Of a DNA stretch of 64,000 nucleotides, positions 1 to 64,000 are shown piece by piece. The position numbers were made by a program, and so were the translations under genes. The stretch is from Stenotrophomonas sp. SAU14A_NAIMI4_5 (GTDB lineage: Bacteria > Pseudomonadota > Gammaproteobacteria > Xanthomonadales > Xanthomonadaceae), in contig NZ_CP026003.1 of NCBI RefSeq assembly GCF_003086795.1, forward strand, positions 1,446,777-1,510,776, given 5' to 3'. Within the stretch, counting starts at the first letter, position 1. Each line of letters starts with the position of its first letter. Under the pieces are notes generated by a model. The model was not told the origin of the DNA, searched no databases, and worked only from the letters and a program-made list of their open reading frames with translations.

Positions 1-297
1 TCGCTGGCGACCACGCTGGACCGCGTGCTGCCGTACTGGCACGACGCCATCGCGCCGCAGCTGAAGGACGGCAAGACCGTGCTGGTCACCGCGCACGGCA
101 ACTCGCTGCGCGCGCTGTACAAGTACCTCAACAACGTCTCGCGCGAGGAAATCCTCGAGCTGAACATCCCGACCGGCATCCCGCTGCTGTTCGAACTGAA
201 CGACGACCTGACCGTGAAGTCGTTCCGCTACCTGGGCGACCCGGAAGCCGCCCGCAAGGCCGCTGAAGCCGTGGCCAACCAGGGCAAGGCGAAATAA
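1..297 (+). CDS. gpmA: 2,3-bisphosphoglycerate-dependent phosphoglycerate mutase, C-terminal part
   Basis: Only the last 98 residues are in the window; the 5' end lies to the left. The enzyme interconverts 3-phosphoglycerate and 2-phosphoglycerate in glycolysis and gluconeogenesis in the cytoplasm. The fragment carries the second active-site histidine in [14 protein letters not shown] (His at fragment residue 32), followed by [17 protein letters not shown], which is characteristic of the cofactor-dependent GpmA branch and not of general histidine phosphatases. The tail after YLGD is rich in Ala and Lys. The gene ends at TAA and is followed eight bases later by a strong intrinsic terminator, so it is the end of its transcript. 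The identification is firm; only the missing N-terminus is unseen. Confidence 0.95.
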
Positions 298-304
298 AAC
301 TGAA

Positions 305-330
305 GGCCGGCGCAAGCCGGCCTTTCGTTT
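305..330 (+). terminator. Intrinsic terminator of gpmA
   Basis: A 7-bp GGCCGGC/GCCGGCC stem with a 4-nt loop is followed by TTTCGTTTT. It lies 8 bp after the gpmA stop codon. Confidence 0.85.
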
Positions 331-331
331 T

Positions 332-401
332 GTAGAGTCGAGCCATGCTCGACTGCTTTGATGTCGTGCGAAAGGCGCAGTCGAGCATGGCTCGACTCTA
401 C
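332..401. repeat. Pair of SMAG (REP-type) palindromes in head-to-head orientation
   Basis: One copy at 332-354 begins GTAG and folds through GTCGAGCCATGCTCGAC. A second copy in reverse orientation occupies 379-401 with the same stem. Between them are 24 bases with no other signal. The CTAC end of the second copy reads GTAG on the minus strand, and its TAG is the stop codon of the DUF4262 gene that ends at 398. The GTAG start and CATG-centred stem match the S. maltophilia SMAG family as I know it. Confidence 0.9.
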
Positions 402-883
402 AGGGGCTGGCCCTGTGACCTTTGCTGGACGATGCCCAGCGCTTCGCTGACGTCAACGTAGGCGTAGCCATCTTCCCAGGGGTAGCGGTGATCGGCGTCC
501 GGAAGGAACATCACCACGGCATCGAGCGGTGTTTCCGGGGCGTGTCGAAGGGCCATTCCGAGGTATTCCCGATGGAACCGGGGATCGACGCGCTTGAAGA
601 TGACGTCGTATCCCCCTGACAGGACGTCGCCATTCCTGATGCCTGGCTGTATCCGATGCCCCTCGGCGAGCATCGCGGCGCAGGCACTGAGCAGAGCATG
701 CGCCCTGTCACGGGGCATGTTGAAGACCATGACTTCGGGTGCCTGGTGGCACTGGTTGAAGCCGATGGTGTAGGAAAAAGGGACTTGGTCGGGGTGCTCT
801 GGCTGGACGTGCAGGCAATGCCACCCGTAGCGCTGGATATGCTCGGCCACGGTCTCATCGCGGTGTGTCTGTCTGTCGGCCAT
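398..883 (-). CDS. DUF4262 domain-containing protein
   Basis: 161 residues from the ATG at 883; a TTG three codons upstream is possible but less likely. The N-terminal half has the DUF4262 pattern: HIQRYGWHCLHV, then PFSYTIGFNQCHQAPEVMVF, which resembles the family's conserved 'YTIGL.....PEL' core. DUF4262 proteins are small cytoplasmic proteins without a proven function, and I infer nothing further. No signal peptide or membrane segment is visible. The stop codon TAG is formed by the GTAG end of a SMAG palindrome. The gene is isolated and faces gpmA tail to tail. Its base composition looks less GC-rich than its neighbours, which may indicate later acquisition. Confidence 0.75.
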   Translation of the reverse strand: MADRQTHRDETVAEHIQRYGWHCLHVQPEHPDQVPFSYTIGFNQCHQAPEVMVFNMPRDRAHALLSACAAMLAEGHRIQPGIRNGDVLSGGYDVIFKRVDPRFHREYLGMALRHAPETPLDAVVMFLPDADHRYPWEDGYAYVDVSEALGIVQQRSQGQPL

Positions 884-1001
884 GTGCTTCAAACGGGTGT
901 CGTGGGGCGATACCTGTCAGTCTGGCATAGCGCCAGCAGTGTGCGGCATGGTTGAAACCCTTCGCATCAGGGGCGAATGAACGCCATTACGGCGGCCTGT
1001 T

Positions 1002-1064
1002 GTAGCGTCGAGCCATGCTCGACTGACGCCATCGCAACCCAGTAGAGCCACCCCATGGGTGGCT
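1002..1064. repeat. Two SMAG palindromes in direct orientation
   Basis: 1002-1024 starts GTAGCGTCGAG and has the CATG-centred TCGAG stem. 1042-1064 starts GTAGAGCCACC and folds as AGCCACCCCATGGGTGGCT. The two copies share the GTAG lead and the CATG centre but have different stem sequences, so they are separate subfamilies. Confidence 0.85.
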
Positions 1065-1075
1065 GCATCCGTCTG

Positions 1076-1579
1076 CTAGGAAGGACCCCGCAGGCGCGCC
1101 CTCGGAGGCTGCAATGCAGCAATGTCGATGACGTGGTCCTGGCAGATCACTTGATAGTGCGCGAATGGGCCGGGGTAACGGCTATCAGCGAAGGTGACAT
1201 GGTCCAGATAATCGAGGAACTTCGACCGGCTGTAGCGGCGGAACCGGTTGCCGCTCCAGGCTTCGGAGTCGTCCCAGCTCTTGTAGGACTCGTTGTGCAC
1301 GACATAGCTGATGTAGTGGTCCCATACCAGCTCGAAGCATTGCGAATCGGAGGTCATCTCTATCGCTCGCACGCCATCGATCCAATGTCCCTGGCCGAGA
1401 TCCACCCGGCGGGGCTCTCCTGTCACCCGTCCCTCCTCGATGACCAGCCGCAGACAGTTGGCCTCCGGTTCGCCAATATCCGTCAGGAACAGATAATCGC
1501 AGCCGTCAAGCGCCAGTAGCAGCGCAGTTTCGTCCATGGGCGCGAGTTCCGGTGATCGGGAAGACAAGAATACCGGCAT
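1076..1579 (-). CDS. Hypothetical protein
   Basis: 167 residues from the ATG at 1579; an internal ATG at 1537 would give 153 residues starting MDETALLLALDG. Neither start has a convincing ribosome binding site. The protein is acidic and rich in aromatic residues (FELVWDHYISYVVHNESYKS, KFLDYLDHVTFADSRYPGPF). It has no signal peptide or membrane segment. I do not recognise a family. The amino-acid composition is protein-like and the same strand remains open far upstream only because of shadow coding behind the M13 peptidase, so the true gene ends near 1579. It sits divergent from the M13 peptidase with about 100 bp between them. Codon use is less GC-rich than in the surrounding genes. Confidence 0.65.
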   Translation of the reverse strand: MPVFLSSRSPELAPMDETALLLALDGCDYLFLTDIGEPEANCLRLVIEEGRVTGEPRRVDLGQGHWIDGVRAIEMTSDSQCFELVWDHYISYVVHNESYKSWDDSEAWSGNRFRRYSRSKFLDYLDHVTFADSRYPGPFAHYQVICQDHVIDIAALQPPRARLRGPS

Positions 1580-1678
1580 GTAGTTGGTTGGCGATGCCAC
1601 GACCCCTGTGACCTTTGGCCGGTCCCCCACCGCGCCGCGCCCGCTACGCTGGACGATTCGCCGTCGGAGAGAGACTCC

Positions 1679-3772
1679 ATGAACGTCCGCAACCTGGTCC
1701 CGCTGGGCCTGACCATCGCCATCGCTGCGTCGCTGGCTGCCTGTGGCAAGAACGAAACCGCGCCGGCCGCCACCGCCGATGCCAAGCCGGCCTTCGATCA
1801 GTCGCAGATCAAGACCCCGCTGATCTCGCTGAACAGCGCCGACCTGGATCCGTCCATCGCCGCCTGTACCGACCTCAACGGCTTCGTCAACAGCAAGTGG
1901 CTGAAGGCCAACCCGGTGCCGGGCGACCAGACCACCTGGGGCAGCTTCGAGATCCTGCGCGAGCGCTCGCTGGAAGTGCAGCACGCGCTGGTCGAGCAGG
2001 CCGCCGCCAGCCAGGCCAAGGCCGGCTCGGTGGAAGCCAAGATCGGTGACATCTGGAAGACCGGCAACGACGAAGCGAAGATCGAGGCCGCCGGCCTGAC
2101 CCCGCTGCAGCCGCAGCTGGACAAGATCGCCGCGCTGAACGACACCGCCGCCATCACCCAGTACCTGCGCGACAGCCAGGCCGAAGGCAAGGGCGTGCTG
2201 TTCTCGCTGTTCGGCAATGCCGACTACAAGGATTCGGCCAACGTCATCGCCTACGTCGGCCAGGGCGGCCTGGGTCTGCCGGAGAAGGGCTACTACTTCG
2301 ACGAATCGCAGGCCAAGATCCGTGAGGCCTACGTGGCCTACATCGCCCAGGTGCTGACCCTGTCGGGCATGGACGCGGCGCAGGCCGGCGAGCAGGCCAA
2401 GGCCGTGATGGCCTTTGAAACCCGCCTGGCCAAGGCCTCGATGTCGCGCATCGAAATGCGTGACCCGGCCAAGCGCTACAACCCGCTCAGCGCTGCCGAC
2501 GCCGACAAGCTGACCCCGAACTTCAGCTGGACCGCGCTGTTCGACACCCTGAAGGTGCCGGCCGCGCAGAAGTTCTCGCTGGCGCAGCCGGGCTTCTTCG
2601 GTGAAATGGACAAGATGCTGGCCGACGTGCCGGCCAGCACCTGGCAGGCCTACCTGCGCTTCCACACCGTGGATGACGCATCGCCGTACCTGAGCAGCCA
2701 GTTCGAGAAGGCCAACTTCGACTTCTACAGCACCACCCTGCGTGGCCAGAAGGAAATGCAGCCGCGCTGGAAGCGCGTGCTGGAATCGGTGAACGGTGGC
2801 ATGGGCGAAGCCCTGGGCCAGCTGTACGTTGATGCCGTGTTCCCGGCCGAATCGAAGGTGGCTATGCAGCACCTGGTGGAGAACCTGTCGCAGGCACTGA
2901 AGGCGCGCCTGGAGCAGCTGCCGTGGATGGGCGAGGAAACCAAGAAGAAGGCACTGGAAAAGTGGGCCAGCTTCACCCCGAAGATCGGTTACCCGGACAA
3001 GTGGCGTGACTGGGCGGGCCTGCAGACCAACGGTGACAGCTACCTGGGCAACATGCAGGCGGCGCGCGCGTTCAACTACCGCTACATGCTGGACAAGATC
3101 GGCAAGCCGGTGGACAAGACCGAGTGGGGCATGACCCCGCAGACCGTCAACGCCTACTACAACGCCACCAAGAACGAGATCGTGTTCCCGGCCGCCATCC
3201 TGCAGGCGCCGTTCTTCGATGCCAAGGCCGACCCGGCGCTGAACTACGGCGGCATCGGCGCGGTCATCGGCCACGAGATGATGCACGGCTACGACGACTC
3301 GGGCAGCCAGTTCGCTGCCAACGGCAACTTCGACAACTGGTGGACCGACGGTGACCGCAAGGCCTTCACCGAGCGTACCGACAAGCTGGTCGCGCAGTTC
3401 GACGGCTATGAGTCGGTGCCGGGCGTGTTCGTGAAGGGCAAGCTGACCCTGGGCGAGAACATCGGTGACCTGGGCGGCCTGACCGTGGCGTACGACGCGC
3501 TGCAGATGGCGCTGAAGGAAGACCCGAAGGCCAACGTCGAAGTCGACGGCCACAGCCAGGATCAGCGCTTCTTCATGAACTGGGCCACCGTGTGGCGCCG
3601 CAACTTCACCGATGGCGAGCTGCGCGTGCGCCTGAACACCGATCCGCACGCACCGGCCAACTTCCGCGCCAACGGTGCACCGTCGAACATGCCGTCCTAT
3701 GCCGCTGCGTTCCAGTGCAAGGCCGGTGACGCGATGGTGCGCGCCGACGACAAGCGCGTGGTGATCTGGTAA
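1679..3772 (+). CDS. M13 family zinc metallopeptidase, lipoprotein (PepO/neprilysin-like)
   Basis: 697 residues, a normal length for the M13 family. It is a secreted oligopeptidase. The N-terminus is a lipoprotein signal, with a hydrophobic run ending in the lipobox SLAAC at about residues 18-22, so the protein is probably anchored in the outer membrane and faces the periplasm. The long N-terminal half is the M13_N lid domain (starting near SKWLKANPVPG). The catalytic domain contains the zinc motif HEMMH at residues 532-536, the third zinc ligand in GENIGDLGG (Glu 593) and the C-terminal W preceded by FQCKAGD, typical of the family. It is monocistronic and followed by a strong terminator. The motifs are complete, so activity is expected; the natural substrate cannot be told from sequence. 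Confidence 0.95.
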   Translation: MNVRNLVPLGLTIAIAASLAACGKNETAPAATADAKPAFDQSQIKTPLISLNSADLDPSIAACTDLNGFVNSKWLKANPVPGDQTTWGSFEILRERSLEVQHALVEQAAASQAKAGSVEAKIGDIWKTGNDEAKIEAAGLTPLQPQLDKIAALNDTAAITQYLRDSQAEGKGVLFSLFGNADYKDSANVIAYVGQGGLGLPEKGYYFDESQAKIREAYVAYIAQVLTLSGMDAAQAGEQAKAVMAFETRLAKASMSRIEMRDPAKRYNPLSAADADKLTPNFSWTALFDTLKVPAAQKFSLAQPGFFGEMDKMLADVPASTWQAYLRFHTVDDASPYLSSQFEKANFDFYSTTLRGQKEMQPRWKRVLESVNGGMGEALGQLYVDAVFPAESKVAMQHLVENLSQALKARLEQLPWMGEETKKKALEKWASFTPKIGYPDKWRDWAGLQTNGDSYLGNMQAARAFNYRYMLDKIGKPVDKTEWGMTPQTVNAYYNATKNEIVFPAAILQAPFFDAKADPALNYGGIGAVIGHEMMHGYDDSGSQFAANGNFDNWWTDGDRKAFTERTDKLVAQFDGYESVPGVFVKGKLTLGENIGDLGGLTVAYDALQMALKEDPKANVEVDGHSQDQRFFMNWATVWRRNFTDGELRVRLNTDPHAPANFRANGAPSNMPSYAAAFQCKAGDAMVRADDKRVVIW

Positions 3773-3800
3773 TCGCCACGGCGGTTGTCTGAGTGCAGAA

Positions 3801-3826
3801 GGCCCCGCGAAAGCGGGGCCTTTTCT
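3801..3826 (+). terminator. Intrinsic terminator of the M13 peptidase gene
   Basis: GGCCCCGC, loop GAAA, GCGGGGCC, then TTTTCTTT. It begins 28 bp after the stop codon. Confidence 0.85.
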
Positions 3827-3845
3827 TTGCGGGGCTGGCCGGGCG

Positions 3846-3932
3846 GTAGAGTCGACCGTTGGTCGACTATCGCGCGCAGCGCGGGGTTTTCGCGGTCTGC
3901 GGGAAGAGCGGTCGACTAACAGTCGGCGCTAC
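3846..3932. repeat. SMAG palindrome pair
   Basis: 3846-3868 starts GTAGAGTCGACC and folds around a GTT centre (GTCGACCGTTGGTCGAC). The inverted partner is at 3910-3932. Its CTAC end supplies the TAG stop of the HD-GYP gene at 3929. Confidence 0.85.
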
Positions 3933-4519
3933 CCGGCCAGCATGTCGCGGAAACGCCTCAGCACGTACGGGTCAATCAACCCGCCGGCCTGCTCATCGAG
4001 GATGCGCAGTACCGCGTCATGCTCCATCGCCTGGCGGTAGGGGCGGGCGCTGGTCATCGCGTCGTAGGCATCGACCACGGTGAGGATGCGTGCGCCCAGC
4101 GGGATCGACTCGCCGTGCAGGCCATCGGGGTAGCCGCTGCCGTCGTGGGCTTCGTGATGGGCGCGGATCAGCCGCGCCACCGGTACTGCATCGCTGCGGC
4201 CCGTGGCCAGGAAGATGTGTTCGCCGCGCACCGGGTGCTCGCGCATGATCGCGCGATCCTCATCGGTGTGCCGGCGCGGGCTCAGCAACACGTCATCGGG
4301 AATGCCGATCTTGCCGATGTCGTGGAAGCGTGCGGCCAGGCCGACGTGCGCGCGGCTGTCGCTGTCCATGTCGCAGTGGACGGCCAGGCGCTGGGCGAGC
4401 AGGCCGACGCGGTCGCAGTGATGGCGGGTGTAGGCATCGCGCATCTGCAGCGACATCGACAGTGCATCGACCAGGCAGGCATCGGTGTGCAGCAGATCGG
4501 GAGGGTTGGAATCAAGCAT
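3929..4519 (-). CDS. HD-GYP domain protein, probable cyclic di-GMP phosphodiesterase
   Basis: 196 residues from the ATG at 4519. A longer reading to 4594 is open, but it would run across the mfd terminator, so the shorter start is preferred. HD-GYP enzymes hydrolyse c-di-GMP to pGpG or GMP. Visible motifs are HDIGKIGIPDDVLLSP (HD at 66-67), HPVRGEHIF, then RAHHEAHDGSGYPDGLHG (GYP at 129-131), followed by ARILTVVDAYDAMTS and RPYR; all metal and active-site residues look intact. There is no sensory domain, receiver or membrane segment, so input must come from elsewhere. The stop codon TAG is the end of a SMAG element. It is the first of four c-di-GMP-related genes in the window, the others being near 37-43 kb. 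Confidence 0.92.
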   Translation of the reverse strand: MLDSNPPDLLHTDACLVDALSMSLQMRDAYTRHHCDRVGLLAQRLAVHCDMDSDSRAHVGLAARFHDIGKIGIPDDVLLSPRRHTDEDRAIMREHPVRGEHIFLATGRSDAVPVARLIRAHHEAHDGSGYPDGLHGESIPLGARILTVVDAYDAMTSARPYRQAMEHDAVLRILDEQAGGLIDPYVLRRFRDMLAG

Positions 4520-4545
4520 GGGGGTGGCGCCGCCTTGGCACGCAG

Positions 4546-4572
4546 AAACAACAAGGCCCGCGTCTGCGGGCC
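4546..4572 (-). terminator. Intrinsic terminator of mfd
   Basis: Read on the minus strand: GGCCCGC, loop AGAC, GCGGGCC, then TTGTTGTTT. It lies 44 bp beyond the mfd stop codon. Confidence 0.8.
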
Positions 4573-4615
4573 CGGATGGGGTGGGGTGGTGCATAGGGTA
4601 ACGCGTGCGCCGGGG

Positions 4616-7600
4616 TCAGCGCAGCGCCAGGGTCAGCAGCAGCGCACGGGCCGCGTTGAAGCGGTCCTCCGGCAACGGCAGCGGGTGCTTGATGCGCAGC
4701 TTGTCCGGCCCTTCCATGGCATACAGGTTGGGCTGCTTCTGGATCAGCTGGATCACCGCCATCGGGTCGATGTTCGGCTTGGATTCGAACACGATGCGGC
4801 CGCCGTTCTCGCCCAGGTCCAGCTTGCGGATGCCCAGGGTGTTGGCCTGCAGCTTCAGTTCGGCAATGGCGAACAGGTGCTTGGCCGCATCCGGCAGCAG
4901 GCCGAAGCGGTCGATCATCTCCACCTGCAGCTCGCGCAGCGCATCGCTGTCACGCGCGCTGGAAATGCGCTTGTACAGGGTCAGGCGGGTGTGCACGTCC
5001 GGCAGGTAATCTTCCGGGATCAGCGCCGGCACATGCAGCTCGACCTCGGCACCGCGCACTTCCTCGCCGGCATCCAGGTCGGGAAGCTTGCCCTGCTTGA
5101 TGCTGCGTACCGCGCGTTCCAGCAGCTCTGTGTAGAGGCTGAAGCCCACTTCGGCCATCTGCCCGCTCTGGTCCTCGCCCAGCAGTTCGCCGGCGCCACG
5201 GATTTCCAGATCGTGCGTGGCCAGGGTGAAGCCGGCGCCGAGTTCGTCCATCGAGGCGATCGCTTCCAGGCGCTTTTCCGCATCCGGGGTGATCGAGCGG
5301 CGGTCCGGCGCCACCAGGTAGGCATACGCACGGTGGTGCGAGCGACCCACGCGGCCGCGCAGCTGGTGCAGCTGGGCGAGGCCGAAGCGGTCGGCGCGGT
5401 TGATGATGATGGTGTTGGCGTTGGGGATGTCGATGCCCGATTCGATGATCGTGGTCGACAGCAGCACGTTGAAGCGCTGCTTCTGGAAATCCAGCATCAC
5501 CTTTTCCAGCTCGCGCTCGGGCATCTGCCCGTGGGCGATGCCGATGCGCGCCTCCGGCACCAGCTCGGACAGCTCGCGCTGCATGCGGCCGATGCTTTCC
5601 ACGTCGTTGTGCAGGAAGTACAGCTGGCCACCACGCGCCAGCTCGCGCTGGAAGGCTTCGCGCAGCAGCGCGTCGTCCCACTGGGTGATGAAGGTCTGCA
5701 CCGCCAGCCGGTTCGGCGGCGGGGTGGCGATGATCGACAGGTCGCGCAGGCCGGCCATCGCCATGTTCAAGGTACGCGGGATCGGCGTGGCGGTCAGGGT
5801 CAGCAGGTGCACGTTGGCGCGCATCGCCTTCAGTGCCTCCTTCTGGCGCACGCCGAAACGCTGCTCCTCGTCGACGATGACCATGCCCAGGTCCTTGAAC
5901 TTCACGTCCGGCTGCAGCAGGCGATGGGTACCGACGATGACGTCGATGGTGCCGGCGGCGACCTTCTCCAGTTCGGCCTTGATTTCCTTGGTGCTCTTGA
6001 AGCGCGACAGCACTTCCACCTTCAGCGGGTAATCGGCGAAGCGGTCGCGGAAATTGCGGTAGTGCTGCTCGGCCAGCAGCGTGGTCGGCACCAGCACGGC
6101 CACCTGTTTGCCGGCGCTGGCCGCGGCAAAAGCCGCGCGCACGGCCACTTCGGTCTTGCCGAAGCCGACGTCGCCGCAGACCACGCGGTCCATCGGCTGG
6201 CTGCTGGCCAGGTCGCGCAGGGTCGCGTCGATGGCGGCCAGCTGGTCGGGGGTTTCCTCGAACGGGAAGCCCGCCGCGAACGGTTCGTACATCGCGCGGT
6301 CCACCTGCAGCGCCAGGCCGGCACGCGCCTGGCGGCGGGCCTGGATCTCCAGCAGCTCGGCGGCCACGTCGCGCACCTTCTCGGCCGCCTTGCGCTTGGC
6401 CTTGGTCCATTGCTCGCCACCCAGCGAATGCAGCGGTGCGGTTTCCGCCGATGCACCGGAATAGCGGCTGATCAGGTGCAGCTGGGCCACCGGCACGTAC
6501 AGGCGGTCGCCCTTGGCGTATTCGATTTCCAGGAACTCGCCGGGCATGCCGCCGACGTCCATCGCGATCAGGCCACGGTAGCGGCCGACGCCATGGTCTT
6601 CGTGCACGATCGGCGCGCCCTCGGTCAGCTCGCCGAGGTCGCGGATGATGGCTTCCGGCTCGCGGCCGGCACGGCGCGTGCGGCGGGTGCTGCCGGCGCG
6701 CTCGGGGAACAGCTGGCGCTCGGTGAGCACCGCGATGCGCGGCTCATCCAGGGCGAAGCCGTCTTCCAGCGGCGCCACGGTGATGGCGAAGCGCGCATCG
6801 TCGGCGAGGAAGCTGGGCAGGTCGGCCACCAGCGGTGGCTTCAGCTCGGCGGCCTGCAGCACTTCCAGCAGGGCTTCGCGGCGGCCCGGTGAATCGGCGG
6901 CGATCAGCACCCGGCCCGGATAGTGGCCGAGGAAGGATTTCAGTGCATCGCCGGCGGGCGCGTCGCGCGCAGCCACCGGTAGCGGCGGTAGCGGCTGGTC
7001 ACCCAGTGCATGCGCATCGGCGATGCGTGCGTGCTCGGGTGCCCACACCTCGATGCGCGCGGCATCGTTCAAGCGTTCGCGCAGCAGTTCCGGCGACAGG
7101 TACAGCGCCGACGGCGGCAGCAGCGGCCGCTCCACATCGTGGCGGCGCTGTTCGTAACGGTCACCGGTCTGCGCCCAGAAGGCGACGGCCGCTTCATCCG
7201 CACCGGTGCACACCACCGGCAGGCTGCCGGCGGGCAGATAGTCGAACAGGGTGGCGGTGCTGTCGAAGAACAGCGGCAGGTAGTACTCGATGCCGGCCGG
7301 GGCCAGCCCGGATTTCAGATCCTGGTACAGCGAGCTGCGCCGGGTATCGACATCGAAGCGCTCGCGCAGCGTGCCCAGCACGCGGGCGATGCTGGCATCG
7401 TCCATCGGCACTTCGCGGCCGGGCAGCATGTGCACCGACTCGACCTTGTCCAGCGAGCGCTGGCTTTCCGGATCGAAGGCGCGGATCGAATCGATGTCCT
7501 CGTCCAGCAGCTCCACCCGCAGCGGCTCGTCGGCGCCCATCGGGAACACGTCGAGCAGGCCACCGCGCACGGCGAAATCGCCCGGGTCCATCACCTGCGG

Positions 7601-8080
7601 CACGTTGCGGTAGCCGGCGCTTTCCAGGCGGCGCTTCTCGGCTTCCAGGTCCAGGCGCTGGCCGACCTTCAGGTCGAAGCTGCCACCGATGACGTAGCTG
7701 CGCGGGGCCAGCTGCTGCAGCACCGTCTGCACCGGCACCACCACCAGGCCACGCTTGAGCGCGGGCAGGCGGTGCAGGGCGGCCAGGCGCTGCGAAATGA
7801 TGTCCGGGTGCGGGCTGAAGCGGTCGTAGGGCAGCGTTTCCCAATCGGGGAACGCCACCACCGGCAGGTCCGGATCGGTGCCGATCAGGGTCTGCAGGTC
7901 GGCTTCGAGCTGGTTGGCGCCGTGGTTGTCACGGGCGATCACCAGCAGCGGCGCGTCGTGCGCGCGCGCGGCCTGGACCAGGTACCAGGCCAGCGCGGTC
8001 GGCGAGGCGGGGGCGCGCCACCAGGCGCGGAGCTGGCCGGCGCGAGGCAACGGCGGGGCGGGGTATGAGGTACGCGACAT
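4616..8080 (-). CDS. mfd: Transcription-repair coupling factor Mfd
   Basis: 1154 residues, the usual Mfd length. Mfd removes RNA polymerase stalled at DNA lesions and recruits UvrA for nucleotide excision repair. The N-terminal UvrB-like part covers roughly residues 1-340, for example PVVAFPDWETLPYDRFSPH. The RNA polymerase-interacting domain includes PIVHEDHGVGRYRGLIAMD. The RecG-like translocase has Walker A GDVGFGKTE (Lys 642), DEEQ in IVDEEQRFG near residue 740, TATPIPRTLNMA, and the TRG-type motif region RADRFGLAQLHQLRGRVGRS. The C-terminal TRCF domain ends at residue 1154. All motifs are intact. The gene is followed by its own terminator and preceded by a SMAG pair, so it appears to be a single-gene transcript. 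Confidence 0.98.
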   Translation of the reverse strand: MSRTSYPAPPLPRAGQLRAWWRAPASPTALAWYLVQAARAHDAPLLVIARDNHGANQLEADLQTLIGTDPDLPVVAFPDWETLPYDRFSPHPDIISQRLAALHRLPALKRGLVVVPVQTVLQQLAPRSYVIGGSFDLKVGQRLDLEAEKRRLESAGYRNVPQVMDPGDFAVRGGLLDVFPMGADEPLRVELLDEDIDSIRAFDPESQRSLDKVESVHMLPGREVPMDDASIARVLGTLRERFDVDTRRSSLYQDLKSGLAPAGIEYYLPLFFDSTATLFDYLPAGSLPVVCTGADEAAVAFWAQTGDRYEQRRHDVERPLLPPSALYLSPELLRERLNDAARIEVWAPEHARIADAHALGDQPLPPLPVAARDAPAGDALKSFLGHYPGRVLIAADSPGRREALLEVLQAAELKPPLVADLPSFLADDARFAITVAPLEDGFALDEPRIAVLTERQLFPERAGSTRRTRRAGREPEAIIRDLGELTEGAPIVHEDHGVGRYRGLIAMDVGGMPGEFLEIEYAKGDRLYVPVAQLHLISRYSGASAETAPLHSLGGEQWTKAKRKAAEKVRDVAAELLEIQARRQARAGLALQVDRAMYEPFAAGFPFEETPDQLAAIDATLRDLASSQPMDRVVCGDVGFGKTEVAVRAAFAAASAGKQVAVLVPTTLLAEQHYRNFRDRFADYPLKVEVLSRFKSTKEIKAELEKVAAGTIDVIVGTHRLLQPDVKFKDLGMVIVDEEQRFGVRQKEALKAMRANVHLLTLTATPIPRTLNMAMAGLRDLSIIATPPPNRLAVQTFITQWDDALLREAFQRELARGGQLYFLHNDVESIGRMQRELSELVPEARIGIAHGQMPERELEKVMLDFQKQRFNVLLSTTIIESGIDIPNANTIIINRADRFGLAQLHQLRGRVGRSHHRAYAYLVAPDRRSITPDAEKRLEAIASMDELGAGFTLATHDLEIRGAGELLGEDQSGQMAEVGFSLYTELLERAVRSIKQGKLPDLDAGEEVRGAEVELHVPALIPEDYLPDVHTRLTLYKRISSARDSDALRELQVEMIDRFGLLPDAAKHLFAIAELKLQANTLGIRKLDLGENGGRIVFESKPNIDPMAVIQLIQKQPNLYAMEGPDKLRIKHPLPLPEDRFNAARALLLTLALR

Positions 8081-8134
8081 GGACCGCCGATCTTAGCAGA
8101 AGGGTTTGTCGCGACCGTGTGCGCAACGCGGTTG

Positions 8135-8202
8135 GTAGCGCCGGGCCATGCCCGGCGGATGCCGCACCACCGCTGCGCTCGCCGGGCATGGCCCGGCGCT
8201 AC
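8135..8202. repeat. SMAG palindrome pair, GCGCCGGG subfamily
   Basis: 8135-8157 starts GTAGCGCCGGGCCATGCCCG, and its inverted partner occupies 8180-8202. The pair fills most of the gap between mfd and the GNAT gene. Confidence 0.9.
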
Positions 8203-8203
8203 C

Positions 8204-8749
8204 TCAGTTGTCCAGTTCCAGCACCATGCGCACCAGGCCATCGGCGCCATTGGGGTGCGGTACCGGCTTGAAGCCCAGCGAGGCGGCCAGCTGCTTCATC
8301 GGCTCGTTCTCGGCGGCCACGTCGCCATACAGACGGTCCAGGTACTTGCCGCGGCCCCACTTCACCAGCTTGCGCATCAGTTGGCGGCCCAGGCCCTGGC
8401 CGATCAGGAAGCGGCTGATCAGGATCGCGTACTCGGCTTCACGGGTACCAGGGATGATCGAGGCACGCGCGACCGCGCCAACCACCGCTTCACCGGCAGG
8501 CAGCGATTCGGCCGCCACCAGGGTGATTTCGGTCTTGGGGTTGGGGTGGGTCAGGCGCTGGGTGGTGTCCGCCGAAAGCTCGGTCACCGACTGCAGGAAA
8601 CGGTCACGGATTTCTTCCGGCCCGAAGAGGCTGAAGGCGGCCTGCAGCGGCGCGCCGTCTTCCGGGCGGATGGGGCGGATCAGCAGCTCGTGGCCGCTGG
8701 GAGCCTTGAAGATCTCATGCCAGGGCGGCATGCGGTTGCGAGTGGCCAT
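8204..8749 (-). CDS. GNAT family N-acetyltransferase
   Basis: 181 residues. The fold is recognisable as a GNAT acetyl-CoA-dependent acyltransferase: LLIRPIRPEDGAPLQAAF at the N-terminus, then AEYAILISRFLIGQGLGRQL, which contains the motif A pyrophosphate loop (Q/R-x-x-G-x-G/A, here IGQGLGRQLM), and AAENEPMKQLAASLGFKPV near the C-terminus. The arrangement resembles the acetyltransferase domain of the protein lysine acetyltransferases (Pat/PatZ), but the large acyl-CoA synthetase-like part is absent, so the substrate is open. It lies alone between mfd and rlmJ, and its 3' end abuts a SMAG pair. Confidence 0.88.
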   Translation of the reverse strand: MATRNRMPPWHEIFKAPSGHELLIRPIRPEDGAPLQAAFSLFGPEEIRDRFLQSVTELSADTTQRLTHPNPKTEITLVAAESLPAGEAVVGAVARASIIPGTREAEYAILISRFLIGQGLGRQLMRKLVKWGRGKYLDRLYGDVAAENEPMKQLAASLGFKPVPHPNGADGLVRMVLELDN

Positions 8750-8866
8750 ACCGGGTGATTCCTTGGTGGTCCATCGATTGTGGCATCACCGGGGCTGCAT
8801 TCCGTGAACGAAAGGCTCACGGGCGTACAGCCTCGTGAAGACGGCAGATCGTCGCCTGATCGTGGC

Positions 8867-9724
8867 CTATTCGGGGGCCTTGAGCCAATCCAGGCGGGTG
8901 GTGGCACCCGGCTCGCCCAAGTGCTGGCGCAGCGCCGGCAGGGCCGGGCCGACCACCCGGTCGAACTGCCAGGGGGCATTGAGCAGCAGCATGCCGCTGC
9001 CGTTGAGGCGCAGCGGGGAATCGTCCGGACGCACCAGGAACTCGATGGTCATGGCCGATTTCACCGGCAGGGCGGCGGCCTTGCGCAGGAAATGCAGGAT
9101 GGTGCGGCGCTGCTTGATCGGGAACCAGACCGCGCAGGTGGCCTGCGGCCAGCGCGCCAGGGCCTCGGCCAGGGCGGCCAGGATGGCCTGGTATTCGGCA
9201 TCCTGTGCCTCGTACGGCGGGTCGATCAGGACCAGGCCACGGCCGATCTTGCTGCCGTTGACCTTCGGCGGCAGCTGCGAACGCAGCAGCGCGTAGCCAT
9301 CGCCCTGGTGCACGCCGACGCGGTTGTCGTGGGCAAACAGCGCCTTCAGCTGGGCCGCTTCGTCGTCCTGCAGCTCGCAGACCGCCATCCGGTCCTGCGC
9401 GCGCATGGCCTGGGCGCTCAGCAGCGGCGAGCCCGGGTAGGTGATCATCGCGCCCACCGGGTTGTCGGCCTGCACGGCCTTCAGGTAGCGCTCGATGACC
9501 TCCGGCAGCTTGGGCTGGGCCATCAGGCGCATGATGCCGTCTTCGGCCTCCAGGGTCTTGCGGCCCTCTTCGCTGGCCAGCAGGTAACGGCCGGCACCGC
9601 CATGGGTGTCGAGCACGAAGAACGGGCTGTCCTTGCGCTTGAAGCTGTCGATCAGGGCCAGCTGCACGATGTGCTTGAGGACATCGGCATGGTTGCCGGC
9701 ATGGAAGGCGTGGCGATAGTTCAT
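8867..9724 (-). CDS. rlmJ: 23S rRNA (adenine(2030)-N6)-methyltransferase RlmJ
   Basis: 285 residues, matching the RlmJ (YhiR) family. It methylates N6 of A2030 in 23S rRNA using S-adenosylmethionine. The N-terminus MNYRHAFHAGNHADVLKH is nearly diagnostic. Next come FFVLDTHGGAGRY, the SAM-binding loop, and the amino-methylase catalytic motif DPPY at residues 168-171. The C-terminus includes SGMLLLNAPWQF. It is transcribed away from creB; the two start codons are 47 bp apart, so they share a short divergent promoter region. Confidence 0.97.
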   Translation of the reverse strand: MNYRHAFHAGNHADVLKHIVQLALIDSFKRKDSPFFVLDTHGGAGRYLLASEEGRKTLEAEDGIMRLMAQPKLPEVIERYLKAVQADNPVGAMITYPGSPLLSAQAMRAQDRMAVCELQDDEAAQLKALFAHDNRVGVHQGDGYALLRSQLPPKVNGSKIGRGLVLIDPPYEAQDAEYQAILAALAEALARWPQATCAVWFPIKQRRTILHFLRKAAALPVKSAMTIEFLVRPDDSPLRLNGSGMLLLNAPWQFDRVVGPALPALRQHLGEPGATTRLDWLKAPE

Positions 9725-9771
9725 GGGCGGCAGTGTACGGGGCGGCGGCCGCAGCGGCTATGCTGCGCGCC

Positions 9772-10488
9772 ATGACAGCCCCCGTTGCCCAGGTCCTGGT
9801 AGTCGAGGACGAAGCCGCCATCGCCGAAACCGTGCTGTATGCCCTGCGCAGCGAAGGTTACGCGGCCAGCCACTGCCTGCTTGGCGGGCAGGCCCTGCAG
9901 CGCCTGCAGGAGGGCGACGTGGACGTGGTGGTGCTGGACGTGGGCCTGCCCGACCTCAGCGGCTTCGAGGTCTGCCGCCGGCTGCGCGCCCTGCCGGGGC
10001 AGCAGGCGCAGGTACCGGTGATCTTCCTGACCGCCCGCAACGATGAGCTGGACCGCGTGCTGGGCCTGGAACTGGGCGCCGACGATTACATGGCCAAGCC
10101 CTTCTCGCCGCGCGAGCTGGTGGCCCGGGTACGCGCCCGGCTGCGCCGGGTGACGCCGGCCGCCCCGGCCGTGGCGGCGGTCGAGCCCGGCTGGCGCGAG
10201 CATGGTGCCTTCTCCATCGACCGCGAGGGCCGTCGCATCCGCTACCAGGGCCACACCCTGGACCTGACCCGCTATGAGTACGCCCTGCTGGAGGCGCTGC
10301 TGCAGCGCCCCGGCGCCATCCTCAGCCGCGCCCAGCTGATGGACCGCGGCTGGGACAGCAGCGCCGACAGCGCCGACCGCACCGTCGATACCCACGTCAA
10401 GACGCTGCGCGCCAAGCTGCGTGCGGCCGGTGCCAGCGACGACCCGATCCGCACCCATCGTGGCCTGGGCTACGCGCTGGAGACCTGA
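9772..10488 (+). CDS. creB: Response regulator CreB
   Basis: 238 residues from the ATG at 9772; ATG at 9760 is a close alternative. This is a two-domain OmpR/PhoB-class regulator. The receiver has the acidic pair VEDE (residues 11-14) and the phospho-acceptor Asp 56 in VVVLDVGLPD, with the conserved Lys in DDYMAKPFSPREL. The C-terminal winged helix includes LDLTRYEYALLEALLQRPG and VDTHVKTLRAKLR. The assignment to CreB rests on the gene order creB-creC-creD, with CreD recognised by its own sequence. creC starts four bases after the creB stop codon. The target is expected to be creD through a cre-tag at 11954. In related bacteria this system responds to beta-lactams and envelope stress. Confidence 0.93.
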   Translation: MTAPVAQVLVVEDEAAIAETVLYALRSEGYAASHCLLGGQALQRLQEGDVDVVVLDVGLPDLSGFEVCRRLRALPGQQAQVPVIFLTARNDELDRVLGLELGADDYMAKPFSPRELVARVRARLRRVTPAAPAVAAVEPGWREHGAFSIDREGRRIRYQGHTLDLTRYEYALLEALLQRPGAILSRAQLMDRGWDSSADSADRTVDTHVKTLRAKLRAAGASDDPIRTHRGLGYALET

Positions 10489-10491
10489 GCC

Positions 10492-11952
10492 ATGCGCCTG
10501 GTACTGAAGCTGTTCCTGGGCTTCTTCCTGATCACCGGCATCGCCGCGTTCTTCGTCATGCGGGTGTTCGTCAACGAGGTGAAGCCGGGCGTGCGCCAGG
10601 CGATGGAATCGACCCTGGTCGATGCGGCCAACGTGCTGGCCGAAATGGCCGCGGCCGACGTCAAGGCCGGCACGATCGGCAGCGGCAGCTTCACCCGCAA
10701 TCTGGCCAAGGCCCGCCAGCGCGACCTGAAGGCGATGGTCTGGCGCTTCCCCAAGCGTTCGCTGGATTACCGGGTGACGATCACCGATGCGCGCGGCATC
10801 GTCATCTACGATTCGCTGGGCCGCGACGTCGGTCGTGACAATTCGCGCTGGAACGATGTCTACCGCACGCTGCGCGGCGAGTACGGCGCGCGTTCCAGCC
10901 CGGAAGTGCCCGGTGGCGAGGGCGACACGGTGATGCACGTGGCCGCGCCGGTCTACGACCCTGCCGACGGCCACACCCTCATCGGCGTGCTCAGCCTGGC
11001 CCAGCCCAACCGCAGCATCGATCCGTTCATCGCCGCCAGCCAGCGCGCCATCATGGAGCGCGGGGCGTGGCTGATCGGCCTGTCCGCGCTGGTCGGCGTG
11101 CTGGTGACGATGTGGCTGACCACCGGCCTCGGCCAGCTCAGCCGCTACGCACGCGCGGTCACCGCTGGCGAGCCGGTGCCACCGCCACGGCGCCGCCGCG
11201 ATGAGATCGGCGATCTCGGCCAAGCCCTGGAAACCATGCGCCGCAAGCTGGAAGGCAAGGCCTACGTCGAGCAGTACGTGCAGTCGCTGACCCATGAAAT
11301 GAAGAGCCCGCTGGCCGCCATCCGCGGTGCCGCCGAACTGCTGCAGGAACCGATGCCCGATGCCGACCGTGCGCATTTCGCGCGCAGCATCGTCGACCAG
11401 CAGGAGCGGTTGACCGAGACCATCGACAAGCTGCTGGCGCTGGCCGAAGTGGAACAGCATGGCTGGCTGCAGACCCGCGACCCGATCGCGCCGGCCACGC
11501 TGCTGGACGATGCCGCTGCCGCCGCACAGGTGCGTGCACAGGCGGCCGGTGTCGTGGTGCGGATCGGCGCGGTGCCTGACCTGCGCGTGCACGGCGATGC
11601 CTATCTGCTGCGGCAGGCGCTGCAGAACCTGATCGACAACGCGGTGGCGTTCTCGACGCCCGGCGGCGAGGTCGAGCTGGAGGCGGTGGCCGATGGCCAG
11701 GGCGTGCGCCTGCAGGTGGCCGACCGTGGCGCCGGTGTGCCCGAATACGCGCGTGACCGGGTGTTCGAGCGCTTCTATTCGCTGGCCCGTCCCGGCAGTG
11801 GCCGGCGCAGCTCCGGCCTGGGCCTGCCGTTCGTGCAGGAAGTGGCGCGCCTGCACGATGGCCGCGCCAGCCTCGAGCCGCGGCCCGGCGGCGGCACTGT
11901 CGCGAGCCTGTGGCTGCCGCTGGGTGGACCGGCGCATCGGGCCCGTCGCTGA
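10492..11952 (+). CDS. creC: Sensor histidine kinase CreC
   Basis: 486 residues. One membrane segment at about residues 5-25 (LFLGFFLITGIAAFFVMRVF) and another near 190-210 (GAWLIGLSALVGVLVTMWLT) enclose a periplasmic sensing domain of about 160 residues. A HAMP-like linker follows. The dimerisation helix carries the phospho-accepting His 268 in SLTHEMKSPLAAIRG. The ATP-binding domain has the N box NLIDNAVAFS, G1 ADRGAGVPE, an F box near RFYSLARP and G2 SGLGLPFVQEVARLH. It phosphorylates CreB. The gene is translated directly after creB, and the cre-tag begins immediately after its stop codon. Confidence 0.95.
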   Translation: MRLVLKLFLGFFLITGIAAFFVMRVFVNEVKPGVRQAMESTLVDAANVLAEMAAADVKAGTIGSGSFTRNLAKARQRDLKAMVWRFPKRSLDYRVTITDARGIVIYDSLGRDVGRDNSRWNDVYRTLRGEYGARSSPEVPGGEGDTVMHVAAPVYDPADGHTLIGVLSLAQPNRSIDPFIAASQRAIMERGAWLIGLSALVGVLVTMWLTTGLGQLSRYARAVTAGEPVPPPRRRRDEIGDLGQALETMRRKLEGKAYVEQYVQSLTHEMKSPLAAIRGAAELLQEPMPDADRAHFARSIVDQQERLTETIDKLLALAEVEQHGWLQTRDPIAPATLLDDAAAAAQVRAQAAGVVVRIGAVPDLRVHGDAYLLRQALQNLIDNAVAFSTPGGEVELEAVADGQGVRLQVADRGAGVPEYARDRVFERFYSLARPGSGRRSSGLGLPFVQEVARLHDGRASLEPRPGGGTVASLWLPLGGPAHRARR

Positions 11953-11953
11953 C

Positions 11954-11969
11954 TTCACATTCGCTTCAA
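11954..11969 (+). promoter_or_regulatory. cre-tag (CreB binding site) upstream of creD
   Basis: TTCAC, six bases, TTCAA. The established CreB tag is TTCAC-N6-TTCAC, so this site has one mismatch in ten defined positions. It starts one base after the creC stop and 80 bp before creD, the expected place for activation of creD. Confidence 0.75.
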
Positions 11970-12033
11970 ATTCGCCACAAACCCCGCTCACCGCCGCCGT
12001 CCATCCTGCAGTCCTCTGCAACGAGGATGGACG

Positions 12034-13353
12034 ATGAAATCCCTGAAGATGCTGTTGCGGTTCGCCATCGTCGGCGGACTGATCCTGCTGCTGCTGATCC
12101 CGCTGACAATGATCCGCGGCGTCATCAACGAACGCAGTGCGTACCGCGACGAGGCCTTCGCGCGGGTGGCCGACAGCCGCGCCGGTGCGCAGCGCCTGGT
12201 CGGCCCGGTGCGGGTGGTGCCGTGGGTGGAACGCCAGCAGGTCGAGGTGATCGACGCCAAGGGCAACAAGAAGACCGAGGAGCAGGTGACCGAAGGTCAC
12301 AGGCTGCAGATGCCGGCCTCGCTGGACGTGGGCGGCGAAATGCTGCCGAGCCAGCGCGAGGTCGGCCTGTTCAAGGTGCCGGTGTACAGCTGGAACGGCC
12401 AGTTGAAGGCGACCTTCGCGGCCGACGATTACCCGGTGAAGCCGGGCCGCAGCTATGGCCGGCCGTACGTGGTGCTGGGCGTGTCCGATGCGCGTGGCCT
12501 GGTCGGCACGCCGGACCTGCGCGTGGATGGCAGACAGGTGCGGCTGCTGCCGGGTGTCGGCGCAGCCAGCGAGGTAGGCCGTGGCCTGCACGCGCCGGTG
12601 GCCGGCTTCGCCGAGAGCCACGGCGGCACCCTGGCCGGCAGCAGCATCGAGCTGGACCTGCGCCTGGACGGCAGTCGCGCGCTGTCGGTGGTGCCGGTGG
12701 GTGATGACACCCGGATCGCACTGCGCTCGCGCTGGCCGCACCCGTCCTTCAGCGGTGCGTTCCTGCCCAACGAACGCCGGGTCGATGCGCAGGGGTTCAA
12801 CGCGCAGTGGGCGGTGTCTTCGCTGGCCTCGGATGCCCAGACGCAGCTGCGCCGTGACGGTGCGATGGATTCGCAGGCAGTGACGGTGTCGCTGGTGGAT
12901 CCGGTCGACACCTACACCCAGGCCGACCGCGCCTCCAAGTACGGCATCCTGTTCGTGGTGCTGACCTTCGTCGGCTTCATCCTGTTCGAGCTGATCAAGT
13001 CGCTGCGCATCCACCCGCTGCAGTACCTGATGGTCGGCCTGGCGCTGGCGATCTTCTTCCTGCTGCTGATCAGCCTGTCCGAGCACATCACCTTCTGGAA
13101 GGCCTACCTGGTCTCGGCCGTGGCCTGCATCGGCCTGCAGGCGGTGTACCTGGCCCATGTGCTGGGCCACTGGAAGCGCGGCCTCGGCTTCGCTGCGCTG
13201 CTGACCCTGCTGTACGGCGCGCTGTATGGCCTGCTGGTCTCGGAAAACAACGCGCTGCTGATGGGATCGCTGCTGCTGTTCGTGATCCTGGCGCTGGCGA
13301 TGTGGGTGACCCGCCGGGTCGACTGGTACGCGCTGGGCGCGGAACTGAAGTAA
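12034..13353 (+). CDS. creD: Inner membrane protein CreD
   Basis: 439 residues. CreD is an inner-membrane protein whose expression is the hallmark output of CreBC; it affects envelope integrity and beta-lactam or colicin tolerance in relatives, but its biochemistry is unknown. The N-terminal membrane helix is FAIVGGLILLLLIPLTMI, followed by RGVINERSAYRDEAF, the family's conserved segment. A large periplasmic domain of about 260 residues precedes a cluster of five to six membrane helices from about residue 300 (KYGILFVVLTFVGFILFELI onwards). A good Shine-Dalgarno-like GAGGA precedes the start. It has its own cre-tag and a 10-bp gap to the next gene, which it probably co-expresses. Confidence 0.95.
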   Translation: MKSLKMLLRFAIVGGLILLLLIPLTMIRGVINERSAYRDEAFARVADSRAGAQRLVGPVRVVPWVERQQVEVIDAKGNKKTEEQVTEGHRLQMPASLDVGGEMLPSQREVGLFKVPVYSWNGQLKATFAADDYPVKPGRSYGRPYVVLGVSDARGLVGTPDLRVDGRQVRLLPGVGAASEVGRGLHAPVAGFAESHGGTLAGSSIELDLRLDGSRALSVVPVGDDTRIALRSRWPHPSFSGAFLPNERRVDAQGFNAQWAVSSLASDAQTQLRRDGAMDSQAVTVSLVDPVDTYTQADRASKYGILFVVLTFVGFILFELIKSLRIHPLQYLMVGLALAIFFLLLISLSEHITFWKAYLVSAVACIGLQAVYLAHVLGHWKRGLGFAALLTLLYGALYGLLVSENNALLMGSLLLFVILALAMWVTRRVDWYALGAELK

Positions 13354-13363
13354 GGAGCACGCC

Positions 13364-13774
13364 ATGGGCTGGCGCCAGGGATTGTGGCAACGGGCACGGC
13401 AGGGCGTTCCGGCGCTGCTGGAAGTGGATGCACTGCTGCAGGCACATGGCGTGCTGGCGGCCCTGCCGGGGGCACGGATCGCCCCCGGTCTGGTCCGCTT
13501 CCAGCTGGCCGCGGTGACCTGTGAGGGATTGCAGCGCAAGGGGCTGGAATGGCTGGTCGGCGCGCGGCAGGGCCGCGGCGCGCTGGCCGGGCGGGTGCCG
13601 CGCTACCGGCCATGGAAGGCCGGCGCGGCGGCGCTGTCGGAGATCGGCATCGACGGCCTGCCGCCGGACTGGCCGGCGCATGCCGCGGTGTACGGCTGCA
13701 GCAGCGTGGACCAGCGTCATTGGCTGTTGCTGCTGCCGGAGCGCGCGCAGCTGTGGCTGGGGTGGCGTGGGTGA
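13364..13774 (+). CDS. Hypothetical protein downstream of creD
   Basis: 136 residues with a strong ribosome binding site (AAGGAG, spacing 6) and only 10 bp after creD, so it is almost certainly translated from the creD transcript. I do not recognise a family. The protein is rich in Ala, Gly, Leu and Trp (WRQGLWQRARQG, RYRPWKAGAAALSEIG, HWLLLLPERAQLWLGWRG). There is no clear signal peptide and no convincing membrane segment. The position suggests a CreBC-controlled accessory protein; this is inference from context only. It is followed by a SMAG element. Confidence 0.7.
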   Translation: MGWRQGLWQRARQGVPALLEVDALLQAHGVLAALPGARIAPGLVRFQLAAVTCEGLQRKGLEWLVGARQGRGALAGRVPRYRPWKAGAAALSEIGIDGLPPDWPAHAAVYGCSSVDQRHWLLLLPERAQLWLGWRG

Positions 13775-13787
13775 GCGCGCACGGAGC

Positions 13788-13810
13788 ATCCACGCATGGC
13801 GTGGATCTAC
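13788..13810. repeat. SMAG palindrome, GATCCACG subfamily
   Basis: Reverse copy: ATCCACGCATGGCGTGGATC followed by TAC. It is the same stem that forms the tandem array at 52.5 kb. Confidence 0.8.
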
Positions 13811-13946
13811 GGGAGCCACCGCACATCATCGACATGCATGGCGGGGGGGAGCGCGGTGCGGCCCATGACCGATGGGACGGGGGCGCCGCACCGCTGCTGG
13901 CTAGACTCGATGGGTTGACGTTCGAGCCGAAGGGCAGGGGTGTGGT

Positions 13947-15548
13947 GTGTTGAAGTGGAACGGGCTGAAGTGGGGCGTGCTGGCCACGGCGCTGGCGATG
14001 GGTGGCAACGCAATGGCGCAGCAGCGTGAACCGGTGGACCTGGACATGGTCAGCCGCATCCGCCAGGAGGCCTTCCACCGTTCGCAGGTGATGGACACCT
14101 TCAGCTACCTCACCGAACGTATCGGCCCGCGCCTGACCAATTCGCCGGCGATGGGCCGCGCCAATGCGTGGACCCGCAGCAAGTTCAGCGAATGGAAGCT
14201 GGACAACGTGCACGACGAAGCCTTCGATGATTTCGGCCGCGGCTGGGAATTCACCTCGGCCAGCGTGGAAATGCTGGGCGACCGCGTGCAGCCGCTGCAC
14301 GCCCTGCCCAAGGCGTGGACGCCCGGCACCCGCGGCCCGGTCGAGGGCGAGCTGGTGCACGTGGAGATCAAGAAGCCCGAGGACATCGAGCAGTACCGCG
14401 GCAAGCTGCGCGGCAAGATCCTGCTGCTGGGCGAGGCGCGCGAGTACAAGCGCGGTACCGAGCCGGACTCGCACCGGCACGACGCCACCTCGCTGGAAGG
14501 CCTGCAGGAATTCACCCTGCCCAAGGACGTGGCCGCCGAACGGGCCAAGCGGGTGAAGGAATACAAGGAACGCCAGGAGCTGGCCGCCAAGGTCAACGCC
14601 TTCTTCGTCGAAGAGGGCGCGCTGGCATCGATCAGCATCAGCAGCTGGGACAACGGCATCATCCGCGTCGCCGGCGGCGGTTCGCGCAAGGCCGGCGAAT
14701 CGGTGGGCATCCCGGAACTGGCGATGATCGCCGAGCACTTCAACCCGCTGGTGCGCGCGCTGGACGCCAAGCAGCCGGTACGCCTGCGCGTGGACGTGGC
14801 CGCGCGCTTCACCGACGAGGCCGACCAGCCCGGTTACAACACGCTGGCCGAGATCCGCGGCAGCAGCAAGCCCGACGAAGTGGTGATGATCGGCGCCCAC
14901 CTGGATTCCTGGCACAGCGGCACCGGCGCGGCCGACAACGCCGCCGGCGTGGCGGTGATGATGGAGGCGATGCGCATCCTCAAGGCCACCGGCGCCAAGC
15001 CGAAGCGGACCATCCGCGTAGCGTTGTGGAGTGGCGAGGAGCAGGGCCTGATCGGCTCGCAGGCGTATGTGGCCAAGCACTTCGGCCGTTTCCCGGAACC
15101 CACCGACGCGGCCCAGAAGGCGCTGCCGGCCTCGCTGCGCGACCCGACCGGTGCCCTGCAGAAGACCCGCGATTACGGCAAGTTCCAGGTCTACTTCAAC
15201 ATGGACAACGGCTCCGGCCGCTTCCGGGGCATCTACGCCCAGGAAAACCTGGCGGCGATGCCGATCTTCGAAGCCTGGCTGGCCCCGTTCCATGACGTGG
15301 GCGCCACCACCGTGGCCACCCGCAATACCGGCAGCACCGACCACATCAGCTTCGACCGGATCGGTCTGCCGGGCTTCCAGTTCATCCAGGACCGCCTGGA
15401 CTACTTCACCAACGTCCACCACAGCCATCTGGACACCTGGGACCACGCCGAGCCGGATGACCTGAAGCAGGCCGCCGCCATCGTTGCCTCGTTCGCCTAC
15501 AACGCCGCGATGCGCGAGCAGTCGTTCCCGCGCAAGGCTGAACCGTAA
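13947..15548 (+). CDS. M28 family zinc aminopeptidase, secreted
   Basis: 533 residues from a GTG at 13947 (TTG at 13950 is equally usable) with AGGGG upstream. The N-terminus has a cleavable signal (GVLATALAMGGNAMA). A protease-associated-type domain lies in the middle (GKLRGKILLLGEA). The M28 catalytic core has VMIGAHLDSWHSG (zinc ligand His 318), the bridging Asp in GAADNAAGVAVMMEAM, the catalytic and metal Glu pair in WSGEEQGLIGSQAY (Glu 364-365) and the C-terminal His ligand near VHHSHLDTWDH. Family members remove N-terminal residues or cleave dipeptides in the periplasm. It stands alone and is followed by a palindrome that could act as a terminator. Confidence 0.94.
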   Translation: MLKWNGLKWGVLATALAMGGNAMAQQREPVDLDMVSRIRQEAFHRSQVMDTFSYLTERIGPRLTNSPAMGRANAWTRSKFSEWKLDNVHDEAFDDFGRGWEFTSASVEMLGDRVQPLHALPKAWTPGTRGPVEGELVHVEIKKPEDIEQYRGKLRGKILLLGEAREYKRGTEPDSHRHDATSLEGLQEFTLPKDVAAERAKRVKEYKERQELAAKVNAFFVEEGALASISISSWDNGIIRVAGGGSRKAGESVGIPELAMIAEHFNPLVRALDAKQPVRLRVDVAARFTDEADQPGYNTLAEIRGSSKPDEVVMIGAHLDSWHSGTGAADNAAGVAVMMEAMRILKATGAKPKRTIRVALWSGEEQGLIGSQAYVAKHFGRFPEPTDAAQKALPASLRDPTGALQKTRDYGKFQVYFNMDNGSGRFRGIYAQENLAAMPIFEAWLAPFHDVGATTVATRNTGSTDHISFDRIGLPGFQFIQDRLDYFTNVHHSHLDTWDHAEPDDLKQAAAIVASFAYNAAMREQSFPRKAEP

Positions 15549-15557
15549 AAGAGGGCA

Positions 15558-15587
15558 CGGAGGGGATAAAATCGTTTCTCCCCTCCG
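15558..15587. repeat. CGGAGGGG/CCCCTCCG palindrome, possible terminator
   Basis: An 8-bp CGGAGGGG arm pairs with CCCCTCCG across an AT-rich 14-nt spacer. A second member of the family is a perfect 38-bp palindrome at 36755. It lies between two convergent genes. Confidence 0.7.
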
Positions 15588-15602
15588 TCGCCGCAGATTG
15601 CA

Positions 15603-16247
15603 TCATTCTGGGATCGAGACGATCTGGTTGATGGCCGGATCGATGGCGAACACTGCCCGGATCGATGGTTTACCGTCGAGTGCCTTTACCTGATTGGACA
15701 GACTTGCAGCCTGGAAGTAGGTCGTTCCGTCGTGCTGCATCAGCGGTCGGATATCCAACGGGTCTCTGACCGGATCTGACAGCTCTGCCAGGCACAGTTG
15801 CCGGCCGCAGCTGAAGTCCAGCACTGTGCGTTCGCGGCCCTCCTCCGACAGGCCGCTCTGGAGGTGGCTGGAAAACAGAGCGGTCGACTCGGACAGTTCC
15901 CTGTCTGTCGAAGCTGCAGCGTGCATGGCGTTGATCATGGCAGAGAAGGCGTCGGCGTCTGCTAGCAGCTCGTCAATTCGGCTCTCATCCAAGGCAGTGT
16001 CGTAAATCAGATTCGCCTCATTGGGCGTGTCACCCCGATGAAGATTCGGCAGGAGAGGCTTTGAACCCGAATGGGAGACTGTGCCGGCGAGTTCCCGCTC
16101 GGCGGCGTCTGGCGCGGTTCTTGAGGCACGGCTGGAGTTCTGCGCGGAAGGACTGTGCGCAGGGCCATTTGTCGAAAAATGCCATGCCAGTGCGCCGACC
16201 GTCACCCCAGTCATGAGTAGCCACAGAGCAGTCTTTCTTGCATTCAT
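15603..16247 (-). CDS. Hypothetical membrane-anchored or secreted protein
   Basis: 214 residues. The N-terminus MNARKTALWLLMTGVTVGAL is a signal anchor or signal peptide, followed by a low-complexity Ser/Ala/Asn linker. The remainder is acidic (ALDESRIDELLADADAFSAM, HLQSGLSEEGRERTVLDFSC) and has two cysteines in DFSCGRQLCLAELSD, spaced suitably for a periplasmic disulfide. I do not recognise a family. It starts 9 bp after the stop of the upstream 113-residue gene, so the two are one operon. Third codon positions are clearly less GC-rich than in gltX or the M28 gene, suggesting transfer. Homology search of the Cys region would be the way to place it. Confidence 0.7.
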   Translation of the reverse strand: MNARKTALWLLMTGVTVGALAWHFSTNGPAHSPSAQNSSRASRTAPDAAERELAGTVSHSGSKPLLPNLHRGDTPNEANLIYDTALDESRIDELLADADAFSAMINAMHAAASTDRELSESTALFSSHLQSGLSEEGRERTVLDFSCGRQLCLAELSDPVRDPLDIRPLMQHDGTTYFQAASLSNQVKALDGKPSIRAVFAIDPAINQIVSIPE

Positions 16248-16256
16248 TTGAAGTGC

Positions 16257-16598
16257 TCAGGTCACTGGCCCGGTTTCTACGAGTGCTTCGCCCGGGGCGG
16301 AGGTTTTGGTTACCCAGCCGCCTTTGCTGTCCCAGACCGAGAAGCCTCCCCCCGGTCGTGTGGACACCACGCATGAGTTCTGGCAGGTGTAGTAGTGGCT
16401 GTTGATTTTGACGGTTGTGGAGGCCTTGGACTCAGAAAGGCCGAAAAAGCCGACAACGACCAGTCCCGCAATGCCGTAGGCCACCTTCATCGGCCGAGAT
16501 CCCAGAACACCTTTCCGCAGGAGGCCGCCCTTATTTGCCGCGGTGATCGCGCACTTTTGCGGGTACGCGGCATTTGATGAGAAGGATGGATGGGTCAT
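16257..16598 (-). CDS. Hypothetical small exported protein
   Basis: 113 residues from the ATG at 16598, which has AGGGA at a suitable distance. An internal ATG at 16490 would give a 77-residue protein with a textbook signal peptide ([19 protein letters not shown], cleaved after SKA), and this may be the real start. The mature part contains [20 protein letters not shown], where two cysteines four residues apart could form a disulfide, and a Gly/Trp-rich end. I do not recognise a family. It is the first gene of a two-gene operon with the 214-residue protein and is divergent from gltX. Base composition is atypical for the window. Confidence 0.6.
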
Positions 16599-16731
16599 GT
16601 GGAAACGTCCCTGCTTCGTTGAAGGATGTTCAGGTTACATTCGGGTAGGACGGCAGGCTGTAGGACTGGTTGTAATTTTCGCGGTATGTAATCCGGTAAA
16701 ATCTGGGGGATTCCCGTTCCCCGAGCCCTCC

Positions 16732-18135
16732 ATGATCTGCCGCACCCGCTTCGCCCCCAGCCCCACCGGTTACCTGCACATCGGCGGTGCCCGCACCGCG
16801 CTGTACTGCTGGCTGGAGGCCCGCCACCGCGGCGGCGAATTCGTGCTGCGCATCGAGGACACCGACCGTGAACGCAGCACCCAGGGCGCGATCGACGCGA
16901 TCCTGGAGGCGATGGACTGGCTGGGCCTGGACTACGACGTCGGCCCGATCTACCAGACCGACCGCGTCGCCCGTTACCTGGAAGTGGCCGAGCAGCTGGT
17001 GGCCGACGGCAAGGCGTACTACGCCTACGAGACCCGCGAGGAGCTGGACGCGATGCGCGAGGCCGCCATGGCCAAGCAGGAAAAGCCGCGCTACAACGGC
17101 GCCGCGCGTGAACTGGGCCTGCCGCGCAAGGACGACCCGAACCGCGTCATCCGCTTCAAGAACCCGCTCGACGGCACCGTGGTGTTCGACGACCTGATCA
17201 AGGGCCGCATCGAGATCGCCAACAGCGAGCTGGATGACATGGTCATCTTCCGCCCGGACGGCTACCCCACCTACAACTTCGCGGTGGTGGTGGACGACTG
17301 GGACATGGGCATCAGCGAGGTCATCCGCGGCGACGACCACATCAACAACACCCCGCGCCAGATCAACCTGTACGAAGGCATCGGCGCCCCGGTGCCGAAG
17401 TTCGGCCACATGCCGATGATCCTGGACGAGCAGGGTGCCAAGCTGTCCAAGCGCACCGGCGCGGCCGACGTGATGCAGTACAAGGACGCAGGCTACCTGC
17501 CCGATGCGCTGCTGAGCTACCTGGCCCGCCTGGGCTGGTCGCACGGTGACCAGGAGCTGTTCAGCCGCCAGGAACTGATCGAGCTGTTCGACGTGACCAA
17601 CTGCAACTCCAAGGCCTCGCGCCTGGACATGGCCAAGCTGGGCTGGGTCAACCAGCACTTCCTGAAGACCGAGGAGCCGGCCAGCATCGTGCCGCACCTG
17701 GTCTACCAGCTGGAAAAGCTGGGCCTGGACGTGGCCGCCGGCCCGGCGCCGGTGGACGTGGTGATCGCCCTGCGCGAGCGCGTGCAGACCCTGAAGGAAA
17801 TGGCCGAGAAGGCCGTGGTCTGGTACCAGCCGCTGACCGAGTACGACGACGCGGCCGTGGCCAAGCACTTCAAGGCCGGCGCCGAGCTGCCGCTGGGCAA
17901 GGCCCGCGAACTGCTGGCGGCCCTGCCGGAATGGACCGCCGAAGCCGTCGGCGTAGCCCTGCACGACGCTGCCGCCGCCCTGGAAATGGGCATGGGCAAG
18001 GTCGCCCAGCCGCTGCGCGTGGCCATCACCGGCACCCAGGTCAGTCCTGACATTTCCCATACCGTGTACCTGGCCGGCCGCGAGCAGGCCTTGAAACGCA
18101 TCGATGTGGCCATCACCAAGGTAGCAACGGCCTGA
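16732..18135 (+). CDS. gltX: Glutamate--tRNA ligase
   Basis: 467 residues from the ATG at 16732; the frame is open further upstream, but that extension has no family similarity. The enzyme charges tRNA-Glu in the cytoplasm. The class I signatures are present: the HIGH-type sequence [12 protein letters not shown] (His 16) and KLSKR at 237-241. [20 protein letters not shown] and [14 protein letters not shown] are typical GltX segments. The C-terminal anticodon-binding part ends with GREQALKRI. It is essential and intact. zur follows 34 bp downstream on the same strand, so the two may share a transcript. Confidence 0.98.
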
Positions 18136-18169
18136 GCCCTGCCGCCCAGACCTGAACCGGAGAACGCGC

Positions 18170-18661
18170 ATGCCCGCCAAACCAGCTTCTGCCTGTACCG
18201 CCCCGCACCACCACGTCCACGACGCATCGGATTTCGTGGCGGTGGTCGAGCGTGTCTCGCGTGAGCGCGGGCTGCGCCTGACCCCGATCCGCGCCAATGT
18301 GCTCAAGCTGATCGCCGAGGCCGGCAAGCCGGTCAAGGCCTATGAGCTGCTGGAGTGGGTGCGCAACGGCAAGGGCGTGGGCGCTGATGCCCCGCCCACC
18401 GTCTACCGCGCGCTCGACTTCTTGATGGCGAACGGCTTCGTGCACAAGCTGGAATCGGTGAATGCCTTCGTGGCCTGCCACCACCCCAGCAGCGCGGCGC
18501 ATTCGGTGCCGTTCCTGATCTGCAACAGCTGCCACAGCGCGGTGGAGCTGGAAGACCGCGAGATCGTCACCCAGCTGGAAAAGCGCGCCAAGGAACTGGG
18601 TTTCCAGCCGCAGGCGCAGACCCTGGAAGTGCACGGCCTCTGCGCGCGCTGCGCCGGCTGA
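18170..18661 (+). CDS. zur: Fur family zinc uptake regulator Zur
   Basis: 163 residues with GGAG before the start. Zur represses zinc-uptake genes when zinc is sufficient. The N-terminal winged helix includes RLTPIRANVLKLIAE and the Fur-family recognition segment PPTVYRALDFLMANGFVHKL. The structural zinc site is formed by two CxxC pairs, CNSC (118-121) and CARC (158-161). The sensing region has FVACHHPSSAAHSVPFLIC, which fits Zur better than Fur. The extra His-rich N-terminus (APHHHVHD) is unusual. Zur-like boxes at 25678 and 25757, before a zinc-type TonB receptor and a MerC-like gene, are likely targets in the same window. Confidence 0.93.
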   Translation: MPAKPASACTAPHHHVHDASDFVAVVERVSRERGLRLTPIRANVLKLIAEAGKPVKAYELLEWVRNGKGVGADAPPTVYRALDFLMANGFVHKLESVNAFVACHHPSSAAHSVPFLICNSCHSAVELEDREIVTQLEKRAKELGFQPQAQTLEVHGLCARCAG

Positions 18662-18678
18662 CGCTACGGGATTCTGCT

Positions 18679-18744
18679 GGGGTCAGAGCCCTTTTGCCAA
18701 GGCAAAAGGGATCTGACCCCGTATGAGGTCCGGGCTCTGACCCC
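18679..18744. repeat. GGGGTCAGAGCCC inverted repeat with extra half-site
   Basis: GGGGTCAGAGCCCTTTT at 18679 pairs with AAAAGGGATCTGACCCC ending at 18720. Another GGGCTCTGACCCC half follows to 18744. The same family recurs at 30541, 51196, 51247 and 61350. Here it can also act as a terminator between convergent genes. Confidence 0.8.
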
Positions 18745-18747
18745 CTC

Positions 18748-19413
18748 TCACAGACGCTGCCGCAGCCGCTTCAAGGCCACCTTGCGCGCAGCAACCAACT
18801 CTTCCTCCTCCAGCGGCAGCGACTGCAGCCACGCCATGGCTTCAGCCACCGACGCACCGCGCGCGGCATACAGCGCCAGGCTGCGGCCCTGCGTCGTCGG
18901 CGCCTGTTCCCACGCGCGCTGGACCAGGCGCAGCAGCGACTGCTGCGTTGCCACCGGCACCACAACGCCCTTGTCGAACGACAGCAGCGAATTCAACGCA
19001 GCCAGCGCCCGCGACGGCGCCGACATCGGATCGCTCTGGCTGAAATCCGCCTGCGCGCAGAACCCCAGCAGCGCCATCACCGACTCCTCGCTGCGCACGT
19101 CCTCCAGCACACCGATCGCATAGGTCGCCCGCCGCGGATCATCCAGCAGCGGCTGCAGTCCCGCCACGCCATCGTGGCCGAATGCCGCACACGCCTGCGA
19201 CCACGGCGCCATCGGCGCAAGGTGGGTGCCATCGGCGTTGTACTGGAACTCCTCGCGCCAGCCGTACAGCGCGCACAGGCGCTCGATCTCGGCCGCGCCA
19301 TCGCTGCCATGGTCCAGCACGAAGCGGATCAGATCCTCCACTTCCACAGCACCGCCATGTTCCAGCGGCGCAGGCCCCTTGGCCGCCTTCTTGGCCAGTG
19401 CGTTGAATTTCAT
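18748..19413 (-). CDS. Hypothetical protein, HEAT-like helical
   Basis: 221 residues from the ATG at 19413, MKFNALAKKAAKGP; a longer reading to 19650 crosses a SMAG palindrome and is rejected. The body is helical and Ala/Leu-rich with repeating units such as GLQPLLDDPRRATYAIGVLE and VMALLGFCAQADFSQSD, which looks like an alpha-helical repeat (HEAT/Armadillo-like) scaffold. It has no signal peptide, membrane segment or catalytic motif. I do not recognise a named family. It is convergent with zur and stands alone. Confidence 0.7.
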   Translation of the reverse strand: MKFNALAKKAAKGPAPLEHGGAVEVEDLIRFVLDHGSDGAAEIERLCALYGWREEFQYNADGTHLAPMAPWSQACAAFGHDGVAGLQPLLDDPRRATYAIGVLEDVRSEESVMALLGFCAQADFSQSDPMSAPSRALAALNSLLSFDKGVVVPVATQQSLLRLVQRAWEQAPTTQGRSLALYAARGASVAEAMAWLQSLPLEEEELVAARKVALKRLRQRL

Positions 19414-19433
19414 TCCTTGTGCCTGTTCCTGGC

Positions 19434-19463
19434 GTAGAGCAGTCGAGCATGGCTCGACTCTAC
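19434..19463. repeat. SMAG palindrome with GTAG at both ends
   Basis: GTAGAGCAGTCGAGCATGGC through to CTCGACTCTAC. The inverted GTAG/CTAC ends give a self-contained palindrome of the TCGAG subfamily immediately upstream of the gene at 18748-19413. Confidence 0.85.
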
Positions 19464-19543
19464 AAAATAAGCGGAGCAACAGCCCTCCGCTTTTGATTCT
19501 ATTCCTTTGATTCACGTGGCTGACGCGCATGGAGAATGTCCGT

Positions 19544-19647
19544 GGCCGGGTGGGTGGGCTGCGCAGGGGCGTGAGCCGCATGGATGCGGCGACCGAGCTT
19601 ACAGGGACGTACTTGCAGCGTCCCCTGCGCAGCCCACCCACCCGGCC
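19544..19647. repeat. Large structured repeat, copy 1 (26-bp arms, 52-nt loop)
   Basis: Perfect 26-bp arms at 19544-19569 (begins GGCCGGGTGGGTGGGCTGCG) and 19622-19647 enclose exactly 52 nt. The loop contains an inner hairpin GCCGC-ATGGAT-GCGGC and ends in GCAGCGT. Two other complete copies have a 52-nt loop with related sequence but different arms and a different inner stem (28077 and 30378). No coding potential is seen. The whole gap from 19414 to 19774 holds this element, a SMAG palindrome and the 13-bp tandem repeat, and nothing else I can support. Confidence 0.8.
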
Positions 19648-19740
19648 CATCCAGCAAACCCCAACTGCAACGATCAGCCACGAGGGGCTCCGCCGTTCGC
19701 CGCCTACGGCGAAGCCGAGCTTCTCGGCAGGCAGCAGAGC

Positions 19741-19779
19741 AGTCGACTCTACCAGTCGACTCTACCAGTCGACTCTACC
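19741..19779. repeat. Three tandem 13-bp copies of a half SMAG element
   Basis: AGTCGACTCTACC is repeated three times at a 13-bp period. The last copy supplies the TAG stop codon of the HlyD-family gene at 19775. Confidence 0.8.
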
Positions 19780-20965
19780 GCGCGGGCGCGGGCGCAGGTG
19801 CCGCCGCAGGCTCCGCCGCCGTATCCACCCGCGCGATCACCGACATCCCCGGCCGCAGCCGCGCCGCCAGCTCCTGCCCCGGATCAATCGAAATTCGAAT
19901 CGGCAACCGCTGCACCACCTTGGTGAAGTTGCCGCTGGCATTGTCCGGGCGCAGCACGCTGAACTCCGAACCGGTGGCCGGCGCGATCTGCTCCACGTGG
20001 CCGTGCAGGCGCTGGCCCTTGAACGCATCCACCGAGAACGTCACCGGCTGGCCGATGCGCATCTGCCAGGTCTGGCCTTCCTTGTAGTTGGCCACCACCC
20101 ACAGCGCCTCCGGCACCAGGAACAGCAGCTGCGAACCGGCCGCCACATACTGGCCCACGCGCACGCTGGCCTCGCTGATCTGCCCGTCGCGCGGCGCATG
20201 GATGACCGTGTTGGCCAGGTCGATGCGGGCTAGTTCCAGCTGCGCCTGCGCGCTTTCCACCTGCGCCTCCAGGCCCTTGCGCGCCACCTGGGTCGACACC
20301 AGGGTCTCCTCGGCGATGCGGATCTGCGCCTGCGACTGCTGCACGCTGGCCTGCGCTGATGCCTGGGTGGTTCGGAACTTGTCGCGGTCGTTGATCGAGA
20401 CCAGCTGCTGCGCGGCCAGTTCCTCGTAGCGCTTGGCTTCGTTGCGTGAGCGCTGCAGCTCGGCCTGGCCGGCCGACAGCGTGGCGCGGGTTGAAGCGAT
20501 CTGCGCGCGGTTCTGCGCCTGCGACTGGTCCGAGTTGGCCAATGCCGCGCGCGCGCTGTCCAGCGTCGCCTCGGCCTGCGCCACCTTCTGCGCGTAGATG
20601 CGGTCGTCGATGCGCAGCAGCGGCTCGCCCTTCTTCACGTGCTGGAAGTCTTTCACCAGCACCTCGGTGACATAGCCGGCCACCTGCGGCGCCATCACCG
20701 TGATCTGCCCGCGCACGTACGCGTTGTCGGTGACCATCACGCTGCTGGTGAACGGCCACAGGTTCCACGCGCGCAGGATCAGCGCGATGCCCAGCAGCGC
20801 CACCACCACCATCACCACCACGCTGCGTGAGCTGGGCTTGAGGTATTTCGGTGCCGCCGCGGGCGCGGCAGGCGTGGGCGCAGGCGCAGGCGCAGCGTCG
20901 GTCGGCGGCGGTGGGCTGACGTTCTCGGGGGCGTCGCTGTCGGGGCGGGGCGGTAGCGGAGACAT
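19775..20965 (-). CDS. HlyD/EmrA-family membrane fusion (periplasmic adaptor) protein
   Basis: 396 residues from the ATG at 20965. It should link the neighbouring MFS pump to an outer-membrane channel. The order is a Pro/Ala-rich cytoplasmic N-terminus, one membrane segment near residues 47-67 (SVVVMVVVALLGIALILRAW), the first half of a lipoyl domain (DNAYVRGQITVMAPQVAGYV), a long coiled-coil hairpin (KVAQAEATLDSARAALANSD onwards), the second lipoyl half (TVIHAPRDGQISEASVRVGQ) and a beta-barrel domain (VVANYKEGQTW, GQPVTFSVDAF). This is the EmrA-type pattern. The start is 10 bp after the MFS stop, third in a TetR-MFS-HlyD operon. The stop codon lies in a SMAG-derived repeat. Confidence 0.93.
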   Translation of the reverse strand: MSPLPPRPDSDAPENVSPPPPTDAAPAPAPTPAAPAAAPKYLKPSSRSVVVMVVVALLGIALILRAWNLWPFTSSVMVTDNAYVRGQITVMAPQVAGYVTEVLVKDFQHVKKGEPLLRIDDRIYAQKVAQAEATLDSARAALANSDQSQAQNRAQIASTRATLSAGQAELQRSRNEAKRYEELAAQQLVSINDRDKFRTTQASAQASVQQSQAQIRIAEETLVSTQVARKGLEAQVESAQAQLELARIDLANTVIHAPRDGQISEASVRVGQYVAAGSQLLFLVPEALWVVANYKEGQTWQMRIGQPVTFSVDAFKGQRLHGHVEQIAPATGSEFSVLRPDNASGNFTKVVQRLPIRISIDPGQELAARLRPGMSVIARVDTAAEPAAAPAPAPAR

Positions 20966-20975
20966 GGCGGCGGGC

Positions 20976-22649
20976 TCAGTGGGGCGGGGCGGCGGTGACC
21001 GCAAGGGGCGGAGACGGGTGGCGCTTGTGCCATTGCTTGAGCACGGCGGTGCGCAGCGACAGCAGCAGCAACCAGCACAGGAAGCCGATGGCCAGCCAGC
21101 CGCTCAGGGTGAAAACATCATTGAAGGCGCGCACATTGGCTTCGCGGCGGGCCGTGGTTGCCAGCTGCGCGGTGCCCTGCGCGCTGCGCAGCACCGGGTC
21201 GGTGATCTGCGCGGCGTAGATCTGCTGCTGGATGCGCAGGCGCTGCGCGACCACCGGGTCGGCCGGGTCCAGCTGGCTGGTGATCGCACTGGAATACAGC
21301 TGCTCGCGGTGCAGCTGGAAGGTGCCCAGCACCGCCGAGCCGGCCAGGCCGCCCAGGGTCTGGGTGATCGACAGGGTGACCAGGAAGGTGATCATGTGGT
21401 CCACGCCCTGTTTCAGCGCCGCGGAAATGCCGAGCATGATCAGCGGGCCCATGAACATGCCGGCACCGACCGAGGCCAGGAACTGGCTGATGTAGAAGTC
21501 GTGCGGCCGGTCCAGGCTGGTGCGGCTCTGGTCGAAGAACGCGGCGGTGCCCAGCAGCAGGATGGCCATCAGCAGCTGGGCGATCAGCCGCTTCGGCCCG
21601 AAGGTGAGCGAGGCACCGGCGATGCCGACGATCACCCCGGCCAGGATCACCACGAACAGCGGGCGCATCTGGTCCGGGCCCATGCCCAGCGTGCGCATCA
21701 GGTTGACCACGCCGTAGGACTGTTCGGTGGTGAGGAAGCGCAGCAGGAACGCGCCGACGATGAAGTGCAGCACCGGCAGCGTGGACAGCCAGCGGATCTG
21801 CAGCAGCGGGTTGCGCCGGTAGTGTTCGATGACCAGTGCCGTGGTGGCCAGCGCGATCGAAGCGACCAGGGCCCAGCCCAGCCACGGCGTGTTCAACCAC
21901 CAGCGCGTGTAGCCCTGCGCCAGCACCACCACCAGCAGCGCCACGGCCGGTGCGAGCAGGGCGAAGGTGAGGAAGTCCAGCGGTTCGAACGCCTTGATCT
22001 GTATGCCCGGCGGCAGCTTCAGCACCACCACCGCGGCGAACGCGCACAGCGCCAGGCCGGCCTCGAACGAGTACAGCTGGTGCCACTGGCCGGTATCGAC
22101 CAGCGTCGGCGAGACGATCCAGGCGATCGGCACCGCCAGCTGCGACAGGCCGACACCAATCACCAGCAGGTTGCCGGTGAAGCGCCGCGGCAGCGCCTGC
22201 AGCATGTACAGCGTGCCCAGCGTCGAGCACGCCGCGCCGGCAAAGCCGCTGGCCGCGCGGGTCAGCAGCGTGGTCTCGTAGCTGCCGACGAACAGGTGCA
22301 GCACCGCCAGTGCCGCATACAGGCCCAGGCCGATCTCGGCGAACAGGCGGATGCCGTACTGCTGGCGGAACTTGAAGGCCAGCAGGTTGGCGGTGACGTT
22401 GACCATGGCATAGGCCGCCACCAGCCAGCTGCCCTGGGTGGGCGTCAGCGCGAGCTGGCCCTGCAGGAAGGGCAGGTTGGCGGTGACCAGCGCATTGCCG
22501 AGGCCGCCGGTGATGGCCACCAGCAGCGAGACCAGCGCATAGGCCGCGCGACGGTACGGGGGGTGCCAGGGCATCGAGGCCGAACCGGGCATGGTCGGCT
22601 TCTCGTGCTCCTCCCAGTCCGGAACCGGCTTGAGATACGGCTGGACCAT
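20976..22649 (-). CDS. MFS efflux transporter, DHA2/EmrB-like
   Basis: 557 residues from the ATG at 22649, whose ATG overlaps the TetR stop as ATGA. It is a drug:proton antiporter of the inner membrane. About 14 membrane helices are visible, starting with YALVSLLVAITGGLGNALVT. The DHA2 signature regions include VTANLPFLQGQLALTPTQGS and WLVAAYAMVNVTANLLAF. It differs from many EmrB proteins in an extended C-terminal loop (LHREQLYSSAITSQLDPADP), common in the EmrB/FusA-type subgroup. The genes before and after it encode its repressor and its adaptor; no outer-membrane partner is present, so TolC or another channel must be supplied elsewhere. The drug spectrum is not predictable from sequence. 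Confidence 0.93.
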   Translation of the reverse strand: MVQPYLKPVPDWEEHEKPTMPGSASMPWHPPYRRAAYALVSLLVAITGGLGNALVTANLPFLQGQLALTPTQGSWLVAAYAMVNVTANLLAFKFRQQYGIRLFAEIGLGLYAALAVLHLFVGSYETTLLTRAASGFAGAACSTLGTLYMLQALPRRFTGNLLVIGVGLSQLAVPIAWIVSPTLVDTGQWHQLYSFEAGLALCAFAAVVVLKLPPGIQIKAFEPLDFLTFALLAPAVALLVVVLAQGYTRWWLNTPWLGWALVASIALATTALVIEHYRRNPLLQIRWLSTLPVLHFIVGAFLLRFLTTEQSYGVVNLMRTLGMGPDQMRPLFVVILAGVIVGIAGASLTFGPKRLIAQLLMAILLLGTAAFFDQSRTSLDRPHDFYISQFLASVGAGMFMGPLIMLGISAALKQGVDHMITFLVTLSITQTLGGLAGSAVLGTFQLHREQLYSSAITSQLDPADPVVAQRLRIQQQIYAAQITDPVLRSAQGTAQLATTARREANVRAFNDVFTLSGWLAIGFLCWLLLLSLRTAVLKQWHKRHPSPPLAVTAAPPH

Positions 22650-23215
22650 CAGCGCCCCTGGTTGGCTGCTCCCTGGAGGCCGCCGCGCAGCAGCTGCAGG
22701 GCGCGCCCGGCCAGCTGGGCACGCTCTTCGCGGGTCTTGCCGCGCAGGGCTGCGCCCAGCATGCCCGAGATCAGTGAAATATCCGTCTTTTCCAGGTCCG
22801 GCCGGCACAGGCCGGCGGCCTTGGCGCGGGCGATCGGCGCTTCCAGCAGGTCGCGCACGGTCTCGCGCGCGATGCGCATGGCGGCCACGTCCGAATCCAC
22901 CGCGCGCCAGTAGTCGGCCAGCGCCGGCGAATCGATGATGCGCTGGGCCATGCCTTCGAAGACCTCGAACAGGGCGTCGTCGCGGTCGCCCAGCTGTTCC
23001 ACCTGGCGGCGGATGCGGTCGACGGTCCGCTGCAGCAGCGCCTGGATCAGCGCGGTGCGGTCGGGGAAGTTGCGGTACAGGGTGGCGCGGCCCACCTGGG
23101 CGCGTTCGACCACCAGGTCCAGTGGCGCGGTGACGCCGTGTTGGCCGAACACATGGTCGGCGGCATCAAGGATGAGGGCACGGCGGGCAGCAGCATCAGC
23201 ACGTTGGGTGGTCAT
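22649..23215 (-). CDS. TetR family transcriptional regulator of the efflux operon
   Basis: 188 residues from the ATG at 23215. The N-terminal helix-turn-helix runs over residues 10-55 (ALILDAADHVFGQHGVTAPL, then VGRATLYRNFPDRTALIQAL, a typical TetR recognition helix). The C-terminal ligand domain is helical. The gene overlaps the MFS start by four bases and is the first gene of the operon. A 16-bp palindrome at 23227-23242, just upstream of the start codon, is the likely operator, giving autorepression and repression of the pump. The inducer is unknown. Confidence 0.93.
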   Translation of the reverse strand: MTTQRADAAARRALILDAADHVFGQHGVTAPLDLVVERAQVGRATLYRNFPDRTALIQALLQRTVDRIRRQVEQLGDRDDALFEVFEGMAQRIIDSPALADYWRAVDSDVAAMRIARETVRDLLEAPIARAKAAGLCRPDLEKTDISLISGMLGAALRGKTREERAQLAGRALQLLRGGLQGAANQGR

Positions 23216-23226
23216 GGCTTCATTAT

Positions 23227-23242
23227 CGGACACGTGTGTCCG
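23227..23242. promoter_or_regulatory. Palindromic operator of the TetR-MFS-HlyD operon
   Basis: CGGACAC-GT-GTGTCCG has perfect 7-bp arms and lies 11 bp upstream of the tetR start codon. The size and location fit a TetR-family operator. Confidence 0.75.
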
Positions 23243-23339
23243 GTTGGCGAGACGGTGAGTGACGGGAATGTCCGTTTGTTGCTCTACGCACATCTTTGTA
23301 AATGCGGCGTGAAGATGATGCCCGTGGGAGCGCGCCCAT

Positions 23340-23365
23340 AAAAAACGGGGGCCATGAGGCCCCCG
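23340..23365 (-). terminator. Intrinsic terminator of the TonB receptor gene
   Basis: On the minus strand: CGGGGGCC, loop TCAT, GGCCCCCG, then TTTTTT. It is located about 100 bp after the receptor stop codon, beyond a SMAG element. Confidence 0.85.
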
Positions 23366-23412
23366 GGAGAGAACGGCGATGATCGTCGCCAGGAAATGGT
23401 TGGCTGGGGTCA

Positions 23413-23435
23413 GTAGATCCACGCCATGCGTGGAT
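23413..23435. repeat. SMAG palindrome, GATCCACG subfamily
   Basis: GTAGATCCACGCCATGCGTG, with a partial second copy (GCATGCGTGGATGCC) ending just before the TonB receptor stop codon. Confidence 0.85.
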
Positions 23436-23461
23436 GACCTATCGCATGCGTGGATGCCCGA

Positions 23462-25663
23462 TCAGAAGTACGCGCGGATGCCGAAGGCGACACCACGGCC
23501 CGGCAGCGGCGAGTAGTCACGCAGCAGCGAGGTGTGCGGACGCACTTCGCGGTTGGTCAGGTTGCTGCCATCCAGGAACACCTCGTAGCTGTTGCTGTCG
23601 CTGCGGTCCCAGCGGTACGCGAAGTGCGCATCGACCAGGGTGTAGCCGTCGCTCGGCTCCTCGTTCTGGGCCACATCCTTCTGACGGCTGTAGCGCACCG
23701 CGCCGACCGAGGCACGCCAGCCGTCCTTCGCCCAGCGCAGGTCGGCGCCGACGCGGGCCGGGGCGATGCGCGGCAGGTAACCGGTGTTGGCCAGGTCCAC
23801 GCTGTAGTTGTGGTTGTGGTCACCGTGCGGCACGGCGATGTCCAGCGTGCGGCTGCCGCTGCCATCCAGCTTGGCCTGCACGTAGTCACCGAACACGCGC
23901 AGGTCCCAGTCGCCGGCGTTGCCTTCGAACAGGTGCACCAGCGCCTCGGCCTCGGCACCCTTGAACACTGCATCCTGCTGCGTCCAGGTACGCACCGGCA
24001 GGCCTTCGGTGATGCCGGTGTCGGCCAGGTAGATGAAGTCCTTGAACTTCGTCTGGTAGATCGCGGCGGAGAAGTCCAGACGGTCGCTGTGGGTGTGGAT
24101 GCCCAGCTCGACGCGCTGGCCGCGCTCGGTCTTCAGGTCGGCATCGCCGATTTCCAGCGAACGGGTGGCGATGTGCGCGCCGGCCGCGTACAGCTCTTCA
24201 TTGGTCGGTGCGCGCTCGGAGCTGTCCACGCCGATGCGCAGGTCGACCGCATCGTTGAGCTTCCAGATGCCGGCAGCGGACAGGTTGGTGGCGTCGAACT
24301 TGCGGCGGCGGTAGTCACCGGTCGGGTCCAGCTTGACCTGGTCGTGGCGGCCACCCAGTTCCAGCTTGAACGGGCCGAACTGCTTTTCCTGCAGCACGAA
24401 CAGGCCTGCGTTCTTCGTGTTGGTGTTCGGCACGAACGCTTCTTCGCCGATGGCGCCGAAATCGCTGTTGCCGAACTGCACGCCGAACGCGCCGTCCCAG
24501 CCGCCGATCTGCTGCTGCACGGCTTCCAGGCGGGTTTCGATGCCGCGGTTGGTGAAGCGGGTGGACGGCGTGCCGGCTTCCAGCTCCACGTGTTCGTAAT
24601 CGGTGTAGGCCACGCGTGCATTGACGTTCTTCAGGAACGAGACCGGGTTGTAGATGCCGGCCTTGGTCTCGAAGCGGTTCTGCACCATGTCGATGCGGAC
24701 GTCATGCTCGTCGCCTTCCTCCTCCTCGTCGCCATGGTCATGGCCATGGTCGTGGTCATCGCCATCGGCATGCACGTGGGCGCCGTTGGGGATGCCGTAG
24801 TTGGTGCGGTAGGTGCTGGCCGACACGCCGAAGTAACCGCCTTCGCCCAGCCAGGTGGCACCCACGCCACCGGCGCGGGTACGGATGGAGCTGTTGTCCA
24901 GGCGGCCGCGGCGCGGCTCTTCGCCTTCCTCGCCTGCGTGGTCGTGATCGTGGTCTTCGTGATGGTCTTCCAGGCTGTCGATCACCGCGTAGCCGGGGAT
25001 GCGGTAGTCATCGCCGTTGCGGACCAGGCCGTCGACGTGCAGCACGACGTTGCCGCTGACGCCGTCGAGGCGGAACATGCCGCTGCGCTCGTCGTTGACC
25101 GAGTTGCCACGCAGTTCGGCGCGGCCGCTGAGCGGACGGTCCGGCAGTTCGCGGGCGATGCGGCCATCGACCACGTTCACTGCGCCGCCGATGGCGCCGC
25201 TGCCGAACAGCAGGGTAGCCGGGCCCTTCAGCACTTCGATCTGGTCCGCCAGGAACGGCTCGATGCTGGTGGCGTGGTCGGCGCTGACGGTGGAGGCATC
25301 CATGTTGCCCATGCCGTTGGACAGCACGGCCACGCGCGGGCCTTCCTGGCCACGGATGATCGGGCGGCCGACGCCGGGGCCGAAGAAGGTGCTCTGCACG
25401 CCGGGCAGCTTGGCCACGGTGTCCCCCAGGGTGCCGGCCTTCTGCTCGTCCAGGCGCTCGCCGGCCAGCACGTCCACCGGCCGGGCCAGCGACTCGGCAT
25501 CGCCCTGCAGCGGCGAGGCGGTGACCTGCACCGACGACAGCTCGGTCAGGTGGCGGTCACGATGGGTGTCCTGGTCGGCGGCGGCAAACGCGGCCGACGG
25601 CAGCAGGGCGGCGAGGGCCAAGGCCAGGGAATGCGGCTTGAAACGTGGGTGGTGAGAGGGCAT
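23462..25663 (-). CDS. TonB-dependent outer-membrane receptor, ZnuD-like (zinc uptake)
   Basis: 733 residues with AAGGA before the start and a signal peptide ending SAAFA near residue 28. The plug domain spans about residues 45-170 (SSVQVTASPL; ADQIEVLKGPATLLFGSGAI) and the beta-barrel ends in the terminal Phe of GIRAYF. Two loops are strikingly rich in His and acidic residues: LEDHHEDHDHDHAGEEG (231-247) and HVHADGDDHDHGHDHGDEEE (296-315), the hallmark of ZnuD-type receptors that bind and import zinc, sometimes also haem. A Zur-like box overlaps its presumed promoter at 25678. It is divergent from a MerC-like gene that has its own box. Zinc as the substrate is inferred from these features. 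Confidence 0.92.
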   Translation of the reverse strand: MPSHHPRFKPHSLALALAALLPSAAFAAADQDTHRDRHLTELSSVQVTASPLQGDAESLARPVDVLAGERLDEQKAGTLGDTVAKLPGVQSTFFGPGVGRPIIRGQEGPRVAVLSNGMGNMDASTVSADHATSIEPFLADQIEVLKGPATLLFGSGAIGGAVNVVDGRIARELPDRPLSGRAELRGNSVNDERSGMFRLDGVSGNVVLHVDGLVRNGDDYRIPGYAVIDSLEDHHEDHDHDHAGEEGEEPRRGRLDNSSIRTRAGGVGATWLGEGGYFGVSASTYRTNYGIPNGAHVHADGDDHDHGHDHGDEEEEGDEHDVRIDMVQNRFETKAGIYNPVSFLKNVNARVAYTDYEHVELEAGTPSTRFTNRGIETRLEAVQQQIGGWDGAFGVQFGNSDFGAIGEEAFVPNTNTKNAGLFVLQEKQFGPFKLELGGRHDQVKLDPTGDYRRRKFDATNLSAAGIWKLNDAVDLRIGVDSSERAPTNEELYAAGAHIATRSLEIGDADLKTERGQRVELGIHTHSDRLDFSAAIYQTKFKDFIYLADTGITEGLPVRTWTQQDAVFKGAEAEALVHLFEGNAGDWDLRVFGDYVQAKLDGSGSRTLDIAVPHGDHNHNYSVDLANTGYLPRIAPARVGADLRWAKDGWRASVGAVRYSRQKDVAQNEEPSDGYTLVDAHFAYRWDRSDSNSYEVFLDGSNLTNREVRPHTSLLRDYSPLPGRGVAFGIRAYF

Positions 25664-25677
25664 CCGGTGCTTCCTTT

Positions 25678-25690
25678 GTTACATTGTATC
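25678..25690 (-). promoter_or_regulatory. Zur-like box before the TonB receptor
   Basis: GTTACATTGTATC matches the gammaproteobacterial Zur core GTTATAWTATAAC at 10 of 13 positions. Read on the minus strand it includes a TACAAT -10 candidate and ends next to the AAGGA ribosome binding site. Confidence 0.6.
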
Positions 25691-25756
25691 AATCGGGTGG
25701 CGCACGTATCCCTTCGTGGGACAGGGGGAGGGAAACCGTGCGGGTCGGGGACAGAT

Positions 25757-25769
25757 GTTATATTATTCC
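25757..25769 (+). promoter_or_regulatory. Zur-like box before the MerC-like gene
   Basis: GTTATATTATTCC matches the Zur core at about 11 of 13 positions. It sits in an AT-rich island (GTTATATTATTCCATAAC) 30 bp before the start codon. Confidence 0.6.
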
Positions 25770-25798
25770 ATAACGATTCGCCGACCCTGCTGGAAGTC

Positions 25799-26212
25799 AT
25801 GTCCCTGTCCTCCTCCTTCCGCCGCCTGCTCGACCGCTTCGGCGCCACCGGTTCCATGCTGTGCGCCGTGCACTGCGCGGTGATCCCGGTGCTGCTGGCG
25901 ATCGCCCCTTCGCTGGGCCTCTCGTTCTGGCTGAGCGACGGCGTGGAAATGACCCTGGTCGTGTTCGTGACCCTGCTTGGCCTGTTCAGCCTGGTCATGG
26001 GCTACCGCCGCCATGGCGCCCTGCGCGCGCTGGGTTTCCTGCTGCCGGGCCTGGTCGCCCTGTGGGCAGGCGTGCTGGTCGATGCGTTGCACCACAACGC
26101 CGTGCCGCACGCGGTGGTGATGACCCTCGGCGGCCTGCTGGTGGGCGTGGCCCACCTGGTCAACCTGCGCCTGAACCACGTCCACGTCCACGACGCCAGC
26201 TGCGCGCACTAG
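25799..26212 (+). CDS. MerC domain-containing membrane protein
   Basis: 137 residues from the ATG at 25799. Four membrane helices are visible. The first contains the cysteine pair of MerC-type proteins in GSMLCAVHCAVIPVLLAI; the second pair typical of mercury MerC is absent, and the C-terminus instead ends in LNHVHVHDASCAH, a His/Cys tail. MerC carries metal ions across the inner membrane in mercury operons, but no mer genes are near. With the Zur-like box upstream and the divergent ZnuD-like receptor, a role in zinc handling under zinc limitation is more likely. Whether it moves metal or senses it is not shown. Confidence 0.85.
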   Translation: MSLSSSFRRLLDRFGATGSMLCAVHCAVIPVLLAIAPSLGLSFWLSDGVEMTLVVFVTLLGLFSLVMGYRRHGALRALGFLLPGLVALWAGVLVDALHHNAVPHAVVMTLGGLLVGVAHLVNLRLNHVHVHDASCAH

Positions 26213-26322
26213 GCGCGTCGTGTTAGGCTTTCCGATCGTGCGCGGGGGCGTCCAGCAAGACGGCCCCGCCGAACCCGTGTCAGCACGGGGTAACCAGATT
26301 TCACACTTTAGGAGTTGAAGAC

Positions 26323-26502
26323 ATGGGTAAGGGTGACCGCAAGACCGCCAAGGGCAAGCGCTACAACGCCAGCTACGGCAATGCCCGTTCGCACACCGCG
26401 AGCAAGGTCGCTGTAGGCGCCGGTGCCCCGGTTGCCAAGAAGACCGTGGCCAAGGCTCCGGCCAAGAAGGCTGTGGCGAAGAAGGCTGCTGCCAAGGCCT
26501 GA
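26323..26502 (+). CDS. Small 30S ribosomal protein THX-like
   Basis: 59 residues, preceded by TTTAGGAG at a good distance. The first 25 residues, MGKGDRKTAKGKRYNASYGN followed by ARSH, match the bacterial THX family (S31e-like), a basic peptide that sits in the head of the 30S subunit. Typical THX proteins end about there; here a tail of Ala, Lys and Val repeats (KKTVAKAPAKKAVAKKAAAK) follows and resembles the C-termini of histone H1-like bacterial proteins. The gene has its own terminator and no operon partner. THX identity is inferred from the N-terminus; an alternative is a small nucleic-acid-binding protein. Confidence 0.85.
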   Translation: MGKGDRKTAKGKRYNASYGNARSHTASKVAVGAGAPVAKKTVAKAPAKKAVAKKAAAKA

Positions 26503-26526
26503 TCCGGCCGGGTAAGTGGTCCAAAG

Positions 26527-26557
26527 AAAAACGCGGCGCCTGGCGCCGCGTTTTTTT
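26527..26557. terminator. Bidirectional intrinsic terminator
   Basis: The stem ACGCGGCGCC/GCGCCGCGT is flanked by AAAGAAAA on the left and seven T on the right. It can stop the THX-like gene on the plus strand and the pyrophosphatase gene on the minus strand. Confidence 0.85.
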
Positions 26558-26586
26558 GTGCCCGGCATTCTTCCTGCCGCTGCGCT

Positions 26587-26609
26587 CGCCGGGCATGGCC
26601 CGGCGCTAC
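26587..26609. repeat. SMAG palindrome, GCGCCGGG subfamily
   Basis: Reverse copy CGCCGGGCATGGCCCGGCG followed by CTAC, 25 bp before the stop codon of the pyrophosphatase gene. Confidence 0.85.
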
Positions 26610-26634
26610 CTCACCGCCCCGGCGGCCGTTGGAA

Positions 26635-27879
26635 TCAACGCAATGTCTTCTGCAGCGTCTCGGCGTTGCCATCATTCGGCGCGGCCGGCACCTGCAGCAG
26701 CTGCGCCAGCAGCGGATAGACATCGACGTTGTCGAAGCCATCGATCACCAGCCCCTGGCGGAACGACGGACCGCGTGCGACGAACACGGCGCGCATCGAG
26801 GGCAGGGCGTTGTCATAGCCGTGCGAGCCACGATCCTGGTGGGTGCGCGTGCTGATCCGCTCGGCGCGCAGTGCGTCCCAGCCCTCATCCATCTGGCAGA
26901 CGATGGGCGGCACGCGCGGGTGCGAACCGTAGTGCCAGCGCGCCGGCAGCGATTCCTTCTTCCAGCATTCGTAGTGGGCGTGGCGACCGAGCAGGGCGCG
27001 CTCGGCCTGCGCCTCGCGGCCGGCGACCGGCGCGAAACCGACCGACTGGCCCTGGCTGACGTTGCGCGCGATGGACGGATCGGCCATCGACTCGGTGGAC
27101 ACCACATGGCCCTCGGCCACGCTGGCCATGCCGTGGTCGGAGACCACGATGACGTTGGTGGTGGCCGCCAGCCCGCTGGCTTCCAGGCCATCCAGCACCT
27201 GGCCGACGATCTCATCCGCCTGCACGATCGCATCGCGGTACTCGGTCGAATCGGGGCCATGGTTGTGGCCGGCCTTGTCGACGTTTTCCATGTACAGGGT
27301 GGTCAACCGCGGTGCATCGGCATCGGTCTGCGCCAGCCATTCCAGCACCGTACGCGCGCGCTGCTGCAGCGGTTCCTTGCTGTTGTAGACCTGCCACTGG
27401 CTGGGGCGGGTCCCGTCGATCTCGGCTTCGCTGCCCGGCCAGGACGTGGTCGCGGTGCGCACGCCGACCTTCTCGGCACCGACCCAGATCGGCTCGCCGC
27501 CCCACCAGCCACTGTTGGTCACTGCGTCGCGGTCACCCAGGCTGAAACGGCCCAGCTGGGCATCGTCCATGCTGTTGTTGACGATGCCATGGTGGTCCGG
27601 GCGCAGGCCGGTGACGATGGTGTAGTGGTTGGGGAAGGTCAGCGACGGATAGGACGGCGTCATCCAGCGCGCACGCACGCCGCCATCGATGATGCGCTGC
27701 AGGTTTGGAGTGAGCCCCCGGTCCAGCGCATCGGCACGCAGGCCATCGATGGAGATCAGCAGCAGTTTCGGCGGCGGCGCGTCGGCGCGCGCAACCGGCG
27801 CGGACGAAGAAGGCGTGGTCGTGCAGGCCGCCAGGGGCAGCAGCAACGCCAGCGAGCAGGTCAGGCGTACGGAAGTCAT
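26635..27879 (-). CDS. Nucleotide pyrophosphatase/phosphodiesterase (NPP, alkaline phosphatase superfamily), lipoprotein
   Basis: 414 residues from the ATG at 27879. The lipobox LPLAAC places Cys 19 as the lipidated residue, so the protein is exported and anchored. The NPP core is clear: LLLISIDGLRADAL with the metal Asp 45, then TPSYPSLTFPNHYTIVTG with nucleophile Thr 81, GHNHGPDSTEYRDAI with metal ligands, and VIVVSDHGMASV with the Asp-His pair. RGSHGYDNALPSMRAVF carries the last His. This matches the well-studied Xanthomonas NPP, which hydrolyses nucleotide phosphodiester bonds. It is probably a phosphate- or nucleotide-scavenging enzyme in the periplasm. The frame remains open to 28035, but no signal lies there. 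Confidence 0.94.
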   Translation of the reverse strand: MTSVRLTCSLALLLPLAACTTTPSSSAPVARADAPPPKLLLISIDGLRADALDRGLTPNLQRIIDGGVRARWMTPSYPSLTFPNHYTIVTGLRPDHHGIVNNSMDDAQLGRFSLGDRDAVTNSGWWGGEPIWVGAEKVGVRTATTSWPGSEAEIDGTRPSQWQVYNSKEPLQQRARTVLEWLAQTDADAPRLTTLYMENVDKAGHNHGPDSTEYRDAIVQADEIVGQVLDGLEASGLAATTNVIVVSDHGMASVAEGHVVSTESMADPSIARNVSQGQSVGFAPVAGREAQAERALLGRHAHYECWKKESLPARWHYGSHPRVPPIVCQMDEGWDALRAERISTRTHQDRGSHGYDNALPSMRAVFVARGPSFRQGLVIDGFDNVDVYPLLAQLLQVPAAPNDGNAETLQKTLR

Positions 27880-27915
27880 CGCGACATCATAAGCGCGCGC
27901 AATGACGCACCCAAG

Positions 27916-27941
27916 ACACGGCGCGCAGAAGCGCGCCGTGT
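27916..27941. other. Strong hairpin upstream of the NPP gene
   Basis: ACACGGCGCGC and GCGCGCCGTGT are perfect 11-bp arms with a 4-nt AGAA loop. It lies 36 bp upstream of the NPP start codon. It might terminate leftward transcription arriving from the repair operon or act as a regulatory structure. It has no T-tract on the minus strand, so termination is uncertain. Confidence 0.5.
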
Positions 27942-27968
27942 CCACGCATTTTTGCGCGTCCGGACACA

Positions 27969-28042
27969 GTAGAGCCACGCCATGCGTGGATGATTCATTC
28001 GATATCTGACAGATGTGCCGACCAACGGTCGGCACCCACTAC
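27969..28042. repeat. Two SMAG palindromes
   Basis: 27969-27991 starts GTAGAGCCACGCCATGCG. 28015-28042 is GTGCCGACCAACGGTCGGCAC followed by CCACTAC, a reverse copy of the GTGGGTGCCGACC subfamily. The gap 27880-28266 holds these, the hairpin at 27916 and the structured repeat at 28077. Confidence 0.85.
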
Positions 28043-28076
28043 CAGCAGTTCCCATCAGCCGCGTGGACCTGTCGAA

Positions 28077-28178
28077 GGCGGGGCACTGTGGGTTTGCGGG
28101 GTGTGAGCGGCATGGATGCCGCGACCAAGCCCCCATGGACGGGTTTACGGCGTCCCCGCAAACCCACAGTGCCCCGCC
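28077..28178. repeat. Large structured repeat, copy 2 (25-bp arms, 52-nt loop)
   Basis: Perfect 25-bp arms at 28077-28101 (starts GGCGGGGCACTGTGGGTTTG) and 28154-28178. The loop is 52 nt: inner hairpin GCGGC-ATGGAT-GCCGC, then GAGC-type spacer, CCATGGACGGG and TTTACGGCGT. On the right it continues into ATCCCACGGAATGC and a GCAGGGCGCAGCCCTGC hairpin near 28235, features shared with copy 3 and the truncated copy at 39.4 kb. Confidence 0.85.
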
Positions 28179-28266
28179 ATCCCACGGAATGCCCGCTCTG
28201 GCCTTGGCTTTGGCCGTTGCCGTTGCATTGAGCGGGTGCAGGGCGCAGCCCTGCCGGCCCCCACCC

Positions 28267-28758
28267 TCAAGCAAACAGCGGTGCCTGCCGCTGCTCCAAC
28301 CGCAGCAACGCCGCCTTGGTCTCCAACCCACCCCCAAACCCGGTCAACGCACCATTGCTGCCAATCACCCGATGGCACGGCAGGATGATCGGCAACGGAT
28401 TACGCCCATTCGCCGCGCCCACCGCACGCGTCGCCGTCGGCTGGCCCAGGTGCTGCGCCAGCTGCAGGTAACTCCAGGTCTGCCCGAACGGAATCAGCGC
28501 CAACGCACGCCACACCCGCAGCTGGAATGGCGTGCCCTGCGGTGCCAGCACCAGATCGAAGGTGCTGCGCTCACCGTGCAGGAACTGCAGCAGCTGCTCG
28601 CGCGCCGCCGGCAGCGCATCCGGTGAATACAGCCAGTCGCCGCGGCCGCGCGCTGGGTGGCGGTTTTCCGGGAACAGCACGTGGGCCAGGCCACGTTCGT
28701 CACCAGCGATGGTCAGCTCGCCGATCGGGCTGTCGAAACGATCGAACAACAAGGTCAT
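28267..28758 (-). CDS. ogt: Methylated-DNA--[protein]-cysteine S-methyltransferase
   Basis: 163 residues. It directly reverses O6-methylguanine and O4-methylthymine by transferring the methyl group to its own cysteine. The acceptor Cys 128 is in the invariant ILPCHRVIGSNGALTGFGGG region; the DNA-binding helix is in PFQLRVWRALALIPFGQTWS, and the arginine finger is in TRAVGAANGRNPLPI. The ATG overlaps the stop codon of the upstream alkA-type gene (ATGA), so the two are translationally coupled into one alkylation-damage repair operon. Confidence 0.96.
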   Translation of the reverse strand: MTLLFDRFDSPIGELTIAGDERGLAHVLFPENRHPARGRGDWLYSPDALPAAREQLLQFLHGERSTFDLVLAPQGTPFQLRVWRALALIPFGQTWSYLQLAQHLGQPTATRAVGAANGRNPLPIILPCHRVIGSNGALTGFGGGLETKAALLRLEQRQAPLFA

Positions 28759-30233
28759 GTCGGTTCTCCAACAAAAGTGCCGGACAGGTGCCACAGGTGC
28801 AGCACCGCATAGGCGCGCCAAGGCCGCCAGGGTTGCGAACGCGCCTCGGTGGCACGTTCGCTCAGGCGCTGGCCCTGCGCATGGCCGAGCACCTGCTGCA
28901 GCACCAGGTCACCGGCGGGGAAGGCATCGGGTTGGCCCAGGCCGCGCAGGGCGATGTACTGCGCCGTCCACGGCCCGATACCGGGCAGGGCCACGCAGCG
29001 GGCGACGAAATCCTCCAGCGCCTGGCCGGGGCCGAAATCCAGTTCACCACCGGCACAGGCTGTCGCCAGCGCCCGCACAGTGGCCGCACGCGTGCGCGGC
29101 AGGCCGATCGATTCCAGCGGTGCCTCGGCCAGCACCTCCGGTGCCGGAAACTGGCGGTCGAACTCGGCCGGCATGCCGGGCAGGTGCGCACCCCAGGCAT
29201 CGACCAGGCGACGCGCGAAGGTTGTGGCCGCCGCGACGGTCACCTGCTGACCCAGCACCGCGCGCACGGCTACTTCAAAACCATCCCAGCCACCGGGCAC
29301 GCGCAGGCCGGGCCGCTCGGCGATGCCGCGTGCCAGCAGCGGTTCGTCGGCCAGGGCCGCGTGCACCTGCTGCAGGTCGGCATCGAGGTCGAACACCCGG
29401 CGCACGCGGCGCACGATGTCCGGAATCAGCCGCGGATCGACCGCGCCCAGCTGCAGGCGCAGTTCCGGGCGCTTCGGGTCGGCGGTCACCCGCAGCAGGG
29501 TGGGGCGTTCGGGCGTACCGAGCACGCGCTGGTAGCTGTCCTCGCCGATCAGTTCGATGCCCGGCAGGCTGCGCTTGCGCAGGAAGGCGAGCATGCGCGG
29601 GAAATCCAGCGGCGGGCGATAGCCCAGTCGCAGCACCAGGCTGCCATCGTCGGCGGCCGAGGGAGTGTGCTGGCGGCGCAACGCGGTCGGCGCCATGCCG
29701 CAGCCCTGCAGGAAGGCCGTGTTGAAGCGGCGCAGGCTGTTGTAGCCGGCGGCCAGGGCAACGTCGGTGACCGGCAGGGTGGTTTCGGTCAGCAGCTGCT
29801 TGGCCAGCAGCAGGCGATGGGTGGCGTGGATCTGCCCGGGCGTGGCGCCCAGGTGTTCGACGAACAGGCGCTGCAGCTGGCGTGCGCTCACGCCCAGTTT
29901 CGCGCCGAGTTCGGCCACGGCCTGGTCCTGCAGGAAGCCGCCATGGATGAGCGCCAGGGCGCGCTGCACGGTCTGCCCGGCGAGGGCCTGCTGTGCCTGC
30001 GGGGCGAGTTCGGGACGGCAGCGCAGGCACGGTCGATAGCCGGCGGCAGCGGCTGCGGCGGCGGTCGGGTAGTAGCTGATGTTGCGCGGCTTCGGCGGCG
30101 GTGCCGGGCAGACCGGGCGGCAGTAGATGCCGGTGCTGCGCACGGCGGTGAAGAACACGCCGTCGAAGCGCGCGTCGCGGGCCAGGCGGGCGCGGTCGCA
30201 GGCGGCGTGGTCGAGGGTGGGGGCGGTGTCCAT
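28755..30233 (-). CDS. Ada/AlkA fusion: zinc domain, AraC-type HTH and 3-methyladenine DNA glycosylase II
   Basis: 492 residues. Three modules are visible. Residues 10-80 are the Ada methyl-phosphotriester zinc domain, with Cys 38, 42, 69 and 72 (GIYCRPVCPAPPPKPRNISY, YRPCLRCRPELAP). About 85-185 is an AraC-type DNA-binding domain (LGVSARQLQRLFVEHLGATP; LAAGYNSLRRFNTAFLQGCG). From about 195 to the end is AlkA, with an N-terminal TBP-like part and the helix-hairpin-helix GPD region LPGIGPWTAQYIALRGLG, followed by catalytic Asp in FPAGDLVL. The protein should sense methylated phosphate backbone, activate its own operon, and excise 3-methyladenine. Together with the coupled methyltransferase it forms a rearranged Ada response. 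Confidence 0.94.
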   Translation of the reverse strand: MDTAPTLDHAACDRARLARDARFDGVFFTAVRSTGIYCRPVCPAPPPKPRNISYYPTAAAAAAAGYRPCLRCRPELAPQAQQALAGQTVQRALALIHGGFLQDQAVAELGAKLGVSARQLQRLFVEHLGATPGQIHATHRLLLAKQLLTETTLPVTDVALAAGYNSLRRFNTAFLQGCGMAPTALRRQHTPSAADDGSLVLRLGYRPPLDFPRMLAFLRKRSLPGIELIGEDSYQRVLGTPERPTLLRVTADPKRPELRLQLGAVDPRLIPDIVRRVRRVFDLDADLQQVHAALADEPLLARGIAERPGLRVPGGWDGFEVAVRAVLGQQVTVAAATTFARRLVDAWGAHLPGMPAEFDRQFPAPEVLAEAPLESIGLPRTRAATVRALATACAGGELDFGPGQALEDFVARCVALPGIGPWTAQYIALRGLGQPDAFPAGDLVLQQVLGHAQGQRLSERATEARSQPWRPWRAYAVLHLWHLSGTFVGEPT

Positions 30234-30306
30234 GGCGCCAGTCTAGGGCGGGGCGGGGGGAGATACTCGCCGGATTCGGACATGGATGTTGTTGGGGGTT
30301 TCGGCA

Positions 30307-30475
30307 GGGCTTGCAGCCCTGCACCCGCAAGGTCAACGTCAACTTCCAGGTCAAAAGCTGGCAGTCCGTGGGATGGCGGGGCGGTGTGGGCTGGCAGGAC
30401 ACGCCGTAAACCCGTCCATGGGGGCTCGATGGCGCCATCCATGGCGCCAACGGTCCTGCCAGCCCACACCGCCCC
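30307..30475. repeat. Large structured repeat, copy 3, with conserved flank
   Basis: A GCAGGGCTTGCAGCCCTGC hairpin at 30307 is followed by GCAGTCCGTGGGATGGC and the structured element: 23-bp perfect arms 30378-30400 and 30453-30475 (extendable past one mismatch), loop 30401-30452 of exactly 52 nt. The loop is inverted relative to copies 1 and 2. In the common orientation it has an inner hairpin GGCGCC-ATGGAT-GGCGCC-like stem and the segment GAGCCCCCATGGACGGGTTT. The gap 30234-30767 otherwise contains only the repeats listed next. Confidence 0.85.
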
Positions 30476-30519
30476 ACCTCTGACAGTTGGCCGCGGCTGT
30501 TGGAACCTGCTGCTGGTGG

Positions 30520-30683
30520 GTGCCGACCGTTGGTCGGCACGGGGTCGGATCCGTTTTCCGCAGGAAAACGGCTCTGACCCCTGGTGGCTGGGTCTGTGGG
30601 GACGGGGCGGCGCCTTGGTAGGTGTCGACCGTTGGTCGACACGCCTTTGCTCTGCCTTTGGTAGGTGTCGACCGTTGGTCGGC
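30520..30683. repeat. Mixed repeats: three GTCGACC/GCCGACC SMAG copies and a GGGGTC inverted repeat
   Basis: SMAG-type hairpins are at 30520-30540 (TGCCGACCGTTGGTCGGCA), 30618-30641 and 30661-30683 (both start GTAGGTGTCGACCGTTGGTC). Between them, 30541-30581 is GGGGTCGGATCCGTTTTCC paired with GGAAAACGGCTCTGACCCC. Confidence 0.85.
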
Positions 30684-30767
30684 ACGCTTTCCCCCCAGGG
30701 TCAGAAGGGGTTCAGTGGCGCGCGCTGAATGCGCGGCGGGGACGGGTAGACTGGGGGTCTTGTTCCC

Positions 30768-31952
30768 ATGAAGCCCGGTTGCCCGATGTCCGTCAGATTC
30801 CGCTGGTTGCCCCTGTTGTGCCTGGCCCTGGCGGGCTGCAGCCAGCTGGAGAACCCTGGCAACGTCACTGCCGCCGACAAGGCGACGCGGGCGCCGGCCA
30901 GCGATGGCGAGAACATGGTGTCGATCAATGCGGCTGACGCACCGCCTCCGCCGGTGGCGCCGCCGCGCAGCCGGGCCGATCGGCCGTGGCCGCAGGCGCA
31001 GCTGGAAAACGGCCAGGCCTGGGTCAGCTGCGGTACCGACTACGCCGCCGATGGCGGGGATGGCGTTGTACTGGAAGGCCTGCAGCGCGAGCAGATCGAG
31101 CAGGCCATGCAGCCCTGTGCCGAGCGCGGGCTGCTGCGCGTTCGCTACCACGGCAAGATCAACCCCGGCTTCGCCGAGATGATGTGGCGGCTGGCGGTGG
31201 TGGCCGATGCGTTGAAGATCCACAAGCGCATCCTCGATCTCGATTCCAGCGGCGGCCAGGTTGAATCGGCCATCGTGGCCGGCGACAGCATCGGTGAGTC
31301 GGGCTGGACCATCTGGGTACGCGAGGGTTCCATCTGCCACAGCGCCTGTGTGTTCGTGCTCGCGGCCGGCGACAACCGGCTGCTGTCGGGCAAGGTCGGC
31401 ATCCATCGCATGATGCGTATCAGTTCCAAGGCCACCTCGCGCGCCGAGCTCAACCGCGAGCTGCACGAGGTCTACGACAATGTGAAGGATTACCTGCAGC
31501 GCAACGGCGTGGCGGTGGGCGTGGCCGACCTGATGATGACCGTGCCCAACCGCAGCCTGCGCCTGCTCACGCCCGACGAGCTGCGCCAGTACGGCCTGGA
31601 CGGGACCAACGCGGTGCAGGACGATCTGGAGCGGATCAAGCAGATGCGTGCCTGTGGCGATGATTTCGTGCAGCGCAAGGATGCCTTCCTGGTGGCCTTC
31701 GACCAGCAGTGCAAGCGCGAAGGCGCGGACATGGAATCGATCAACAGCTGCGGCCAGGCGCTGAAGCAGCGCTTCGGCTTCCCCGACGAGGTGTGCCCGG
31801 AAGAGAGCCCGCTGTCGGAAATCGATGTGGCGACCCTGCCGCCGGCCCCGCCGGAGAAACCGCCGGTGGCCGAACAACCGGCCGCCGAAGGGGCCGCGCC
31901 GGCCGCGCAGGGCGATGCCGCGGCCGTGGAAGCCAGCGCCCCCGCGCGCTGA
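30768..31952 (+). CDS. Periplasmic ClpP-like lipoprotein of unknown function (COG3904-type)
   Basis: 394 residues from the ATG at 30768 (ATG at 30786 would keep the same signal). A lipobox LALAGC marks lipidation. After a Pro/Ala-rich linker, residues about 75-260 resemble the ClpP/crotonase-type fold of predicted periplasmic proteins: LRVRYHGKINPGFAEMMWRL, LDLDSSGGQVESAIVAGDSI and REGSICHSACVFVLAAGD, where Ser-Ala in HSAC takes the place of the ClpP nucleophile region, and KVGIHRMMR supplies a nearby His. Protease activity is plausible but unproven. The C-terminus is a Pro/Ala-rich tail. It begins a rightward cluster with DUF4019 and MAPEG genes. The assignment is from fold motifs. Confidence 0.8.
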   Translation: MKPGCPMSVRFRWLPLLCLALAGCSQLENPGNVTAADKATRAPASDGENMVSINAADAPPPPVAPPRSRADRPWPQAQLENGQAWVSCGTDYAADGGDGVVLEGLQREQIEQAMQPCAERGLLRVRYHGKINPGFAEMMWRLAVVADALKIHKRILDLDSSGGQVESAIVAGDSIGESGWTIWVREGSICHSACVFVLAAGDNRLLSGKVGIHRMMRISSKATSRAELNRELHEVYDNVKDYLQRNGVAVGVADLMMTVPNRSLRLLTPDELRQYGLDGTNAVQDDLERIKQMRACGDDFVQRKDAFLVAFDQQCKREGADMESINSCGQALKQRFGFPDEVCPEESPLSEIDVATLPPAPPEKPPVAEQPAAEGAAPAAQGDAAAVEASAPAR

Positions 31953-32010
31953 CGGCGTACTCACCGGGCTGAAGTAGACTGCGGTTCTTACCCTTGAACC
32001 GGCGGTGTCC

Positions 32011-32574
32011 ATGAAGCGCGTGCGTTTGCCGAAGTTCCTGCTGTTGTCCCTGCTGCCGTTGACCGCGCTGGCGCAAGCCCCGGCACCGGCCACGCCCGCA
32101 CCGTCCCCGTCACGCCCGGCGCCTGCGACCCCGGCGGCTGCCAAGCCGGCCACCGCCGCACCCGCGGCCCCGGCGCTGACCGCTGCGCAGCAGGCACAGG
32201 TGCAGAAGCAGGATGCGGACATGAGCGCTGCGGCACTGAAGGCCGCGCAGCTGGTGGACAGCAACCGTGCCGGTGAGCTGTGGGACGGTGCCTCGGCCGT
32301 GGCCCGCCGCGCGGTGCCCAAGGCGGCGTTCGTCAGCCAGCTGGCCGCCGATCGCACCCGCCTTGGCACCATGAACGGCCGCGGCCAGCCCACCATCACC
32401 CGGGTCAAGTACGCCGCCGGTGCCGCCGTGCCGGAAGGCCTGTACATCAATGTCAGCTTCCCGACCCGCTTCGCCAACAGCGCGCAGCCGGTGCGCGAAC
32501 TGGTCTCGTTCCGTTTTGACGAGGACCAGACCTGGCGCCTGGCCGGCTACAGCCTGCGCGCGTCCGCGCCCTGA
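32011..32574 (+). CDS. DUF4019 domain-containing exported protein
   Basis: 187 residues from the ATG at 32011. A signal peptide (FLLLSLLPLTALA) is followed by a long Ala/Pro linker and then the DUF4019 region from about residue 70: AAQLVDSNRAGELWDGASAV, FVSQLAADRTRLGTM, GLYINVSFPTRFANS and FDEDQTWRLAGYS. The family is periplasmic and of unknown function; some members look like small NTF2-type folds. It lies 58 bp after the ClpP-like lipoprotein gene and 12 bp before the MAPEG gene, so co-transcription is likely. Confidence 0.88.
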   Translation: MKRVRLPKFLLLSLLPLTALAQAPAPATPAPSPSRPAPATPAAAKPATAAPAAPALTAAQQAQVQKQDADMSAAALKAAQLVDSNRAGELWDGASAVARRAVPKAAFVSQLAADRTRLGTMNGRGQPTITRVKYAAGAAVPEGLYINVSFPTRFANSAQPVRELVSFRFDEDQTWRLAGYSLRASAP

Positions 32575-32586
32575 CGGAGAACCGCG

Positions 32587-32976
32587 ATGGCCACTGAGCT
32601 GACAATGCTGGCCTGGGCGATGCTGCTCGGCTTTGTGTACATCTTTGCCGCGTCCGCCGTGGTCACCCACGAGCGCGGCATGAAGTGGAACGCGTCGGCA
32701 CGCGATGCGCCCGACGTGCCATTGAGCCCGTTGGCGGGCAGGCTGAAGCGGGCGCAGGCCAACTTCTTCGAAACCTTCCCGTTCTTCGCTGCCGCCGCGA
32801 TCGCGGTAGTGGTGGCCGGGCGCAGCAACGAGACCACGGTGCTGGCCGCGCAGGTCTATTTCTGGGCGCGGGTGGTCTACCTGCCGCTGTACGCGGCAGG
32901 CGTGCCTTACGTGCGCAGCCTGGTCTGGGTGGTCTCGATCGTGGCCATCTTCAAGCTGGTGTTCGCACTGCTCTGA
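32587..32976 (+). CDS. MAPEG family membrane protein
   Basis: 129 residues with four membrane helices (LTMLAWAMLLGFVYIFAASA; FPFFAAAAIAVVVAG; YLPLYAAGVPYVRSLVWVVS). MAPEG proteins include microsomal glutathione transferases and related enzymes of eicosanoid metabolism; the conserved segment RLKRAQANFFETFPFFA matches the bacterial MAPEG pattern (RAxxNxxE). In bacteria they are usually annotated only by fold, and the substrate is unknown. The gene starts 12 bp after the DUF4019 gene. Confidence 0.9.
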   Translation: MATELTMLAWAMLLGFVYIFAASAVVTHERGMKWNASARDAPDVPLSPLAGRLKRAQANFFETFPFFAAAAIAVVVAGRSNETTVLAAQVYFWARVVYLPLYAAGVPYVRSLVWVVSIVAIFKLVFALL

Positions 32977-33063
32977 AGCAGGCGTGGGCCTGATCCAGAT
33001 CAAGGCCAGTCATGCGCCTGGCGCTATGCTGGGGGCGACTGGAATCAACGGCAGGAGGCGCGG

Positions 33064-34242
33064 ATGCGCAGGATGGACGTGGTGGTGGTCGGTGCGGGCC
33101 CGGCGGGCCTGTGCTTTGCGCGTGCGCTGGCCGGCAGCGGCCTGCAGGTCGGCCTGGTCGAGGTGCAGCCGCGCCAGGCGCTGGCCCAGGCGGCCTTCGA
33201 TGGCCGCGAGATTGCCCTGACCCATGCGTCTCGACAGAGCCTGGAACAGCTGGGCCTGTGGCAGCGCCTGCCCGAAGCCGAAATTTCCGAGCTGCGCGAT
33301 GCGCGGGTGCTGAACGGCGGTTCGCCGTTCGCGCTGACCTTCGCCAGTGGCCAGCGCGATGGCCAACCGCTCGGTTGGCTGGTGCCCAACCACCTGATCC
33401 GCCGCGCGGCCTGGGAGGCGGTGCAGGGCCAGGCCGGGCTGGAGCTGTTTGACGGCCGCAAAGTGCTGGCCGTGCAGGCCGACGCCCAGGGCCACGTGGT
33501 CACGCTGGATGACGGCAGCGAACTGCATGCCCGCCTGCTGGTCGCCGCCGACAGCCGCTTCTCCGCCACCCGCCGCATGCTCGGCATCGGCGCGCAGATG
33601 CGCGACTTCGGCAAGTCGATGCTGGTCTGCCGCATGCAGGTCGAGCGCGACCACCATCACGCCGCGTGGGAATGGTTCGGCTATGGCCGCACGATGGCGC
33701 TGCTGCCGCTCAACGAAGGCCAGGCCTCGGCGGTGATCACCCTGCCGCCGCGGCAGATCGAGGAGTTGCTGGCAATGGACGAGGTGGGCTTCGGCGAGGC
33801 CATCACCGCGTGCTTCGAGCATCGCCTGGGGCAGATGCAGCCGGTGGCCACGCCCAAGGCCTATCCGCTGGTGGGGGTGTACGCGCACCAGTTTGTCGGC
33901 GAGCGTTCGGCGCTGATCGGCGATGCCGCCGTGGGCATGCACCCGGTCACCGCGCATGGCTTCAACCTGGGTTTGGCCAGTGCGCAACGGCTGGCGCAGG
34001 GCATCCTGGCGCAGCAGCGGCGGGGCGCGGACATCGCCGCGGCCGACATGCTGGCGCGGTACCAGCGCGGCCATCGGCTGGCGTCGCGGCCGCTGTACGA
34101 GGCCACCAACGCCATTGCCAGCCTGTATACGGACGATCGCCGGCCGGCACGCCTGCTGCGCGCGGCCGGGCTGCGGGTGGCGCAGGGCGTGGCGCCGTTC
34201 CGGCAGCTGATCGCCGCGCACCTGACCCAGCGGGTGGCCTGA
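33064..34242 (+). CDS. ubiM: FAD-dependent ubiquinone biosynthesis hydroxylase, UbiM-like
   Basis: 392 residues of the UbiH/COQ6 flavin monooxygenase family. The N-terminal FAD-binding GxGxxG is in VVVVGAGPAGLCFARALAGS; the second FAD motif is LIGDAAVGMHPVTAHGFNLG, which resembles the UbiM subgroup more than UbiH, UbiI or UbiF (whose motif is usually GDAAHTIHP). UbiM enzymes hydroxylate the benzoquinone ring at one or more positions during ubiquinone synthesis. The symbol is used on this resemblance. It could instead be another UbiH-type hydroxylase. It follows the MAPEG gene on the same strand with an 87-bp gap. No membrane segment. Confidence 0.78.
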   Translation: MRRMDVVVVGAGPAGLCFARALAGSGLQVGLVEVQPRQALAQAAFDGREIALTHASRQSLEQLGLWQRLPEAEISELRDARVLNGGSPFALTFASGQRDGQPLGWLVPNHLIRRAAWEAVQGQAGLELFDGRKVLAVQADAQGHVVTLDDGSELHARLLVAADSRFSATRRMLGIGAQMRDFGKSMLVCRMQVERDHHHAAWEWFGYGRTMALLPLNEGQASAVITLPPRQIEELLAMDEVGFGEAITACFEHRLGQMQPVATPKAYPLVGVYAHQFVGERSALIGDAAVGMHPVTAHGFNLGLASAQRLAQGILAQQRRGADIAAADMLARYQRGHRLASRPLYEATNAIASLYTDDRRPARLLRAAGLRVAQGVAPFRQLIAAHLTQRVA

Positions 34243-34262
34243 ACCGGCTGGGCGTGCCTGGA

Positions 34263-34484
34263 TCAGCCGGCGGCCAGCACCCGGATCTGGCTGTCGGCGA
34301 ATTCAACCACCTGGCCTGCGCGGATCTTGCAGGCCTTGCGCAGCTCGACCTCGCCATCGACCAGCACCTGGCCCTCGCTGATGACCATCTTGGCCTCGCC
34401 GCCGCTGGTGACCAGGTCGGCCAGCTTGAGCAGCTGCTTGAGTTCGACGTACTCGCCGTCGAGGTCGAATTCGAGGATCTGCAT
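34263..34484 (-). CDS. RNA-binding S4 domain protein (YbcJ-like)
   Basis: 73 residues from the ATG at 34484, preceded by AAGGA. The whole protein is one S4 domain: VELKQLLKLADLVTSGGEAK, then MVISEGQVLVDGEVELRKAC and KIRAGQVVEFA. It resembles E. coli YbcJ in length and sequence. It binds RNA, probably ribosomal or tRNA, but its target is not known. It converges on the hydroxylase gene and lies upstream of deaD in the opposite direction. Confidence 0.92.
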   Translation of the reverse strand: MQILEFDLDGEYVELKQLLKLADLVTSGGEAKMVISEGQVLVDGEVELRKACKIRAGQVVEFADSQIRVLAAG

Positions 34485-34647
34485 GGTGGGGTATCCTTGG
34501 TAAGCGGGCGGGAAGGGCGCGTATTGTGCGCCAGCGCGACCCGGAAGGGGATGCGAATGGTTTCCTGTACGCATGGTTCAGGGAGAGTGCGGTATCATTC
34601 CGCTCTGAGTGAGTGAAATCTCCTCCGACCGAGCAGCGCCAGGGCAC

Positions 34648-34693
34648 GCGATAAGAAGGGCGCCCAAAGCGCGGACCATCCCTTTTTTATCGC
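34648..34693 (+). promoter_or_regulatory. Long hairpin in the deaD 5' leader
   Basis: GCGATAAGAAGGG pairs with CCCTTTTTTATCGC across a 19-nt loop, giving a 13-bp stem with one bulged U. It lies 36 bp before the deaD start. DeaD homologues are cold-regulated in other bacteria, so a leader structure is plausible. Confidence 0.55.
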
Positions 34694-34729
34694 ACTGCCA
34701 TGCAGATGGCCGTGCCTTTGGAGTTCCCC

Positions 34730-36685
34730 ATGTCCCAAGATTCCCAAGCGCCGCTGCAGTTCGCGCAGCTCGGCCTGTCCGAGCCCGTGATGCAGGCCGT
34801 CAGCGCCATCGGCTATGAAACCCCGTCGCCGATCCAGGCCGCCACCATCCCGGCGATGCTGGAAGGCCGCGACGTGCTGGGCCAGGCGCAGACCGGTACC
34901 GGCAAGACGGCGGCTTTCGCCCTGCCGGTACTGTCCAACATCGACCTGCAGCAGATCAAGCCCCAGGCCCTGATTCTGGCGCCGACCCGCGAGCTGGCCA
35001 TCCAGGTCGCCGAGGCCTTCCAGTCCTATTCGTCGAAGATCCCCGGCTTCCGCGTGCTGCCGGTGTACGGCGGCCAGCCCTACGGCCAGCAGCTGTCGGC
35101 CCTGCGCCGCGGCGTGCACATCGTGGTCGGTACCCCCGGCCGCGTCATTGACCACCTGGACCGCAGCACCCTGGACCTGTCCGAGCTGAAGACCCTGGTG
35201 CTGGACGAAGCCGATGAAATGCTGCGCATGGGCTTCATCGACGACGTCGAAGCCGTGCTGAAGAAGCTGCCGGAGCAGCGCCAGGTGGCCCTGTTCTCGG
35301 CCACCATGCCGCCGCAGATCCGCCGCATCGCCCAGACCTACCTGCAGGATCCGGTCGAAGTCACCATCCAGGCCAAGACCACCACCTCGGCCAACATCCG
35401 CCAGCGTTACTGGTGGGTGAGCGGCATGCACAAGCTGGACGCGCTGACCCGCATCCTGGAAGTCGAGCCGTTCGACGCGATGATCATCTTCGCCCGCACC
35501 AAGGCCGGCACCGAGGAACTGGCCGGCAAGCTGCAGGCCCGTGGCCTGGCCGCTGCCGCCATCAACGGCGACATGCAGCAGGCCCAGCGTGAGCGCACCA
35601 TCGCCATGCTGAAGGAAGGCAAGCTGGACATTCTGGTGGCTACCGACGTGGCCGCCCGTGGTCTGGACGTGGAGCGCATCAGCCACGTGCTGAACTACGA
35701 CATCCCGTACGACACCGAAAGCTACGTGCACCGCATCGGCCGTACCGGCCGTGCCGGCCGCAGCGGCGAGGCGATCCTGTTCGCCACCCCGCGCGAGAAG
35801 GGCATGCTGCGCCAGATCGAGCGCGCCACCCGCCAGCCGATCGAAGAAATGCAGCTGCCGAGCGTGGAAGCGGTCAACGACACCCGCATCAACAAGTTCA
35901 CCTCGCGCATCAGCGAAACCCTCGGTGCCGGTGGCCTGGACTTCTACCGCCAGCTGCTGGAACGCTTCGAGAACGAGCAGAATGTGCCGGCCATCGAAGT
36001 GGCGGCTGCCCTGGCCAAGATGCTGCAGGGCGATACTCCGTTCCTGCTGCAGCCGCCGGTGCGCGCGCCGCGTGAAGAGCGTGCGCCGCGTGAGCGTTTC
36101 GACCGTGGCGACCGTCCGGAGCGTGGCGATCGCTTCGACCGCAACGAGCGTGGCCCGCGCTTCGAGCGTGGCCCGCGCCGTGAAGACGGCGAGGGTGGCT
36201 TCGAGCAGCGCCCGCGTCGTGACGTGCCGCCGCGCGGTGCGCCGGAGCAGGGCATGGAGACCTACCGCATCTCGGTCGGCCACCAGCACGGCGTGAAGCC
36301 GGCCAACATCGTCGGCGCCATCGCCAACGAAGCCGGCCTGGAAAGCCGTTTCATCGGCCGCATCGACATCCACGACGACTTCTCGCTGCTGGACCTGCCG
36401 GCGCAGATGCCGCAGGACGTGCTCTCGCACCTGCAGAAGGTGTGGGTGTCCGGCCAGCAGCTGCAGATGCGTGCGCTGGCCCCGGGTGAAGACACCAACC
36501 CGGCACCGCGTCCGTTCAAGCCGCGCTTCGACAAGCGTGGTCCGGGTGGTCCGGGCGGTCCGCGCCGTAGTGGTCCGGGCGGCCCGGGTGGTCACGGTGG
36601 TCCGGGTGGCGACCGCGGCGGTGACCGCGACAGCCGTCCGCCGCGTCGTGACGGCTTCAAGCCGCGCGGCCCGCGCAGCTACTGA
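34730..36685 (+). CDS. deaD: DEAD-box ATP-dependent RNA helicase DeaD/CsdA
   Basis: 651 residues from the ATG at 34730, with GGAG nine bases upstream; an upstream ATG at 34700 is open but lacks family similarity. It unwinds RNA during ribosome assembly and cold adaptation. Motifs: Q motif near PSPIQAATIP, Walker A AQTGTGKT (Lys 59), PTRELA, DEAD starting at Asp 159, LFSATMPPQ, and HRIGRTGRAGR. The middle C-terminal region is the DeaD-specific RNA-binding domain (YRISVGHQHGVKPANIVGAI; SRFIGRIDIHDDFSLLDLP). It is flanked by Arg/Asp/Gly-rich low-complexity tracts (RGDRPERGDRFDRNERG; GGPGGHGGPGGDRGGDRD), typical of the family. It has its own terminator. Confidence 0.97.
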   Translation: MSQDSQAPLQFAQLGLSEPVMQAVSAIGYETPSPIQAATIPAMLEGRDVLGQAQTGTGKTAAFALPVLSNIDLQQIKPQALILAPTRELAIQVAEAFQSYSSKIPGFRVLPVYGGQPYGQQLSALRRGVHIVVGTPGRVIDHLDRSTLDLSELKTLVLDEADEMLRMGFIDDVEAVLKKLPEQRQVALFSATMPPQIRRIAQTYLQDPVEVTIQAKTTTSANIRQRYWWVSGMHKLDALTRILEVEPFDAMIIFARTKAGTEELAGKLQARGLAAAAINGDMQQAQRERTIAMLKEGKLDILVATDVAARGLDVERISHVLNYDIPYDTESYVHRIGRTGRAGRSGEAILFATPREKGMLRQIERATRQPIEEMQLPSVEAVNDTRINKFTSRISETLGAGGLDFYRQLLERFENEQNVPAIEVAAALAKMLQGDTPFLLQPPVRAPREERAPRERFDRGDRPERGDRFDRNERGPRFERGPRREDGEGGFEQRPRRDVPPRGAPEQGMETYRISVGHQHGVKPANIVGAIANEAGLESRFIGRIDIHDDFSLLDLPAQMPQDVLSHLQKVWVSGQQLQMRALAPGEDTNPAPRPFKPRFDKRGPGGPGGPRRSGPGGPGGHGGPGGDRGGDRDSRPPRRDGFKPRGPRSY

Positions 36686-36704
36686 TCCACCGCGACGTGC
36701 CTGA

Positions 36705-36732
36705 ACAACGCCAGCCCCCGGGCTGGCGTTGT
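36705..36732 (+). terminator. Intrinsic terminator of deaD
   Basis: ACAACGCCAGCCC and GGGCTGGCGTTGT form a 13-bp stem around a 2-nt centre. The T-tract after it is short (CCGTTTC), so termination may depend on the long stem. Confidence 0.75.
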
Positions 36733-36754
36733 CCGTTTCGGGCCACAGAAAGGG

Positions 36755-36792
36755 GGGCGGAGGGGATTGAATCGATTCAATCCCCTCCGCCC
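36755..36792. repeat. Perfect 38-bp palindrome of the CGGAGGGG family
   Basis: GGGCGGAGGGGATTGAATC continues into its exact reverse complement. The centre is the ATCGAT palindrome. The same outer CGGAGGGG/CCCCTCCG arms occur at 15558. Confidence 0.85.
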
Positions 36793-36892
36793 GCCTTCCC
36801 GTGGTCCGGCTTCGCATGGTCCACACATGGGCAGCCATAGGCTGGCATAGTTGATCAAGGAGGTTGTCACGGCACATTCGGGGGGATCCGGG

Positions 36893-39307
36893 ATGGGTAG
36901 AGGCAAGGAGCAGCATCGGCGGCGGGTACCGATGACCCGTGGTCTGTGGGTGCGGTTTGTACTTCTGACGGGCATGGCGATCGGACTGGTCGGCCTGTCC
37001 GCGTTGATCCAGGAGCTGCAGGCGGCGTCCACCGCCTGGATTGCGGGCCAAGGGCACTGGTCGCGTGGCCAGCAGGATGCCACCGCCGCGCTCAGCCGTT
37101 ATCTGGCACGCGGTGATGCGCATGATCTGGACGATGCGCGGCGCGCCCTGCAGGTGCCGCTGGGCGATCTGCATGCGCGCCTGGCCCTGGAACAGCCCGA
37201 GCCGGACCTGGCGAAGGCGCGCGAGGGCTTCCTGCGCGGCGGCAACGCACGCGGGGACGTCTCGCGGCTGATTTTCTCGTTCCGTTACGCACGCGACCTC
37301 GGCGAGTTCAGTGAAGCCACCCGGTTGTGGCGGCAGACCGACACGCACCTGCTGACCATGCAGGCGCTGATCGACGAACTGGACAAGGTGCCGCCGCAAT
37401 CACTGCAGCAGCCCCGCGTGCGCGACCACTACATGCAGCGTGTGCACGACGTGGACCTGCAGCTGCAATCGCAGGCCGAAGCATTTTCCCAGGCCCTGCT
37501 GCGCATGGCACATACGGTGCGCATCGCCACACTCATCGTCGGCGGCTTCTCCGTACTGATCATCACCCTGATGGCAGTAGCCCTGGCACGCCGGGTCGGC
37601 AAGGACCTGACCGAGCATGAAAGCCGCTTCCGCGCGGCCTTCTACCAGGCCAACGTGGGCATGCTGAAGCTGGATGCGGCCGGGCGGGTGATGGAGGCCA
37701 ACCAGGCCATGGCGGACATCCTGGACTACCGCCGCGACGTGCTGCAGCAGATGGCGCTCGGCGACCTGTTGATGGATGGCGAGCTGGTGCTGGACGCTGA
37801 CGGTCGCATCGACTGGGATCGCCAGCTGCGGCCGGGCGAACTGCGCTTCCGCCGCCGCGACGGCAGCCTGGTCTGGGGCCGCTGGAGCGGCACCGCCGTG
37901 CGCAGTGCCGGCGGCCGGCTGTCGGTGTTCTCCATCATCGAGGATGTCAGCCAGAACCATGCGCTGGCCCGTGAGATCGAGCACCACGCCAGCCACGATC
38001 CGCTCACCGGACTGATCAACCGCCGCGAGATCGAGCGGCTGCTGGAACGCGCGCTGCTGCAGGTCCGCTCGGAGGGCGGAACGCATTCGCTGTGCTACAT
38101 CAACCTGGACCACTTCAAGCTGGTCAACGACAGCTTCGGCCACGCCGCAGGTGACCAGATGCTGCGTGGCTTCGCCGAGTACCTGGTGGGCGCGGTGCGC
38201 GACGGTGACTGGGTGGGGCGGCTGGGCGCCGACGAATTCGCGGTGTTCCTCGGCCGGGCCAGCCAGGACGAGGCCAAGCGCGTGCTGCAGCGGCTGATCC
38301 GCAACCTGGGGCAGGCCACCTTCCCGATCAGCGAGGGCAGCCCGCAGCTCAGCTGCAGCATCGGCGTGGTGGAAGTGACCGCCGATGCGCCCGACGTGAA
38401 CTGGCTGATGAGTGCCGCCGACAGCGCCTGCTATGCAGCCAAGCAGGCCGGCCGCAACCGCGTGCACTGTTTCAACGAGGACCGCCTCGCGCTGGACGAA
38501 CGCCGGCACGAGGCCGAACGCCTGCAGCGGGTGAGCCGCGCGATGGCCGAGAACCGCATGCTGCTGTATGCCCAGCGCATCGCCAAGGTCGGCGATCCCG
38601 CCTACCTGCATTACGAGGTGCTGGTGCGCATGCGCGATGCCGACGGCGCGCTGCACCTGCCGGGCCAGTTCATGCCGGCGGTGGAGCGCTATGGCATGGC
38701 CATGGCGCTGGACCGCCATGTGCTTGGCCTGCTGTTCCGCCACCTGCAGGTGTGCCCGGCGCATCTACGCCAACTGGGCCTGTGCAACGTCAACGTGTCG
38801 GCGCAGTCGATCGCCGAGCCGAGCTTCCTGGCCTTCGTCTGCGACCTGCTGGAGCGCAACCGCGCGCTGGCGGCCAAGCTCTGCTTCGAAGTGACCGAGA
38901 CGGCGGCGATCAGCAACCTGACGCAGGCGCGGGCGTTCATCGACGCGGTGAAGGCGCGGGGTTGCCGGATGGCGCTGGATGACTTCGGCTCGGGCCTGTC
39001 CTCGTTCGGGTATCTGCGGCAGCTGCCGGCGGACATCCTGAAGATCGATGGCGCGTTCGTGCGGGACATGGACACCGATGCGGTGAGCCGGGCGACGGTG
39101 CGGGCGATCAGCGAGCTGGGGCGCGAGCTGCAGATGGAAGTGGTGGCCGAGTGGGTGGAGACGGCCGAGGTGGCACAGACGCTGGCCGACATGGGGGTGG
39201 AGGGGCTGCAGGGCTATGCGATCGAGCGGCCGCAGCCGTTGGAGCGGTTGACGCTGGCCAACCAGCGGCCGGTGCGGCTGGTCGGCACCCAGGGCCCGCC
39301 GGGGTAG
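36893..39307 (+). CDS. Membrane-bound PAS-GGDEF-EAL protein (c-di-GMP signalling)
   Basis: 804 residues from the ATG at 36893 with GGGGGA upstream; the frame is open further to a TTG at 36851. Order: membrane helix near residues 18-38, a periplasmic domain of about 170 residues, a second helix (TLIVGGFSVLIITLMAVALA), a PAS domain (about 240-360, with FRAAFYQANVGMLKLDAAGR), GGDEF and EAL. The cyclase motif reads GADEF (445-449) instead of GGDEF, with RLGADEFAVFL around it, so synthesis may be weakened or lost. The EAL domain keeps YEVLVR (Glu 575) and DDFGSGLSSFGYLRQLPAD (Asp 696-697), so phosphodiesterase activity is likely. It is alone in its transcript. Confidence 0.93.
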   Translation: MGRGKEQHRRRVPMTRGLWVRFVLLTGMAIGLVGLSALIQELQAASTAWIAGQGHWSRGQQDATAALSRYLARGDAHDLDDARRALQVPLGDLHARLALEQPEPDLAKAREGFLRGGNARGDVSRLIFSFRYARDLGEFSEATRLWRQTDTHLLTMQALIDELDKVPPQSLQQPRVRDHYMQRVHDVDLQLQSQAEAFSQALLRMAHTVRIATLIVGGFSVLIITLMAVALARRVGKDLTEHESRFRAAFYQANVGMLKLDAAGRVMEANQAMADILDYRRDVLQQMALGDLLMDGELVLDADGRIDWDRQLRPGELRFRRRDGSLVWGRWSGTAVRSAGGRLSVFSIIEDVSQNHALAREIEHHASHDPLTGLINRREIERLLERALLQVRSEGGTHSLCYINLDHFKLVNDSFGHAAGDQMLRGFAEYLVGAVRDGDWVGRLGADEFAVFLGRASQDEAKRVLQRLIRNLGQATFPISEGSPQLSCSIGVVEVTADAPDVNWLMSAADSACYAAKQAGRNRVHCFNEDRLALDERRHEAERLQRVSRAMAENRMLLYAQRIAKVGDPAYLHYEVLVRMRDADGALHLPGQFMPAVERYGMAMALDRHVLGLLFRHLQVCPAHLRQLGLCNVNVSAQSIAEPSFLAFVCDLLERNRALAAKLCFEVTETAAISNLTQARAFIDAVKARGCRMALDDFGSGLSSFGYLRQLPADILKIDGAFVRDMDTDAVSRATVRAISELGRELQMEVVAEWVETAEVAQTLADMGVEGLQGYAIERPQPLERLTLANQRPVRLVGTQGPPG

Positions 39308-39316
39308 GGGGTTTTC

Positions 39317-39525
39317 TGCAGGGCTTGCAGCCCTGCACCTGCTTCAATTCAGGGCAACGTCAAAAGCCTGCATTCCGTGGGATGGCGGGGCACTGTGGGT
39401 TTACGGCGTCCCCCTCAACCGGACCCGCCCCGCCAACCCTCAGAAAACCAGCTTCTGCTGTTGAGGTTGCCGGCCAGCGGCCGGCACTACCGCTTCTGCA
39501 GGTGCAGGGCTGCAAGCCCTGCCGT
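39317..39525. repeat. Truncated structured repeat with GCAGGGC hairpins and a SMAG copy
   Basis: GCAGGGCTTGCAGCCCTGC at 39317, then GCATTCCGTGGGATGGC and a short version of the structured element (GGCGGGGC...GCCCCGCC, 39384-39434) in which most of both arms and the inner hairpin are missing but GGGTTTACGGCGTCCCC remains. SMAG GCCGGCCAGCGGCCGGC plus ACTAC lies at about 39468-39490 and another GCAGGGCTGCAAGCCCTGC hairpin at 39506. The gap 39308-39628 contains nothing else. Confidence 0.8.
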
Positions 39526-39628
39526 ACTACCACCATTGGCCTACACATTCCTGGCTCATTCCGCTGCGATAATGCCCGCCAGGGGCGACGCGCAGCGGGC
39601 GCGGGCGTAAGCAGAATCAGGATGTAGC

Positions 39629-41293
39629 GTGGTCGGCAGGCAGTGGCGTTACGGAACGGGGGCGGTGCTGGTCGTGTTGCTGATGGTGCTCGCCGCGCCA
39701 TGGCTCGGCCATGCGCGAACGGTCGAAAACGGCCGCGATTACCTGCTGGTCGGCGCCGCCACCGATGAGCCCACCCCGCATCGCGCCTGCACGCCGGAGA
39801 TGCTGTCCGGCGACCGCCAGCAGGTCACCGTCGAAGCGCCGCCCGAAGGCTGGTCCGGCGAGCCGCAGGCGCTGGATGTGTTCAACGTGTTCGCCGGCGA
39901 AGTACGCCTCAAGCATGGCGACCGCGAGATCTGCGGCAACATGCACGACGCGCGCACCCGCGATTCGCGCTTCCGCGCCGGCATCGGCATGGTCGCGGTT
40001 CCGCCGGCCGGCAGCCATGAGCCGTTCGTGGTGTCCTGGCAGCGGCCGTTGAAGGCGCGCTGGGTGCCGACCCTGCTGCTCGGTGCGCCCAGTCCCGTGC
40101 AGCAGAACGACACCGCTCGCCTGCTGGTGCGCGCGGCCTGCATCGCCGTGGCCATCGCCCTGGCGCTGTCGGCGCTGATGGCCTTCCTGACCACGCGTGA
40201 CCGCACGTTCCTGTTCTATATCGCCGCCACCGTGGTGCTGGTGCTGTGGCAGTCCATCCTTGGCGGACTCAGTGGCTACCCCGAACCGTGGCTGCCGATC
40301 GGCGATCGCGGTCCCTGGTGGCTGCTGTCGCTGACGGCGGCGACCCTGGCATTGGTGCTGCCCGCGCTGTGGCGGCTCAACGGCGGTGACCGCGTGCTGC
40401 CGCGCTCGCGCCTGGCCCAGCAGCTGCTGCTGTGGGGCCTGATCGGCGTGGCCGTGCTGGTGCCCTGGCTGCAGCGGGAGAGCCTGGCGGTGGTGGCGCG
40501 GGTGCTGCAGGCCTGCTTCGTCGGCGGCTGCCTGCTGTCGCTGGCCATGGGCGTGTGGGCGCGCGTGCGCGGCGATGCCTGGGCCGTGGCCGGGCTGGCC
40601 TCGCTGTCGCCGATGCTGGTGCTGGTGGTGGCCGATGCGACCCGCGCGCAGTGGCTGTTCGAATACCGGGTGGAGGCGCTGCAGCTGGCCGTCACCTGGC
40701 TGCTGATGATGGCCGCCTACGCGCTCAACCAGCGCCTGGGCCGGCTGCGCCAGCAGCGCGACGAGATGCGCCAGCTGGCCGAGACCGACATGCTGACCGG
40801 CCTGCCCAACCGCCGCGCCGGCCTGCAGCAGCTGGACCAGCAGCTGCAGCGGGTGCAGCGCGAGGGCGGCACGCTGGTCATCGGCTTCCTCGACATCGAC
40901 CTGTTCAAGGACATCAACGACCGCCACGGCCATGCGGTCGGCGACCAGGTGCTGGTGGCCGTGGCCCAGGCCCTGCGTGCGGCCGTGCGCCACCAGGACG
41001 AGGTGGTGCGCATGGGCGGGGAGGAGTTCCTGCTGCTGCTGCCGGGCATGCCGCGCGAGCTTGCCGCCACCCGCCTGGAGCAGCTGCGCCAGCGCATCAC
41101 CGAACTGTGCCAGGACCTGCAGGTGCCGGGCCTGGAAGTGACCGCCAGCATCGGCCTGGCGCAGTGGCGACCGGGCGAGGACGACCTGGCCGCGCTGCTG
41201 CGGCGGGCCGACCATGCCATGTACGTGGCCAAGCGCAGCGGTCGCAACCGGGTCTTCGACGGCGAAACCGTCGATCCATTGCTGCCGGCGTGA
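39629..41293 (+). CDS. Membrane diguanylate cyclase
   Basis: 554 residues from a GTG at 39629 with AGGA upstream. The N-terminus has a signal sequence (VLVVLLMVLAAPWLGHA), an exported domain of about 150 residues, then about seven membrane helices (LLVRAACIAVAIALALSALM to AVTWLLMMAAYAL), the layout of 7TM sensor cyclases. A short coiled coil leads to the GGDEF domain: DMLTGLPNRRAGLQQL, DIDLFKDINDRHGHAVGDQV and MGGEEF (463-467). The A-site is intact, so it should make c-di-GMP from GTP. The signal sensed by the exported domain is unknown. It is followed 35 bp later by rluF. Confidence 0.93.
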   Translation: MVGRQWRYGTGAVLVVLLMVLAAPWLGHARTVENGRDYLLVGAATDEPTPHRACTPEMLSGDRQQVTVEAPPEGWSGEPQALDVFNVFAGEVRLKHGDREICGNMHDARTRDSRFRAGIGMVAVPPAGSHEPFVVSWQRPLKARWVPTLLLGAPSPVQQNDTARLLVRAACIAVAIALALSALMAFLTTRDRTFLFYIAATVVLVLWQSILGGLSGYPEPWLPIGDRGPWWLLSLTAATLALVLPALWRLNGGDRVLPRSRLAQQLLLWGLIGVAVLVPWLQRESLAVVARVLQACFVGGCLLSLAMGVWARVRGDAWAVAGLASLSPMLVLVVADATRAQWLFEYRVEALQLAVTWLLMMAAYALNQRLGRLRQQRDEMRQLAETDMLTGLPNRRAGLQQLDQQLQRVQREGGTLVIGFLDIDLFKDINDRHGHAVGDQVLVAVAQALRAAVRHQDEVVRMGGEEFLLLLPGMPRELAATRLEQLRQRITELCQDLQVPGLEVTASIGLAQWRPGEDDLAALLRRADHAMYVAKRSGRNRVFDGETVDPLLPA

Positions 41294-41327
41294 CCCGGGC
41301 GGGGCGGGGATGGCCGATAATGGGGCC

Positions 41328-42050
41328 ATGACCACCCGACTCAACAAATACATCGCCGAAACCGGCTTCTGCTCCCGCCGCGAGGCCGATCGCCTGATCG
41401 CCGCCCGCCGGGTCACCGTCAACGGCCACCCTGGCGGTACCGGCGCCGTGGTCGGCGAAGGGGACACCGTGCTGGTCGACGGCCAGCCGCTGCAGGTGCG
41501 CGTGGCCCGCAAGCCCGGCGCCCGCCGCCACGTCTACATCGTGCTGAACAAGCCGGTGGGCGTGACCTGCACCACCGAAAGCTCGGTCAAGGGCAACATT
41601 GTCGACTTCGTCGGCCACGAGCAGCGCATCTTCCCGATCGGGCGCCTGGACAAGGATTCCGAGGGCCTGATCCTGATGACCAGCAACGGCGACATCGTCA
41701 ACCAGATCCTGCGTGCCGAGAACGGCCACCAGAAGGAGTATCTGGTCGCGGTCAACAAGCCGGTCACCGATGAGTTCCTGCGCGGCATGGCCCGCGGCGT
41801 GCGTGTCCACGACCAGATGACCCTGCCGTGCCGCACCTCGCGCATCGCCAAGTTCGGTTTCCGCATCACCCTGGAGCAGGGCCTGAACCGGCAGATCCGC
41901 CTGATGGCCGCCGCGTTCGATTACCGCGTCACCCAGCTGCGCCGCGTGCGCATCGACAACATCAAGATCGGTGCGCTGAAGCCGGGCCAGTGGCGCAACC
42001 TGACCGAGCAGGAACTGCGCGGGCTGCTGCCCAAGCAGCAGGACTGGTAA
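41328..42050 (+). CDS. rluF: 23S rRNA pseudouridine(2604) synthase RluF
   Basis: 240 residues. It converts U2604 of 23S rRNA to pseudouridine. The N-terminal S4 domain starts RLNKYIAETGFCSRREADRL; the catalytic core has the RsuA/RluF-family sequence IFPIGRLDKDSEGLILMTS with catalytic Asp 108; and GLNRQIRLMAAAFDYRVTQL is a typical RluF segment, where the usual RRM is RLM. It is somewhat shorter at the C-terminus than E. coli RluF. It lies between two diguanylate cyclase genes on the same strand, with no functional link I can see. Confidence 0.95.
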   Translation: MTTRLNKYIAETGFCSRREADRLIAARRVTVNGHPGGTGAVVGEGDTVLVDGQPLQVRVARKPGARRHVYIVLNKPVGVTCTTESSVKGNIVDFVGHEQRIFPIGRLDKDSEGLILMTSNGDIVNQILRAENGHQKEYLVAVNKPVTDEFLRGMARGVRVHDQMTLPCRTSRIAKFGFRITLEQGLNRQIRLMAAAFDYRVTQLRRVRIDNIKIGALKPGQWRNLTEQELRGLLPKQQDW

Positions 42051-42138
42051 TGCCGGCGGCTGGCCGGCCGTTCCGGTGAACGGAATGCCGGCCCGCATCA
42101 GCTAGACTCGGCGGTGACCTGCCGGAACATGACGCTGC

Positions 42139-43209
42139 ATGATCAAGCCCGACAAGCCTGCCAACGAAGCCCAGCGCCTGGAAGCGCTCTACCGCTACCG
42201 CATCCTCGATTCGGATCGCGAGAAGTCCTTCGATGACCTGGTGGTCATCGCCAAGGCCGTGTGTGGCACCAGCATGGCCGCGGTCACCCTGATCGATGTT
42301 GAACGGCAGTGGTTCAAGTCGATCAACGGAACCTCGGCGCTCGAGCTGCCGCGTGACGATTCGATGTGCGGGCACGCAATCCTGAAACCGCGAGAGGTCA
42401 TGGTGGTGGAGGATGCGCAGCAGGACGTCCGTTTCCACGACAACCCCCTGGTCACCGGCGATCCGCATGTGCGCTTCTATGCCGGTGCGCCACTGATCAG
42501 CAGTGATGGTCAGCCATTGGGCACGTTGTGCGTGTTCGATCCTGAGCCCCAGTACCTGGATGCCAGCCAGGCCGAGGCACTGGCCGCGCTGTCGCGCCAG
42601 GTCATGCTGGTAATGGAGCTGCGCCGCTTCGCGCGGGATATCCAGAGCCACATGATGCAGCGCGACGATTACGAGCGCCTGCTGTCCGAGTACCACGACG
42701 TGCTGCTGGCGCAGAACGCCGACCTGACCGAACAGAGCCGCACCGACGCGCTGACCGGCCTGCCGAACCGGCGCGCGATGGCCGCCGCCCTGCAGGACGC
42801 GGTGAGCAGCGCCGATGGCCAGCCGCGGCAGACCTGCGTGGCCCTGGTCGACATCGACCACTTCAAGCACATCAATGATTTCCAGGGCCATGCCACCGGC
42901 GACCGGGTGCTGGCCGAGCTGGGCGTGCTGCTGCGTTCGCATTTCTCCGGCCGCGGCATGGCCGCGCGCTATGGCGGCGAGGAATTCGTGGCGCTGATGC
43001 CGGACGTGGACCTGCGCACCGCCGAACTGCAGTGCGAGTTCCTGCGCATGGCCGTGGCCGACCTGCCGCTGGGCTTCCCGGTGACGGTCAGCATCGGCGT
43101 GGCCCAATACCAGGCCGGCGAAACCACCGACCAGACCCTGGCCCGTGCCGACGCGGCGCTGTACCGGGCCAAGGGCAACGGCCGCAACCGGGTGGAACTG
43201 GCGCCTTAG
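42139..43209 (+). CDS. GAF-GGDEF diguanylate cyclase
   Basis: 356 residues, cytoplasmic. Residues about 10-165 are a GAF domain (YRYRILDSDREKSFDDLVVI; WFKSINGTSALELPRDDSMC; FYAGAPLISSDGQPLGTLCV), the type found with sensory cyclases that bind small ligands or nucleotides. The GGDEF domain follows: TDALTGLPNRRAMAAALQDA, DIDHFKHINDFQGHATGDRV and YGGEEF (279-283), with the family end NGRNRVEL. The active site is intact. No transmembrane segment. The third c-di-GMP gene in a 6.3-kb stretch. Confidence 0.94.
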   Translation: MIKPDKPANEAQRLEALYRYRILDSDREKSFDDLVVIAKAVCGTSMAAVTLIDVERQWFKSINGTSALELPRDDSMCGHAILKPREVMVVEDAQQDVRFHDNPLVTGDPHVRFYAGAPLISSDGQPLGTLCVFDPEPQYLDASQAEALAALSRQVMLVMELRRFARDIQSHMMQRDDYERLLSEYHDVLLAQNADLTEQSRTDALTGLPNRRAMAAALQDAVSSADGQPRQTCVALVDIDHFKHINDFQGHATGDRVLAELGVLLRSHFSGRGMAARYGGEEFVALMPDVDLRTAELQCEFLRMAVADLPLGFPVTVSIGVAQYQAGETTDQTLARADAALYRAKGNGRNRVELAP

Positions 43210-43324
43210 AGCACCGCGTCATGACGTGGCCCGGACGATCCGCCCTGTGCGGATGACGGGCCCGTCGCAGCCCCTGCGATGCCCACGCCGCACCATGGAG
43301 TTCCCCCCTGCAAGGACGCCGCGC

Positions 43325-44485
43325 ATGCTGCAGACCCTGGCCATCGCCCACTACCGTTCGCTGCACAACCTCGTGTTGCCGCTGCAGCAGTTGAACGTTG
43401 TCACCGGCGACAACGGCAGTGGCAAATCCAGCCTGTACCGTGCACTGCGCCTGCTGGCTGAGAATGCACAGGGAGGCGTGGCCGCGGCGCTTGCCCGCGA
43501 GGGCGGGCTGGGTTCGGCATTGTGGGCAGGACCGGAGAAAATCGATGCGCGCGTGCTGCGGGGTGAAATACCGTTGCAGGGTACCGCGCGCCAGGAGTCG
43601 GTCAGCCTGAAGCTTGGCTTTGCCACCGACGAATTCGGCTACGCCATCGACCTGGGCTACCCGCCGCCCAGCCTGTCCGCGTTCGCGTTGGACCCGCAGA
43701 TCAAAAGCGAGGCGATCTGGGCCGGCCCGTTCCTGCGCAGTGCCTCCCAGTTGGTGGACCGGCGCGGTGTGCTGCTTCGCCGGCGGCGTGGGTCAGGGTG
43801 GGACATGGTTGACGATCGCCTGTCCGTGTTCGACAGCCTGTTCACCCAGGCCGGCGATCCGCAGCGCATGTCCGAGGCCATTGCGTTGCGCGAATACATC
43901 CGGCGCTGGCGCTTCTACGATCACTTCCGTAGCGACGCTGATGCACCCGCGCGGCAGCCTGCGATGGCCACGCGCACGCCGGTGCTGCACCATGATGGGC
44001 ACGATCTTGCCGCCGCTTGGGTGACGATCCTTGAAATCGGCGATCCGCAGGCACTTGCATGCACCGTCGACGATGCGTTCCAAGGCGCGAGGGTGAGCTT
44101 CGAGCAAGGCGATGGGCGACTGGCCCTGCGCTTCCATCAACCCGGCCTGCTGCGGCCGCTGTCGATGGCAGAGCTGTCCGATGGCACGCTGCGCTTCCTG
44201 CTGCTGGCCGCTGCACTGCACACGCCGCGGCCACCGCCGCTGCTGGTGCTCAACGAGCCGGAAACCAGCCTGCATCCAGATCTGCTGCCAGCCTTGGCGC
44301 GATTGATCATCGCTGCCAGTGCGCGCAGCCAGGTCTGGGTGGTGTCGCATGCCAGCCGCCTGATCGCAGCACTGGAACAGGCGCCGGACTGCCACTCGCT
44401 GCACCTGCACAAGGAACAGGGCCGCACACTGTTGAGCGGCCAGGGGTTGTTGGATGCCCCCGCATGGCATTGGCCGCAGCGTTGA
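43325..44485 (+). CDS. AAA/RecF-like ATPase of unknown function
   Basis: 386 residues from the ATG at 43325, with AAGGA upstream; an ATG at 43295 is in frame. The N-terminus resembles RecF/SMC-type ATPases: LQTLAIAHYRSLHNLVLPLQ and Walker A VTGDNGSGKSSLYR (Lys 34). Near residue 310 the Walker B-like motif is LLVLNEPETSLHPDLLP, where Asn replaces the usual first Asp (typical consensus hhhhDEPE); Glu 311 remains. The signature region is LSMAELSDGTLRFLLLAAAL, and the D/H loop is WVVSHASRL. There is no nuclease or TOPRIM domain in the protein, and no obvious partner gene adjoins, so it is not a clear OLD- or Septu-like defence gene. Confidence 0.85.
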   Translation: MLQTLAIAHYRSLHNLVLPLQQLNVVTGDNGSGKSSLYRALRLLAENAQGGVAAALAREGGLGSALWAGPEKIDARVLRGEIPLQGTARQESVSLKLGFATDEFGYAIDLGYPPPSLSAFALDPQIKSEAIWAGPFLRSASQLVDRRGVLLRRRRGSGWDMVDDRLSVFDSLFTQAGDPQRMSEAIALREYIRRWRFYDHFRSDADAPARQPAMATRTPVLHHDGHDLAAAWVTILEIGDPQALACTVDDAFQGARVSFEQGDGRLALRFHQPGLLRPLSMAELSDGTLRFLLLAAALHTPRPPPLLVLNEPETSLHPDLLPALARLIIAASARSQVWVVSHASRLIAALEQAPDCHSLHLHKEQGRTLLSGQGLLDAPAWHWPQR

Positions 44486-44494
44486 GGCGGCGCC

Positions 44495-45442
44495 TCACTC
44501 GGCGATGTTGCGCGCCTCGGCCGTGCCCAGGATCTCCGGGTGCTGCACCCGCTTGCGACGGTTCAACAGCGGGTGCAGGAACACCGCACCGACGATGATC
44601 GCCACGCCCAGGTAGAACCACGGCGTCACTTCATGCTGTTCGCGCAGCAGCACCACCGCCAGCAGCACGGCATAGACCGGCTCCAGGTTGGTCACCAGCT
44701 GCACGGTGTAGGCGCTGAGATGGCGCAGGGCGACCAGGGCCAGGGCGAACGGCAGCAGCGTGCAGACCCCCGCCAGCACCAGCAGCAGGATGCCGTCGTG
44801 CAGGTCGGGCACCACCCACAGCGGGCTGGCCAGTGCCGGCAGCAGGTACGGCAGTACCGGCGCCAGCAGGGTCAGGGTGAGGGTGCCGGCGCCCAGTTCC
44901 AGCGCGGTCACCGTCAGCGGGTCGGCATGGCTGACCATGCGCTTGTTGAGCGAGCCGAACACCGCCACCAGCAGCGCCGACAGCGCACCAACCAGCACCC
45001 CCAGGCGCATGCCATCGGGCACGCCGCCGACCACCAGGGCCACGCCCGGCAGCACCGCCAGGCCGAAGGCGAGTTCGCGTAGCTGGAACGGCCGCTTGGC
45101 CACCCAGGGTTCGATGATGGAGGTGAACACCGGCGCCAGCGCGATGCAGGTGGCGGCCACCGAGGCATTGGCCAGCTTCACCGCGCCATAGAAGGTCAGC
45201 CAGTGCAGGGCGACCAGCGCACCGATGCCGGCATAACCGGCCACCAGCCGCAGGGGCAGGGTGCGCAGCCCGCGCCAGACGCGCGGCAGCAGGGCCAGCA
45301 TCGCCACCACCAGCAGCATGCGCCACCACACCAGCGGCAGGGCGGGCAGGGTGATCAGCTTGCCAAGGATGGCGGTGACACCCCACAACAGGACACAGAA
45401 ATGGATCTGCCAGAGCGCTTTGCGGGTGTCGGGGGGCGTCAT
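44495..45442 (-). CDS. EamA/DMT family transporter
   Basis: 315 residues from the ATG at 45442. Ten membrane helices in two EamA repeats are visible: first WQIHFCVLLWGVTAILGKLI to LPGVALVVGGVPD, second GALSALLVAVFGSLNKRMVS to FYLGVAIIVGAVFLHPLLN. Such proteins export amino acids, metabolites or sugars. The charged, Arg-rich C-terminus lies in the cytoplasm. Tail to tail with the AAA ATPase (9 bp apart) and divergent from the Pr6Pr gene. Confidence 0.93.
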   Translation of the reverse strand: MTPPDTRKALWQIHFCVLLWGVTAILGKLITLPALPLVWWRMLLVVAMLALLPRVWRGLRTLPLRLVAGYAGIGALVALHWLTFYGAVKLANASVAATCIALAPVFTSIIEPWVAKRPFQLRELAFGLAVLPGVALVVGGVPDGMRLGVLVGALSALLVAVFGSLNKRMVSHADPLTVTALELGAGTLTLTLLAPVLPYLLPALASPLWVVPDLHDGILLLVLAGVCTLLPFALALVALRHLSAYTVQLVTNLEPVYAVLLAVVLLREQHEVTPWFYLGVAIIVGAVFLHPLLNRRKRVQHPEILGTAEARNIAE

Positions 45443-45521
45443 CCGTGTATTGTGCGGCAAGCACGGGGCGGCCGGCGATGGTGAGGGCCGCCTGCTGCAT
45501 TCCGTCCACGGAGTCCCTGCC

Positions 45522-46133
45522 ATGCCTGCCGACCGTTTGCTGCGGGGTTGGGCCGCGCTGACCGCGCTGGTCGCCGCCACCTCACTGCTGCTGCAGTACC
45601 TGTTGCTGGTCAACGGCCCCGGTGGCAGCGTGGGCATCGCCGCGGCGACGCTGCGGTTCTTCGGCTACTTCACCATCCTCAGCAACCTGGCCGTGTGCCT
45701 GGGCTGCCTGCGCCTGGCGTCGGGGCGAACGCTGCGTGCGACCCCGGCGGCGCTGCTGGCGCTGTGCATCGGCGTGACCGGCCTGGTCTATGCGGTGGCC
45801 CTGCAGGGGCTGTGGCAGCCCACCGGCCTGCAGTGGTGGGTCGACATGGGCCTGCACTACGCCGTGCCGCTGCTGTACCTGGGCGGCTGGCTGCTGCTGT
45901 TGCCGCATGGAAGCCTGCGCTGGCGCGCGCTGGGCAGGGTGCTGCTGGTGCCGCTGGCCTATCTGGGCTGGGCGATGCTGGTGGCTGCGCTGATCGGGCA
46001 GGCCCCGTATCCCTTCCTAGAATGGCAGCGGATCGGCCCTGCCGCGTTCGCGCTCAACGTGCTGCGCGTGGCCGGCGTGTTCGTGCTGGGCTGGACGCTG
46101 CTGTGGGCGCTGGATCGCTGGCGCCGTCGCTGA
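45522..46133 (+). CDS. Pr6Pr family membrane protein
   Basis: 203 residues from the ATG at 45522. Six membrane helices are recognisable, for example LTALVAATSLLLQYLLLV, FFGYFTILSNLAVCLGCL, LLALCIGVTGLVYAVALQGL and YAVPLLYLGGWLLLLPHG. This matches the Pr6Pr family, named from FAR-17a/AIG1-like proteins, function unknown. Its last 80 bases overlap the 3' end of the DUF72 gene on the opposite strand. The start lies only 80 bp from the divergent EamA gene. Confidence 0.88.
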   Translation: MPADRLLRGWAALTALVAATSLLLQYLLLVNGPGGSVGIAAATLRFFGYFTILSNLAVCLGCLRLASGRTLRATPAALLALCIGVTGLVYAVALQGLWQPTGLQWWVDMGLHYAVPLLYLGGWLLLLPHGSLRWRALGRVLLVPLAYLGWAMLVAALIGQAPYPFLEWQRIGPAAFALNVLRVAGVFVLGWTLLWALDRWRRR

Positions 46134-46917
46134 GCCGCTGCAGGGCCATCGCAGCGGCGGGATTGCGTGCCTTGCCCGCGCCGATGCACAGCAGGTAGAC
46201 CTCGCGCGGCTGCGGCACCGCCGGTTCGGCGAGGCAGGGCAGGTCGTCCACGGGTTCGCCGCGTGACCAGCGCCGCGCACGTTCGGCCCAGCGTTGTTGC
46301 TGCGGACGCGGCAGGCCTTCGCGCAGGCGCGCCTGGCTGCGCTTGATCCGCGCGTAGATGAAGCCGGCGCTGACGTCGCCGTGCAGCGCGGCCTCGTCAC
46401 TGTCCTCGATCACCAGGGCCACGCCATGACGGCGCGCGGCGGTGACAAGGTCGGAGCCATGCACCTGCGCGTTGCGCACTTCCAGCGCGTGCTGCAGCGG
46501 CACGCCCTGCAGCGTCTTCGGCAGCGCGGCCATCAGCGCTTCCAGTGCCACCGCATCGGCCGGGTGCTTCGGGTCAAACTGCCACAGCAGCGGACCCATC
46601 CGATCACCCAGCGCCAGCGCGGCCTGCAGGAACGGCGCAGCCGCGTCGACGGTGGAGGACAGGTCGCGGCGCTGCACGAGGTAGCGTGGCGCCTTCAACG
46701 AGAATCGGAAGCCGTCCGGCGTCTGTGCCGCCCATTGCGCGCACTGCGCTTCGGTGGGCGTGCGGTAGAACGTTCCGTTGATCTCGATGCAGCGCAGCGC
46801 GTGGCTGGCGTGCGCAAGCTCCTCGCGCTGCGGCAGGCCTACGGGGTAGAACATGCCACCGCGCCACTCGGGGAACACCCAGCCGCCGATCCCGCAGCGG
46901 ATCGCGGCGGGCGTCAC
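46054..46917 (-). CDS. DUF72 domain-containing protein
   Basis: 287 residues from a GTG at 46917 that overlaps the VOC stop codon (GTGA), so the two genes are translationally coupled. The DUF72 (YecE-like) TIM-barrel signatures are clear: CGIGGWVFPEWRGGMFYP at the N-terminus, EINGTFYRTPTEAQCAQWA, FSLKAPRYLVQRRDL, GPLLWQFDP and HALEVRNAQVHG. A small number of DUF72 proteins have been linked to metal-dependent or DNA-related roles, but no function is established. The C-terminal tail (SDPAPTAASSPARTRRP) overlaps the Pr6Pr gene on the other strand by 80 bp. Confidence 0.9.
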   Translation of the reverse strand: MTPAAIRCGIGGWVFPEWRGGMFYPVGLPQREELAHASHALRCIEINGTFYRTPTEAQCAQWAAQTPDGFRFSLKAPRYLVQRRDLSSTVDAAAPFLQAALALGDRMGPLLWQFDPKHPADAVALEALMAALPKTLQGVPLQHALEVRNAQVHGSDLVTAARRHGVALVIEDSDEAALHGDVSAGFIYARIKRSQARLREGLPRPQQQRWAERARRWSRGEPVDDLPCLAEPAVPQPREVYLLCIGAGKARNPAAAMALQRLSDGASDPAPTAASSPARTRRPRAAR

Positions 46918-47357
46918 TGGCCGTGGTCCGCGCGCCAGGGATCGTAGCTGCCGAACCACCACAAATAGCCTTCGGGATCGGCGCAGGCGTAGCCCCGGCC
47001 GCCGTAGTCCTGGTCGGCGATGTCGATGACGATGCGCGCGCCGGCTGCCTTGGCCCGCGCGTAATGCGCGTCCGCATCGGCGACGATGACGCAGGCGCTC
47101 TGGGTCTGCCGGCCGCCGACTTCGTCGGGCATCACCGCCAGCTTCGACCACTCACCGCCGTTGCTGGCCGAGCCGAGCATGATCATGCCGCTGCCGAACA
47201 CCAGTTGCGCGTGGAAGACCGCCTCCCCTTCGGCGTACACCGCCTGGGCATGGAAGCCGAACGCGCGCTGCAGCCAGTCGATGGCGGCCCGTGCGTCGCG
47301 GTAGCGCAGGCACGGAATGATGGTCGAACCGGTGCTGGATGGATCGCTGTGGACCAT
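46914..47357 (-). CDS. VOC family protein (glyoxalase/bleomycin-resistance fold)
   Basis: 147 residues. The PhnB/glyoxalase-like fold is indicated by IPCLRYRDARAAIDWLQRAF, then AQLVFGSGMIMLGSAS, ACVIVADADAHYARAKAAGA and the C-terminal DQDYGGRGYACADPEGYLWW. Proteins of this pattern act as lyases, dioxygenases or sequestering proteins; no substrate can be named. The following gene is DUF72 with a GTGA overlap. Confidence 0.9.
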   Translation of the reverse strand: MVHSDPSSTGSTIIPCLRYRDARAAIDWLQRAFGFHAQAVYAEGEAVFHAQLVFGSGMIMLGSASNGGEWSKLAVMPDEVGGRQTQSACVIVADADAHYARAKAAGARIVIDIADQDYGGRGYACADPEGYLWWFGSYDPWRADHGQ

Positions 47358-47467
47358 GACACCCCTCCTATGGCACAGGGCAGGATCGGCCGACGGCCGT
47401 TACCATCGCGCGAAACCCCGGTGACGGCCTGCACATGGTCGCAACCCCTGTTCGGAGATGGTGCTGG

Positions 47468-49042
47468 ATGAACAACTGGATTGGAGGCGCCGTGCTGCTG
47501 GCCTGCGCGACGATGGCGAATGCGGCCGAGACCGCGCCGACCCCGGCGCAGCTGCAGGACCTGGATGCGACCATCGAGCGCGTGCGCGCGCAGTTCGACG
47601 TGCCCGGCGTGTCCGTGGCCGTGGTCAAGGATGGCAAGGTCGTGCTGGAGCGCGGCTGGGGCGTGCGTGAGCTGGGCAAGCCGGCGCCGGTACAGGCCGA
47701 TACCCTGTTCGCCATCGCCTCCAACACCAAGGCCTTCACCGCCACCTCGCTGAACCTGCTGGCCGAGGACGGCAAGCTGAAGATGGACGACAAGGTGATC
47801 GATCACCTGCCGTCGTTCCGCATGTCCGATCCGTTCGTGACCGGGCAGATGACCCTGCGCGACCTGCTTTCGCACCGCAGTGGCCTCAGCCTGGGCGCAG
47901 GCGACCTGCTGTTCTGGCCGACCACCTCCTACAGCAATGCCGAGGTGGTGCAGCGGCTGGGCCAGGTGCCGCTGAAGGGCGGTTTCCGCGAGCGCTATGC
48001 CTACGACAATATCCTCTATGCGGTCGCCCAGCAGGTGATCGAGAAAGTGTCGGGCATGAGCTACCAGCAGTTCCTGCAGAACCGCATCTTCGACAAGGTG
48101 GGCATGGCCGGCACGCGCTACAACGCCGACCACCTGCAGGCCGGCGACAACGCAGCGGTCGGCCACGCCAAGTACGATTTCAAGGACCTGCGCACCGTTG
48201 CGCCGTTGACCTGGTCGAACAACGCCGGTGCCGGTGGCATCTATTCCAGCGCGCATGACATGGCGCGCTGGATGCAGGTGCAGCTGGCCGAGGGCGCGCT
48301 GGCCGATGGCACGCCGCTGTTCAGTGCCAAGACCCAGAAAGAGATGTGGCAGATGATCACGCCGCAGGCCATCGCCGCGCCGAGCGTGCCCGAGCTGGAG
48401 CCGGCGCGCGCCAACTTCGCCGGCTATGGCGAGGGCTGGAGCCTCAGCGACTACCGTGGGCAGAAGCTGGTCTGGCATACCGGCGGCTGGCCGGGCATGG
48501 TCTCGCGCCTGACCCTGGTGCCGGGGCAGAAGCTGGGCGTGGTGGTGCTGACCAACCAGGAATCGGGCGCGGCGTTCAATGCCATCACCCTGAGCGTGCT
48601 CGATGCCTACCTGGGCGGCGAGAAGCATGACTGGGTCGACGCCTACGCCAAGGGCGTGGCCAAGGGCCAGGACAAGGCCGATGAAGCCTGGGCCAAGCAC
48701 CAGGCCGAGCGCGCCAAGGGCAGCACGCCGTCGCTGCCGCTGGCCGCCTATGCCGCCACCTACCGTGACCGCTGGTATGGCGACATGGTGGTGTCGGCCG
48801 AGGGCAAGGGCCTGCGCCTGCGCTTTGCCAAGACCGCGCAGCTGACCGGCCGCCTGGAGCACTGGCAGCACGACACCTTCATCGTGCGCTGGGATGACCG
48901 CTCGCTCAACGCCGATGCGTTCGTGAACTTCAGCCTGGACCCGGACGGCAAGGTGCGCGAAGTGCGCATGCAGTCGATCTCGGACCTGACCGATTTCAGC
49001 TTCGATTTCCAGGACCTGCTGTTCACCCCGGTCAAGCAGTAA
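47468..49042 (+). CDS. Secreted serine hydrolase, class C beta-lactamase fold, with DUF3471
   Basis: 524 residues from the ATG at 47468, signal peptide ending MANAA. The penicillin-binding-type active site is FAIASNTKAFTATSLN with nucleophile Ser 85 and Lys 88; the second motif is ERYAYDNILYAVA (Y-x-N type) and the third is WHTGGWPGMVSRL. These are the SxxK, YxN and HTG of the esterase EstB/AmpC group. The C-terminal 150 residues are the DUF3471 domain (YRDRWYGDMVVSAEGKGLRL). It is probably a periplasmic peptidase or esterase; beta-lactamase activity cannot be assumed. Single gene, followed by SMAG repeats. Confidence 0.93.
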   Translation: MNNWIGGAVLLACATMANAAETAPTPAQLQDLDATIERVRAQFDVPGVSVAVVKDGKVVLERGWGVRELGKPAPVQADTLFAIASNTKAFTATSLNLLAEDGKLKMDDKVIDHLPSFRMSDPFVTGQMTLRDLLSHRSGLSLGAGDLLFWPTTSYSNAEVVQRLGQVPLKGGFRERYAYDNILYAVAQQVIEKVSGMSYQQFLQNRIFDKVGMAGTRYNADHLQAGDNAAVGHAKYDFKDLRTVAPLTWSNNAGAGGIYSSAHDMARWMQVQLAEGALADGTPLFSAKTQKEMWQMITPQAIAAPSVPELEPARANFAGYGEGWSLSDYRGQKLVWHTGGWPGMVSRLTLVPGQKLGVVVLTNQESGAAFNAITLSVLDAYLGGEKHDWVDAYAKGVAKGQDKADEAWAKHQAERAKGSTPSLPLAAYAATYRDRWYGDMVVSAEGKGLRLRFAKTAQLTGRLEHWQHDTFIVRWDDRSLNADAFVNFSLDPDGKVREVRMQSISDLTDFSFDFQDLLFTPVKQ

Positions 49043-49044
49043 GG

Positions 49045-49291
49045 GTAGTGCCGGCCGCTGGCCGGCATGACCAAGAACGTTGCCCGATCACCTGGTTGCC
49101 GGCCAGCGGCCGGCACTACCGCCCCCGGTGTACGGGGGCAGCGCCGCAGGCGCGGGGGTGAGGGTGTTGATGAGTGGGGCCCGCGGTTCGCGCAGCGAAC
49201 GGTGGGAGCGTCAGCGCGAATGCGCGGACGCGTACCCGGCCAGCGGCCGGCACTACCGCCCCCGGTGTACGGGGGCAGCGCCGCAGGCGCG
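49045..49291. repeat. SMAG copies and a 56-bp direct repeat
   Basis: SMAG of the GCCGGCC subfamily at 49045-49067, and reversed at 49098-49119 and 49237-49256. A block of 56 bp is identical at 49099-49154 and 49236-49291; it includes the reverse SMAG and CCCCCGGTGTACGGGGGC hairpin. The gap 49043-49355 between the hydrolase and the ABC gene holds nothing else. Confidence 0.85.
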
Positions 49292-49355
49292 ACCTGGGCG
49301 CGGCACACACACCGTCCATGGGATAATCCCCGCGCTGATCTGGCGAGGGAATGTG

Positions 49356-51188
<1,833 letters not shown>

Positions 51189-51195
51189 CCGTTTC

Positions 51196-51285
51196 GGGGT
51201 CAGAGCCCTCTCTGCGAGGGGGGCCGACCCCGGCCATGCATCCCTTGGGGTCGGATCCCTTTCCGCAGGAAAGGGCTCTGACCCC
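51196..51285. repeat. Two GGGGTC inverted repeats
   Basis: 51196-51231 is GGGGTCAGAGCCCTCTCTGC paired with a GACCCC end. 51247-51285 is GGGGTCGGATCCCTTTCC paired with GGAAAGGGCTCTGACCCC. The second lies just 22 bp before the agp start. Confidence 0.85.
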
Positions 51286-51306
51286 GGTGTGTTTCCGGAG
51301 ACCCGC

Positions 51307-52527
51307 ATGATCCACCCGCTACGCCCTTTGCTGCTCGCGCTTGCCCTGGTCAGTTCAACCGCGGCCGCCGCGCCAGCCCCCGTGCACGGCGACACGCTCG
51401 AGCAGGTGGTCCTGCTCAGCCGCCACAACCTGCGTGCGCCGCTGGTGTCCTCCGGTACGCTGGCCGAGGCCACGCCGCATGCGTGGACGCCGTGGGACGT
51501 TGCCGCTGGCGAGTTGACCACCAGGGGCGGCGTGCTGGAGGTCTACATGGGCCGCTACCTCGGCCAGTGGCTGCGCACGCAGCAACTGCTGCCGGCCACC
51601 GGCTGCCCGCAGGCCAGTGACTTCCACGCACTGGCCAACAGCCTGCAGCGCACCCAGGCCACGGCACAGTTCTTCATTGCCGGCGCCTTCCCCGGTTGCC
51701 ACGTCGCGGTGGAACAGCGTCGGCCGCTGGGCACGATGGATCCGCTGTTCGACCCGGTGATCCACCGCGACGACGCCGGCTTCCAGCGCCGCGCCCTGCG
51801 TGCCATGCAGAAGGCCGAATCGCAGGCGCGCTTGGGGCCGGATCTGCAGGTGGTGGAGGATGTGGTGGAACACGCGGCCTCGCCGGGCTGTACGGGACGC
51901 AGCCACTGCACGCTGCGTGCGGGCGACAGCAAGTTCCGCGTGGAAGCGGGCAAGGAGCCGGGGGCGTCTGGTTCGCTGGCGCTGGCCAATGGCATGGTCG
52001 ATGCGCTGCTGATGGAGGATTACCAGAACGCGACGGGTACTGCGGCCGGTTGGAGCAGGCTGCACGACGATGCGCAGTGGCAGGCGCTGGCGCGGGTGCG
52101 CAATGCTTACCAGGACATCCTGTTCGGCACGCCGGAGGTGGCGCGCGATGTGGCAGCGCCGCTGCTGTCGCACATCGGTGGCGTGTTCGCTGATCCGCAG
52201 TCGCCGAAGGTAAGCCTGCTGGTGGGCCACGATTCCAACATCGGCTCAGTGCTGGCGGCGCTGGGTGCCTCTGATTACACGCTGCCGGGCCAGCGGGAGA
52301 AGACGCCGATCGGCGGCCTGCTGCAGTTCGAACGTTGGCGTGGGCAAAACGGTGATGCGCGCTACCGGCTGGCGTACGTCTATCCGACGCGCGCACAGTT
52401 GCGTGACGCGGTTCCATTGAGTGATGCACAGCCGCCGGGGCGGGTGGAGCTGGCGCTGCCGGGATGCGGGGAGGACGGATGCAGTGACGAGCAGTTCGAG
52501 CGCCTGTTGCATCCAGCAGTGAAGTGA
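51307..52527 (+). CDS. agp: Glucose-1-phosphatase, periplasmic
   Basis: 406 residues from the ATG at 51307, signal peptide ending TAAAA around residue 22. This is a histidine acid phosphatase. The motif RHNLRAPL (Arg 39, His 40) is the Agp-type variant of RHGxRxP, and SRHNLRAPLVSSGTLAEATP with WDVAAGELTTRGGVLEVYMG match E. coli Agp nearly throughout. The second motif VGHDSNIGSVLAAL carries the HD pair (308-309), and TPIGGLLQFERW is also Agp-like. It cleaves glucose-1-phosphate and related sugar phosphates or phytate in the periplasm, releasing glucose. Followed by a SMAG array. Confidence 0.95.
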   Translation: MIHPLRPLLLALALVSSTAAAAPAPVHGDTLEQVVLLSRHNLRAPLVSSGTLAEATPHAWTPWDVAAGELTTRGGVLEVYMGRYLGQWLRTQQLLPATGCPQASDFHALANSLQRTQATAQFFIAGAFPGCHVAVEQRRPLGTMDPLFDPVIHRDDAGFQRRALRAMQKAESQARLGPDLQVVEDVVEHAASPGCTGRSHCTLRAGDSKFRVEAGKEPGASGSLALANGMVDALLMEDYQNATGTAAGWSRLHDDAQWQALARVRNAYQDILFGTPEVARDVAAPLLSHIGGVFADPQSPKVSLLVGHDSNIGSVLAALGASDYTLPGQREKTPIGGLLQFERWRGQNGDARYRLAYVYPTRAQLRDAVPLSDAQPPGRVELALPGCGEDGCSDEQFERLLHPAVK

Positions 52528-52532
52528 GTGCC

Positions 52533-52877
52533 ATCCACGCATGGCGTGGATCTACTGGCAAAACGGGAACATCCATGCCACGCGTAGATCCACGCCATGC
52601 GTGGATGCGGTGCAGTAGATCCACGCCATGCGTGGATGCGGTGCAGTAGATCCACGCCATGCGTGGATGCGGTGCAGTAGATCCACGCCATGCGTGGACG
52701 AACCCATCCGCAGTGCGGACCAACGGTCCGCACCCACCATCGGGAGGCCGTAGATCCACGCCATGCGTGCATCGGGAGGCCGTAGATCCACGCCATGCGT
52801 GGATGAACCCATCCGCAGTGCGGACCAACGGTCCGCACCCACCATCGGGAGGCCGTAGATCCACGCCATGCGTGGAT
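52533..52877. repeat. SMAG tandem array: one reverse and seven forward copies
   Basis: Reverse copy at 52533-52555. Four forward GTAGATCCACGCCATGCGTG copies start at 52584, 52615, 52646 and 52677, a 31-bp period. Three more copies follow, separated by a longer unit that contains GTGCGGACCAACGGTCCGCAC twice and ATCGGGAGGCC. Copies are nearly identical, suggesting recent amplification. The gap 52528-52958 contains only this and the next terminator. Confidence 0.9.
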
Positions 52878-52903
52878 GAACCCCATCCAGGATCGCCGAA
52901 CAT

Positions 52904-52933
52904 AAAAAACGGCCCGGGTCTCCCCGGGCCGTT
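52904..52933 (-). terminator. Intrinsic terminator of the DUF885 gene
   Basis: On the minus strand: ACGGCCCGGG, loop GAGA, CCCGGGCCGT, then TTTTTT. It lies 26 bp after the stop codon. Confidence 0.9.
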
Positions 52934-52958
52934 CCATTTCCATCTCACATCAATCCAA

Positions 52959-54767
52959 TCACTCGATCGGCTGGTCCAGCATCAGCTGGCGTGCGAAGCG
53001 CACCGGCGGCGCGCCGTAGGACAGCATCTGGTCGTGGTACGCCTTCAGGTTGAACTTGTCGCCCAGCTTGTCCTGCATCGCCTTGCGGGTGTCGAAGTGT
53101 TCCTGCGCACCGACGAAGTAGGTCGGCAGCTGTGCCGAGGTCAGCTGCGCGCGCACCCACTTGCCCGAGGCTTCGCTTTCCTGCTGGAACGCGTCGTGGG
53201 TCATCAGGTGCATCGCCTTCTCGCGATCCCAGTTGTCCACGTGCACGCCCTGGTCGAGGATCGCGTTGGAGATCGTGCGCAGGTAGAACTTCAGCTGCAC
53301 CAGGTGGAACAGCGGGTCGTTGTTGAGGTAACCCTGCTCCTGCATCATGCGCTCGGTGTAGACCGCCCAGCCTTCGGCAAACAGGCCCGAACGCAGCACC
53401 GCACGCAGGGTCGACGGGAACTTGGCCGAGTGCCAGCCTTCCAGGTAGTGGCCCGGGGTGCCTTCGTGGATGCTCAGCAGGTGGATCATGCGCGAGTTGT
53501 ACTCACGCAGGAACGAGTCGACCTGCTTGTCATTCCAGTCGTCCGGAATCGGCGAGACGGCGTAGAAGGTCTTCAGGTTCTTGTCGAGCGGGCCCGGCGA
53601 ATCGCAGTAGGCCACGGCCACGCCGCGCTGGAATTCCGGCATCAGGATGATGTCGACCGGCGCATCGGGCAGGGTCATCAGGTCGTGTTCGCGCACGAAC
53701 GCGGTGGACTGCTCCAGCGCGGCCTTGGCATCGTCGACCACCTTGTCGCGCGCCGGCTTGTCGGCGTAGGCCAGTTCCAGCGCGGCTTCGATGGCCTTCT
53801 GCTGCTGCTCGTCGGTCGGCTGCGCCGGCATTTCCGGCGCGCCCGGCTTGTCCTTCAGCACGGTCTGCGCGATGCCGTACATATCCTCGCGCACGCGCTT
53901 GAGTTCGGCGCGCGCACGCTCACCGATCTCCTGGCGCGACAGCGAGGAGTTCAGCGCGAACTTCAGCTTCTGGTCGTACTTTTCAGCACCGATGCGGAAG
54001 TCACCCTTGGCGTTCGGCACCAGGGTCTTGTCCAGCCAGGTCTGCTGCTCGTCCACGGCCTTCTTCAGGCCGTCGATGGCGGCCTGCAGGCGCTGCTGGT
54101 CGGCCTGCGGCAGTTCGCCGATGTGCGGGGTGATGAAGGTATCGACGATGCTGAGGATGCCCTTGTTCTGCTTGGCCACCGTCTCGGCATGGATCTTCGG
54201 CACGCGTGCCGGGTCCAGGTTCTCGCGGGCCTGGGCGAAGATCGCCGGCAGCTTTTCCATGCGCGCGGTGGCCGACTTCAGGCGGTCGGGCAGCGGTGCG
54301 AATTCGCGCGCCATCAGGCCGTACAGGGCACTGCCGGCCAGGCCGTTGTAGACCTGCGGGTCCCACTTGCCGGACTGCAGCACTTCGCTGTTCCAGATTT
54401 CCGACTGCAGCTGGTTGCGCAGGATCGCCGCATCGACCTGGTTCTCGCGGCCGAGCTTGGCCACGTCGATCTTGTCCAGTTCGGCGAGCAGGCCCTTGTA
54501 GGCCGCCACGGTCTTCTGCTGGCCGGCCGCGCTCAGGTCGTCGATTTCGCTGTCGTAGCGGTGGTCGCCGATCTGCGTCGCGCTGACCGGGGACAGCTGC
54601 ATCCAGGTGTCCAGCGCACGCTTGGACAGCTCGGCGAAGGCGGTGTCGACCGCCGCATCGCCGGCCTGCTGGCTGGCGGCCGGGGTGGAACCGTTGGTCG
54701 GGGCGTCGGCCGGCTGGCAACCGGCCAGGGCGGCGACCAGGGCAAGGGCAAGGAGATGCGGGCGCAT
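52959..54767 (-). CDS. DUF885 family protein, lipoprotein peptidase-like
   Basis: 602 residues from the ATG at 54767; a longer start at 54833 is open but the signal is at the shorter one. The lipobox LVAALAGC marks an exported lipoprotein. The DUF885 metallopeptidase-like motif is LSIHEGTPGHYLEGWH (His 434, Glu 435, then His), and SGLFAEGWAVYTERMMQEQG is the second conserved segment. It is followed by YLNNDPLFHLVQLKFYLRT. These proteins resemble M32/M3 zinc peptidases; enzyme activity is probable but unproven. Its own terminator lies 26 bp downstream. Confidence 0.9.
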   Translation of the reverse strand: MRPHLLALALVAALAGCQPADAPTNGSTPAASQQAGDAAVDTAFAELSKRALDTWMQLSPVSATQIGDHRYDSEIDDLSAAGQQKTVAAYKGLLAELDKIDVAKLGRENQVDAAILRNQLQSEIWNSEVLQSGKWDPQVYNGLAGSALYGLMAREFAPLPDRLKSATARMEKLPAIFAQARENLDPARVPKIHAETVAKQNKGILSIVDTFITPHIGELPQADQQRLQAAIDGLKKAVDEQQTWLDKTLVPNAKGDFRIGAEKYDQKLKFALNSSLSRQEIGERARAELKRVREDMYGIAQTVLKDKPGAPEMPAQPTDEQQQKAIEAALELAYADKPARDKVVDDAKAALEQSTAFVREHDLMTLPDAPVDIILMPEFQRGVAVAYCDSPGPLDKNLKTFYAVSPIPDDWNDKQVDSFLREYNSRMIHLLSIHEGTPGHYLEGWHSAKFPSTLRAVLRSGLFAEGWAVYTERMMQEQGYLNNDPLFHLVQLKFYLRTISNAILDQGVHVDNWDREKAMHLMTHDAFQQESEASGKWVRAQLTSAQLPTYFVGAQEHFDTRKAMQDKLGDKFNLKAYHDQMLSYGAPPVRFARQLMLDQPIE

Positions 54768-54883
54768 CGGCGTTCCTGTACTGGGATCAATCCTCGAGCA
54801 TAGGCCGCGCGGGGCGCTTTGTCCCCCTGCCATAGGATTACCATGGGCGCTGGCAGGAATCCCAGGCCCCGGAGGGCGACCCC

Positions 54884-55696
54884 ATGCAGATTCACGGAAG
54901 AAGCAGTTTCAGCACGCGAGGCGGGCTGGCAGCCCTCGTTTTGGCAGCCGCGCTGGCGGGCTGCGCGGCGCAGGGCGACCACGCCGCCTCCGCTGGCGGC
55001 GCCGCGGCTGAGGCGGTGGCCTCACCGGACGGCGCATTCCTCGCTTACGAGCACGATGTACAGGTGCAGCTGGAAGCCACGCAGATCGCAGCGCGGATCC
55101 AGCAGGTCACGCAGGCCTGCCAGGGTGCGAAGTTCGGTGATTGCGCAGTACTGGAAGTCGACCAGCGCAGCGGCGAGCGCCCCAGTGGCGAGGTCAAGGT
55201 GCGCATCGCGCCGAAGGGCGTGGAGCCGCTGATCGGCCTGGCCGGTGAAGGCGGGCAGGTACAGGCGCGCAATACCCGCGCCGAGGATCTGGCCCAGCAG
55301 GTGGCCGACACCGCGCTGACCAAGGCCCGGCTGGAAAAGGAACACGCCCGCCTGCTGTCCTACCAGGACCGCAAGGATCTGAAGATCGAGGAACTGATGG
55401 CGATCACCACGCGCCTGTCGGAAATCGAAGCGGGCGTGGAGCAGGCCAACAAGGATGCCGCGCAGCAGCGCCGTCGCATCGATACCCAGCTGGTGACGCT
55501 GCACTTCGATACGACTTCGGGCCAGCGCAGCCGCAGCGAGATCGGTGAAGCGCTGAGCGAGTCGGGCAGCATCCTCAGCACCAGCATCGCGTTCCTGATC
55601 CGCGCGGCGGCGGCCTTGCTGCCGGTGGCCATCCTCGCCCTGCTGGCGGGCTGGGCGCTCCGCACATGGCTGCGCAGGCGCCGTCGCAAGGCGTGA
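54884..55696 (+). CDS. DUF4349 domain-containing lipoprotein
   Basis: 270 residues. The N-terminus has a lipobox (AAALAGC) after a Ser/Arg-rich start. A first domain (AYEHDVQVQLEATQIAARIQ; YLxVR-like VKVRIAPKGVEPLIG) leads into a coiled coil (TKARLEKEHARLLSYQDRKD; AITTRLSEIEAGVEQANKDA) and a C-terminal membrane helix (LLPVAILALLAGWALRTWL) with an Arg-rich end. This order is that of DUF4349. No enzyme motif. Function unknown, perhaps envelope structure. Divergent from the DUF885 gene. Confidence 0.88.
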   Translation: MQIHGRSSFSTRGGLAALVLAAALAGCAAQGDHAASAGGAAAEAVASPDGAFLAYEHDVQVQLEATQIAARIQQVTQACQGAKFGDCAVLEVDQRSGERPSGEVKVRIAPKGVEPLIGLAGEGGQVQARNTRAEDLAQQVADTALTKARLEKEHARLLSYQDRKDLKIEELMAITTRLSEIEAGVEQANKDAAQQRRRIDTQLVTLHFDTTSGQRSRSEIGEALSESGSILSTSIAFLIRAAAALLPVAILALLAGWALRTWLRRRRRKA

Positions 55697-55708
55697 TCGA
55701 ACGCAGGG

Positions 55709-55769
55709 GTTACGCCGGGCCATGCCCGGCGAATCTCAGTGCAGTGGTAGCGCCGGGCCATGCCCGGCG
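55709..55769. repeat. Two SMAG palindromes, GCGCCGGG subfamily
   Basis: 55709-55731 starts GTTACGCCGGGCC, a variant in which the GTAG lead is changed. 55747-55769 starts GTAGCGCCGGGCC. Both are in the same orientation. Confidence 0.85.
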
Positions 55770-55775
55770 AAGCCC

Positions 55776-56069
55776 TCAGCCCTCGTCGGTCTCGTACTCG
55801 ACGAACACATCCAGTTCCAACGCCAGCTCCTGCACCGCATCGCGCACCTTCTGCGCGGTGCTTTCGTTGCCGACTTCCACTTCCAGTTCGTGGATGCCCG
55901 GGCCGATGTCATCGGACAGCCCGGCCGAGCTGGAGTCGTCGTCATCCATGTGCGGCATCAGGTCGTCCGTTTCTTCGACATGTTCGATGCCGTCCAGGCC
56001 CAGCAGCAGATCGCTGATGGCGCGGGCGTCGTCTTCGGTTCCGGTGATGCGCAGTCGCAGCATTGCCAT
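55776..56069 (-). CDS. Hypothetical small acidic protein
   Basis: 97 residues from the ATG at 56069; ATG at 56063 is also possible. No strong ribosome binding site. The protein is acidic, MLRLRITGTEDDARAISDLL at the N-terminus and a central Asp/Ser-rich run (MPHMDDDDSSSAGLSDD), then GIHELEVEVGNESTAQKVRD. The two ends look like halves of a ferredoxin-like or ACT-type alpha/beta fold around the acidic insert. No family recognised. It stands alone between the DUF4349 gene and the broken LysR gene. Confidence 0.7.
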   Translation of the reverse strand: MAMLRLRITGTEDDARAISDLLLGLDGIEHVEETDDLMPHMDDDDSSSAGLSDDIGPGIHELEVEVGNESTAQKVRDAVQELALELDVFVEYETDEG

Positions 56070-56137
56070 GGCAGGTACACGGTGTGGGGTTGCCTGCAGC
56101 CTAGCCAGCGGTGGGCAAAGACCGGGTGACGGTGCAG

Positions 56138-57082
56138 TCAGCCGGCCGTGGGTGGGCGCCCGAGCAGGCTGTCGGGCAGGGCCGGGATGGGCGTACGTTC
56201 GTCCTGCGCCTGGGTCAGCAGCCAATCGATGAACAGCCGCGCCGCCGGGCTGGGTGGCTGCGCTTCGGCATGCACCACGTAGTAGGCATAGCGCGCCTTC
56301 AGTGCCGGGCCAGGCAGGCGCACCACTTCATAGCGCTGCAGGTAGGGCTGGGCCACATGCGTGCGCGCCAGCACTGCGCCCATGCCGTACACCGCCGCGC
56401 GCATCGCATCGGTGCTGTCGGCGAACGTGTGCATCGGCGGCAAGGGCGAGGGCGGCCGCACGCCGGCATGGCGGAACCAGTCGCGCCAGCCCTGCGGCGA
56501 GAGATCGGTCAGCAGCGGCAGCTCGGCGATGCGCGCCGGATCCTGCAGCGCTTCCACGCCGGGCAGCGCCGGCGAGGCCACCGGGAACAGGCTGTCGTCC
56601 ATCAGGTGCTGCGCATGCAGGCCGGGCCACTGGCCCAGGCCGTAGCGGATGCCTACCTCGGGGCCGTTCTCGTCGTAGCGGTCCAGGCCGCTGCCGGTGT
56701 GCAGTTCGATGCGGATGTGCGGGTGGGCCTAGGTGAAGCGCGGCAGGCGCGGCAGCAGCCAGCAGTAGGACAGCGAGCGCAGGGTGGCGATGCGCAGCGG
56801 CACGCTGTCCGCATCCGGCTGCAGGTGGTGGGCCACGGCGGCGACATCGGTGAAGGCGGCGCTGGCGGCGTCGGCCAGCTGCCGGCCCTCGGCGGTCAGG
56901 CGCACGCCGCGCGCGTGGCGCAGGAACAGGCGCACCTCCAGCACCTCCTCCAGGCGGCGCACGTGGTGGCTGACCGCGCTGGCGGTCAGGTGCAGCTCCA
57001 GCGCGGCCTGGGCGAAGTTCTGGTGGCGTGCGGCCACCGCGAACACGGCTAGCGCGGGGAGCAGGGAGGGGCGTAGCTGCAT
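56138..57082 (-). pseudogene. LysR family regulator interrupted by an in-frame amber codon
   Basis: Read through the stop, 314 residues would form a normal GcvA-like LysR protein. The N-terminal part (57082 to the TAG at 56729-56731) contains the helix-turn-helix AARHQNFAQAALELHLTASA and VSHHVRRLEEVLEVRLFLRH; translation stops at residue 117 in LPRLPRF-Thr-stop. The downstream part, in the same frame, resumes AHPHIRIELHTGSGLDRYD and carries the substrate-binding domain to RLFIDWLLTQ. The codon before the stop is in a context where homologues have Gln, so a C-to-T change of CAG to TAG is the simplest origin. The divergent EamA gene is the probable former target. A sequencing error remains possible. 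Confidence 0.88.
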
Positions 57083-57197
57083 GTCGAGCCTCAAACCATA
57101 TTTGTGGCTGGCAGCGATACTACGCGCTTGTGCAGCGGGCGTCTGCGGATGATCCTGTCAGCCCAGACACAGCGCAGGCGCAGGACGGAGGCAGGGC

Positions 57198-58070
57198 ATG
57201 AACGCGGTACCGCAGGTGGCAGAACGCGATTGGCGCACCCCCTTGGAATTGACCCTGCTGGGCGCGATCTGGGGCTGCTCGTTCCTGTTCATGCGCGTGG
57301 CGGTGCCTTCGTTCGGCCCGTTCGCGCTGGTCGAAGTCCGTCTGGTGCTGGGCGCGCTGGTGCTGATGCCGTTCCTGTGGCGCGCGCGTGCGCAATTCCC
57401 GCCGCGCCGCTGGCTGTGGCTGGCCCCGATCGGCCTGATCAACTCGGCGCTGCCGTTCGTGCTGTTCGCCTATTCGGCCGAGCAGGCACCGGCGGCCATC
57501 GGCGCGATCTGCAATGCGATGACCGTGCTGTTTGCTGCGCTGATCGCCTTCCTGTTCTTCGGCGAGAAGATCGGCGTGCGCCGTGCCAGTGCCCTGCTGG
57601 TCGGCTTTGCCGGCGTGGTGGTGCTGGCCACGGCCAAGGTGTCGGGCCTGAGCATCGGCATGGCGGTGCTGGCCGGTGCTGCGGCCTCGTTGCTGTACGG
57701 GCTGGGCGTGAACCTGGTGAAGCGGCACATGACCGGCCTGCCGTCGGCCGCTGCCGCTGCGGCAACGCTGGGCTGCGCCTCGTTGTGGATGCTGCCGATG
57801 GCGGTGACCCACTGGCCGCAGGCGGCGATCCCGGGCAAGGCCTGGGGCGCAGCGATCGCGCTGGGCGTGGCCTGCACCGGCCTGGCGTTCTTGATGTTCT
57901 ACCGCCTGATCGGCCGCATCGGCCCCTCGCGCGCGTCGACGGTGACCTATCTGATTCCGCTGTTCGGCGCGGCGTTCGCGTGGTTGTTTCTGGGCGAGCC
58001 GGTGACCCTGCAGATGCTGATTGCCGGCGGCCTGATCCTCGGCAGTGTGGCCGTCAGCCAGAAGGGCTGA
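57198..58070 (+). CDS. EamA/DMT family transporter next to the LysR pseudogene
   Basis: 290 residues. Ten membrane helices in two EamA repeats (LTLLGAIWGCSFLFMRVAV; FALVEVRLVLGALVLMPFLW; APAAIGAICNAMTVLFAALI; VTYLIPLFGAAFAWLFLGE). A typical member of the 10-helix DMT superfamily; it probably exports a metabolite or an amino acid. It is divergent from the broken LysR gene, the common arrangement for a LysR activator and its target, so its regulation may be lost or altered. Confidence 0.93.
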   Translation: MNAVPQVAERDWRTPLELTLLGAIWGCSFLFMRVAVPSFGPFALVEVRLVLGALVLMPFLWRARAQFPPRRWLWLAPIGLINSALPFVLFAYSAEQAPAAIGAICNAMTVLFAALIAFLFFGEKIGVRRASALLVGFAGVVVLATAKVSGLSIGMAVLAGAAASLLYGLGVNLVKRHMTGLPSAAAAAATLGCASLWMLPMAVTHWPQAAIPGKAWGAAIALGVACTGLAFLMFYRLIGRIGPSRASTVTYLIPLFGAAFAWLFLGEPVTLQMLIAGGLILGSVAVSQKG

Positions 58071-58396
58071 GCGCGCCCACGCACGGGTGATGCCGGGCGC
58101 TGCCCGGTGGCGTCATCGATGCGTGCGCGCGCGGCTGTGGATCTTGATCTGGGTCCGCCTTGGAGCGAGCCGAGCACCGCAGGTCCGGCGAGGGCGAAGA
58201 GGCGCGGGTGTCTGAGCGCAGCGAGTTCCGCGCCGTCCCTCGACGGACCGAGGAGCGCAGGGAACCGGCGCGCAGCGCCGGCTCGCGGACGGCGGCGCGT
58301 TTCTTTTGGTTACTTTTCTTTGCGCGGGCAAAGAAAAGTGACGCCCATGAACGATGAATCGCCTTCAGCACGTGTCAACTGAGAAAAGTCGATGCG
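58071..58396. repeat. Intergenic composite repeat with ACTTTTCTTTG hairpin
   Basis: Non-coding. GGGCGCTGCCCGG-like palindrome near 58093, an Arg-codon-like GC-rich tract, and a hairpin at 58312-58339 formed by ACTTTTCTTTG and CAAAGAAAAGT with a GCGCGGG-type loop, preceded by CGTTTCTTTTGGTT. The hairpin sequence is common between genes in Xanthomonadaceae from memory. No gene or known RNA seen; the region could contain transcription stop signals for both neighbours. Confidence 0.65.
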
Positions 58397-59296
58397 CTAC
58401 CGCACCGGCACCGGAATATTGCACAGGTCGATATGCCCGGCCGGGCGCTTGTAGAAGTCATCCACGCGGTTGCGCCGCGCTTCCACCGTATCGGCGAAGG
58501 TCTTTGAATCGGTGCGCAGCACCTGGATCGGCGTGCGCTCGGCCGCCGGCACGTCGCTGGCGCGACGGATCGAGACGATCGGCGTGCGCAGCTTCGGGTC
58601 TTCGTAGAAGCCCATCGGCGCCGGCCCGCGTGGAATCGCGCTGAGCAGCTCCATGCCCTTCAGCACGCGGCCGACCACGGTGATGTTGCGGTCCAGCTGG
58701 CGCGGTGACTGCCCGGTCACCACGTACAGTTCGGCGCCGATGCTGCTGTCTTCCTCGTTGCTGCGGCCGGCACCAAGCATGCCGTAGCAGTGCGCCAGCC
58801 AGGCCTTCCCGGCCTGCGGGTCCTGGCCGACCGGGAAACCATCGACGAAGCCGGTCTGCGCGGCCCAGCCATCGCCGTCGGGCAGCACGTTCACCTTCAG
58901 GCCGGCGCTGGCGCGTTCGAATTCGGCCGGCAGCTTGCGCGCGGCACTGCCGAACGGTTTGGCCTTGGCCGCGTCATCAGCGTCGGCATCGCCGAACTGC
59001 ACCACGAAGTTGTCCTGCGACCGGTAGATGCTGGTGCCGTCCCAGAAGTGCTCGTGGGCGAAGGTCTGGATGTTGGCCACATGGCGCGGCGCGAACTGCG
59101 GTGCCAGCTCGATGATCACCCGCCCGGCCGGCAGGTCCATGTACAGCAGGTTGGCCGGGTCCGGGGTGCGCCAGTCGCTGGCCGCCGACGCATCGAGGAT
59201 CTGCTGCGGGCTGCGGTACGGCGTGGCGGCACTGGCCAGCGCGGGCAGCAGGCAGACGAGGGCGAAAGTGAGCAGCGTGGTACGAGGGGTCGGCAT
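58397..59296 (-). CDS. Exported peptidyl-prolyl isomerase, cyclophilin type
   Basis: 299 residues from the ATG at 59296 (a GTG at 59305 is possible). A signal peptide ([13 protein letters not shown]) is followed by a cyclophilin domain: [40 protein letters not shown] and, further on, [15 protein letters not shown] and [12 protein letters not shown]. The normal RhpgFMxQgGD segment is altered to [13 protein letters not shown], so catalytic activity is uncertain. The C-terminal 90 residues are an extension. It is a periplasmic folding factor or an inactive relative. Confidence 0.9.
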
Positions 59297-59373
59297 TGTG
59301 GTCACGTGCAGAATGGTGTCTGCCCATCATGCGCGAGCGGCGGGCGGGATGTCATGCGCCCGCACCCGCAATG

Positions 59374-59823
59374 CTATTTCGCTCGTCTGCGAAAGTAGCT
59401 GTCCACCGCCTGTGCACTGCATTGAGCCTGGGCCTGCTGCCCACGCTTGGATTCGCAGGCCTGCAGCGCCGGATGAATGGCAGCGTAGTTCACCACGACG
59501 TTCTCGTTCGGTCGCAGCAGGGCGTAGTAGCAGATCATCCCGCGGTACACCGAATAGACCGGCGCCTTGATGGGGCGCAGGCCGCCGTACACCTCGGCCA
59601 CTGTTTCGCGCGCCATGTCCGCATACCAGGCCGGGCGGCCCGGTTCTGCCAGTGCGCGCGCCAGCACGCTCTGCCGGTCCTCGCCACGGCTGTGCGCGTC
59701 GAGGATCTTCGCGGAGAAGTCGAGCGCGTCATAAGCGCCCTTGCTGAGGTCGCACCCGGTCATCGCCTGGGCAGGGGCAGCCGCCAGCAGGGCCAGCGGG
59801 AGCAGCAGGGTGAGCGTCTTCAT
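59374..59823 (-). CDS. Hypothetical exported protein
   Basis: 149 residues with a signal peptide ([20 protein letters not shown]). The mature part begins [20 protein letters not shown] and has three more cysteines ([25 protein letters not shown]), probably two disulfides. I do not recognise a family; it is helical, with no enzyme motif. It ends 77 bp upstream of the cyclophilin start on the same strand and could be in its transcript. The start at 59823 has weak spacing to a ribosome binding site. Confidence 0.75.
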
Positions 59824-59913
59824 GACCGGATTCAGCGTCCATCGGGGAGCGCCCAATTCTGCCAGAACCGCCCGGCAGGGTGACTAACGACACATTCGCT
59901 ATACCGGACTTCG

Positions 59914-59938
59914 CACTACTGTTGACTCCAACATAGTG
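59914..59938. promoter_or_regulatory. Inverted repeat operator before the PadR gene
   Basis: CACTACTGTTG and CAACATAGTG form arms that match except for one extra base. The element ends 11 bp before the padR start. A TTGACT -35-like hexamer lies inside it. PadR proteins bind repeats of ATGT/ACAT type near their own promoter. Confidence 0.65.
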
Positions 59939-59949
59939 GAGGGCCGGTC

Positions 59950-60315
59950 ATGAGCGAGGACGACGTCCACCTGAAGAAGTTCCAGAAGGAGCTCAGCGCC
60001 GGAACCGTGTCGCTGGCCCTGCTGGCGGTGCTGGCCCGGGCCGGGGAGCCGCTGTACGGCTACCTGATCGCCAAGGAGCTGGAGCGCGTGGGCGAGGGCG
60101 TCCTGAGCGGCAAGCAGAGCGCGCTGTACCCGGTGCTGCGCAACCTGGAGGCTGCCGGCCTGCTGGAAAGCCATGTCGAGCCGTCCAGCAGTGGCCCGCC
60201 GCGGCGCTACTACCGCATCAATGAACGTGGCCATGAGGTGCTGGCGCAGTGGCGCCAGGCCTGGCAGGCCACCCGCGATTCCGTCGATTCCGTGTTGGAG
60301 GGGGTACCGCAATGA
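59950..60315 (+). CDS. PadR family transcriptional regulator
   Basis: 121 residues with GGAG nine bases before the start codon. The N-terminal winged helix is typical of PadR: LALLAVLARAGEPLYGYLIA, KELERVGEGVLSGKQSALYP and VLRNLEAAGLLESH, then YYRINERGHEVLAQW with the wing. The C-terminal helix is short, as in PadR-s2 proteins that pair with HAAS-domain membrane proteins. Its stop codon overlaps the start of the next gene (ATGA). Likely autoregulated through the inverted repeat at 59914. Confidence 0.94.
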   Translation: MSEDDVHLKKFQKELSAGTVSLALLAVLARAGEPLYGYLIAKELERVGEGVLSGKQSALYPVLRNLEAAGLLESHVEPSSSGPPRRYYRINERGHEVLAQWRQAWQATRDSVDSVLEGVPQ

Positions 60316-61289
60316 ACGAGCAGAACCTGGCAGGCAGTGGCCTGCCCACCACGATCGCGCAGTACCTGGCGCAGCTGCGCGCGGCGCTGCAGGGTGCCGA
60401 TCCGGCGATGGTGCAGGATGCCCTGTACGACGCCGAGGAGTACCTGCGCTCCGAACTGGCCGCGCAGCCGGGCCGCAGCGAGGCCGACGTCATCGCCGAT
60501 GTGGCCGGCAGCTACGGCGCGCCGGAGGAAGTGGCCGAGATCTATCGCGAGACCGAGGTGACGGTGAACCGCGCGCTGCGTACGCCGCGTGCCGACACCA
60601 GCCCGGTGCTGCGCGCCGCCGCCGAGGCCAGTGGCGTGGCACCGGCTGCGCCGACCCCTGCGCCGGCGCAGCGTTCGCTGATGGCGCGCTTCTTCGGCGT
60701 CGTGCTGGACCCGCACACCTATGGCGCGCTGTTCTACATGCTGCTGTCGCTGGCTACGGGCACCTTCTTCTTCACCTGGGTGGTGACCGGGCTGTCGCTG
60801 TCGCTGGGCCTGATGATCCTGATCATCGGCATACCGCTGACGGTGCTGTTCTTCGGCTCGGTGCGCGGGCTGGCGCTGCTGGAAGGGCGGCTGGTGGAAG
60901 CGCTGCTGGGCGAGCGCATGCCGCGCCGGCCGCAGTACACCGACCGCAGCCGCACCTGGCTGCAGCGCATCGGCGACATGTTCACCGACGGTCGCACCTG
61001 GCTGACGCTGCTGTACTTCCTGCTGATGCTGCCGCTGGGCATCGTCTACTTCACCATCGCGGTGACCCTGCTGGCGGTGTCGCTGGCCTTCATCTGGTCG
61101 CCGGTGGCGGCACTGTTCGACTCGACCGCGCCGAGCATCTACATCGATGGCACCAACATGCTGCCGCTGGCGTTCACGCCGGTGCTGGCGGTGGTGGGCG
61201 CGCTGCTGCTGCTGGTGACGATGCACCTGGCACGCGGCATCGGCAAGCTGCATGGGCTGCTGGCGAAGAACCTGCTGGTGCGGTTGTAA
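60312..61289 (+). CDS. HAAS/DUF1700-type membrane protein paired with PadR
   Basis: 325 residues. Residues about 10-95 form the HAAS (DUF1700-like) cytoplasmic region: QYLAQLRAALQGADPAMVQD, ALYDAEEYLRSELAAQPGRS and DVAGSYGAPEEVAEIYRETE. After a Pro/Ala-rich linker come four to six membrane helices (ALFYMLLSLATGTFFFTWVV; LSLGLMILIIGIPLTVLFF; FLLMLPLGIVYFTIAVTLLA; LAVVGALLLLVTMHLARG), the membrane sensor type. The gene is translationally coupled to padR; PadR-HAAS pairs are a known one-component-like envelope sensing arrangement in bacteria. What it senses is unknown. Confidence 0.88.
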   Translation: MNEQNLAGSGLPTTIAQYLAQLRAALQGADPAMVQDALYDAEEYLRSELAAQPGRSEADVIADVAGSYGAPEEVAEIYRETEVTVNRALRTPRADTSPVLRAAAEASGVAPAAPTPAPAQRSLMARFFGVVLDPHTYGALFYMLLSLATGTFFFTWVVTGLSLSLGLMILIIGIPLTVLFFGSVRGLALLEGRLVEALLGERMPRRPQYTDRSRTWLQRIGDMFTDGRTWLTLLYFLLMLPLGIVYFTIAVTLLAVSLAFIWSPVAALFDSTAPSIYIDGTNMLPLAFTPVLAVVGALLLLVTMHLARGIGKLHGLLAKNLLVRL

Positions 61290-61315
61290 CCGCAGAGGGG
61301 GCGGAGCCCGCACTG

Positions 61316-61388
61316 GTAGGTGCCAACCTTGGTTGGCACGCATCGCGCTGGGGTCAGAGCCCTTTCCGTTGGAAAGGGCTCTGACCCC
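61316..61388. repeat. SMAG-type hairpin and GGGGTC inverted repeat
   Basis: 61316-61338 starts GTAGGTGCCAACCTTGGTTG. 61350-61388 is GGGGTCAGAGCCCTTTCC paired with GGAAAGGGCTCTGACCCC, a near-perfect copy of the family seen at 18679, 30541 and 51247. It lies between two convergent genes. Confidence 0.85.
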
Positions 61389-61399
61389 ACGGCGGGGTC

Positions 61400-62707
61400 T
61401 TACCCCGCCTTGCGCCGCAACGGGGTGACGTTGCTCTTCTTCTTCGTGGCCTTGGCGGCCGGTGCTTCGGCATGGGCGGCGAAGAAATCGCGCACCTTCG
61501 GGTACACCACTTCGCGCCAGCGGCGGCCGCTGAAGATGCCGTAGTGGCCGGCGCCTTCGACGATGAAGTGCTCGCGGCGGTCGGCCGCGATGCCGGTGCA
61601 CAGCGCCTGCGCCGCTTCGGTCTGGCCGAGGCCGGCGATGTCATCCAGCTCGCCTTCGATGCTCAGCAGGGCGGTATCGCGGATGGCCGACGGGTCGACC
61701 TTCTCGCCGTTGACCACCCACTCGCCACGCGGCAGCAGGAAGTCCTGGAACACCACCGAAATGGTATCCAGGTAGTACTTGGCCGGCATGTCGAGCACGG
61801 CGTTGTACTCGTCGTAGAAATTGCGGTGCGCGTCGGCGTCTTCCAGATCGCCCTTGACCAGGTCGGTGTAGAAATCCCAGTGCGAGCTGAAGTGGCGGCT
61901 GGGGTTCATCGACAGGAAGCCGGCGTGCTGCAGGAAGCCCGGGTACACGCGACGGCCGGCGCCGGGGTAGCTGGCCGGCACGGTGTGGATGACGTTGTTC
62001 TCGAACCACGACAGCGGGTTCTGCGTGGCCAGGTTGTTCACTGCGGTGGGGCTGCAGCGCGCATCGATCGGGCCACCCATCATCACCAGCGTGCGCGGGG
62101 TCGGCTCGCCACGGCTCGCCATCAGCGAAACCGCAGCCAATACCGGCACGGTCGGCTGGCACACGCTCACCACGTGCAGGCGCTCGACGCCGAGGTGGCG
62201 GATGAATTCCTGGATGTAGGCGATGTAATCGTCCAGGCCGAACTCACCTTCGCTGGCCGGCACCATGCGCGCGTCCACCCAGTCGGTGACGTACACGCGG
62301 TGGTCGCGCAGCAGCGTGCGCACGGTATCGCGCAGCAGCGTGGCGTGGTGGCCCGACAGCGGCGCCACCACCAGCACGAACGGCTGGTTGAGCATGGTGT
62401 GCAGCTGGTCGGCTTCGTTGCTGTGGCGCTTGAAGCGCAGCAGCTTGCAGAACGGCTTGCTCACTTCCTCATGCACGACGATCGGCACGCGTTCGCCTTC
62501 GACCTCGATTTCGTTGATGCCCCATTCGGGCTTCTCGTAATCCTTGCCGATGCGATGGAAGAGTTCATTGACCGCCGCCAGGCGATCAGCGCCCGGCATC
62601 TGCGACCACCAGTGGCCCTGGTTGGCGAAGAATTTGGCGTTGGCCTGGGCCTGGTGCACCCAGGGGGCGAGCAGGTTGCGGGTCAGTTCGTGTAGTTGAT
62701 AGAGCAT
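61400..62707 (-). CDS. phaZ: Intracellular polyhydroxyalkanoate depolymerase PhaZ
   Basis: 435 residues, the usual length for intracellular PhaZ. It mobilises stored poly(3-hydroxybutyrate). The N-terminus MLYQLHELTRNLLAPWVHQA is typical, followed by PFVLVVAPLSGHHATLLRDT and VYVTDWVDARMVPASEGEFG. The nucleophile elbow reads HVVSVCQPTVPVLAAV with Cys 183, characteristic of this group where Cys replaces Ser of the lipase box. The Asp and His partners are likely in SIEGELDDIAGLGQ and EGAGHYGIFSGRRW. The C-terminus has a Lys/Arg-rich tail. No PHA synthase or phasin is in the window. Confidence 0.95.
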   Translation of the reverse strand: MLYQLHELTRNLLAPWVHQAQANAKFFANQGHWWSQMPGADRLAAVNELFHRIGKDYEKPEWGINEIEVEGERVPIVVHEEVSKPFCKLLRFKRHSNEADQLHTMLNQPFVLVVAPLSGHHATLLRDTVRTLLRDHRVYVTDWVDARMVPASEGEFGLDDYIAYIQEFIRHLGVERLHVVSVCQPTVPVLAAVSLMASRGEPTPRTLVMMGGPIDARCSPTAVNNLATQNPLSWFENNVIHTVPASYPGAGRRVYPGFLQHAGFLSMNPSRHFSSHWDFYTDLVKGDLEDADAHRNFYDEYNAVLDMPAKYYLDTISVVFQDFLLPRGEWVVNGEKVDPSAIRDTALLSIEGELDDIAGLGQTEAAQALCTGIAADRREHFIVEGAGHYGIFSGRRWREVVYPKVRDFFAAHAEAPAAKATKKKSNVTPLRRKAG

Positions 62708-62800
62708 GACGACCGAATATGTATGGTCATATGTTGCCGCGCAGCATATCCCATCCGGGTGTCCCGCAGGTTAAGTCGGGCAAAAATAATGAATCCGGAT

Positions 62801-63391
62801 TCACATCTTTTCCAGCGCGGCGGCCTCGTCGGCCAGGCCGGGGCCCAGCCACAGGTGTGAACCGATGGCCTGCAGGCCCTGGCGGCCCAGCTCGCGGCGG
62901 TACCAGCGCGCCGGCCGGGCCTGGAAGCCCTCGTGATCGCCGTCGAACTCATCTTCGGCGGCAAAGGTCTCCAGGAAGGCCACGCTGCCGGTCAGCTCGG
63001 CCACGCCGGCCAGGCCGGCCCGCAGCTCGCGGTCGGGCACGTAGTGCATCACGTCCGAACACACCAGCAGGTCGACCGGGGCGCAGGGCCGCAGCCAGGC
63101 GAAATCACCGAAGCTGGCCATGTGCAGGTTGCGGGTACGTCCGTAACGGCGCACAGCGTACTCGCTGCTGTCGAAGCCAAGGTATTGGACCTTCGGACGC
63201 AGCTTCAGCAGTGGCGCGCGCCAGGCGCCTTCGCCGCAGCCGATGTCGAGCACGCTGCGCACCGGTCGTTCCAGGTAGTACTCGGCGGTGGCCACGGCCA
63301 GGGCGACCTTGCGCGCCAGGCGGGCACTGCCGCCGATGTCGGCACGGCGGTACCAGCGTTGGAAATAGGCGGCGTCGTAGGTCTTGTCCAT
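62801..63391 (-). CDS. Class I SAM-dependent methyltransferase
   Basis: 196 residues from the ATG at 63391; a GTG at 63403 is possible. The Rossmann-type SAM binding site is VRSVLDIGCGEGAWRAPLLK (near residues 44-63), with YLGFDSSEYAVRRYG as motif II, DFAWLRPCAPVDLLVCSDVM as motif III and HYVPDRELRAGLAGVAELTG following. The N-terminus DKTYDAAYFQRWYRRADIGG resembles small-molecule methyltransferases. Substrate unknown. Its 3' end lies near the phaZ promoter and it is followed by a SMAG cluster on the far side. Confidence 0.9.
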   Translation of the reverse strand: MDKTYDAAYFQRWYRRADIGGSARLARKVALAVATAEYYLERPVRSVLDIGCGEGAWRAPLLKLRPKVQYLGFDSSEYAVRRYGRTRNLHMASFGDFAWLRPCAPVDLLVCSDVMHYVPDRELRAGLAGVAELTGSVAFLETFAAEDEFDGDHEGFQARPARWYRRELGRQGLQAIGSHLWLGPGLADEAAALEKM

Positions 63392-63462
63392 GGGGCAGGG
63401 CACGCTTGAGGGCGGAAACGGCGCCTATCGTAAGGCGTCGCGGCCACGGGTGCGTCGATTGG

Positions 63463-63763
63463 CCACGCCATGCGTGGCTGCGATGGTGCGGTGGGCAGCC
63501 ATCCATGGGATGGCTCTACTGTGGTGCGGCAATTGGCCGCGGCATCCACCCATGGGGTGGCTCTACTGCGACCGGCGGGCGAACCGGCAGTAGAGCCACG
63601 CCATGCGTGGCTGCGATGGTGCGGTGGGCAGCCATCCATGGGATGGCTCTACTGCGACCGGCGGGCGAACCGGCAGTAGAGCCACGCCATGCGTGGCTGC
63701 GATGGTGAGTGCGTCGATTGGCCGCGGCATCCACCCATGGGGTGGCTCTACTGCGACAATGGG
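63463..63763. repeat. SMAG cluster with an 86-bp repeated unit
   Basis: Alternating forward and reverse SMAG elements of three stem types (AGCCACGCCATGCGTGGCT, AGCCATCCATGGGATGGCT reversed, ATCCACCCATGGGGTGGCT reversed). GTAG of forward copies is at 63590 and 63676, an 86-bp period that includes CGACCGGCGGGCGAACCGGC between copies. The gap 63392-63795 holds nothing else. Confidence 0.85.
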
Positions 63764-63795
63764 CGGCCATCCCCGCCAGCCGCTGGAGCAAGCGC

Positions 63796-64000
63796 ATGCA
63801 GAGCTATTACTGGGTCAAGACCTTCCACATCGTGTTCGTGGTGGCCTGGATGGCAACGGTGTTCTACCTGCCGCGCATCCTGGTGAACCTGGCCGAAACC
63901 GCGGGCCAGCCGGCGGTGGGCGAGCGCCTGCAGCTGATGGGCCTGCGCCTGTACCGCTTCGGTCATTCGATGTTCGGGCTGGCCTTCGTGCTGGGCCTGG
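63796..64000 (+). CDS. CopD/HemJ-like membrane protein, N-terminal part
   Basis: 68 residues are visible; the gene continues beyond the right end. GGAG lies at a good distance from the ATG. The first helix region is YYWVKTFHIVFVVAWMATVF, followed by YLPRILVNLAETAG, which contains the conserved YLPR after the first helix. The family includes HemJ protoporphyrinogen oxidases and CopD-like proteins; the conserved His of the KTFHI motif fits a haem ligand of HemJ. It could be HemJ or another member. Partial gene, so no firm symbol. Confidence 0.8.
   Translation, partial: MQSYYWVKTFHIVFVVAWMATVFYLPRILVNLAETAGQPAVGERLQLMGLRLYRFGHSMFGLAFVLGL

Follow-up and report, generated by a model that had tools for sequence, protein, structure and literature searches.

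The window, that is, the whole stretch of 64,000 nucleotides of the Stenotrophomonas sp. SAU14A_NAIMI4_5 genome analysed here, carries four copies of a hairpin element which, when full, is about 104 nt long. W1, a full element of subfamily A, spans 19544-19647 on the plus strand, with 26-bp arms enclosing a 52-nt loop. Its first inner hairpin, GCCGC-ATGGAT-GCGGC, occupies 19575-19590 (hexaloop 19580-19585; assigned from sequence, head pattern, and covariation), and its second, TAC-AGGGAC-GTA, 19600-19611 (hexaloop 19603-19608; assigned from head pattern and stem covariation), both on the plus strand. W2 is a full element at 28077-28178 on the plus strand (head pattern 28111-28152; hexaloops 28112-28117 and 28135-28140), and W3 a full element at 30375-30478 on the minus strand (head pattern 30402-30443, minus; hexaloops 30437-30442 and 30414-30419). 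The covariance model R1, built from 27 copies, scores W1, W2, and W3 at 126.3 bits (E 2.5e-23), 101.4 bits, and 102.1 bits, respectively, partly by construction as all three are among the model-building sequences. W4 (39384-39434) consists of arms with the head deleted and is placed on the plus strand from its remaining 3' half; judging by its sequence, it is probably one element whose head was apparently lost between two GGGTTT stretches.

An earlier, sequence-only reading of the window had described three full copies and a truncated one, and all four stand, except that the third is three bases longer on each side than it had given. Its loop of exactly 52 nt holds for the window copies, and the corresponding 9+31+12 = 52 nt layout is also the commonest geometry overall (159 of 190 stems). 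The arms, said to differ while remaining paired, do keep their pairing, but their differences within the window partly reflect subfamilies, and the GCAGGGC flank hairpins once counted as a shared family feature look, from the flanks, like separate short repeats. A head pattern of about 20 fixed bases matched three times in the window versus zero times in 100 shuffles; this control, together with 109 model matches in the own genome and the covariation described below, rules out chance hairpins. Another strong intergenic hairpin lies at 36738-36809 of the window, with sub-threshold miRNA matches on both strands.

A covariance model search, as the sequence-only reading had proposed, returned these 109 matches in the Stenotrophomonas sp. 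SAU14A_NAIMI4_5 genome, 107 of which were recovered with E values no higher than 1e-9 when the stretches were fetched and rescored; BLAST with W1 found 54, a part of which were lone arms on the opposite strand. Together with seven fragments found by BLAST only, the model matches form 84 clusters (members within 1 kb): 28 single plus copies, 25 single minus copies, 28 minus-plus pairs 90-284 bp apart, and one minus-minus-plus, one plus-plus, and one minus-minus cluster, each of the last three containing a copy split by 81 bp. All 29 pairs of own-genome copies at most 1 kb apart share one inverted arrangement, and no plus-minus pair occurs among the own-genome clusters; the plus-minus arrangement is present in two Xanthomonas records (L235, L260). 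An insert of about 81 bp, multi-hairpin in appearance, replaces the hairpin-1 loop at G000:C1 2177179-2177361, 3744014-3744194, and 3937901-3938083 (L080, L113, and L116), and the same insert is found in a fourth copy at G000:C1 868938-868999. Repeats that we label SMAG-like by resemblance adjoin elements.

On the strand whose loops carry GGA, the element reads 5' arm, nine bases (including the 5' side of the hairpin-1 stem), hairpin 1, AGC, hairpin 2, TTNACRGCG or a variant of it, and 3' arm. Hairpin 1 is C-ANGGAN-G on a stem of about 5 bp, and hairpin 2 is C-ANGGAN-G on a 3-bp stem that continues beyond a bulge as GC/GC; the two GGA triplets lie 23 nt apart. The sequence-only reading had overlooked hairpin 2, taking this second covarying hairpin for a "shared segment" of the loop, and had rightly described the first as covarying around its loop, as the heads of the own genome and of two further genomes (f7) confirm. 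In an alignment of 60 diverse copies (A5), 95.4% of stem cells pair, compared with 62.2% in shuffled and 37-47% in slid controls, the figure for helix 1 being inflated because rows were picked for good stems, stem geometry, and length; double changes numbered 492 versus 140 in the control. Covariation thus exceeds the controls and supports the earlier suggestion of selection on structure. The stems of hairpin 2 alternate between UAC/GUA, CCC/GGG, and UCC/GGA, and the third pair of its extension is non-standard in 17 of the 60 rows.

The loops behave differently from these stems. A.GGA. hexaloops occur in 97/97 (hairpin 1) and 96/97 (hairpin 2) distinct own-genome heads, with C-G closure in 97/97 and 94/96, and in 72/72 and 69/72 heads of the two f7 genomes, with closure in 72/72 and 68/69 (72 of 74 matches were counted; of the other two, one was truncated where its contig stops and one carries a long insertion). 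The loop A, the GGA, and the closing C-G are hence nearly constant and the N positions take all four bases, while the stems change; for copies from named records, the invariance of the GGA loops is by construction, since they were found by a pattern fixing these loops. In a further genus, where 26 of 29 loci fit the arm pattern, hairpin 2 sits on different, longer stems of the GGCC/GGCC type, whose extended helix covaries (GCC/GGC, GCT/AGC, GCG/CGC). Two C-ANGGAN-G loops are nevertheless kept in each of the 19 distinct heads read; one locus (L406) has hairpin 1 only. Mean identity in f7 is 0.70-0.74 for the head versus 0.49-0.55 for the arms: conservation is concentrated in the loop and variation in the arms.

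The sequence-only reading knew no name for this family. Its head, however, is that of the Yersinia palindromic sequences reportedly described as YPAL (De Gregorio 2006) and RU-2 (Delihas 2007), and of the Rfam family Ysr224. RU-2 is the Y. pestis form of YPAL, and its sequence, as printed in the available part of PMC2759123, aligns across the whole head, including both ANGGAN hairpins, GAGCC, and TTTACGGCGT, with one extra base between the hairpins; when RU-2 was aligned with eight hand-picked copies, all 28 invariant columns fell within the head. Both YPAL/RU-2 and the present element are dispersed intergenic hairpins present in some relatives and absent from others, but YPAL/RU-2 is longer and its arms are imperfect. 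The accessible portions of the YPAL/RU-2 literature make no mention of twin hexaloops, a strand bias, or a wider range; there, the hosts given for YPAL in 2007 are Yersinia and Erwinia carotovora alone (PMC2229807), and another paper gives Y. pestis (PMC2267715). The consensus of Ysr224 (RF02770) corresponds, in reverse complement, to the head together with adjoining arm sequence, and is thus recorded on the strand opposite to the GGA loops, a point against the RNA reading given below. W3 matched it with 35 bits, under the gathering cut-off of 70, W1 and W2 gave no match at E 1, and the cut-off was reached in none of 17 other copy-bearing sources. Ysr224 is listed as one of the 20 most prevalent sRNAs (PMC9029176), and several of its copies are reported to be expressed in Y. 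ruckeri (PMC12112432). Further Rfam matches, to C4, rsmX, and miRNAs, were below cut-off and treated as chance. A literature search that covered few subscription journals found no paper for the 15-mers of the loop or for a gammaproteobacterial repeat with a conserved loop. The alternative that the copies were chance hairpins or a known repeat devoid of covariation is therefore half right: the repeat family is known, but its covariation is strong. The element is real, structured, and mobile, and already known in Yersinia under other names; new are its range, its anatomy, and the CsrA/RsmA hypothesis developed below.

With regard to range, the head pattern matched at least 119 stretches of the GTDB collection, and the 80 matches listed include Shewanella, Marinobacter, Halomonas, Alteromonas, Vibrio, Idiomarina, Microbulbifer, Methylotuvimicrobium, Ectothiorhodospira, Xanthomonas, Stenotrophomonas, and others; three viral contigs matched as well. 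A second model, R2, matched at least 76 of 369 genomes drawn from the class, the own genome included, which is a lower bound as 12 candidates were scored per genome. At E 1e-5, 16 of 299 genomes of the phylum, a sample with an unlisted share from other classes, matched, all 16 belonging to the same class. Two genomes unmatched in that run (G472 and G476) are among the 15 of 25 genomes of the G472 genus that match at E 1e-3 under fuller scoring, which shows the lower bound at work. Closer to the window, the element is present in 32 of 61 relatives, including 28 of 37 of the own genus (own genome counted), and within one genus copy number runs from none to more than 100 between species. The plasmid, phage, and E. 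coli collections gave no match to the 51-nt head consensus at E 0.01. Six same-orientation elements about 227 bp apart form a regular tandem array at G601:C1 94430-95646, and three matches to sX9 (RF02228) lie within 3 kb of an element of Xanthomonas dyei (L250 2408-2483, 4208-4283, and 6210-6285).

Mobility is apparent from sites that hold the element in some close relatives but not in others, an insertion polymorphism that the sequence-only reading had suggested looking for and that supports its notion of a mobile hairpin DNA. At the W1 site, one relative with a 98%-identical neighbour protein has no hairpin, another (neighbour protein 94% identical) retains only the start of one arm, and of the 30 loci fetched for this site no more than three, from the own genome, G013, and G029, gave a model match. 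The element is absent from G026 and G011 at the sites of both W2 and W4, the latter site holding a head-bearing copy in G009; at the W3 site it is absent from G026, and the copy in G011 has B-type arms. Some absences are clearly deletions, so that an empty site need not be the older state, and no target site duplication was evident by eye in the few junctions aligned. The W2 and W4 copies of the draft genome G009 are broken up by stretches of N and of G (L308, L309), suggesting that the hairpin blocks sequencing, so that copy counts from drafts may be low. A retron origin was rejected, as no element lies in the locus of one reverse transcriptase gene with a VTG motif (G000:3527815). This gene (L031, G000:C1 3527815-3528462) encodes a reverse transcriptase of 592 aa with a long C-terminal part, which we take to be retron-type. 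For a pair of copies on a viral contig (L307), no transposase-like gene was recognised by eye in the 2.4 kb between them.

Which strand folds can be read from the arm mismatches. A transition in a paired arm leaves G.T or A.C with equal mutational chance, since the same change is viewed from either strand. However, 97 distinct own-genome copies show 53 G.T versus 5 A.C (23 versus 5 when counted by distinct position and type), and 103 stems of other genomes (115 heads less 12 in which no ungapped stem could be clearly traced) show 99 G.T, 12 A.C, and 98 other mismatches (two-sided binomial p 3e-18 for G.T versus A.C, cells being treated as independent although copies are related). Changes not attributable to cytosine deamination, as judged by the nearest copy, were G.T in 10 cases and A.C in none. 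The loop-bearing strand is thus the strand that folds under selection. Palindromes carrying GTAG, which presumably move as single-stranded DNA, gave a weaker excess (12 versus 3, in a set that includes chance hairpins), and strand bias alone therefore cannot separate RNA from one-stranded ssDNA. We take the element to be MITE-like and selected as a single-stranded fold, most probably of RNA.

The same comparison feeds a different explanation, which we regard as rather unlikely: the head would be an ssDNA recognition site for a HUH/Y1-like transposase, the GGA loops would be enzyme contacts, and RNA would play no part. It accommodates the insertion polymorphism between relatives, the weak strand-specific wobble bias of GTAG palindromes, and the single inverted arrangement of all 29 close own-genome pairs, as in REP doublets, but not the other arrangement of the two Xanthomonas records. 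SMAG or GTAG REPs and REPINs are intergenic palindromes often found as inverted pairs, but REPs are described, in the available text, as 20-40 bp long with a GTAG tag (PMC3733652), whereas the present element lacks GTAG at its ends and has a conserved 52-nt loop. REP or REPIN palindromes of 20-40 bp end in a GTAG or CGTC tag, and the flanks of the copies inspected show neither. No copy lies in any of the six fetched Y1_Tnp loci, which counts against the transposase explanation; cognate copies flanking the transposase gene are a REP/REPIN trait, and a RAYT-driven REP was rejected on this ground. Also against the transposase explanation, the loops agree with a known RNA-binding consensus wherever it is constrained, and their variation falls on the positions that it leaves free.

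Gene context, counted on gene calls in which 6 of 8 window proteins had Pfam domains, is less favourable to RNA. Where a lone copy lies between tandem genes, its orientation is not biased towards sense (15 sense versus 13 antisense), and a simple scan found no sigma-70-like promoter in the three window spacers, both of which count against an RNA reading. YPAL is said to sit just downstream of stop codons and has reportedly been proposed as a passive 3'-end structure, a terminator or mRNA stabiliser, whose function would lie in the long stem, with the loop of no importance in itself. This seems improbable for the present element. Genes do often point at elements (21 of the 28 minus-plus pairs have a left gene that does so, and 15 a right gene), but a location next to gene 3' ends is frequent rather than general, and single copies face such an end with the outer side in 33/53 and the inner side in 35/53 cases, so that this facing is no property of one end; besides, it is the loop that is conserved, whereas the arms vary. 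Still less credible is that template-switch correction during replication, a known mutational process for quasi-palindromes, keeps the arms paired without selection on pairing, as it predicts neither the excess of G.T over A.C nor the covariation within the two inner hairpins; the different but matched arms of the same-site G011 copy would fit it, but look like replacement by another copy since they match subfamily B.

We return to a loop strand acting as RNA. High-affinity sites for CsrA/RsmE are described in PMC4005645 as an ANGGAX hexaloop directly on a stem, with N and X looped out and free, and both inner hairpins of the own-genome and f7 heads are of this form. The exact consensus RUACARGGAUGU, as quoted in the accessible text of PMC7937890, occurs in 15 of 72 f7 heads versus 0 of 144,000 shuffles, in 0 of 97 own-genome heads, in 2 of 84 heads from named records, and in 0 of 13 others. 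The CsrA family is present in 58 of 61 relatives, and the three without CsrA are also without the element; among the 37 genomes of the own genus, nine carry CsrA yet gave no match to the element. The head resembles CsrA/RsmA-sequestering sRNAs of the CsrB/RsmZ type in placing several GGA hexaloops on stems of one RNA, but differs in having only two sites, a very long stem, and up to about 100 dispersed copies. In Xanthomonas, RsmU is an RsmA-sequestering sRNA, presented in the available portion of PMC7694677 as a novel, genus-limited family. Furthermore, the targets of three P. putida Rsm proteins include, in the same accessible text of PMC7937890, ISPpu8-adjacent regions and a "long palindromic region", a lead that may bear on this family.

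The best explanation, which we hold with no great margin of confidence, is that the element belongs to a gammaproteobacterial family of miniature mobile hairpins that includes YPAL/RU-2. The loop-bearing strand would act as RNA and, more speculatively, the twin hexaloops may dock a CsrA/RsmA dimer; transcribed copies might then titrate CsrA/RsmA or bring it to mRNA 3' regions, and the long stem may protect or terminate transcripts. A bolder version, which we offer only tentatively, is a class-wide selfish element whose RNA evolved, with selection acting on one strand, into a candidate twin high-affinity CsrA/RsmA platform, either a dispersed, copy-variable sponge or a CsrA-hijacking mobile RNA.

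Our analysis brings together in one family a repeat known from Yersinia, an Rfam sRNA that had stood alone, and hairpins without a name from many genera, and provides the conserved head of a scattered repeat with a concrete and falsifiable functional hypothesis. Evidence for it may already be contained in the P. putida Rsm pull-down, as far as the available text of that study indicates. If CsrA/RsmA does bind, a mobile element with anything from no copy to more than 100 copies in the species of one genus would buffer a global regulator, and the reading of Csr/Rsm networks would change.
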